The translations under genes and the position numbers were made by a program. Positions 1-36,286 of a stretch of DNA of 36,286 bases are shown here, piece after piece (the stretch's first letter is position 1; each line of letters begins with the position of its first letter). This DNA is from Candidatus Omnitrophota bacterium (GTDB lineage: Bacteria; Omnitrophota; Omnitrophia; JAHJGZ01), in NCBI GenBank assembly GCA_018823795.1, contig JAHJGZ010000048.1, positions 1-36,286 of the forward strand, read 5' to 3'. The notes below the pieces were generated by a model. The model was not told the DNA's origin and searched no databases. It was given only the letters and a program-made list of their open reading frames with translations.

Positions 1-840
1 AAATATCATATACAAAAAAATTCAAATGCGACCATTTCCCGCGTACCGCTCAGCCGGGATTACATGCGATGGTCTGATGCCTTAACCTATCACTACCGGG
101 AGGCGTATAAAAGCGAATGCCGCGCGCAGTTAAACAGCCTCTATGTTGCGATGACACGGGCGCAATACGAATTGCATGGATTTGTCTTGAAGAAAAATAA
201 TGGGCGGGAATTGAACCGTATTCATATGCTTTTTCCGCCGGCCGTGCGGGCCATCGGCAAAAAAAGGAACTATCCCCTCGAGGGGGCGCCGCACAATACA
301 ACGCTTCTCCATCTTGAGCCGACGCCGTACCATTCATGGATGGAACTTTTGCGCGATGAATTTATTGACGCATCAGTGCTTCTCGGGCGTAAACATATTT
401 TGCACGGTAAGGTGTTACACGCGGCACTCGCCCATATCGGAAACCTTACGGGAAAAGACAAAGAAGCATCAATACAACACGCGCTCGATAGGGCACGTGC
501 CTACTATCCTTCAATACACGAATGGGCGCATGTAGAAACGGCTATCAGGAAGCTCCTCGATGATCCCCACCTTAAACAATTTTTTTATGTCGAGGGGGAC
601 GTGTTCCAGGAAAAAGAACTCGTCAGCAGCAGCGGCGCAACGAAGCGTGTCGACCGTCTTATTGTCACCGCAAGTGACGTCATTATCATCGATTATAAAA
701 GCCGCGAGGAGTCCAAAGAGTCGTACTACGAACAACTGCGGGAGTATGTGGCGCTTATGAAAGGGATATTCAAGAAACGGGTGGTCAAAGGCTTTTTGAT
801 ATTTTTAGACACGCTTCAGGCAGAAGAGGTGACGGAATGA
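1..840 (+). CDS. C-terminal part of AddA-like/UvrD-family helicase-nuclease (5' end outside window)
   Basis: Frame open from base 1; UvrD-type motif VI-like 'NSLYVAMTRAQYEL'; PD-(D/E)XK-like 'VDRLIVTASDVIIIDYKSR'; stop overlaps start of the AddB-like gene. Confidence 0.82.
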   Translation, partial: KYHIQKNSNATISRVPLSRDYMRWSDALTYHYREAYKSECRAQLNSLYVAMTRAQYELHGFVLKKNNGRELNRIHMLFPPAVRAIGKKRNYPLEGAPHNTTLLHLEPTPYHSWMELLRDEFIDASVLLGRKHILHGKVLHAALAHIGNLTGKDKEASIQHALDRARAYYPSIHEWAHVETAIRKLLDDPHLKQFFYVEGDVFQEKELVSSSGATKRVDRLIVTASDVIIIDYKSREESKESYYEQLREYVALMKGIFKKRVVKGFLIFLDTLQAEEVTE

Positions 841-3683
841 ATAAACGCCGGATCATTACCTATGCGTTAGAAGATGATTTTATCGGCAAACTCGCCGATT
901 TTATCGAGAGTGAGTTCATTAAAAAAGGAGCGGACCTTTCGCGTATCGCTATCGTCTTCGGAGGAAAACGGCCGTCGCTTTTTCTTAAACGGGAGCTTTC
1001 CCGGCGGATGAATACGAATTTTTTTCCGCCGCATTTTTTTACTGTCGATTCGTTTATTGATTATGTCTTGAATAAAAAAGACTCCGCCTCGACCGTATCC
1101 GAGATGGAGGCAGCGTATTACGTCTATACCGTTACAAAAAATAAGGCATCGGCACTCGCCCGGGGCCGAAACACGTTCTCTGATTTTCTTCCGTGGGCAT
1201 ATGAAATACTTTCGTTTATCGATCAACTGGACATGGAAGCTATCGATGATAAAAAATTAGCCGCTGCCGAAAGCAATGCGCGTATCGGCTATGATGTGCC
1301 TGACGAACTCAATAAGCTCCTGCGTCACATTACGGTGATCCGCGGCGAATATCACCGCCTGCTCCGCCAAAGGGGAAAACGTTCGCGTGGTTTACGATAT
1401 TGTGATGCGGCAGACGCGATCGATACGATCGATAGCAACGAATATGACCATATACTCTTTTGTAATCTCCTTTATCTTCACGAAACCGAGCGGAAAATAA
1501 TAAAGACGCTCTACGGGCGCGGGGCGACGTATCTTTTTTTTCAGGGAAACGCTTGCGAATGGAATACTCTTACATTGTGTTCTCAGATTTTTTCCGCGCC
1601 GATTGAACCGGAGAGTAAGTCAAGAAGGGGTGATCCTCAGGTTGAACTTCACGGCGGATTTGATGTTCATTCCCAAGTGAGCCTTATCGGTAAAATCCTG
1701 AAGGACGCGACGGACAATGAGGATACGGTCATCGTGCTTCCCAAAGCCGACGCCGTCATTCCGCTCGTCTCTGAAATAGCATCGCGTGAGAAAAATTTCA
1801 ACGTATCAATGGGGTATCCACTTCGAAAAAGTGCACTTTTTGCGCTCTTTAATCTTATTTTTAAGGCACAAAATACAACAAAAGGGAATACGTATTATGC
1901 AAAGGATTATCTTGCGGTGATACGTCATCCCCTTCTTAAAAATATGAAGATAGAAAATACACCAGCAGCTGTCATGCGTGTTCTTGTTCACAAAATTGAA
2001 GAAATTCTTCTTGGTATTGAGCCAAATGCGTTGGGTGGAACGCTTTTTATACGGCTTCATGATATAGAAAAGTCTAACGATTTATATACAGCAGCAGGTA
2101 ATACACTGAGTGCAATGGGTCATAGAAACATTTCCTCACAAACCTTACAATCAATTGTTGTGGCACTCCACGATATGTCTTTTGTGGTATGGGAAAGCAT
2201 CAATACGTTTTCTTCGTTTGCGTCGAGTTCTGAACTTTTTCTCAATCAGCTCATCAAAAAGTTGGATGAGCTTGATTTTGATAAATTGAATCTTAGTATC
2301 ATTGAAAAGATGTTTGGAATTATCGATGAATATCGAGCCGCAGAATATTGTAATGAACGATTTGAACGAGAAGAAATATTTTCAATTTATTTACAGCATC
2401 TTGAAAAAGAAAAAATACGCTTTCAAGGGTCGCCACTTAAGGGGTTGCAAATACTTGGCTTTCTTGAAACACGCTCCCTCAATTTTAATAAAGTTATTAT
2501 TATGGATATGAACGAAGGTGTTTTCCCCAATATAAGGCGGTACATGCCCCTTATTCCGCGTGACCTCATGATAGGACTTGGCCTCACACGCTTTCGTTAT
2601 GAGGAAGAAATCCAACATTATTATTTTATGAGACTCGTCCGTTCTGCAAGGGAAGTACATCTTGTCTATAACGGGAGCGAAGGGAAAGAAAAGAGCCGAT
2701 TTATTGAAGAACTTATCTGGGACAGAGAAAAGCGTGAAAATATACTTAAGCCTCTTGTTGAGAAAAAAGGATTTTACAAAGCAGACATGTTGCCAAAAAA
2801 AGAGGCAATAAGGAAAAAAGCCTATATTGTTAGTCACCTCAAGAACAATTTTACGTTTTCAGCATCATCCATTGATACCTATATTCATTGCCCTTTGCAG
2901 TTTTATTACAAATATGTGCTGCGTCTTCGAGAAAAGGAAGATTTTCTTGAAGATCTGGAGGCAGCGGATATCGGTACTTTCTTACATGATGTACTTGAGA
3001 TTGCCTTTACTCCATACATAGGGAAAAAACCAGTTATCGATAAGAAATTCCATAGTACTTTTACAAAATCATTCAATGAATATTTTGACAAGAAGATTGC
3101 CAAGAAAATGAAGTCGGATTCGTTTATGATTAAAGAAATCATGATCCGGCGTTTTAAAGAATTCTTCAAAAAAGAAAAAGAAAGAAACAGTCAGGAAGTG
3201 ATTGCGCTTGAGAAGCAATTCGATGAATCGCTGATGCTGGGTGAGTATACCGTGCCGTTTACTGCTAAAGTAGACCGAATCGACCGTTGTCATGATGGTT
3301 CAATTCTTATTATTGATTATAAATCTGGGACTACGGCTAAAATGATTCGCAAATTAAAAAATTTACGAGATGTTGATATCACTGACAGGAAAAAAATCGG
3401 TGAGGCAATACAGTCCTTTCAATTGCCACTTTACATTGAATTAGTAAAAAAACATTTCCCTGGCACTCCTATTGATGCAGTCCTTTATACGCTGCGTGAC
3501 AGCGCTCTTACCTCATATGCTGACAAGGTGGAGGAGTATCCGTTTAAAGAAAGTATGGCGATCTGTATGCGTGCCCTTAACACCATAATTGACGAGATCT
3601 ATAATCCTGCAATACCGTTTGCAGGGGATGATAGTGATGAACGTCAGTGTATGTATTGTCCTTTCAAGAACTTATGCAGCTAA
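837..3683 (+). CDS. AddB-like ATP-dependent nuclease subunit with C-terminal PD-(D/E)XK domain and probable Fe-S cysteines
   Basis: 948 aa; 'SSIDTYIHCPLQFYYKYVLRLRE', 'KVDRIDRCHDGSILIIDYKSG', C-terminal 'CMYCPFKNLC'; overlaps the AddA-like gene by 4 bp. Confidence 0.83.
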   Translation: MNKRRIITYALEDDFIGKLADFIESEFIKKGADLSRIAIVFGGKRPSLFLKRELSRRMNTNFFPPHFFTVDSFIDYVLNKKDSASTVSEMEAAYYVYTVTKNKASALARGRNTFSDFLPWAYEILSFIDQLDMEAIDDKKLAAAESNARIGYDVPDELNKLLRHITVIRGEYHRLLRQRGKRSRGLRYCDAADAIDTIDSNEYDHILFCNLLYLHETERKIIKTLYGRGATYLFFQGNACEWNTLTLCSQIFSAPIEPESKSRRGDPQVELHGGFDVHSQVSLIGKILKDATDNEDTVIVLPKADAVIPLVSEIASREKNFNVSMGYPLRKSALFALFNLIFKAQNTTKGNTYYAKDYLAVIRHPLLKNMKIENTPAAVMRVLVHKIEEILLGIEPNALGGTLFIRLHDIEKSNDLYTAAGNTLSAMGHRNISSQTLQSIVVALHDMSFVVWESINTFSSFASSSELFLNQLIKKLDELDFDKLNLSIIEKMFGIIDEYRAAEYCNERFEREEIFSIYLQHLEKEKIRFQGSPLKGLQILGFLETRSLNFNKVIIMDMNEGVFPNIRRYMPLIPRDLMIGLGLTRFRYEEEIQHYYFMRLVRSAREVHLVYNGSEGKEKSRFIEELIWDREKRENILKPLVEKKGFYKADMLPKKEAIRKKAYIVSHLKNNFTFSASSIDTYIHCPLQFYYKYVLRLREKEDFLEDLEAADIGTFLHDVLEIAFTPYIGKKPVIDKKFHSTFTKSFNEYFDKKIAKKMKSDSFMIKEIMIRRFKEFFKKEKERNSQEVIALEKQFDESLMLGEYTVPFTAKVDRIDRCHDGSILIIDYKSGTTAKMIRKLKNLRDVDITDRKKIGEAIQSFQLPLYIELVKKHFPGTPIDAVLYTLRDSALTSYADKVEEYPFKESMAICMRALNTIIDEIYNPAIPFAGDDSDERQCMYCPFKNLCS

Positions 3684-3816
3684 ATTTTTTTTTACCGTTC
3701 CGTATAAAGCAAATCAGATTACCACTTTCCAACCGTAAAACATTGAAATTAAAAGAGTTGTGCACATTATATCTGCCTTGATTTCCATGGAAAATAAGCG
3801 TATAATTTTCTGAATA

Positions 3817-4668
3817 ATGAACACACAAAGAAAACAAGAAATTACATTTGTTGCCATTGTTACATTTGTTTTTATATTTTCTGCTATTTTAGTACATTTT
3901 ACAAAACCGAGCATACGCGTGGGGGACATCAAAGGTGCAAAGAGCGGTTCTAACGAGACAAAAAAATATAAAACGCAAATAGGTGCGTTAAAAAAATCTA
4001 AAACCCAAATCGATACCGTAGAAGTAAATGGAAAAAATGTTGTCTATACAGTTTTAAATAAAACTCAAAAAAATGCACCATCTACAGCACGTTTAAAGCA
4101 GGATATATGTATCCCTGGATATGTTAGCGAAGAAAGGGTCAACGAAATATTGCATGCAATGTATCAGTTGTTATTAAAACAAAGGGGTGGAATGAATAAC
4201 GCACGACCGAATGAAATCTACATTTTTGTGTATTCATCAGAACAAAAATATAACGCAGATAAAAGTGCTTGGAAATCTTCGCTCCAAAAACAATATGACC
4301 AGAAAGAACCCAAAGTCATTCTGAATGAACAGCCGTGGTTTCCATTTAGTATGCGACAGAGTAGACGATTTGGTTTGATAGAAGGGGTGAGGAAGGGAAT
4401 ATATCGGGCCATATTGCGATCGGAAGATTTTGCAATAGAGGTTGCTCAACGATTACACCCGTTAAATAACGTACAATTAAATACTCCACAGTTCGCTATA
4501 ATTTTAAAAAAGCAACAGAGCGTACAACGTGAAATTGTACAGGAGCGATTTAAAATTTTATCAAATATGTATAATCTTACGGCAGAACAATTGCAAGAGA
4601 TAGAGCTTGAAGGGATTAATAATCATTGGCTTGACAATTGGCTCGTAGATGAAAAGTCGGCGGCATGA
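3817..4668 (+). CDS. Hypothetical membrane-anchored protein (single N-terminal TM)
   Basis: 283-aa ORF with N-terminal hydrophobic stretch 'ITFVAIVTFVFIFSAILVHF'; family not recognised. Confidence 0.7.
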   Translation: MNTQRKQEITFVAIVTFVFIFSAILVHFTKPSIRVGDIKGAKSGSNETKKYKTQIGALKKSKTQIDTVEVNGKNVVYTVLNKTQKNAPSTARLKQDICIPGYVSEERVNEILHAMYQLLLKQRGGMNNARPNEIYIFVYSSEQKYNADKSAWKSSLQKQYDQKEPKVILNEQPWFPFSMRQSRRFGLIEGVRKGIYRAILRSEDFAIEVAQRLHPLNNVQLNTPQFAIILKKQQSVQREIVQERFKILSNMYNLTAEQLQEIELEGINNHWLDNWLVDEKSAA

Positions 4669-4729
4669 GGCGATACGAGCAGCTAGAGATGTGTACGCGT
4701 ATGTACGAATACACAAGAAAGCAGAGAGT

Positions 4730-5185
4730 ATGAAGAAAATATTCATAGCATTCATTATAATGAGTATAGTGTTGGGCGGGCTTGTTTCACCTGTGTATGC
4801 ATATGAGCGAATAAGAAAGGTGAGTACCAAAAAACCATATCAAGAAGTGCCGTCGCAAGCGATGCGGGTTGCGGTAAAAAAACATATAATTCAAAACAGT
4901 GTCAATGGTATCTTTAACCTCTATGATAAAGTTAATAAACAGACACGGGGGTTGCTGCTTTCAAAAATACAGCGGGATGTTGGTAAAGTGGGTGTTTTCT
5001 ATTACGTGCGCACGAATTTTCAAGATGTTAGAACAAAGGAATCAGTAGTAATCGATTTTGATATAGATACTCGTGCACAAATGGTCAAGATAACTTCAGT
5101 CCATATCTATAGTGTTAACGGTAAAATACGCTATACGTTTAGTAACCATGCCAATCGTGTGTATATGACGCAGCACAAAAGATAA
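4730..5185 (+). CDS. Hypothetical secreted protein with signal peptide
   Basis: ORF track start is 4649, but internal ATG at 4730 gives a classical signal peptide 'MKKIFIAFIIMSIVLGGLVSPVYAYE'. Confidence 0.65.
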   Translation: MKKIFIAFIIMSIVLGGLVSPVYAYERIRKVSTKKPYQEVPSQAMRVAVKKHIIQNSVNGIFNLYDKVNKQTRGLLLSKIQRDVGKVGVFYYVRTNFQDVRTKESVVIDFDIDTRAQMVKITSVHIYSVNGKIRYTFSNHANRVYMTQHKR

Positions 5186-5223
5186 GAAATGTTTTGTTGT
5201 AACTAATATGGAGGAGGTGGATA

Positions 5224-5475
5224 ATGGATGAAAAACTGATCGGGAAAATTAGTCACTATTTCGGGAAAATATCAGTAGCAATAATCGAATTGACCGATAC
5301 ACTTAAAATTGGTGATACTATACATATAAAAGGTGCCCATGACGATATGACGGAAGAAATAACATCAATGCAAATTGAGCATGAACCGGCACAGGAAGCA
5401 AAAGCAGGTGATTCTGTCGGTATCAAAGTGCCTGGCAAAATTCACGAAAATGATAAAGTATATAAAAAGAAATAA
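5224..5475 (+). CDS. Small translation-factor-like protein (EF-Tu/IF2 domain-2-like beta barrel)
   Basis: 83 aa; 'IGKISHYFGKISVAIIELTDTLKIGDTIHIKG...ITSMQIEHEPAQEAKAGDSVGIKV' resembles the EF-Tu domain 2 pattern; strong SD 'ggaggaggtgg' upstream. Confidence 0.75.
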   Translation: MDEKLIGKISHYFGKISVAIIELTDTLKIGDTIHIKGAHDDMTEEITSMQIEHEPAQEAKAGDSVGIKVPGKIHENDKVYKKK

Positions 5476-5579
5476 GGCGAGACGTTCATAGGCGCAGTTC
5501 CTGCCGAGAGATAGTGAGCAAAAACATTGAGAGCATAGCCCACCGTAGAATATAAACATTAATGTTTTATGTGTGAAGT

Positions 5580-5675
5580 ATGTCTTTTCGTTGTCCTGTA
5601 TGTTGTGCAGTATATGCATTGTCACTATTTGATGAAAAGCAATCATTCGTCTGTTCATGTGGCGGACAGATTTAA
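5580..5675 (+). CDS. Putative 31-aa Cys-rich zinc-ribbon-like microprotein (below ORF-track length cutoff)
   Basis: Manual translation MSFRCPVCCAVYALSLFDEKQSFVCSCGGQI*; CxxCC and CxCGG knuckle-like pairs; no clear SD. Confidence 0.35.
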   Translation: MSFRCPVCCAVYALSLFDEKQSFVCSCGGQI

Positions 5676-5693
5676 CTTGATGAAGCAGAAGGC

Positions 5694-5963
5694 ATGAATC
5701 AACTGACTGATATTGTTCAATCATATGAAATATGTATTGAGAATGCAAAAATATCAAAAATTAAACAACTGTCTGATGAAATAGCTGTGCTCATAATTAA
5801 TACTGACGTGGAACACGTTGATGTTGATATCAAAAAAGAAAAATTGAAAAAAATAAGCAATCGATATTTTCCTGATAAAATGTATTTATACGATTTGCTT
5901 TATGAATCTCGTTTTAAGCGGCTATGGAAGCAATTTCGTTCCAAAAGAGAGGGCAGTCAATAA
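5694..5963 (+). CDS. Hypothetical protein
   Basis: 89-aa ORF in the same direction as its neighbours, immediately upstream of the CxxCxxCC protein. Confidence 0.5.
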   Translation: MNQLTDIVQSYEICIENAKISKIKQLSDEIAVLIINTDVEHVDVDIKKEKLKKISNRYFPDKMYLYDLLYESRFKRLWKQFRSKREGSQ

Positions 5964-6247
5964 TGGATGATGAGGTGCGTTACGAGATATACCAACAAGA
6001 ACGGTTAGAACGGCGTGAAGTACTTTGTGGGCGTTGCGGTGAATGTTGCGGTGCTCATGATGGTGATCCATGTAGACAATTACGTTCTGATGAGAAGACG
6101 GGAAATTATTTTTGTGCAGATTACCAAAATAGACTTGGTGTACAAAAAACCAAGAGTGGTAAAAGTTTTACGTGTGTTACTATTGCAGAAAATTTTTACA
6201 AGGGTGCTCTTCGACCAGATTGTATGTATGTACGTTACTATAGATAA
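5963..6247 (+). CDS. Cys-rich CxxCxxCC protein (YkgJ-like)
   Basis: 'LCGRCGECCGAHDGDPCRQL...YFCADY...SFTCVTI...DCMYVRYY'; start at ATG 5963 preferred over listed 5924. Confidence 0.6.
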   Translation: MDDEVRYEIYQQERLERREVLCGRCGECCGAHDGDPCRQLRSDEKTGNYFCADYQNRLGVQKTKSGKSFTCVTIAENFYKGALRPDCMYVRYYR

Positions 6248-6309
6248 AGAGCAGAAAATGAAGTACAATAATATAGAAAAAATGTATTAGCTTTAAGAAA
6301 GGATAGAGT

Positions 6310-7389
6310 ATGGACAATATGATTGATATAAAGGAGTTATTAAAGGCTGCGGTTGCAAAGAATGCATCGGATCTTCATCTTACCGTAGGTCGGCCACCGA
6401 CATTTCGCATTAACCGTAAGCTTGTTTCATCATCGTATCCGGTACTGAACGGTACAGATACCAAGCAGATGATATATAGTCTATTGAATGACGAACAGAA
6501 GAAGCGGTTTGAGCGGGAGTTGGAATTCGATTTTTCAATTGCCGTTGAAGGAGTTTCTCGTTTTAGAGTAAATATCCATATGCAGCGTGGTTCTATTGAG
6601 GCTGCATTCAGGACAATAGCACAACATATTAAAACATTTGATGAGATGCGTTTTCCAAAAGTAATGCGAGACCTTACATTAAAACAGAATGGATTAGTCT
6701 TAGTTACTGGTCCTACGGGAGTTGGGAAAACGACGACCTTGGCGGCTATGATCGATCTTATTAATAAAGAAAAAGAAAAGCTGATTGTTTGTATTGAAGA
6801 TCCGATTGAATATTTACATAAACATAATAAAAGTATAGTAAAGCAGCGTGAAATCGGTATCGATACCCATTCGTTTGCTAACGCATTAAAGTATAGCTTG
6901 CGGCAGGATCCAGATGTTATTTTAGTCGGTGAAATGCGAGATATAGAGACTATTTCTATAGCATTAACTGCTGCTGAAACTGGCCATTTGGTGTTGAGCA
7001 CACTCCATACTGCAAGTGCACCACAAACGGTTGATCGATTATTAGACGTATTTCCTCCTGAACAGCAAGAGCAGGTTAAGGTTCAACTCTCAAGTTGTAT
7101 ACAGGGAATTATAAGCCAAACGTTGTTGCCTCGATATGATGGAAGGGGGCTCGTTGCTGCATTTGAAATAATGATTGCGACTCCCTCAGTACGGAAACTT
7201 ATTAAAGAACGGAAGACAGAACAGCTCATGACGTGCATACAAACCGGTGGTGAATTTGGAATGATTTCTATGGATGCCGCTATAAAAGATCTCTATCATG
7301 ATGGTTTGATAGATCTTGCAACAACACGATTACATGTCAAAGATGCATCAGATATTAAGGGAATGGATGGTATGGAGGGGGTAGTTTAA
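6310..7389 (+). CDS. pilT: Twitching motility ATPase PilT
   Basis: 'DLHLTVGRPPTFRI', Walker A 'GPTGVGKTTTLAAMID', 'CIEDPIEYLH', 'LRQDPDVILVGEMRDIETI', 'TGHLVLSTLHT'. Confidence 0.93.
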   Translation: MDNMIDIKELLKAAVAKNASDLHLTVGRPPTFRINRKLVSSSYPVLNGTDTKQMIYSLLNDEQKKRFERELEFDFSIAVEGVSRFRVNIHMQRGSIEAAFRTIAQHIKTFDEMRFPKVMRDLTLKQNGLVLVTGPTGVGKTTTLAAMIDLINKEKEKLIVCIEDPIEYLHKHNKSIVKQREIGIDTHSFANALKYSLRQDPDVILVGEMRDIETISIALTAAETGHLVLSTLHTASAPQTVDRLLDVFPPEQQEQVKVQLSSCIQGIISQTLLPRYDGRGLVAAFEIMIATPSVRKLIKERKTEQLMTCIQTGGEFGMISMDAAIKDLYHDGLIDLATTRLHVKDASDIKGMDGMEGVV

Positions 7390-7423
7390 TCGAAAGAGTT
7401 GATTTAAAAGAGAGAGTATAATA

Positions 7424-7981
7424 ATGTTATTGATGGATTATGTTACGGCGGGTATGGAGTGCTTAAGTCGGCATGAATATCAGCAAGCAATAGACTATTT
7501 CAAGAAAGTTATTGAATGCGATCAAAATTATGTGACGGCATATTATATTATTGGATTTGCTTATTATAAAGAAAAGAAATTTGAAGAAGCAATTTGCTAC
7601 CATACAAAAGCCATCAAACTTGATCCTGCTAATGCAATTGCGTATGGTAATTTAGGGCTTGTATATACGGCACAAGGTCATTACGAAAAAGCGGTTGACT
7701 GTTATGAACAAGCTATCAATTTGGATCCCGATTATACTGGTGCCTATGGTCACTTAGGACTGCTCTATCTGGCACGTGGTGAGGATGATAAAGCGTTAGC
7801 ATGTTATCAGAAAGGGATTGAGCTTGATCCTAATTATGCCCGTGCTCACTCAGGTCTCGGTCGCCTCTACGTTAAAAAAAATGATTTTGATAATACCGAA
7901 AAACAAATTTATAAACTGCGTGAACTGAGCGAATATGATTTAGCGGACGAGCTTGCAGAAGAATTGCAAATGCATACGTAA
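7424..7981 (+). CDS. Tetratricopeptide repeat protein
   Basis: Successive TPR units, e.g. 'AIAYGNLGLVYTAQGHYEKAVDCYEQAINLDP', 'TGAYGHLGLLYLARGEDDKALACYQKGIELDP'. Confidence 0.88.
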   Translation: MLLMDYVTAGMECLSRHEYQQAIDYFKKVIECDQNYVTAYYIIGFAYYKEKKFEEAICYHTKAIKLDPANAIAYGNLGLVYTAQGHYEKAVDCYEQAINLDPDYTGAYGHLGLLYLARGEDDKALACYQKGIELDPNYARAHSGLGRLYVKKNDFDNTEKQIYKLRELSEYDLADELAEELQMHT

Positions 7982-8025
7982 CAATTGTAACGAGAACATT
8001 GATTATTTCTAAAAGGAGGGATAAT

Positions 8026-8187
8026 ATGTCAAAAATATTTATCGTAATCGGTATTGTTTTTGTGGTGATGGCAGGTATTTCAAGATTTATCTATCCTGTT
8101 GCACTTGGCCTCCATGCAATTAAGCCGAGTAGCTTTTTGATAGCAACGAATACAGCATTATTATTAGCTATTTTATTTAAAAAATAA
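8026..8187 (+). CDS. Small hydrophobic membrane protein
   Basis: 53 aa MSKIFIVIGIVFVVMAGISRFIYPVALGLHAIKPSSFLIATNTALLLAILFKK; SD 'aaaggaggg' before ATG 8026. Confidence 0.6.
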   Translation: MSKIFIVIGIVFVVMAGISRFIYPVALGLHAIKPSSFLIATNTALLLAILFKK

Positions 8188-8447
8188 TTTCCACTGAAGG
8201 CTGAAGATGTCTCAATGGATAATGTAAGTAAACAACTGTTATATAAATGCTTTAGCCCTCGTTTATAATGTGCTAAAACGCTATATAAAAATACTCTTTT
8301 TTATACATCCCGTTTGTGTTAAAATCTATACCCTCCGTCAAAAGTTGTATATGATTTTATAAGTGTGATTATATTAATGATTTGAAGTAAACGCGTGCAA
8401 AGATCGCTGGAAAATTAATAAATAATCAAGAAAAAAGAGGTGTAAAC

Positions 8448-9515
8448 ATGGTACAAGCAAAAAAAATGTCTGGACGAAGTAAGGAAACAAATGAGGATGG
8501 CAAGACGGAGATTGCTGGGAAACACAAAGCTTTAGAACTTGCTCTTCAGCAGATAGAGAAGCAATTCGGAAAAGGTTCTATTATGCGAATGGGAGAGGAA
8601 AAACACGTTGATGTTCCATCAATACCAACTGGTTCGGTTGCACTTGATATTGCTACGGGGATAGGAGGTATACCTCGCGGAAGAGTTATCGAAGTGTTTG
8701 GACCGGAGTCAAGTGGAAAAACAACGTTGACGTTAAGTGCTGTTGCCCAAGTACAGCAAATGGGTGGTGTTGCAGCATTTATTGATGCAGAACATGCTTT
8801 AGATCCAATATATGCAGAAAAATTAGGTGTCAAACTCAATGATCTTTTAATTTCACAGCCTGACAATGGTGAACAGGCATTGCAGATTACAGAGATGCTT
8901 GTACGCTCCAATGCTGTTGATTTAATTGTGATAGATTCAGTAGCGGCACTGACTCCCCGTGCTGAAATAGAAGGCGATATGGGTGATTCACATATGGGGC
9001 TTCAGGCACGTCTCATGTCTCAAGCATTGAGAAAACTGACGGCTATCATAGCTCGTTCGAAAACAGCGCTGATTTTTATTAATCAAATTCGAGTTAAGAT
9101 TGGTGTTATGTTTGGTAATCCGGAAACAACAACCGGGGGGAAGGCATTAAAATTTTATGCGTCGCTTCGATTGGATATTAGAAGAATAGCTTCGATTAAG
9201 CATGGTGATAATATAATCGGCAATAGAGTTAGAGTAAAAGTAGTAAAAAATAAGTTGGCGCCACCATTTAAAAAAGCTGAATTTGATCTCATGTTTGATG
9301 AAGGTATTTCCCGCGCCTCCAGCATTATTGACTTGGCGGTCGAGACACAGATATTCGAAAAGTCAGGGAGCTGGATTCTTTATAATGGTGAGAAACTTGG
9401 GCAAGGACGGGAACGAGTTCGTCAGTATTTGAAAGAAAATAAAAATGTTTTGCAACTTGTTGAGCGGGCAGTTATTGAGAAATTTAAAGAGAAGGAAGAA
9501 AGTGTCACTGTCTAA
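8448..9515 (+). CDS. recA: Recombinase RecA
   Basis: '[12 protein letters not shown]', '[19 protein letters not shown]', '[37 protein letters not shown]', '[30 protein letters not shown]'. Confidence 0.98.
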
Positions 9516-9551
9516 TCAACAAAAGATGTAAAAAGGAGAATATCTGATTTT

Positions 9552-11018
9552 ATGAAAAGAAAATTTATATTATTAGGAATAAGCGCAGCCACGTTTATTG
9601 TTTTTGGATGTATATGCCTCAATAGCGTTGAAGCACAAAATAATGAAGATATCCTTCTTGCTACGCAGAATTCGTTTCGTTCTGTCGCAGAGAAAGTATA
9701 TCCTGCCGTAGTCAGTGTAACGACAGTGCAAATTGAAAGAAAGCGCGGCGGCGTTTATTATATTCCACATAGTGATCCATTATTTGACAACTTTTTCGGT
9801 GATTTTTTTGGTGGACGTAAACAGGGGTTTGGATTTCGCATGCCGGATAAAGAGTTTAAAAAAGTCGGAATTGGCTCAGGCGTTATTATTGATCCGAGAG
9901 GGTATGTCTTAACAAATTATCATGTCGTGGATAAAGCGTTTGAAAATCAGGTTACGATAAAATTGACTGATGGGCGTGAATTAGAAGGGATCGTTAAAGG
10001 AACAGACCCGCGCTATGATATTGCTCTCGTTAAAATATCTGGTGGGGGAGAATTTCCAGCAGCAACACTCGGTGATTCGAATCAGCTTGCAGTTGGTGAT
10101 TGGGCAATTGCTATTGGTAATCCGTATGGTTTTGCATTCGATGATGCTGTTCCCACTATGACTGTTGGTGTCGTCAGTGCGTTAAACCGCAGCTTACCAG
10201 GATGGGTAGGAATGGAACGTACCTATACTAATCTTATTCAAACTGATGCAGCGATTAATGTGGGTAATAGTGGTGGACCCTTGGTTAATATTAAGGGTGA
10301 AATTGTTGGTATCAATGTTGCTATTGTTTCGACTAGTGGTGGCAGCCAAGGTATTGGTTTTGCAGTCCCTTCGGCTTTATGCAATGATATCATTGCAGAA
10401 GTAATTGAAGGAAAAGAAATTCTTTATAGTTGGCTTGGTTTAAGCGTCCAAAATCTTAATCAAGAACTCGCAGAATATTTTCGTTATCCCGATACGGATG
10501 GTGTCGTGGTTGTGCAAGCACTTCCAAATTCTCCTGCAAAAATTGGCGGGATACGCGATGGTGATATCGTCACCTTTTTTAATGATAGACCGATTAAACG
10601 TATTGAGGATCTATTAGATATGGTTCATAAAGCACAAGTGGGGGAACCGGTGACTATTATCGTGTTTAGAAATGAAATAGAGCAGGAGATAGCGGTTCTT
10701 ATGGGAAGCCGGCCACAGGAAATGAAACGGCATGAAGGCGTTGATACACTGTACTGGAATGGCATCAAGGTCGATAATATCACGTATGAAATTGCGCGCG
10801 ACTTGAATATTCCGACACTCAAAGGTGTGGTCATTACGGATATTCAGCCGGAATCTCCTGCCGATAGGGCTGGTTTGACGGCGGGGGAGGTTATTGTTAA
10901 GATGAATAATAAGACAGTCAATAATGTGGATGATTATTATGCCGCTGTGTATGAAATGGGTGGAGAAGTTTTGGTTAAAACATTAAGAGGATATTTCGTG
11001 GTACGAAGTTCACGGTAA
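9552..11018 (+). CDS. HtrA/DegP-family periplasmic serine protease with PDZ domains
   Basis: N-terminal export signal; triad motifs 'NYHVVD', 'YDIALVKI', 'GNSGGPLVN'; PDZ-like 'SPAKIGGIRDGDIV' and 'SPADRAGLTAGEVIV'. Confidence 0.94.
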   Translation: MKRKFILLGISAATFIVFGCICLNSVEAQNNEDILLATQNSFRSVAEKVYPAVVSVTTVQIERKRGGVYYIPHSDPLFDNFFGDFFGGRKQGFGFRMPDKEFKKVGIGSGVIIDPRGYVLTNYHVVDKAFENQVTIKLTDGRELEGIVKGTDPRYDIALVKISGGGEFPAATLGDSNQLAVGDWAIAIGNPYGFAFDDAVPTMTVGVVSALNRSLPGWVGMERTYTNLIQTDAAINVGNSGGPLVNIKGEIVGINVAIVSTSGGSQGIGFAVPSALCNDIIAEVIEGKEILYSWLGLSVQNLNQELAEYFRYPDTDGVVVVQALPNSPAKIGGIRDGDIVTFFNDRPIKRIEDLLDMVHKAQVGEPVTIIVFRNEIEQEIAVLMGSRPQEMKRHEGVDTLYWNGIKVDNITYEIARDLNIPTLKGVVITDIQPESPADRAGLTAGEVIVKMNNKTVNNVDDYYAAVYEMGGEVLVKTLRGYFVVRSSR

Positions 11019-11082
11019 ACTAATGATTTTTTAGATTGCTCTTGAAATAGAATAAAAGTTTTTTTGAAAATGTGCGCAGTTT

Positions 11083-13689
11083 ATGAATACAGATGAAATT
11101 CGATCACGGTTCTTAGCTTTTTTTGAAAAAAAAGGGCACAAAGTAGTTGCGAGCGATTCCTTACTTCCTCACAATGATCCCACACTTCTTTTTACCGGCG
11201 CAGGGATGAACCAGTTTAAGGAATACTTTCTTGGTCTTAAAAAAGATTTTACTCGTGCGGCATCTTCTCAGAAATGCCTCAGAACTGGAGACCTCGATAA
11301 TGTAGGGCGAACGGCATACCATCATTCGTTCTTTGAAATGCTCGGAAATTTTTCTTTTGGTGATTATTTTAAAAAGGAAGCAATCGTATGGGCATGGGAG
11401 TTTTTAACAAAAGAACTTGGTATTCTATCAGAGCGTTTACAGGTGAGCGTCCATGAAAAGGATAGTGAATCGTATAAAATTTGGCATACCGATTTAGGGA
11501 TTGCTGAAAACGTTCTTCACGAATTTGGTGACAAAGACAATTTTTGGCCGTCGAATGCGCCAAAAGACGGACCGAATGGCCCCTGCGGATATTGCTCTGA
11601 AATCTTTTTTGATCAAGGTGCCGATTATGGATGCAAAAAAAGTGATTGCTCACCCGCATGTGATTGCGGACGTTTTGCAGAGGTGTGGAACCTTGTTTTT
11701 ACGCAATATGAGCGGAAGGATGGCGGCAAACTTGACCCTTTACCATCGAAAAATATTGATACCGGCATGGGACTTGAGCGTATTGCATGTGTTATGCAGG
11801 GGAAAAAGAATAATTTTGAAATAGATATTTTCTCTTCATTGATACAAGCGGTTACTGACAAAAGCACGATTGCGCAAAACAATTTTAAAAAAGAGCAGAC
11901 GTCAGTGCATGCAATAGTCGATCATATCAGAGCATGCACCTTTGCTATCAGTGATGGGGCGTACCCATCCAATGAAGGAAGGGGATATGTTATTAGAAAG
12001 CTGTTGCGGCGGTCCATTTGGCATGCAGATTCAATAGGTGTTAAGCGTGCATTTCTTTTTAAAATTGTGCCTTTAGTTGTTACTATTTTTAAAGAGGTAT
12101 ATCCTGAACTTGAAGAACAAAAAACACATACGATAGAAATAGTACAAGCGGAGGAGGAACGTTTTCTTAATACGCTCGAAGATGGGCGCAATCTTTTAGA
12201 TGCTTTAATAAAAAAAGCAAAACGAGAGAAACGTTCAGCGCTCCAGGGTGAGGATGTTTTTAAATTGTATGACACGTATGGATTTCCTGATGAGCTTACG
12301 AAGCTAAAAGCACAACAAGAGGGCATCATGATTGAGCAAAAAGTATTTGATCAACTCATGGAAGAGCAGCGGGAACGTGCAAAAAAAACCGCAGTAATTT
12401 CTGATGCGATATTTACCAGCTCTGAATTGGAGAAACAGTTGTCTCAATATGAAAAAACGAAGTTTTGTGGATATCGATCATTGGAGGCCGAGGCAACGGT
12501 ATGTTCTGTTATCAAGGAAGGGAAGCGTGTTGAGCAGGTAGTGGAAAATGAATATGCCATTATTATTCTCGATATTACACCATGTTATGCTGAATCGGGT
12601 GGTCAAGTCGGTGATCAGGGGACAATAACTCACGAAAATTCTCTTATTAATGTTGTCAATACTCAAAAGAAGGACGATGTTTTTTATCATGAAGTGCATG
12701 TTATGAAAGGAAGTCTTACGTCAGGGGCAAAAGTGCATGTTAGTGTTAATAGTAAACGTCGTAATGCCATTATAAAAAATCATACCGCAACGCACCTTCT
12801 TCAGGCTGCATTACGTGAGGTATTGGGGACGCATGTGCGACAACTTGGTTCATTGGTGAGTGATGAAAAGCTACGATTTGATTTTTCGTATCAGAAAGCC
12901 TTAACAGAAGAGCAGAAGAGAAAGATTGATGCTTGTGTTAATCAAAAGATTACAGAGGGAATTCCCCTCTCTGTAGATGATACCACTGCCGTTGAGGCAA
13001 AGAAGAAGGGGGCATTAGCTTTTTTTGGTGATAAGTATGGAGATTCGGTACGAATGGTTTCGATTGGTGATTTCAGTAAAGAGTTATGTGGCGGGACACA
13101 CCTTAATAATACGAAACAGATTGGTCAGTTTAAAATTATCAGTGAAGGGTCAGTCGCAAGCGGTATTCGACGCATAGAGGCAATTACTGGTGAGCGGATA
13201 CAACATTTTGTACAAGAGCAAAAACAAAAAGAGTTAGCGCAACAGGAAAAAACACAAGAAAGAAAGAAGAAACAAGAAGACCAACGTACGCAGGTGATAC
13301 AATTAACAAATTCTTCTAATATAGAGAAAATTATTAAGGTAAAAAAGGAAATCAAAGGCTATAATGTGATCGTGTATGCATGTGATGGGGTCGATCAAGG
13401 AGGATTGCGCGAACTATACGATGCATTAAAGACAAAAGTGAAGAAAGGAATTATAGTTCTTTTTTCTCGGTGTGAAGATAAAGTGATGGCACTGATTGCG
13501 CTGACTAAAGATTTAGGCCCGTCAACCATATCTGCGAATGGTATTGCGAAGGAATTGAATAAGCGTTTTGAGGGAAGTGGCGGGGGAAAAAAAGAAATGG
13601 CGTTTGCGGGAATAAAACAGGTAGAAAAAATGGAGGAAGCTAAGGCGGCGCTTCCGGATATTATTAAGGGACTATGTGATGGGAACTAG
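11083..13689 (+). CDS. alaS: Alanyl-tRNA synthetase
   Basis: 'RSRFLAFFEKKGHKVVASDSLLPHNDPTLLFTGAGMNQFK', 'HTATHLLQAALREVLG', 'ELCGGTHLNNT', 'GSGGGKKEMAFAG'. Confidence 0.97.
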   Translation: MNTDEIRSRFLAFFEKKGHKVVASDSLLPHNDPTLLFTGAGMNQFKEYFLGLKKDFTRAASSQKCLRTGDLDNVGRTAYHHSFFEMLGNFSFGDYFKKEAIVWAWEFLTKELGILSERLQVSVHEKDSESYKIWHTDLGIAENVLHEFGDKDNFWPSNAPKDGPNGPCGYCSEIFFDQGADYGCKKSDCSPACDCGRFAEVWNLVFTQYERKDGGKLDPLPSKNIDTGMGLERIACVMQGKKNNFEIDIFSSLIQAVTDKSTIAQNNFKKEQTSVHAIVDHIRACTFAISDGAYPSNEGRGYVIRKLLRRSIWHADSIGVKRAFLFKIVPLVVTIFKEVYPELEEQKTHTIEIVQAEEERFLNTLEDGRNLLDALIKKAKREKRSALQGEDVFKLYDTYGFPDELTKLKAQQEGIMIEQKVFDQLMEEQRERAKKTAVISDAIFTSSELEKQLSQYEKTKFCGYRSLEAEATVCSVIKEGKRVEQVVENEYAIIILDITPCYAESGGQVGDQGTITHENSLINVVNTQKKDDVFYHEVHVMKGSLTSGAKVHVSVNSKRRNAIIKNHTATHLLQAALREVLGTHVRQLGSLVSDEKLRFDFSYQKALTEEQKRKIDACVNQKITEGIPLSVDDTTAVEAKKKGALAFFGDKYGDSVRMVSIGDFSKELCGGTHLNNTKQIGQFKIISEGSVASGIRRIEAITGERIQHFVQEQKQKELAQQEKTQERKKKQEDQRTQVIQLTNSSNIEKIIKVKKEIKGYNVIVYACDGVDQGGLRELYDALKTKVKKGIIVLFSRCEDKVMALIALTKDLGPSTISANGIAKELNKRFEGSGGGKKEMAFAGIKQVEKMEEAKAALPDIIKGLCDGN

Positions 13690-13706
13690 TTAAACAGGAA
13701 GAGTGT

Positions 13707-14978
13707 ATGCAAGTAATATATTGGGATAAAAATAATCCAGGAAAAGTAGATGCATTAGCCAAACAATCGTTTGATAATGGTGTGTATAAAAAAGTGTATC
13801 GGATTATGCAAGAAGTAGCTAAAAGAGGTGATCCGGCTATTCGGCGGTTTACAAAAGAATTTGATGGGATTGATATTCCTCCCAAAAGGATGCGTGTCAG
13901 CCAGGGGGATGTTAATCGCGCATATGAAAAGATTGATGTACAATTTGTTACAGTGCTGAACCGTCTCATTGAAAATGTTAGGCGTTATTATAAAAAAGAA
14001 ATTAAAAAGTCGTATCGTATTAAATCGAAAGATGGGTCGATTGTTGGTAAAAAATATACACCCTTGGAACGAGTCGGTATTTATATACCTGGTGGGCAAG
14101 CCCCTCTTGTATCAACTATTTATATGACCGCCGTGCCTGCTCAAGTTGCTGGGGTTAAAGAGATTGTCATGGTAACACCACCGGATCGAGAGGCGGGATA
14201 TATTAATCCGTATTTGTTGGTTGTTGCTGATCTTCTTGGCATAAAAGAAATTTATAAGATTGGCGGTGCACAAGCGATTGCCGCCTTAACATTTGGAACA
14301 AAAACAATTAAAAAAGTTGATAAGGTTGCGGGTCCCGGGAATCAATATGTTACTGAGGCAAAGCGGCAAGCATATGGGTTTGTCGATATTGATATGACCG
14401 CAGGGCCAAGCGAGGTCGCTATTATTGCCGATCGCTATGCTGACCCAAATATTATTACCTGTGATTTATTATCACAGGCAGAACACGTTGGCGGCGTTGC
14501 TGTACTAATTACCTACTCAAAAAAAATTGTTGAGCAGGTCAGGAAACGTGTAGAGAACGGATATATTATTGTCGTTAAGAATTTAGACGAAGCTGTTGCG
14601 GTAGCGAATGAAATCGCCCCTGAGCACTTAGAAATTCTTACGCAAAACCCAAAACGTATGCTGAATAAAATAAAAAATGCTGGGGCCATCTTTCTCGGGG
14701 CTTATTCTCCCGCTGTTATAGGAGATTATGTTGCAGGACCGAGTCATGTTTTACCTACTGGTGGAACGGCGAAATATTTTTCTCCGTTAAGCGTTTCGGA
14801 TTTTATAAAAAGCTCACAATATATATATTATACACGAGAAGCTTTATTGCGATCACGGGATGATATTAGAAAAATGACGGATATCGAAGGATTAATTCTT
14901 CATCGATTATCAGTTGAAGCGCGATTTCCAGAGATTGAAAAGAACATTAAAGAAAACAAAGGGGATAGTAATGTATAA
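13707..14978 (+). CDS. hisD: Histidinol dehydrogenase
   Basis: 'VGIYIPGGQAPLVSTIYMTAVPAQVAGVKEIVMVTPP', 'GGAQAIAALTFGT', 'VDKVAGPGNQYVTEAKR', 'DMTAGPSEV'. Confidence 0.97.
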   Translation: MQVIYWDKNNPGKVDALAKQSFDNGVYKKVYRIMQEVAKRGDPAIRRFTKEFDGIDIPPKRMRVSQGDVNRAYEKIDVQFVTVLNRLIENVRRYYKKEIKKSYRIKSKDGSIVGKKYTPLERVGIYIPGGQAPLVSTIYMTAVPAQVAGVKEIVMVTPPDREAGYINPYLLVVADLLGIKEIYKIGGAQAIAALTFGTKTIKKVDKVAGPGNQYVTEAKRQAYGFVDIDMTAGPSEVAIIADRYADPNIITCDLLSQAEHVGGVAVLITYSKKIVEQVRKRVENGYIIVVKNLDEAVAVANEIAPEHLEILTQNPKRMLNKIKNAGAIFLGAYSPAVIGDYVAGPSHVLPTGGTAKYFSPLSVSDFIKSSQYIYYTREALLRSRDDIRKMTDIEGLILHRLSVEARFPEIEKNIKENKGDSNV

Positions 14979-15660
14979 GCGAAATAAGAAAGAATCACGT
15001 ACCAATAGTAAACGTAATGTGAGATTTGAACGTGCTCCACTTCTCTTAAAGAAACGGAAGAGTCAGGTAAGCCGTAATACGAGCGAAACGAATATTATGG
15101 TAAAACTTAAACTTGATGGGACGGGGATGAGTACAATAAAAACCGGGATTTCATTCTTGGATCATATGCTGACTCTGTTTAGTAAACACGGCTATTTTGA
15201 TCTTGTTATTAAGGCACAAGGGGACCTTGATGTTGACATTCATCACACCAATGAGGATATTGCATTAAGCCTGGGTGAAGCATTTGTGAAGGCATTGCGG
15301 GACAAAAAAGGCATTCGCCGTTTTGGTTTTTTCTATGTTCCCATGGAAGATGCTTTAGTGCGTACGGTTGTCGATATTTCAAATCGTCCATTGCTCGTGC
15401 TTGAAGGATGGCCAAAGTCGGATAGAGGAGGTAAACAGTATCGTTACATCGATTGCGAACACTTCTTAAAAAGTTTCACTCAAGCAGCTGGTTTAAATAT
15501 GCACATTACGGTCATTAGTGGCCGTGATCGGCATCATGTTATTGAAGCGGTTTTTAAGTCACTAGGACGGGCGCTTGATGTTGCAACGCGGTTTGATAAA
15601 CGGTCTATGACGGTCCCATCAACGAAAGGCATATTTAGCTATTATGATAGCCATTATTGA
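14971..15660 (+). CDS. hisB: Imidazoleglycerol-phosphate dehydratase
   Basis: 'GISFLDHMLTLFSKHGYFDL', 'DVDIHHTNEDIALSLGEAF', 'HHVIEAVFKSLGRAL'; start 14971 (SD 'aaggggata') preferred over listed 14914. Confidence 0.95.
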   Translation: MYKRNKKESRTNSKRNVRFERAPLLLKKRKSQVSRNTSETNIMVKLKLDGTGMSTIKTGISFLDHMLTLFSKHGYFDLVIKAQGDLDVDIHHTNEDIALSLGEAFVKALRDKKGIRRFGFFYVPMEDALVRTVVDISNRPLLVLEGWPKSDRGGKQYRYIDCEHFLKSFTQAAGLNMHITVISGRDRHHVIEAVFKSLGRALDVATRFDKRSMTVPSTKGIFSYYDSHY

Positions 15661-16261
15661 TTATGGAATGGGCAATTTAAAGAGCGTGTACAATGCCTTT
15701 TGTTCACTGGGGGCTGAGGTCTGTATCACCTCAGATGCTCGGCGCGTAGCCGCTGCAAAGCACGTTGTGTTGCCGGGGGTTGGTGCATTTGGAGATGCAA
15801 TGCGTGAATTAGATGAGAGGAATTTAATTGATGTTTTAAAAAAGAGTATTCATGAAAATAAACCGTTTCTTGGAATCTGTTTAGGGTTTCAATTACTGTT
15901 TGAAGAGAGTGAGGAAAATAAAGGGATACAAGGCCTTGGCGTTTTGCCGGGACGGGTGAAACGATTTGATATATTGTCGTTTTCTGAACCCTTAAAAATT
16001 CCTCATATGGGATGGAATACCGTTGCCATAGGAAAGGATACATGCCCTTTAATGTGCAATGTTCCTGATGAAGCGTATTTTTATTTTGTGCATTCATTTT
16101 ATGTCGAATCTAATGAGCGTGACATTTATTTAGCTGAAACGAACTATGGTATCCCTTTTATGTCAATGGCATGGAATAATATGATATTTGGTGCTCAATT
16201 TCATCCGGAAAAAAGTCAAGACGTAGGATTGAAAATCCTAAAAAATTTTATGGAGCTTTAA
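15644..16261 (+). CDS. hisH: Imidazole glycerol phosphate synthase glutaminase subunit
   Basis: 'IIDYGMGNLKSVYNAF', 'VLPGVGAFGDAM', 'PFLGICLGFQLLFEESEE', 'IFGAQFHPEKSQ'. Confidence 0.96.
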   Translation: MIAIIDYGMGNLKSVYNAFCSLGAEVCITSDARRVAAAKHVVLPGVGAFGDAMRELDERNLIDVLKKSIHENKPFLGICLGFQLLFEESEENKGIQGLGVLPGRVKRFDILSFSEPLKIPHMGWNTVAIGKDTCPLMCNVPDEAYFYFVHSFYVESNERDIYLAETNYGIPFMSMAWNNMIFGAQFHPEKSQDVGLKILKNFMEL

Positions 16262-16264
16262 TAC

Positions 16265-16987
16265 ATGATACTAATACCTGCAATAGATATTCGTAATGGT
16301 AACGTTGTACGCCTCCACCAAGGCAATTACGAAAAAGAGACGGTTTATTCAAGTGATCCTGTTGCGATGGCACAACAATGGGTTGATGAAGGCGCAAAAA
16401 TGCTGCATGTCGTTGACTTGGATGGGGCGCGAGAAGGGCTGCCGTATAATATTAAAGCTATTGAGAATATTACTCGTGCGGTTAGTATTCCTATCGAACT
16501 CGGTGGCGGTTTAAGAACGGTTAAATCAGTAAGAACGGTGCTTGACGATGGTGTGCGAAGAGCGGTGATTGGAACGAAAGCATTAGATGAGACATTGATT
16601 AAAAGGTTAATCGAGGAGTTTGGATCTGAACAAATAGTTGTGGGAATTGACGTTGTTCATGGAACAGTAAAGACTGATGGATGGTTACAGTCGAGCGGTT
16701 TATCAATCGAAGCTGTTTGTGATCGCATTATTAATTGTGGTGTACTGCATGTTATTTTTACTGATATTGTCCGTGATGGAACATTGAAGGGACCCAATAT
16801 TGAAAGTCTTAAACGCGTTCTTTCCTTTAAAGAATTGAAAGTTGTTGCGTCTGGAGGGATTGGTTCATTAGATGATATACGCACAATTGTATCTCTGCGG
16901 GCACCTAATTTATTTGGAATCATTATTGGAAAAGCATTGTATGAGGGAAAAATATCGCTCAGGGATGCTTGTAATATGATAACATGA
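16265..16987 (+). CDS. hisA: ProFAR isomerase HisA
   Basis: 'ILIPAIDIRNGNVVRLHQGNY', 'LHVVDLDGAREG', 'PIELGGGLRTV', 'VVASGGIGSLDDI'. Confidence 0.95.
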   Translation: MILIPAIDIRNGNVVRLHQGNYEKETVYSSDPVAMAQQWVDEGAKMLHVVDLDGAREGLPYNIKAIENITRAVSIPIELGGGLRTVKSVRTVLDDGVRRAVIGTKALDETLIKRLIEEFGSEQIVVGIDVVHGTVKTDGWLQSSGLSIEAVCDRIINCGVLHVIFTDIVRDGTLKGPNIESLKRVLSFKELKVVASGGIGSLDDIRTIVSLRAPNLFGIIIGKALYEGKISLRDACNMIT

Positions 16988-17023
16988 AATACTCATTAGA
17001 GGAGGGAGAAAGGGGGAATTTCT

Positions 17024-17437
17024 ATGGTGATATCTCGACTACAGGAACTGTATGCATATATTCAAAATAGCAATGATCCACTGATAGTTTTTGCAAAGAT
17101 TGCTCTTGTTTCTTTAGTTATATTTTCGGGATTACGTTATGTAATGATCGGTAACCTTTTCAGGATGATAAAACAGGTGGGGCGCGAAGTAAATAAATCG
17201 GTACGGCGACAATACTTTCGACACTCATGGGTCGGATGGCTTTTTTTCATTCTTGGCGTTGCGGTTGTTGAGCTGTTAGTGTTCAGGGGGGATTTTTTAA
17301 TTTCTTTTATGAATTTCGATATGTGGATATGTATCGCAACGTTGCTTTTTTTTATAAGTATTTTTTATCATCTTTATTTTTTTACTGAATCGCTAATAAC
17401 TATTTTTAAACAGAGAATGGAAATAGAAAAAAACTGA
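17024..17437 (+). CDS. Hypothetical multi-span membrane protein inserted between hisA and hisF
   Basis: 137 aa with about three hydrophobic segments; SD-like 'gaggagggag' upstream; stop overlaps hisF start (ATGA-type overlap). Confidence 0.72.
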
Positions 17438-18195
17438 TGCTTGCAAAAAGAATTATACCTTGTCTCGACATAAAAGATGGCCGCGTGGTCAAAGGAACCA
17501 ATTTTGTTAATATACGAGATGCGGGTGATCCTATAGAATGTGGTAAGGAATACGACCGGCAGTTTGCTGACGAACTTGTTTTTCTTGATATTACTGCATC
17601 ACATGAAAAAAGGCCTATTACTTTAAAAATGGTTGAACGGGTGGCGCAAGAGATTTTTATCCCGTTTACTGTTGGTGGGGGTATTCGCTCGATTGACGAT
17701 ATCCGTGATACTTTATGTGCTGGTGCGGATAAGGTATCGATAAATACCTGTGCTGTTGAATGTCCAGAACTTATCAATAGCGCGTCGTCACGTTTTGGAA
17801 GTCAGTGTATTGTTATAGCAATTGATGCAAAGAGAAATAAAAAAGGGTCGTGGGATGTGTATACCCATGGCGGAAGGACCAGGAAAGATAAAGATGCGCT
17901 TCTATGGGCACAAGAGGCTGAGAAGCGTGGTGCTGGAGAAATACTTCTCACGAGTATGGATTGTGATGGAACGAAAGACGGCTATGATCTTGAATTGAGC
18001 AGAAAAGTATCTGAATCAGTAAAGATTCCCGTTATTGCATCAGGTGGTGCCGGGAGTCTTGACCATATGTATACGGTATTAAACGAGGGAAAAGCTGATG
18101 CTGTTCTTGCGGCGTCGATTTTTCATTATGGCACCTATACTGTAAATGACGTAAAGCAGTATTTAAAAAAGAAAGGCATAGTCGTACGCTTATAA
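17437..18195 (+). CDS. hisF: Imidazole glycerol phosphate synthase cyclase subunit
   Basis: '[33 protein letters not shown]', '[14 protein letters not shown]', '[13 protein letters not shown]'. Confidence 0.97.
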
Positions 18196-18234
18196 AATTA
18201 TAACTGTTGATATTCTAGAGAAGGAGTTTTAATC

Positions 18235-18612
18235 ATGGTTGAGCTGAAATATGACGCAAAAGGACTTATTCCTGCAATTATACAGGATGAGAAAACAAAT
18301 GAAGTTCTCATGTTGGGGTATATGAATAAAGATTCGATTACTAAAATGATTGGGGAAGGAAAAACCTGCTTTTATTCCCGTTCTCGTCAGAAACTGTGGC
18401 TAAAAGGGGAAACGTCTGGGCACGTTCAACGCATTAAAGAAATATATACAGATTGTGACAATGATACCCTCTTGATTAAGGTTGAACAGGTAGGTGGTGC
18501 ATGTCACGAAGGATATCGAAGTTGTTTTTTTAAAAAAATTGATAAACAAATGAACACAATTGAAATAATAGGTGAAAAAATTTTTAATCCGAAAGACACA
18601 TATAAAAAGTAG
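18235..18612 (+). CDS. hisI: Phosphoribosyl-AMP cyclohydrolase (no fused HisE domain)
   Basis: '[13 protein letters not shown]', '[58 protein letters not shown]'. Confidence 0.96.
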
Positions 18613-18614
18613 CC

Positions 18615-20093
18615 ATGGTACATCCTAATTTTCCAACATTTAAAAAGCTGACGGCAAAAGGGAATTTAATTCCGGTTGTCAAAGAATTGATTCTCGATTG
18701 TGAAACGCCGGTTTCTGTCTTTCAAAAGATTGCACTAAAGGAAAAGAGTGCGTTTTTGCTCGAATCGGTCGAATATGGCGAAAAAATCGGTCGGTATTCG
18801 TTTCTGGGATATGATCCTGATATTATTCTTGAACAGAAAAGAGGTTCTGTTCTCATAAAGGAGCAGGGAAAAAAGATACGGCGAAAAGGAAACAAGGATA
18901 TACTTGCGGTAATGAAGCAAGTTTTACAAAAGTACTGTTATGTTCCTTTACGGGGCCTCCCGGTGTTGTGTGGAGGATTTGTTGGGTTCTTATCGTATGA
19001 GAATGTTGTGATTTTTGAAGATATACAGTTAAAGAAACGTGCCTCTCTGGGATTTCCACTGGCGATATTCTTTTTAACAAAGAAACTCCTCGTGTTTGAT
19101 CATGTGGATAAAAAGGTAAGGATTATTGTTTTGAGTTCTGTTCGCGGGGATATCAAAGGAGCGTATAACAAAGCTTTGAGGGATATTGCACATATTGAAA
19201 GAAAATTATCACATTACGGCAGCATTAAAAAGGTTAAAGGTAAGGATACAAAAAAATTGCAGATTGAATCAAATATGAGTAAATCTGAATTTGAATCTGC
19301 GGTTAAAAAAATAAAACACTATATACGCGAAGGGGATGTGATACAGGTTGTCCTCTCACAGAGACTTTCTTTAGGAACTATTAATAATGATTTCAACGTA
19401 TATCGTGCGCTCAGAACAGTAAACCCTTCACCCTATATGTTTTATTTTAAGCATAATGCCATCTGCCTTATAGGATCATCGCCAGAAGTATTGGTTAAAA
19501 ATGAGGGAGGGCATGCCGAAGTCCGACCAATTGCGGGAACGCGGAAACGAGGCAGGACCGAGGCGGAGGATCTTTGCCTTGCCGAAGATCTTAAGCAAGA
19601 CGAGAAAGAATTAGCAGAACATCTTATGCTTGTTGATTTAGGAAGAAATGATTTAGGGCGTGTGTGTACCTTTAATTCGGTTGCCGTGAAGGATTATGCA
19701 CGTGTGGAAAAGTACTCTCATGTTATGCACTTAGTAAGCGAAGTACATGGATTACTTAAGAAAAAGAAAGATTCGTTTGACCTTGTGCGTGCGACATTTC
19801 CTGCGGGAACGTTAACGGGTGCGCCAAAAATTAGAGCTATGGAGATTATTAATGAACTTGAGTCGTCTGAACGAGGACCGTATGGTGGCTGTTTAGGATA
19901 TTTTTCCGTTTCTGGTGATTGTGATATGTGTATCACTATTAGAACGATAATGATTAAAGATAAAAAGGCCTATCTCCAGGCGGGGGCTGGTATTGTGTAT
20001 GATTCTGTTCCTGCGCGTGAATATCGAGAAACATTAAACAAGGCAAAAGCATTAATTAAAGCGGTTGAAATAGCTGAAGAGGAGCTTGCGTAA
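18615..20093 (+). CDS. trpE: Anthranilate synthase component I
   Basis: 'FLLESVEYGEKIGRYSFLGYDP', 'GDVIQVVLSQRLS', 'PSPYMFYFK', 'RPIAGTRKRG', 'TFPAGTLTGAPKIRAMEII'. Confidence 0.96.
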   Translation: MVHPNFPTFKKLTAKGNLIPVVKELILDCETPVSVFQKIALKEKSAFLLESVEYGEKIGRYSFLGYDPDIILEQKRGSVLIKEQGKKIRRKGNKDILAVMKQVLQKYCYVPLRGLPVLCGGFVGFLSYENVVIFEDIQLKKRASLGFPLAIFFLTKKLLVFDHVDKKVRIIVLSSVRGDIKGAYNKALRDIAHIERKLSHYGSIKKVKGKDTKKLQIESNMSKSEFESAVKKIKHYIREGDVIQVVLSQRLSLGTINNDFNVYRALRTVNPSPYMFYFKHNAICLIGSSPEVLVKNEGGHAEVRPIAGTRKRGRTEAEDLCLAEDLKQDEKELAEHLMLVDLGRNDLGRVCTFNSVAVKDYARVEKYSHVMHLVSEVHGLLKKKKDSFDLVRATFPAGTLTGAPKIRAMEIINELESSERGPYGGCLGYFSVSGDCDMCITIRTIMIKDKKAYLQAGAGIVYDSVPAREYRETLNKAKALIKAVEIAEEELA

Positions 20094-20097
20094 ACAT

Positions 20098-20661
20098 ATG
20101 ATAGTCGTCATTGATAATTATGATTCTTTTACGTATAATCTTGTTCAATATTTAGGAGAATTAGGTGCTCGATTAGAAGTGTTTCGTAATGATAAGATTA
20201 CTATTAAGGGTATTGAAAAATTAAAGCCTTCAAAAATCGTCATTTCTCCCGGTCCCTGTACGCCGCGTGAAGCGGGGATTTCAAATAATGTTGTGAAACA
20301 TTTTTCCGGGAAGATTCCCCTCTTGGGCGTATGTCTCGGACATCAGTGTATCGGGTATGTATTTGGCGGAAACATTGTCCGTGCTAAGAAAATCATGCAT
20401 GGAAAAGTCTCAAAAATTTATTATCGAAAGGATCCTTTATTTAAAGGGCTTTCGAATCCCTTTATCGCTACACGATACCATTCTTTAGTCATCAAACGTG
20501 AGACCCTTCCTTCTGCATTAAAAATAATAGCGTCTACTGATGATGAAGAAATTATGGCCATAAAGCACAAAAAACACCCTACCTGGGGGGTTCAATTCCA
20601 CCCAGAATCAATCTTAACTACCTGTGGGAAAAAGCTTTTAAAGAATTTCCTTTCTGTCTAA
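20098..20661 (+). CDS. trpG: Anthranilate synthase glutamine amidotransferase component
   Basis: 'VIDNYDSFTYNLVQYLGELGA', 'VISPGPCTPREAGIS', 'LLGVCLGHQCIGYVFGG', 'WGVQFHPESILT'; start 20098 preferred over listed 20086. Confidence 0.95.
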   Translation: MIVVIDNYDSFTYNLVQYLGELGARLEVFRNDKITIKGIEKLKPSKIVISPGPCTPREAGISNNVVKHFSGKIPLLGVCLGHQCIGYVFGGNIVRAKKIMHGKVSKIYYRKDPLFKGLSNPFIATRYHSLVIKRETLPSALKIIASTDDEEIMAIKHKKHPTWGVQFHPESILTTCGKKLLKNFLSV

Positions 20662-20761
20662 AATTACCATAATCAAATTTTTACTTGCGGTATAGAGCAT
20701 TTTATATTACAATTTCACTCTTAAATGTATCCAAATGACACAGTTGTAAGCGGGGAAACAA

Positions 20762-21883
20762 ATGAATATTGAAGAACACATAAAGAAGGAAATTTTTAAT
20801 ACATTTAATATTTATTTAGATAACGCAAAAAGCACAATAACAGATGTTATTAAGAAACTTCAGGGTAAACGAGATTTAAGCGAAAATGATGTAATTATTG
20901 CTATGAGTTCATTAATGAGCTTAGAGATATCTCAGGATGATATTGCAGCTTATTTAACAGCATTACATGAAAAAGGGGAAACAATAGAAGAAATTGCCAC
21001 CTCAGCACGTGTTATGCGCATATTTGCTTCTAAAGTATATACTCGTGAGAATAAAAAAGAATTTGAGCAACTCGATCTGCTTGATTGTTGTGGGACCGGT
21101 GGCGGAATAAACGTATTTAATATATCCACCGCGGTTGCATTGATTGTCGCGGCAGGAGGGGTATCAGTTGCAAAACACGGCAACAGGGCGATAACGTCAC
21201 GATCAGGAAGTGCTGATGTGTTAGAAGCGCTTGGTGTAAAGATAGATATACCACAATCGAAAGTTGGGGAGTGTATATTAAAAGTTGGCATAGGCTTTTT
21301 ATTTGCACCACTTTTTCATAAAGCGACAAAAAATGTTCAACAGGTGCGTCGTACGTTGCTACATAAAACTATTTTTAATATTTTGGGTCCGCTTACGAAT
21401 CCAACAGAACCTTCCTATCAAGTAATCGGTGTTTATCATGCTGATTTAACAGAGCGCTTTGCACACGTTCTTAAGTTGCTGGGCTTGAAAAGAGCATGCG
21501 TCGTTCACGGCTTCACGCCGTGTGGCGGTGGGATGGATGAAATTTCAACTCTTGGTCAGACAAAGGTGAGTGAGCTCATGCAAAATGGTGATATAAAAAA
21601 TTATTTCTTTCGTCCTCAAGAAATAGGAATACCAGATACAACAAGAGAGACTTTGCAAGGTGGAGACGCACACGATAACGCATCTTTAATCAGGAATATT
21701 TTATCAGGCGATGCTAAAGGCGCACAGGAGGAAATCGTTGTGTTGAATACAGCATTTGCGTTTATGGTATGTGGGCGGGTTAAACATATTAAAGATGGCA
21801 TAAAACTTTCGAGGGACTTAATTGCCAATGGTGCATGTAGAGATACGTTGGAAAAACTGATAACTTTCACCAATAATGGATAA
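20762..21883 (+). CDS. trpD: Anthranilate phosphoribosyltransferase
   Basis: 'LLDCCGTGGGINVFNISTAVALIVAAGGVSVAKHGNRAITSRSGSADVLEALGV', 'FNILGPLTNP'. Confidence 0.95.
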   Translation: MNIEEHIKKEIFNTFNIYLDNAKSTITDVIKKLQGKRDLSENDVIIAMSSLMSLEISQDDIAAYLTALHEKGETIEEIATSARVMRIFASKVYTRENKKEFEQLDLLDCCGTGGGINVFNISTAVALIVAAGGVSVAKHGNRAITSRSGSADVLEALGVKIDIPQSKVGECILKVGIGFLFAPLFHKATKNVQQVRRTLLHKTIFNILGPLTNPTEPSYQVIGVYHADLTERFAHVLKLLGLKRACVVHGFTPCGGGMDEISTLGQTKVSELMQNGDIKNYFFRPQEIGIPDTTRETLQGGDAHDNASLIRNILSGDAKGAQEEIVVLNTAFAFMVCGRVKHIKDGIKLSRDLIANGACRDTLEKLITFTNNG

Positions 21884-21889
21884 CAAACA

Positions 21890-22678
21890 ATGATACTTGA
21901 TAAAATAATTGTTCATAAGAAAAAAGAACTTGAAGAGAAAAAAGTGCGGTATCCTCTTTCTAAAATTATGAACGATTTGGAGACCGTAAAGGATCGGCGT
22001 CGGTTGTTTAAAAAGGCCTTAACATCACGTCAGGGTATAAATATTATCGCTGAGATCAAGAAGGCTTCTCCGTCAAAGGGGGTCATTCGTGAAGATTTTG
22101 ATCCGATGCGTTTGGCGCAATTATATGAATTTTCAGAAGCATGTGCATTGTCAGTTTTAACTGAAACTCACTTTTTTAAAGGAAGACTAAAATTTTTGCG
22201 AACGGTACGGCAGGTTACTGCACGACCAATTTTACGCAAAGATTTTATAATTGATAGCTATCAATTATACGAAACAGCCCTTATGGCAGCTGATGCAGTA
22301 TTACTTATCTCTTCTCTATTAACCACCGACGAAATTCAAGAATATATACAAATTTTGAAACAATACGAAATCGATGCGCTCGTAGAAGTGCATACTGAAA
22401 ATGACTTGAAGAAGGCTATAGATGGAGGCGCAGAAATCATTGGTATTAATAACCGAAACCTGTATACATTTGATGTTGACATTGAAGTGACACAACGGCT
22501 TATTCGGCGTGTTCCCAAAGGGATGACCATTGTTTCGGAAAGCGGCATAAAAACATATGAAGATATACAAAGTTTGCGCAGCGTCGGCGTACATGCGTTT
22601 TTAATTGGGGAAGTATTATTAAAGTCACCGGACATTATTAATACAATGCATAAACTTCGAGGAGTGCCAACGATATGA
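21890..22678 (+). CDS. trpC: Indole-3-glycerol phosphate synthase
   Basis: 'IIAEIKKASPSKGVIREDFDP', 'ILRKDFIIDSYQLYET', 'IIGINNRNLYTFDVDI', 'VSESGIKTYEDI'. Confidence 0.96.
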   Translation: MILDKIIVHKKKELEEKKVRYPLSKIMNDLETVKDRRRLFKKALTSRQGINIIAEIKKASPSKGVIREDFDPMRLAQLYEFSEACALSVLTETHFFKGRLKFLRTVRQVTARPILRKDFIIDSYQLYETALMAADAVLLISSLLTTDEIQEYIQILKQYEIDALVEVHTENDLKKAIDGGAEIIGINNRNLYTFDVDIEVTQRLIRRVPKGMTIVSESGIKTYEDIQSLRSVGVHAFLIGEVLLKSPDIINTMHKLRGVPTI

Positions 22679-23313
22679 CAAAGGTGAAAATATGTGGTAT
22701 TACTAATGCAGATGATGCGCAATTTGCGATTTCATGTGGTGCTGATTACGTGGGGCTTATTTTTGCACCGAGCAAACGTCGCATTATCAAGGAAACGGCT
22801 ATGCGCATTTTGAAGAAAACTAAAAATTTTAATACATATGTAGGCGTTTTTTTAAATGGACGGAAAAAGGAGATCGAGGAAATTTGCTCAAGTGTTGGCA
22901 TTCGAATTGTTCAGTTTCATGGTGAAGAAACGCCGGCATTTTGCAATTATTTTATTAATCGTGGGTATGACGTCATTAAAGCTTTTAGAATCAAGAACAT
23001 CGATTCATTTGATGCGGTTCGGCAATATGAAAAGGTCACAAAATTTCTCTTTGATACATTTTCTATTGAAGAACATGGAGGAACTGGCAAAGTCTTTGAT
23101 TGGTCTTTAGTAAAGAAAATTGATTTTTTAAAAGATAGAGATGTATTTATCAGTGGAGGAATTAGTGCAGATAATGCTTTTGAAGTAATTCGAGCACTGA
23201 ATCCTTATGCCATTGATGCATCGAGCCAGTTAGAAATAAAGCCGGGGGTTAAGGATAAGGGGAAAGTAAAGCAACTAATTGAAGCGGTCCATGGAGTTAA
23301 AGATGATAACTAA
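22675..23313 (+). CDS. trpF: Phosphoribosylanthranilate isomerase
   Basis: 'VKICGITNADDAQFAISCGADYVGLIFAPSKRRI', 'VQFHGEE', 'FISGGISADNAFEVI', 'DASSQLEIKPGVKD'. Confidence 0.95.
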   Translation: MTKVKICGITNADDAQFAISCGADYVGLIFAPSKRRIIKETAMRILKKTKNFNTYVGVFLNGRKKEIEEICSSVGIRIVQFHGEETPAFCNYFINRGYDVIKAFRIKNIDSFDAVRQYEKVTKFLFDTFSIEEHGGTGKVFDWSLVKKIDFLKDRDVFISGGISADNAFEVIRALNPYAIDASSQLEIKPGVKDKGKVKQLIEAVHGVKDDN

Positions 23314-24499
23314 ACATGACGGATTCTTGGATAAATTTTTAAAGCGACTTGATAAGATAGATAGAACAAGCCTTGAAAATTATGTCCGAAAAATTTCCAA
23401 TGAAAAAGACTTTGCCTATACAATTTTAAATGAATGTCCTGAGGGCATTCTTATTATCAATACACAGGGGATCGTAACCTTTAGCAATAATGCCGCACAA
23501 GATATTTTAGTTCGTTCCCAAGCAGAAGTTATGCCCTCTCTGCAGACTGTTTTTGAAGACAAAGTGTTGTACGATTTTATACGGAAACATTTTGAACAAT
23601 CGCAACGTGTGGTGCATAAACGCATGGAAGTACTGAAACCAAAACAGATGTGTTTAAGAATAAGCCTTATCCCCTTATATGACCATAAAGGACGGGGTAG
23701 TATCGGACCGGATATGATCGCATATATTGTTATCATACATGATCTTTGCATAGAGGATGAACTTGCATTGTCTCAGCAACAAGATACTATCGAATCGATT
23801 ACAAAACTTGCAGCAGGCATTGCTCATGAAATTGGCAACCCCCTTAATACGATTAATATTTATTTGCAATTAATTAACCAAAGTATCAAGAGTGGTAAAA
23901 TAGACGATATCTCTCAGTGGATTAAGATCGTTTCTAGTGAGACCAAGCGACTGGATAAGATAGTAAAAAATTTTCTTAATATGACACGGAGCAAAATAGG
24001 GTTCTTTAAAGAGGGAAATATCAATAAGTGTATTGAGAACGCAACTCATTTTTTAATGCCGGAAATAAAACATAGGAACATAACGATTGATATGAAGCTG
24101 GATACGCAGATCCCGATTTTTTTTATTAATGCCGAGAAACTATATGAAGCATTTTTAAATATTATTAAAAATTCGATTGAAGCTATGCCCGACGGAGGAG
24201 TGCTTGAAATCAAATCAACGCTCAAAGGAAATCTTGTGTCGATCATATGTAAAGATACCGGAGTGGGTATTGACGAGGAGGATCTCCCTCATATATTTGA
24301 TGCATATTATACCAGCAAGGAAGAAGGCTCGGGGCTCGGATTGATGAATGTGTATAATATTGTAAAGACCCATCGTGGTCGCGTTCATGTAGAATCAAAG
24401 CCGGGACACGGTACTGTTGTTATGGTGATGATTCCTTTGAGGAGGGAGAAATTACAACTGACTCATGCTGCTAGTTTTAAACAAAGTAACAGTAGCTAA
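23303..24499 (+). CDS. Soluble PAS-type sensor histidine kinase (NtrB-like)
   Basis: PAS-like N-terminus, H-box 'AGIAHEIGNPLNTINIYLQL', N/G boxes 'NIIKNSIEAMPDGG', 'DTGVGIDEEDLPHIFDAYYTSKEEGSGLGL'; ATG 23303 after SD 'ggag'. Confidence 0.9.
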   Translation: MITKHDGFLDKFLKRLDKIDRTSLENYVRKISNEKDFAYTILNECPEGILIINTQGIVTFSNNAAQDILVRSQAEVMPSLQTVFEDKVLYDFIRKHFEQSQRVVHKRMEVLKPKQMCLRISLIPLYDHKGRGSIGPDMIAYIVIIHDLCIEDELALSQQQDTIESITKLAAGIAHEIGNPLNTINIYLQLINQSIKSGKIDDISQWIKIVSSETKRLDKIVKNFLNMTRSKIGFFKEGNINKCIENATHFLMPEIKHRNITIDMKLDTQIPIFFINAEKLYEAFLNIIKNSIEAMPDGGVLEIKSTLKGNLVSIICKDTGVGIDEEDLPHIFDAYYTSKEEGSGLGLMNVYNIVKTHRGRVHVESKPGHGTVVMVMIPLRREKLQLTHAASFKQSNSS

Positions 24500-24513
24500 T
24501 AAGGAGTACGCGT

Positions 24514-25881
24514 ATGGTAGGAGACTCAACCTTATTGATCGTAGACGATGAACGAAATACAAGAGAAGGTTTAAAAAGTTTACTTGAGGCTCATGACTAT
24601 GAGGTGGATACCGCAACTGATGGTTATCGTGCTTTGGAAATAGTCAAGCGTGATATGCCTGATATTGTACTCACCGATTTACGAATGCCTGAAATGGATG
24701 GGTTAACACTTCTTGAAAAGATAAAGAAATTAAGTCCTGAGACATTAGTGATTGTATTTACTGCGTATGGAACGGTAGAAAATGCGGTAAAAGCAATTCA
24801 GAGTGGTGCATTTCATTATATAACAAAACCGGTAAACACCTATGAATTGCTTGAAACTTTAAAAAAAGCGGTAAGTAAAAAAAAACTTGAGCAGGAAAAT
24901 AAGGAACTAAAGTTACAGCTCAAAGAAAAATATGAGTTTGATGAAATTATCTATGAGTCAAAGGAGATGTCAGAGATAATTGATGCTATCAAGCAGGTAG
25001 CACCAACGAATACTTCTGTATTAATTGAAGGGGAAAGCGGTACGGGAAAAGAATTAGTCGCTCGCATGATTCATTCCTTGAGCTTACGGAAAAATGAAAG
25101 ATTTGTACCGGTTCACTGTGCCTCTCTCACTGACACCTTATTGGCAAGTGAATTGTTTGGTCATGAACGAGGTGCTTTTACCGGAGCAGTCCAACGGAAT
25201 TTAGGACGTTTTGAGCAAGCCCACAAAGGAACGATGTTCCTCGATGAGATATCCGAAATCAAAGGAGAGATGCAGGTGAAGCTATTGCGTGTCCTGCAAG
25301 AAGGAGAATTCGAACGCGTTGGTGGTATGAAGACAATAAGGGTTGATGTGCGGATTGTCTCGGCGACAAACAAAATTCTTACTGATGAAATAAGGCTGCA
25401 AAAGTTTAGAGAGGATTTATATTATCGTTTAAACGTGGTATCTATAAAAATACCACCTTTACGTGAACGAAGGGATGACATTAGACCACTTATTAATTAT
25501 TACTTAAGGCATTATTGTCATGTTAATCATAAGCAAATACATACTATTGGACCAAAGGCAATGGAAGCAATGATCCACTATCATTGGCCTGGTAATGTGA
25601 GGGAATTAAAAAATATTATAGAAAGAATGGTCGTGTTATCGAAAACAGATACGCTGACATTCTTAAATATTCCAGCTGATATCAGCGAATCGATTGCGCC
25701 CGTTGCTTCGGTAAGAACTCAGACAGATAAAATGATAAGCAATGTTAATATCCGTGAAATGGAAAGACAGCTTATTGTGTCTGCACTTTACGAATTGAAC
25801 GGCAACAAATCGCATGTTGCAAAAAAGTTGGGTATTTCACGAAGAACTCTTTATAGGAAATTGGCAGAATATGGGATTTGA
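24514..25881 (+). CDS. NtrC-family sigma-54-dependent response regulator
   Basis: Receiver 'LLIVDDERNTREGL...DIVLTDLRMPEMDG'; AAA+ 'GESGTGKELVARMIH'; sigma-54 contact motif 'GAFTGA'; C-terminal Fis-type HTH 'NGNKSHVAKKLGISRRTLYRKLAEYGI'. Confidence 0.95.
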   Translation: MVGDSTLLIVDDERNTREGLKSLLEAHDYEVDTATDGYRALEIVKRDMPDIVLTDLRMPEMDGLTLLEKIKKLSPETLVIVFTAYGTVENAVKAIQSGAFHYITKPVNTYELLETLKKAVSKKKLEQENKELKLQLKEKYEFDEIIYESKEMSEIIDAIKQVAPTNTSVLIEGESGTGKELVARMIHSLSLRKNERFVPVHCASLTDTLLASELFGHERGAFTGAVQRNLGRFEQAHKGTMFLDEISEIKGEMQVKLLRVLQEGEFERVGGMKTIRVDVRIVSATNKILTDEIRLQKFREDLYYRLNVVSIKIPPLRERRDDIRPLINYYLRHYCHVNHKQIHTIGPKAMEAMIHYHWPGNVRELKNIIERMVVLSKTDTLTFLNIPADISESIAPVASVRTQTDKMISNVNIREMERQLIVSALYELNGNKSHVAKKLGISRRTLYRKLAEYGI

Positions 25882-25887
25882 TACATA

Positions 25888-26832
25888 TTACAGATTGAAG
25901 ACGGTAACCATGTTGCGTCCGCTATTTTTAGAATGATACAGAGCTTCATCTGCTCTTTTGACAATCTGTTCCATGCTCGTATTCTCTTGATGGTGATAGA
26001 AAGTAAACCCGATGCTTATCGTGCGTTTTATCGGGATGTGTTTTCCTTCCTTGGCGATATAAATCAGTGTTGTACCTTCAATACGCTTTCGCACACGTTC
26101 ATAAATTTTATTTGCTATTGTTGCGTTGTCTATTACGGTAAGAATACAAAATTCTTCACCGCCCCAACGTCCGAGAATATCTTCATTTCGTAGACACGAT
26201 GGTATTAACGAGACGATTTCCTTTAATACAAAATCGCCACAGTCATGGCCATATTGATCGTTAATTTCTTTAAAGTGGTCAATATCAAGAATAGCAACAG
26301 CCAATCCTTTTGCTGGATTTAATTCTTTAATACTTTTCTTAAGAAGTTCTTCGGTGTGTCTACGGTTAAAAATATTACTTAACAGAGAATCATAAATCGA
26401 GTCCATTTCTATTTTGAATTTTGAATCAGAGATGCCTACCTTTTCTTGATTAATATCTTTAATGTACACGCTTAACGCGTCAATGGTATTTAAAATCCCG
26501 CTAAATACATGTGAAATTCCACGCGTATTTGTTTTAGGCTCGATATAGTAGGATGAAAGTTTGAATAAGGGGACGATATGGGTAATTTTATTATTGATCA
26601 TATCAATACCACGCAAAAGAAAATAAAGAAGAAAAAAGGAAAAAAGTGTACTCAGAATAAAAGCCGCCAAAGGAAACATACTCTGGGTGGTAATGAGTTG
26701 TGCGTTTTCTTTTAATTCACTACTCCACAATCCAAACAGACAAACAACGGTAAGAGGTGGCAGGAGGAAGGCTAGTGAAAGTAAACGAAAATGGCTGGTT
26801 GCCTTTATGATTTTTTTATCTTTCTGTTTCAT
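25888..26832 (-). CDS. Membrane-anchored diguanylate cyclase (GGDEF domain)
   Basis: Two N-terminal hydrophobic helices; 'AVAILDIDHFKEINDQYGHDCGDFVLKEI', active site 'GRWGGEEF', RxxD 'RNED' five residues upstream. Confidence 0.92.
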   Translation of the reverse strand: MKQKDKKIIKATSHFRLLSLAFLLPPLTVVCLFGLWSSELKENAQLITTQSMFPLAAFILSTLFSFFLLYFLLRGIDMINNKITHIVPLFKLSSYYIEPKTNTRGISHVFSGILNTIDALSVYIKDINQEKVGISDSKFKIEMDSIYDSLLSNIFNRRHTEELLKKSIKELNPAKGLAVAILDIDHFKEINDQYGHDCGDFVLKEIVSLIPSCLRNEDILGRWGGEEFCILTVIDNATIANKIYERVRKRIEGTTLIYIAKEGKHIPIKRTISIGFTFYHHQENTSMEQIVKRADEALYHSKNSGRNMVTVFNL

Positions 26833-26939
26833 ATTCGTATACCGGAGTTTGAACTGTTACTCTATATAATACGGCAAAATAGGACATTTTCTGAAATCTT
26901 TTTTAATTTCGTTTTCGATCAGATTAATCGTATCGGAGA

Positions 26940-26981
26940 TGTATACAAATGGCGCAATAAGTTGTGTGTCATTTGTATACA
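26940..26981. promoter_or_regulatory. 12-bp perfect inverted repeat (tgtatacaaatg / catttgtataca, 18-nt spacer) in the GGDEF-dnaK divergent intergenic region; candidate operator
   Basis: Direct reading: left arm 26940-26951, right arm 26970-26981; each arm contains a GTATAC palindromic core. Confidence 0.4.
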
Positions 26982-27144
26982 AGACAAGCAAGTGATACAA
27001 AATTAGTTCTGTAAATAATGAGTTAAGTGCCTTATTATAAGTACGTTATGGATTAACGCATAAATGGCATCATAATTGAATATACAATATCAACAGTATA
27101 GTTGAATTATGTAAGTAAAAAAAATTAAAAAAGGAGATAAGAAA

Positions 27145-29088
27145 ATGGCAAAGGTTATTGGAATTGATTTAGGGACGACAAATTCATGCGTCGCAATTAT
27201 GGAGGGTAATGAGCCGAAGGTTATACCAAATAAAGAAGGCAATAGAACAACACCGTCGGTGGTTGGATTCACAAAGTCTAACGAAAGGCTTGCCGGACAA
27301 CCTGCAAAGAGGCAAGCTATTACAAATCCGGAAAATACAATTTTTAGTGCTAAACGATTCATTGGAAGACGATTTAATGAAGTGAACGCAGAGAAGCAAT
27401 TAGTCCCTTTTAAGGTAATTGCAAATAAAAATGGTGATGCCGTAATTGAGGTTAAGGGGCGGTCCTATACACCCCCTGAAATATCAGCGATGGTTTTACA
27501 AAAGTTAAAAGCCGATGCTGAATCGTACCTTGGTGAAACAGTTAGTAAAGCAGTAATAACGGTGCCGGCATATTTCAATGATGCACAACGGCAAGCCACA
27601 AAAGATGCAGGTAAGATAGCGGGACTCGAAGTCTTACGTATTATCAATGAGCCAACTGCTGCTTCATTAGCATATGGGCTTGATAAGAAAAAAGATGAAA
27701 AAATAGCTGTTTTCGACCTTGGTGGTGGAACGTTCGATGTTTCAATACTGGAAATAGGTGATGGGGTATTTGAGGTTAAATCAACAAATGGTAATACCCA
27801 TTTGGGTGGTGATGATTTTGATCAAAGAATAATAGATCACTTGATTGCCGCATTTAAAAAATCGGAAGGAATCGACCTGGCAAAAGATAAAATGGCGGTG
27901 CAGCGCCTGAAAGAGGCTGCGGAAAAGGCAAAATGTGAGTTGTCGACATCATTAGAGACAGAAGTTAACCTTCCTTTTATTACCGCTAATCAAGATGGTC
28001 CTAAACATTTTAATATTACTCTTACGCGCGCTAAGCTCGAACAGTTGGTACAAGATCTCATTGAAAAGACTGTTGGTCCGTGTGAGCAAGCAATACGTGA
28101 TGCAGGAATCCCAGCATCTGGTATTGATGAGGTTATCTTGGTCGGCGGGCAAACAAGAATGCCGGCTGTACAAGAGAGAGTTAAAAAGCTCTTTGGTAAG
28201 GAACCACACAAAGGAGTAAACCCTGATGAGGTTGTTGCGCTTGGCGCAGCAATACAAGCCGGTGTTTTAATGGGGGATGTTAAGGATGTGTTGCTTCTTG
28301 ATGTGACGCCGCTTTCTCTTGGGATTGAAACATTAGGTGGTGTTATGACAAAATTAATCGAGAGAAATACCACGATTCCAACAAAGAAAAGCGAGATTTT
28401 TTCAACTGCCGCGGATAACCAGACCGCCGTGAGTATCCATGTCCTGCAAGGTGAACGTGAAATAGCATCGAATAACAGAACACTTGGCAGATTTGATTTA
28501 ATCGGTATTCCGCCAGCAGCACGTGGTGTGCCCCAAGTCGAAGTTACCTTTGATATTGATGCTAATGGCATTGTACATGTTTCAGCGAAGGATTTAGGAA
28601 CAGGGAAGGAACAAAAAATAAAGATAGAATCATCTTCAGGATTAGCGAAGGAAGAAGTGGGGAAGCTAGTCAAGGAAGCTGAAGAACATGCTGAAGAAGA
28701 TAAGAAAAAGCATGAACTGATTATGGCACGTAATAATCTCGATAATTTAATTTATCAAACCGAAAAAAGTTTAAAAGAAAATAGTGATAAGATTTCTGAT
28801 GATGAGAAAAAACGAGTTGAGGAAGCGGTTAACGAAGCGAAAGAGGCGTTGAAATCAGACAATCTTGAAGAAATGAATAAGGGTGTTGAAAAAATAACTC
28901 AAGCTTCACATAGTTTGGCACAAAAGATGTATGAAGAAGCTACTAAAAACAGAGCACAACAGGGCGCTCCTGGTGGACAAGGCCAACCAAATGAAGCACA
29001 AAATCAATCAGCACAGAAAGATAAAAAAGAGGATGTTGTCGATGCTGACTATGAAGTAATGGATGAAGATAAAGACAAGAAAAATTAA
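27145..29088 (+). CDS. dnaK: Chaperone DnaK
   Basis: '[17 protein letters not shown]', '[42 protein letters not shown]', '[17 protein letters not shown]', '[14 protein letters not shown]', C-terminal '[16 protein letters not shown]'. Confidence 0.98.
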
Positions 29089-29119
29089 GCTATTTATTAT
29101 AGTTTTGATTTAGTTGAGG

Positions 29120-29153
29120 AAAGAGGTTAAGCAATTGCTTAACCTCTTTTTTT
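29120..29153 (+). terminator. Rho-independent terminator after dnaK
   Basis: Perfect 30-bp palindrome aaagaggttaagcaa/ttgcttaacctcttt followed by an uninterrupted T-run. Confidence 0.9.
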
Positions 29154-29198
29154 ATTGAATAAGTAAGCATAATACATTAAAATTAAACAGTTTAGGAT

Positions 29199-29204
29199 TA
29201 TAAT
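29199..29204 (+). promoter_or_regulatory. Possible -10 element (TATAAT) upstream of the moxR-like gene
   Basis: Consensus TATAAT about 57 bp before the ATG, after the dnaK terminator; no good -35 box found. Confidence 0.3.
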
Positions 29205-29260
29205 AGGGCTATAAAGTTATAAATAAATGGAAATTAATGTTTCTATAAAAAAAAGGAGAC

Positions 29261-30256
29261 ATGAGTATGGATAGTTATGTAAAGGCTGTTAATGATAGGG
29301 TAGAAGCGGAGTTTGGATTTGTAGAAAAATTGTTTGGCGAGATGAATAAAATTATTGTTGGCCAACAGTATTTACTAGAACGATTACTTATGGGGATATT
29401 AGCAAATGGCCATATTTTGATTGAAGGGGTACCGGGGTTAGCTAAAACGATGTCGGTTAAGACATTATCGCAAGCTATTGGCACAAAATTTCAAAGGATT
29501 CAGTTTACGCCGGATTTATTGCCCGCAGATTTATTGGGGACAATGATTTATAATCAAAAAGATGGAAATTTCTCTATAAAGAAAGGGCCGTTATTTGCTA
29601 ATCTCATTCTTGCAGATGAAATAAATCGTGCCCCCTCTAAAGTTCAAAGTGCGTTACTCGAAGCAATGCAGGAACGCCAAATCACTATAAGTGATACAAC
29701 ATTTCAACTTGAAGAACCGTTTCTTGTTCTTGCGACGCAAAATCCTCTTGAGCAACAGGGGACCTATCCTCTTCCTGAGGCACAGATTGATCGTTTTATG
29801 TTAAAATTAAATATTACCTATCCCACTCAAGAAGAAGAGAAGGAAATATTAGAAAGAATGACTGCCACTCAGTTGCCCGCCATTGAACAAGTCATAAACG
29901 CTGAAGATATTCTCAAAGTGCGTAACGTCGTCAATGACATTTATATCGATGAGAAAATTAAAGATTACATTATCAGGATTATATTTGCGACACGTAATCC
30001 AGAAAAGTTTAATCTCGCAGATCTCAAGCCATTAATTTCCTACGGTGCATCACCTCGTGCAAGTATCTATTTAGCCGTCGTTGCGAAAGCAAATGCATTT
30101 ATTAACGGACGTGGCTATGTTATTCCTGATGACATCAAAGAAATTGGCACTGATGTATTACGTCATCGTTTAATTGTTACCTACGAAGCTGAGGCCGAAG
30201 AACTTACTTCTGAGGATATTATTAAAAAAATATTTGATGAAATCGAGGTGCCATAA
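29261..30256 (+). CDS. MoxR-family AAA+ ATPase
   Basis: 'GHILIEGVPGLAKTMSVKTL', 'LLPADLLGTMIYN', 'LILADEINRAPSKVQSALLEAMQERQITI', 'LATQNPLEQQGTYPLPEAQIDRFMLKL'. Confidence 0.95.
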   Translation: MSMDSYVKAVNDRVEAEFGFVEKLFGEMNKIIVGQQYLLERLLMGILANGHILIEGVPGLAKTMSVKTLSQAIGTKFQRIQFTPDLLPADLLGTMIYNQKDGNFSIKKGPLFANLILADEINRAPSKVQSALLEAMQERQITISDTTFQLEEPFLVLATQNPLEQQGTYPLPEAQIDRFMLKLNITYPTQEEEKEILERMTATQLPAIEQVINAEDILKVRNVVNDIYIDEKIKDYIIRIIFATRNPEKFNLADLKPLISYGASPRASIYLAVVAKANAFINGRGYVIPDDIKEIGTDVLRHRLIVTYEAEAEELTSEDIIKKIFDEIEVP

Positions 30257-30340
30257 ATATTTTCATTAATAATAAATTAGCAACCCAAGCTTGCCCAGCG
30301 GCACAGAGGGAAGAAATTCGGAGGAGTTGAGAAAACAACT

Positions 30341-31216
30341 ATGATTCCTAAAGGAATAATTAAACAGATTAAGTATATTGAAATTCGCACCACTCAATTA
30401 GTTGATGCTATGTTTGGTGGTCAATATGAATCGGCTTTCAAGGGGCATGGAATGGAGTTTGCGGAGGTGCGTGAATATTATCCTGGTGATGATATACGTT
30501 CTATTGATTGGAATGTGACCGCGCGGACAGGTTTTCCTCATGTAAAGGTGTTTCATGATGAGCGAGAACTTACTGTTTTTTTTGCTGTTGATGTTTCTTC
30601 TTCTTTTCTTTTTGGAAGCGAGCAAAAGCTTAAATCGGAAATTGCAGCTGAGTTATGTGCCGTCCTTGCTTTTTCTGCTATTAGGAATAATGATAAAATT
30701 GGTCTTTTAATGTTTTCAGATACGATCGAAAAATATATTCCCATAAAAAAAGGGAAGCAACACGTTCTGCGAGTTGTCAGAGACATACTTTACCATAAGG
30801 TGGAACATAAAGGGACGAATTTGCAGTTAGGATTTGAAACGTTAAATAACGTACTTACACGCAAAGCGGTTGTTTTTGTAATTTCTGATTTTATTGATAA
30901 AGATTATGAATTATCTTTAAAAATTCTTGCACGTAATAACGATGTGATTGCCATAAACATCTTTGATCCACGTGAACGTACTATGCCATCTGTCGGGTAC
31001 GTAGAATTAGAGGATGCGGAAACAGGAGAAACGATGTTTCTCAATACAAAGAGTGAAGCATTTCGGGAACAGTATCAGAAAGCAGCAGCAGAAAATGCGT
31101 ATGCGAAAAATCATCTCTTTAATTCAAAAGGAATTGATAAGATCGATATTGATATTACACAATCGTATGTGAAACCACTTCGTGCTTTTTTTGAATCGAG
31201 AAAAAAACGATCATGA
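30341..31216 (+). CDS. DUF58-family protein
   Basis: 'GHGMEFAEVREYYPGDDIRSIDWNVTARTGFPHVKVF', VWA-like 'FFAVDVSSSFLFGS'; located after moxR. Confidence 0.93.
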   Translation: MIPKGIIKQIKYIEIRTTQLVDAMFGGQYESAFKGHGMEFAEVREYYPGDDIRSIDWNVTARTGFPHVKVFHDERELTVFFAVDVSSSFLFGSEQKLKSEIAAELCAVLAFSAIRNNDKIGLLMFSDTIEKYIPIKKGKQHVLRVVRDILYHKVEHKGTNLQLGFETLNNVLTRKAVVFVISDFIDKDYELSLKILARNNDVIAINIFDPRERTMPSVGYVELEDAETGETMFLNTKSEAFREQYQKAAAENAYAKNHLFNSKGIDKIDIDITQSYVKPLRAFFESRKKRS

Positions 31217-32199
31217 AAATTATTGTTATTATATGTTTTTGGATTTCAATTTCATTAGTATTTATTATCTCAAGCGATTCAGCAGTTGAGGAGAACGATG
31301 ATTACATATCAGTTGATGCAGGAATTGACAAGGCATTCATTGCCGTAGGTGATAAGATTAACTATGTGGTAACGTTACGATATAGTCCCACTATAAAGAT
31401 TCTGTCCGATATTGCATCTCCCCAACTCGAAACAATCGTAGAAATAAGTGATGTTAAAGAGTTTCCCTTGCAGACTAATGAGAAAGGGGATACCACTTTG
31501 TATAAGCAATTTGTTTTTGTTATATTTCAACCAGGTGAGTATAAGATCGAAGGGCAACGCATAAAATATATCGACAAGAATCGCGTAAAAAAAACTATTC
31601 AAGTTAATCCTGTGTATGTTGTAGTAAAGAGCGTTATTGGCGCAGATGATACCAGCGAAGATATCAAAATGGTAAAAGAGGTAGTATCTATTGAAGCCAA
31701 TTATACCGTTGTTTTTATTGTCGGGGCATTGCTTTTGATGGGATTGGTTGTGTTTTGCTCAATACTATTAAGAAAATATTATTCGAAAAGTGGAACTTTA
31801 ACAAAGGAAGAAGTTGTTCTCCCCCTTAATGAAGAAACGTATAAGGCATTGGATGTATTGCGTGATTCTACTTTAGTCGCTGAAGGGAAGATAAAAGAAT
31901 ATTATTTTCGCCTTGTTATGATCACTAAAAATTATCTTGCGCGTCTTTATGATGTGCCGATGATTGATAAGACAACGTCTGAATGCATAAAATTTCTTAA
32001 GAAGATTGCCATTGACGATAATGTGCAAAAAACAGTCAGAGATTTTATGGTTAGTTGCGATATAGTCAAGTTCGCTAAATACCGTCCTCCTACAAACGAA
32101 ATAATGAATAGTTACCTCATTGCAAAAACGATTGTAGGCAACACGTGGCGAATAAAAATGGATCAACGTGCAGCAGCAGACAACAATACGCAAAGATAA
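31213..32199 (+). CDS. BatD/DUF4381-like membrane protein
   Basis: N-terminal signal/TM, beta-rich ectodomain, central TM 'VVFIVGALLLMGLVVFCSILL', cytoplasmic C-terminus; sits between DUF58 and the VWA genes. Confidence 0.65.
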   Translation: MKIIVIICFWISISLVFIISSDSAVEENDDYISVDAGIDKAFIAVGDKINYVVTLRYSPTIKILSDIASPQLETIVEISDVKEFPLQTNEKGDTTLYKQFVFVIFQPGEYKIEGQRIKYIDKNRVKKTIQVNPVYVVVKSVIGADDTSEDIKMVKEVVSIEANYTVVFIVGALLLMGLVVFCSILLRKYYSKSGTLTKEEVVLPLNEETYKALDVLRDSTLVAEGKIKEYYFRLVMITKNYLARLYDVPMIDKTTSECIKFLKKIAIDDNVQKTVRDFMVSCDIVKFAKYRPPTNEIMNSYLIAKTIVGNTWRIKMDQRAAADNNTQR

Positions 32200-32230
32200 C
32201 TTTAAATAAAAACGGAATGTTTTAGTCAAT

Positions 32231-33220
32231 ATGGATATTGTATTTAAAAATCCCCAATTTTTTATATTGCTTTTGTTACTACCTCTTTTATACATTTTTA
32301 CTATAAAATCGAGACGAAGAAGTAGTATACGATTCTCTTCATTTTCTCTATTAAAGCAAATGCATCTTCCTAGTAGTTTTTTTGCAATCAGAATACCTAT
32401 TGTGCTCCGCTCATTAGTATTTTTGCTTATTGTTATAGCATTGGCGCGGCCACAAATACGTGAAGCGGAAAGAGAGCGTACCTCAGAAGGTATCGATATT
32501 ATTCTTGCGTTGGATATTTCAGGTTCTATGAAAGCAGAGGATTTTCAGCCGGCGAATAGACTTGAAATTGCCAAAGAAGAGGCCAACAGATTTATCAAGG
32601 GACGCCCGCATGACAGAATCGGACTTGTTATCTTTTCCCAGCAAAGTTTTACTCAATGTCCCCTTACGTTAGATCACGATGTTCTGTGTAATTTATTAAG
32701 TGAAATTCAGATAGGTATGATTCAAGACGGTACTGCTATCGGGTTAGCCATTGCCAATGCTATTAATCGCTTACAGGATAGCAATGCTAAGAGTAAAATA
32801 ATTATTTTACTGACTGATGGAGAGAATAATGCGGGACAGATAGATCCCCTAATGGCAGCTGAAATTGCACGAACATTTAACATTAAAATTTATACCATTG
32901 GAATAGGAAAGGAGGGAATGGTTCCCTATCCGGTGGATGACCCCCTTTTTGGACGGCGCTACATGAATGTCGATGTTAAAATAGATGAAAAGACATTAAT
33001 GAAAATCGCTACATTAACAAACGGACTTTATTTTAGAGCTCGCGATCAGAAGTCATTAGAAGAAATTTACAAGGAAATTAATCGCCTTGAAAAAACTGAA
33101 ATGCAGGTAAAGGAATACGTGAGTTTCTTGGAAGTGTTTTCGTTTTTTATCTATTTAGCTTTAATGGTACTTATTATCGAGATTGTTGCAACGCACACTG
33201 TGTTTTTTAAAATTCCGTAA
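32231..33220 (+). CDS. BatA-like VWA-domain membrane protein
   Basis: MIDAS 'LALDISGSMKAEDF', 'RIGLVIFSQQSF', 'LLTDGENNAG'; N-terminal TMs and C-terminal TM. Confidence 0.92.
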   Translation: MDIVFKNPQFFILLLLLPLLYIFTIKSRRRSSIRFSSFSLLKQMHLPSSFFAIRIPIVLRSLVFLLIVIALARPQIREAERERTSEGIDIILALDISGSMKAEDFQPANRLEIAKEEANRFIKGRPHDRIGLVIFSQQSFTQCPLTLDHDVLCNLLSEIQIGMIQDGTAIGLAIANAINRLQDSNAKSKIIILLTDGENNAGQIDPLMAAEIARTFNIKIYTIGIGKEGMVPYPVDDPLFGRRYMNVDVKIDEKTLMKIATLTNGLYFRARDQKSLEEIYKEINRLEKTEMQVKEYVSFLEVFSFFIYLALMVLIIEIVATHTVFFKIP

Positions 33221-33245
33221 TCAATTATTTAAGGAGAGACGTAGT

Positions 33246-34241
33246 ATGCAGTGGTATAGCCCAAAAAACTTATTGATTGTATGGCTTATTCCATTCGTCA
33301 TATGGTTTATATATATCAGCCTCGAAAGAAAGAAAAGAGTGAAAGAGAAATTTGCACGGCATGAGACATTTAATAAAATTTCGTTAAATTATTCTGTAAC
33401 GAAAGAGAAGCAGCGAATAGTATTGTTTGTCGTCACGTTGCTTTTGATGGAGCTTGCACTTGCGCGGCCGCAATGGGGGGATCAAAAAGAACGAATAACT
33501 CGAAAAGGGGTTAATATTATGTTCTTGCTAGATACGTCAAAAAGTATGCTTGTTCAAGACATGAAACCAAATCGTATTCAGAATGCAAAACTAAAGATCC
33601 ATAATCTTGTAACGAAATTAAAAGGTGATCGCATCGGCCTTGTAGCATTTTCAAGAGATAGCTTTCTCATCTGTCCATTGACGCTCGATTATTCAGCTTT
33701 TAGACTTTTTCTTGATTCTGTAAACATTGATTCTATTCCTAATGAGGGGACCTCAGTTGCGAACGCGGTGAATGCGGGGATCACTTCTTTTAAAGACAAC
33801 AAACACGCGTATGATATTATGATCATTTTTTCGGACGGTGAAGATCATGAGGCCGGTATACAAGAGATGGCAAAGCGTATCCAGAAGCTTGGTATTCGCA
33901 TCTATGCGATTGGTGTGGGAACAACCAAAGGAGGTCCCATTCCTATACAGCATGATGATGTTGTCGAAAATAAGAAAGATAAATTAGGCAATATCATTTT
34001 TAGTCGTCTCGAAGATAAAACGTTGCAAAAATTAACGGACTCTTCAGAAGGTCTGTATTATCAAGCGACAGCAACGGATAAGGAAATTGGCTTAATATAT
34101 AATCATATAAAAACATTAGAGCAACAAGAGTTTAAGAATGTGATGATTATTAAAAAAGAAGATCACTTTCAAGCTCTTTTACTGGTAGCTTTTATATTGT
34201 TAGTAATCGAATTCATCCTTGGAGAGCGAAAAGTAAGATAA
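33246..34241 (+). CDS. BatB-like VWA-domain membrane protein
   Basis: MIDAS 'FLLDTSKSMLVQDM', 'RIGLVAFSRDSF', 'IIFSDGEDHEAG'; start 33246 (SD 'aaggagag') preferred over listed 33183. Confidence 0.92.
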   Translation: MQWYSPKNLLIVWLIPFVIWFIYISLERKKRVKEKFARHETFNKISLNYSVTKEKQRIVLFVVTLLLMELALARPQWGDQKERITRKGVNIMFLLDTSKSMLVQDMKPNRIQNAKLKIHNLVTKLKGDRIGLVAFSRDSFLICPLTLDYSAFRLFLDSVNIDSIPNEGTSVANAVNAGITSFKDNKHAYDIMIIFSDGEDHEAGIQEMAKRIQKLGIRIYAIGVGTTKGGPIPIQHDDVVENKKDKLGNIIFSRLEDKTLQKLTDSSEGLYYQATATDKEIGLIYNHIKTLEQQEFKNVMIIKKEDHFQALLLVAFILLVIEFILGERKVR

Positions 34242-34257
34242 ATTATTGGAATATACT

Positions 34258-36286
34258 ATGAAAATTTTGATATATGCGATTATCATTTTATTGACGCCGG
34301 TGTTGCTCTGCGGCTTTATTGATACGCTTTCGTCAGAAACGGAGGAAGGCAATATATATTATGAGGCGGGGGAGTATGAGAAAGCGATGGAAATCTATCG
34401 GCGAATGCTCATTGATCATCCCGATTCTATTGCTGTACGTTATAACATAGCAAATGTGTTGTATCAAGTGGGTAAATATAAAGAAGCGCTTATTGAGATA
34501 AATAAAATGCTCGAACGTACTGATGTTGTAGAAATGCGAGTGCGTTTATTATACAACAGTGGCAATGCGTATTATCGAGTTGGTGATTTTGATAAGGCGA
34601 TACGTGCTTATAAAGAATGTTTAAAATTAGATCCTTATGATGAAGACGCAAAATTTAACTTGGAATTTGTATTGCGCAAAAAACAAATCATGGAAGAAAC
34701 GCATGACCAACGGAAGATACAGAAAAAAAAGAAGATCAAAAAGGAAGACAACGGGACGGAAAAGAAACCAAAAATAATTACTCAAGATAAAGGCATCAAG
34801 GATCAAAAAGAGATAACGGAGAAAGCAAAAAAGAAGAAAAAAAAGAACAAGACCATGAAGAAGGGGCGGCCGTTAAAAGTGTTTTTAGATAGGGCGAAGA
34901 GAGGGACGTGGGCGGACTCAGACAAGAAGGCAGTTTCCCTCGAAGACGCCGACCATTTTTTTATTTCTGCATCTGAGAAGGGGATTTCTAAAATATTTTC
35001 ATATCGTATTGCAGACAATCGGCTAATACCATGTGGTTATTACGGAGGGCATCGTGATGGTATCACCTATGTTAATGCTACGGGATTATTCGATGAAAAA
35101 AATAACCCCATACTTATATCAGCTTCACGTGACAGGACGGTGAAGTTGTTTAGCTTTAATCCTGAAATAAAAATGACAAAAAAATTAGCGAGTTTTGACG
35201 AACATCGCAAGACGGTTAATTATGCACAATATACCGGCTTGACTGACAGTGAGGACAATTATATTTTTGTAACTGCGTCTGATGATGGGACTATTTCATT
35301 CTTTAGTTTCAATTTAACTACATATGCGACAAGGTTATTGTCGACTTATAGTGAATATCATGGCAATGTTACTGCGGTACGTTATGATGGTTTGACCAGC
35401 GCAGACCTTGACCTTATATTTGTTGCATCATTCCGACGCAATATAGTGCAATTGTTTAGTTTTAATAGTGTAACAAATAAGACGCAGAAATTTAGTAGCT
35501 TCGATTTGTATAAAGATCCTCTGAGCACGGTACGTTATACAGGTCTTACCCGTGAAAACGGTGATCATATTTTTGTGTCAGCGGTTCATAAAACAGTACA
35601 GTTATTTTCACTCAATATCGAATCAAAAAAAACAGAAAAGCTGGCAACTTATTTCTCTCACTCAGAAAAAGTTGTCGATGTCCAATTTACCGGGCTCATG
35701 CATTTAGAATCTGGTGATCCCCTGTTTGTAACTGCATCACAGGATCACACGGTACAGTTATTCACCTATAATATTGATGGCAATAAAACTAAAAAATTAG
35801 CAACGTATAAGGGACATATCGGCCCCGTTACATCGGTGCAGTATACCGGATTGATTGATACGGAAGGTAATCACATATTTGTATCATCGTCGGCAAGTAA
35901 TACCATTCATCTTTTCAACTATAATGAGCAGTCTAATGAAACAAAAACAATGACTATTTATCGTGGCCTTAAAGGTGAAGCTCTTTTTGTACGCTATATC
36001 GGGGTGTGGACAGTGGACGATGAGGATGCTGAGGATGATCGGGAAGATCAGGAAGATCAGGAAGAGGAAGAGGATAAAGAAGAAACGTTAGGGGAAGGGA
36101 AGGAAGATCAGGAAGAGGATAAAGAAGAAAAGCCAGGGGAAGGGCGGGGAGAAGAAGAAGACCAGGGAGAAGAAGGAGCGGACCAGGGAGAAGGAGCGGA
36201 CCAGGGAGAAGGAGCGGACCAGGGAGAAGGAGCGGACCAGGGAGAAGGAGCAGACCAGGGAGAAGGAGCAGACCAGGGAGAAGGAG
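34258..36286 (+). CDS. Bat-cluster TPR protein fused to a seven-repeat WD40-like propeller and acidic repeat tail (3' end outside window)
   Basis: ORF open from ATG 34258 to window end, absent from ORF track; signal-like 'MKILIYAIIILLTPVLLCG', TPR 'GNIYYEAGEYEKAMEIYRRMLIDHPDSIAVRYNIANVLYQVGKYKEAL', 'YNSGNAYYRVGDFDKAIRAYKECLKLDP', Lys-rich linker, seven repeats like 'IFVTASDDGTISFFSFN', Glu/Asp/Gly/Gln tail. Confidence 0.85.
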   Translation, partial: MKILIYAIIILLTPVLLCGFIDTLSSETEEGNIYYEAGEYEKAMEIYRRMLIDHPDSIAVRYNIANVLYQVGKYKEALIEINKMLERTDVVEMRVRLLYNSGNAYYRVGDFDKAIRAYKECLKLDPYDEDAKFNLEFVLRKKQIMEETHDQRKIQKKKKIKKEDNGTEKKPKIITQDKGIKDQKEITEKAKKKKKKNKTMKKGRPLKVFLDRAKRGTWADSDKKAVSLEDADHFFISASEKGISKIFSYRIADNRLIPCGYYGGHRDGITYVNATGLFDEKNNPILISASRDRTVKLFSFNPEIKMTKKLASFDEHRKTVNYAQYTGLTDSEDNYIFVTASDDGTISFFSFNLTTYATRLLSTYSEYHGNVTAVRYDGLTSADLDLIFVASFRRNIVQLFSFNSVTNKTQKFSSFDLYKDPLSTVRYTGLTRENGDHIFVSAVHKTVQLFSLNIESKKTEKLATYFSHSEKVVDVQFTGLMHLESGDPLFVTASQDHTVQLFTYNIDGNKTKKLATYKGHIGPVTSVQYTGLIDTEGNHIFVSSSASNTIHLFNYNEQSNETKTMTIYRGLKGEALFVRYIGVWTVDDEDAEDDREDQEDQEEEEDKEETLGEGKEDQEEDKEEKPGEGRGEEEDQGEEGADQGEGADQGEGADQGEGADQGEGADQGEGADQGEG
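36181..36286 (+). repeat. 18-bp in-frame tandem repeat gaccagggagaaggagcg/a encoding (DQGEGA)n
   Basis: Five full copies starting at 36181, 36199, 36217, 36235 and 36253 plus a 16-bp partial at 36271; array runs off the window edge. Confidence 0.95.

What the first reader, a model, noticed from the sequence alone, without database searches (positions are those of the whole stretch)
34258..36286. Unlisted Bat-cluster gene: TPR + Lys-rich linker + seven-repeat propeller + acidic repeat tail
The ORF track omits this gene because it has no stop in the window. It follows batB, where Bat clusters usually carry a TPR (BatC/BatE-type) protein. The TPR part is as expected, but it is followed by a strongly basic linker (KKKKIKKE...KKKKKKNKTMKK), a WD40-like propeller and an acidic tail. 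I do not recognise this architecture for a Bat-cluster TPR protein. A plausible reading is a scaffold in which the TPR docks to the BatA/BatB VWA complex and the propeller recruits another partner.
Basis: partly seen in the sequence, partly recalled or inferred. Interest (0 to 1): 0.72.

Follow-up and report, generated by a model that had tools for sequence, protein, structure and literature searches.

The report
Bat-cluster TPR protein with inserted propeller
In one uncultured bacterium, a standard membrane-complex scaffold protein (the BatC-type TPR protein) appears to have a complete seven-bladed, WD40-like wheel inserted in its floppy linker; none of its examined relatives has this, but it rests on a single assembly that breaks off inside the gene.

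Summary
At 34258-36286 (+) an open frame runs off the contig end. It encodes a hydrophobic N-terminus, TPRs, a Lys-rich linker, seven 51-aa repeats and an acidic tail of 18-bp repeats. A single-sequence AlphaFold model of the repeats is an all-beta propeller with 28 strands, matching WD40 folds such as Seh1. The gene follows moxR, a DUF58 gene, an unassigned ORF, batA and batB.

Its N-terminal part is an ordinary BatC-type TPR protein. Same-class relatives have TPR, a low-complexity Q/E/K/D/N linker and a conserved C-terminal motif ending in [KR]DW. In 28 of 28 measured relatives the linker is more positive near the TPR and more acidic distally. So the basic linker and acidic tail are largely standard. 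Only the propeller is new: it sits between the basic and acidic halves. No examined relative has it, and similar propellers turned up in only two other genomes of the phylum, both inside giant unrelated ORFs.

Caveats: one genome, missing 3' end, and a linker whose codon pattern looks frameshifted in places. A chimeric join or two adjacent genes are not excluded. The proposed scaffold role is plausible but untested.

The parts
29261..30256 (+). moxR (AAA_3 ATPase), first gene of the Bat cluster
   Evidence: PF07726 219.6 bits; PF20030 bpMoxR only 55.6 bits
30341..31216 (+). DUF58 / VWA_2 protein
   Evidence: PF01882 272 bits
31213..32199 (+). membrane protein in the position held by a similar ORF in relatives' clusters
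   Evidence: no Pfam or NCBIfam match; position and resemblance to ORFs in L040 and L043 by eye
32231..33220 (+). batA (VWA)
   Evidence: BatA and VWA Pfam; best NCBIfam NF047508 BatA, below cut-off
33246..34241 (+). batB (VWA)
   Evidence: VWA Pfam; best NCBIfam NF047506 BatB, below cut-off
34258..34347 (+). hydrophobic N-terminus of the TPR protein (signal peptide or membrane anchor)
   Evidence: sequence MKILIYAIIILLTPVLLCGF; relatives have an equivalent hydrophobic stretch ending in G-F/G-x
34348..34683 (+). TPR domain (BatC-type), all-helical
   Evidence: TPR_2 64 bits; NF047507 BatC 86 bits over residues 25-193; 34-43% identical to class relatives; pLDDT 79-95
34684..34935 (+). low-complexity, Lys-rich linker; parts 34693-34770 and 34828-34890 have codon statistics of another frame
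   Evidence: net charge +18; GC3 44 of 81 codons vs 27.5 expected; mostly disordered in the model
34936..36006 (+). seven WD40-like repeats of about 51 aa = seven-bladed beta-propeller
36007..36286 (+). acidic low-complexity tail with GADQGE 18-bp repeats; contig ends inside it

Best explanation
This is the BatC-type TPR protein of a moxR-DUF58-batA-batB-batC cluster into whose disordered, charge-graded linker a complete seven-bladed WD40-like beta-propeller has been inserted. Shown by sequence: domain order, one uninterrupted frame, orthology of the TPR part, absence of the propeller in the relatives examined. Inferred: the protein is exported or membrane-anchored by its hydrophobic N-terminus; the TPR binds within the BatA/BatB membrane complex, as proposed for Bat TPR proteins; the propeller, on a flexible tether, adds a rigid protein-binding surface that captures an extra client or partner. 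The canonical C-terminal motif (MSxExAxRILxAL...KDW) is expected beyond the contig end.
For: TPR part is 34-43% identical to BatC-type proteins next to batB in class relatives. Their linkers are 130-440 aa of Q/E/K/D/N-rich sequence with no globular domain, followed by the [KR]DW C-terminus. Linker charge runs from positive to acidic in 28 of 28, so the window's basic linker and acidic tail correspond to the two halves with the propeller between. Frame 1 scores best in the TPR, propeller and tail, and GC3 is normal in TPR and propeller, so both fit this genome. Propeller supported by Pfam, repeat statistics, AlphaFold2 and Foldseek. TPR/VWA complex role of Bat proteins: PMC3557215.
Against: A single genome (250 contigs, 5.6% contamination), no second observation. 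The contig ends inside the gene; the C-terminal motif was not found on any other contig except that of the second Bat cluster. The linker is purine-rich low-complexity DNA, a place where assemblies and frames go wrong, and its codon statistics are abnormal. No evidence of expression or binding.
Confidence: 0.6

Rival explanations
1. Assembly chimera: a BatC 5' part and an unrelated propeller-containing ORF (for example a giant surface-protein ORF of this or a contaminating genome) were joined at the purine-rich low-complexity linker.
For: Junction lies in AG-rich low-complexity DNA; the nearest propellers in the phylum lie in giant ORFs of >1929 and about 6160 aa; no relative has the fusion; genome 5.6% contaminated; 34891-34935 is GC-rich with odd codon use.
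Against: TPR and propeller are in the same frame with no stop; synonymous codon use of the propeller matches neighbouring genes; the acidic tail after the propeller fits the distal half of BatC linkers; the propeller has no second copy in the genome from which a misjoin could have come.
Confidence: 0.2
2. Two genes: a single-base error or real indel in one of the A8 runs hides a frameshift. The TPR protein would really continue in frame 3 as ...KKEEKKEQDHEEGAAVKSVFR and stop at 34890-34892, and the propeller would be a separate gene starting near ATG 34855 or GTG 34879.
For: 34828-34890 has GC by codon position 0.24/0.19/0.62 in frame 1 but 0.62/0.24/0.19 in frame 3, the pattern of coding sequence here, and reads as BatC-like KKEEKKEQDHEEG in frame 3; frame-1 GC3 of 13/21 has p = 0.011.
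Against: A TPR protein ending there would lack the [KR]DW C-terminal motif seen in all completely sequenced same-class BatC proteins; the propeller gene would have no export signal and an acidic BatC-like tail; a similar frame-3 signature at 34693-34770 that reverts to frame 1 by 34771 shows that compensated shifts fit as well.
Confidence: 0.15
3. A component of a MoxR-vWA-beta-propeller ternary conflict system, whose third component has TPR and propeller regions and a membrane segment.
For: That architecture is described in PMC7159879; moxR here passes the bpMoxR Pfam cut-off (55.6 vs 27 bits).
Against: In that system the vWA protein itself strictly carries a propeller; BatA and BatB here do not. 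moxR scores 219.6 bits to the general AAA_3 family and its P-loop is GVPGLAKT, not GXXXTAKS. The cluster is a standard Bat cluster.
Confidence: 0.04

Closest known systems
BatC-type TPR proteins of bat (Bacteroides aerotolerance) clusters, e.g. Leptospira BatC (NF047507)
   Same: Position after batB, hydrophobic N-terminus, TPRs, charged low-complexity linker
   Different: Propeller inserted in the linker; C-terminal motif not seen because the contig ends; below the NF047507 cut-off (86 vs 175 bits)
Third component of MoxR-vWA-beta-propeller ternary systems (PMC7159879)
   Same: TPR and beta-propeller regions in one protein next to moxR and vWA genes, with a membrane-spanning segment
   Different: There the vWA protein carries its own propeller and moxR has a variant P-loop; neither holds here
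WD40-type propellers (Seh1, Sec13; bacterial WD40 proteins such as those on Nostoc plasmids)
   Same: Seven blades, TM-score up to 0.83 by target length; 27.7% identity to a Nostoc plasmid protein
   Different: Blades of 51 aa with a YTGL motif; low sequence identity; here part of a Bat protein
Propeller in the giant ORF of G014:C121 (L039)
   Same: 34-35% identity with the same repeat signature (TGL...FVSASxDxTVxxFTL)
   Different: Embedded in an ORF of >1929 aa with no TPR found and no Bat context on its 5.8-kb contig

Membership tests
BatC-type TPR protein of a bat cluster | Encoded next to batA/batB VWA genes and moxR | tested here: met
BatC-type TPR protein of a bat cluster | TPR domain homologous to BatC | tested here: met
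   E 1.7e-36 to class relatives; NF047507 E 2e-24, though below its curated cut-off
BatC-type TPR protein of a bat cluster | Low-complexity charged linker after the TPR | tested here: met
BatC-type TPR protein of a bat cluster | C-terminal motif MSxExAxRILxAL...[KR]DW | tested here: inconclusive
   contig ends before it; profile found only the second cluster's BatC on C21
BatC-type TPR protein of a bat cluster | Interaction with BatA/BatB | not testable with these tools
   no experiment or co-folding
WD40-type beta-propeller | About seven repeats of four strands with WD40 similarity | tested here: met
MoxR-vWA-beta-propeller ternary system | vWA component fused to a beta-propeller | tested here: not met
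   BatA (329 aa) and BatB (331 aa) have only VWA and membrane segments
MoxR-vWA-beta-propeller ternary system | MoxR P-loop variant GXXXTAKS (often present) | tested here: not met
   GVPGLAKT in the translation; definition from PMC7159879
MoxR-vWA-beta-propeller ternary system | Third component with TPR and propeller regions | tested here: met
   but in a standard Bat cluster

The most novel reading that the evidence does not exclude
A real, fixed Bat-complex variant in which the TPR subunit carries its own WD40-type propeller, so that the complex gains a built-in substrate- or partner-capture module, probably outside the cytoplasm.
Probability: 0.5. Interest if true: 0.5.

Novelty: new variant of a known kind. 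Interest (0 to 1): 0.36.

Why it matters
What Bat complexes act on is unknown. A Bat subunit with a dedicated binding module would give a concrete handle (the propeller) to fish out a client. It would also show that the low-complexity linker of BatC tolerates domain insertion. Because it is a single, truncated case, it matters only if a second genome or reads confirm it.

Tried and rejected
Looked for the missing 3' end: GADQGE repeat pattern (only this contig), the C-terminal peptide (nothing), a C-terminal profile (only the second cluster), BatD neighbours (C21, C222, C73: not adjacent), and the gene that follows batC in the one same-order relative, a YfcE-type phosphodiesterase (C165, with an unrelated gene upstream). 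The hit on C79 is only low-complexity similarity to the tail inside a 3145-aa ORF. Phages: no match; plasmids: only distant cyanobacterial WD40 proteins. A ternary conflict system was considered and rejected on cluster content. Recent internal blade duplication was considered: blades are at most about 71% identical at DNA level over about 50 nt, so the repeats are not a recent amplification.

Full report
What is there. The window is one whole contig, C68 of a 250-contig assembly. At its right end, ATG 34258 opens a + strand frame that reaches the contig end with no stop. Upstream lie moxR (29261), a DUF58 gene (30341), an unassigned membrane-protein ORF (31213), batA (32231) and batB (33246). 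The protein (676 aa seen) has a hydrophobic N-terminus, a TPR domain, a Lys-rich linker (net charge +18), seven repeats of about 51 aa and an acidic tail (net charge -39) that ends in 18-bp repeats.

The propeller is real. Pfam WD40 gives 53.9 bits against a cut-off of 27. The seven repeats score far above shuffled copies and show sharp periodicity at 51, 102 and 153 residues. A single-sequence AlphaFold2 model has mean pLDDT 71, pTM 0.71 and 28 strands in 7 x 4 order. The other four models scored lower (41-53), so details should not be trusted, but Foldseek against the PDB returns seven-bladed WD40 proteins such as Seh1 at E 4e-14. In the full-length model the TPR is confident (pLDDT about 80-95) and most of the linker and the tail are below 50.

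The TPR part is an ordinary BatC. Its best matches in 95 related genomes are the TPR proteins next to, or fused to, batB. In these, the TPRs are followed by a Q/E/K/D/N-rich low-complexity linker (about 130-440 aa) and a conserved C-terminus ending in [KR]DW; one relative (L013) is masked by N there and could not be judged. Measured linkers are more positive in their first 60 residues than in their last 60 in 28 of 28 cases. The basic linker and acidic tail of the window protein are thus an exaggerated form of the family's charge gradient, and the propeller sits between the two halves. Fusions of batB and batC are known (Leptospira biflexa, PMC3557215).

The propeller is not part of the family. 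Among 49 genomes of the class only the window and G014 have a similar propeller, and G014's lies in an ORF of over 1929 aa without Bat context. Among 386 genomes of the phylum only one more weak match appeared, in a 6160-aa ORF. BatC-type TPR matches in 126 of those 386 genomes mostly have open frames of about 250-480 aa, or 560-909 aa in the class, where most of those examined are fused to BatB; I did not inspect all of them for other inserted domains. The same genome has a second Bat cluster, split over C73 and C21, with a normal 286-aa BatC.

The weak spot is the linker. Frame 1 has normal codon statistics in TPR and propeller, but in the linker its GC3 is 44 of 81 codons against 27.5 expected from the window's own usage (p about 0.0002). 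The excess lies at 34693-34770 and 34828-34935, not at 34771-34827. At 34828-34890 the position-specific GC fits frame 3, where the peptide reads KKEEKKEQDHEEG, typical of BatC linkers. Either small compensating indels have accumulated in a disordered region, or the assembly has errors near the A8 runs. A single error would split the gene in two; paired errors would only change the linker's charge. These tests were made after looking at the region, so the p-values are descriptive.

Mechanism. Best reading (0.6): a BatC scaffold with an inserted propeller. The TPR would bind within the BatA/BatB membrane complex and the tethered propeller would capture an extra partner. The loop between the first two membrane helices of BatA is rich in K and R, which by the positive-inside rule would put the VWA domains, and the exported TPR protein, outside the cytoplasm. 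This is inference from sequence, not tested. Rivals are an assembly chimera (0.2), two genes separated by a hidden frameshift (0.15), and membership in MoxR-vWA-propeller ternary systems (0.04; PMC7159879), whose vWA component carries its own propeller, unlike here.

Verdict. Observation confirmed. Interpretation partly supported. New variant of a known kind, seen once, in a truncated gene. The giant ORFs recall Omnitrophota (PMC10066038), but this is a guess.

Noticed in passing
L053 (G000:C73) and L052 (G000:C21): A second Bat cluster in the same genome: moxR, DUF58, a peptidyl-prolyl-isomerase-like TPR protein and a BatD-like ORF on C73; batB, a normal 286-aa BatC ending KVLKDW, batD and a BatE-like TPR protein on C21. 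The same-order relative G001 also has two clusters.
   Followed up: partly
L038 (G000:C79) 1-9435: A 3145-aa open frame fills nearly the whole contig, with a KAKEKAKEKDKEKDKD low-complexity tract.
   Followed up: no
L039 (G014:C121) 1-5787: An ORF of over 1929 aa, open at both ends, contains propeller repeats related to those of the window and is otherwise without Pfam matches.
   Followed up: partly
34693-34935: Linker DNA has codon-position statistics that switch between frame 1 and frame 3, suggesting compensated frameshifts that turned an acidic/neutral linker into a basic one, or assembly errors near A8 runs.
   Followed up: partly
L051 (G000:C222) 4429-8150: A BatD (PF13584) and a BatE-like TPR-SH3 protein lie next to a ParB-like gene, away from batA/batB/batC.
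   Followed up: no
window 31213-32199: Cluster ORF between the DUF58 gene and batA has no Pfam or NCBIfam match although similar ORFs occupy the same place in relatives.
   Followed up: no
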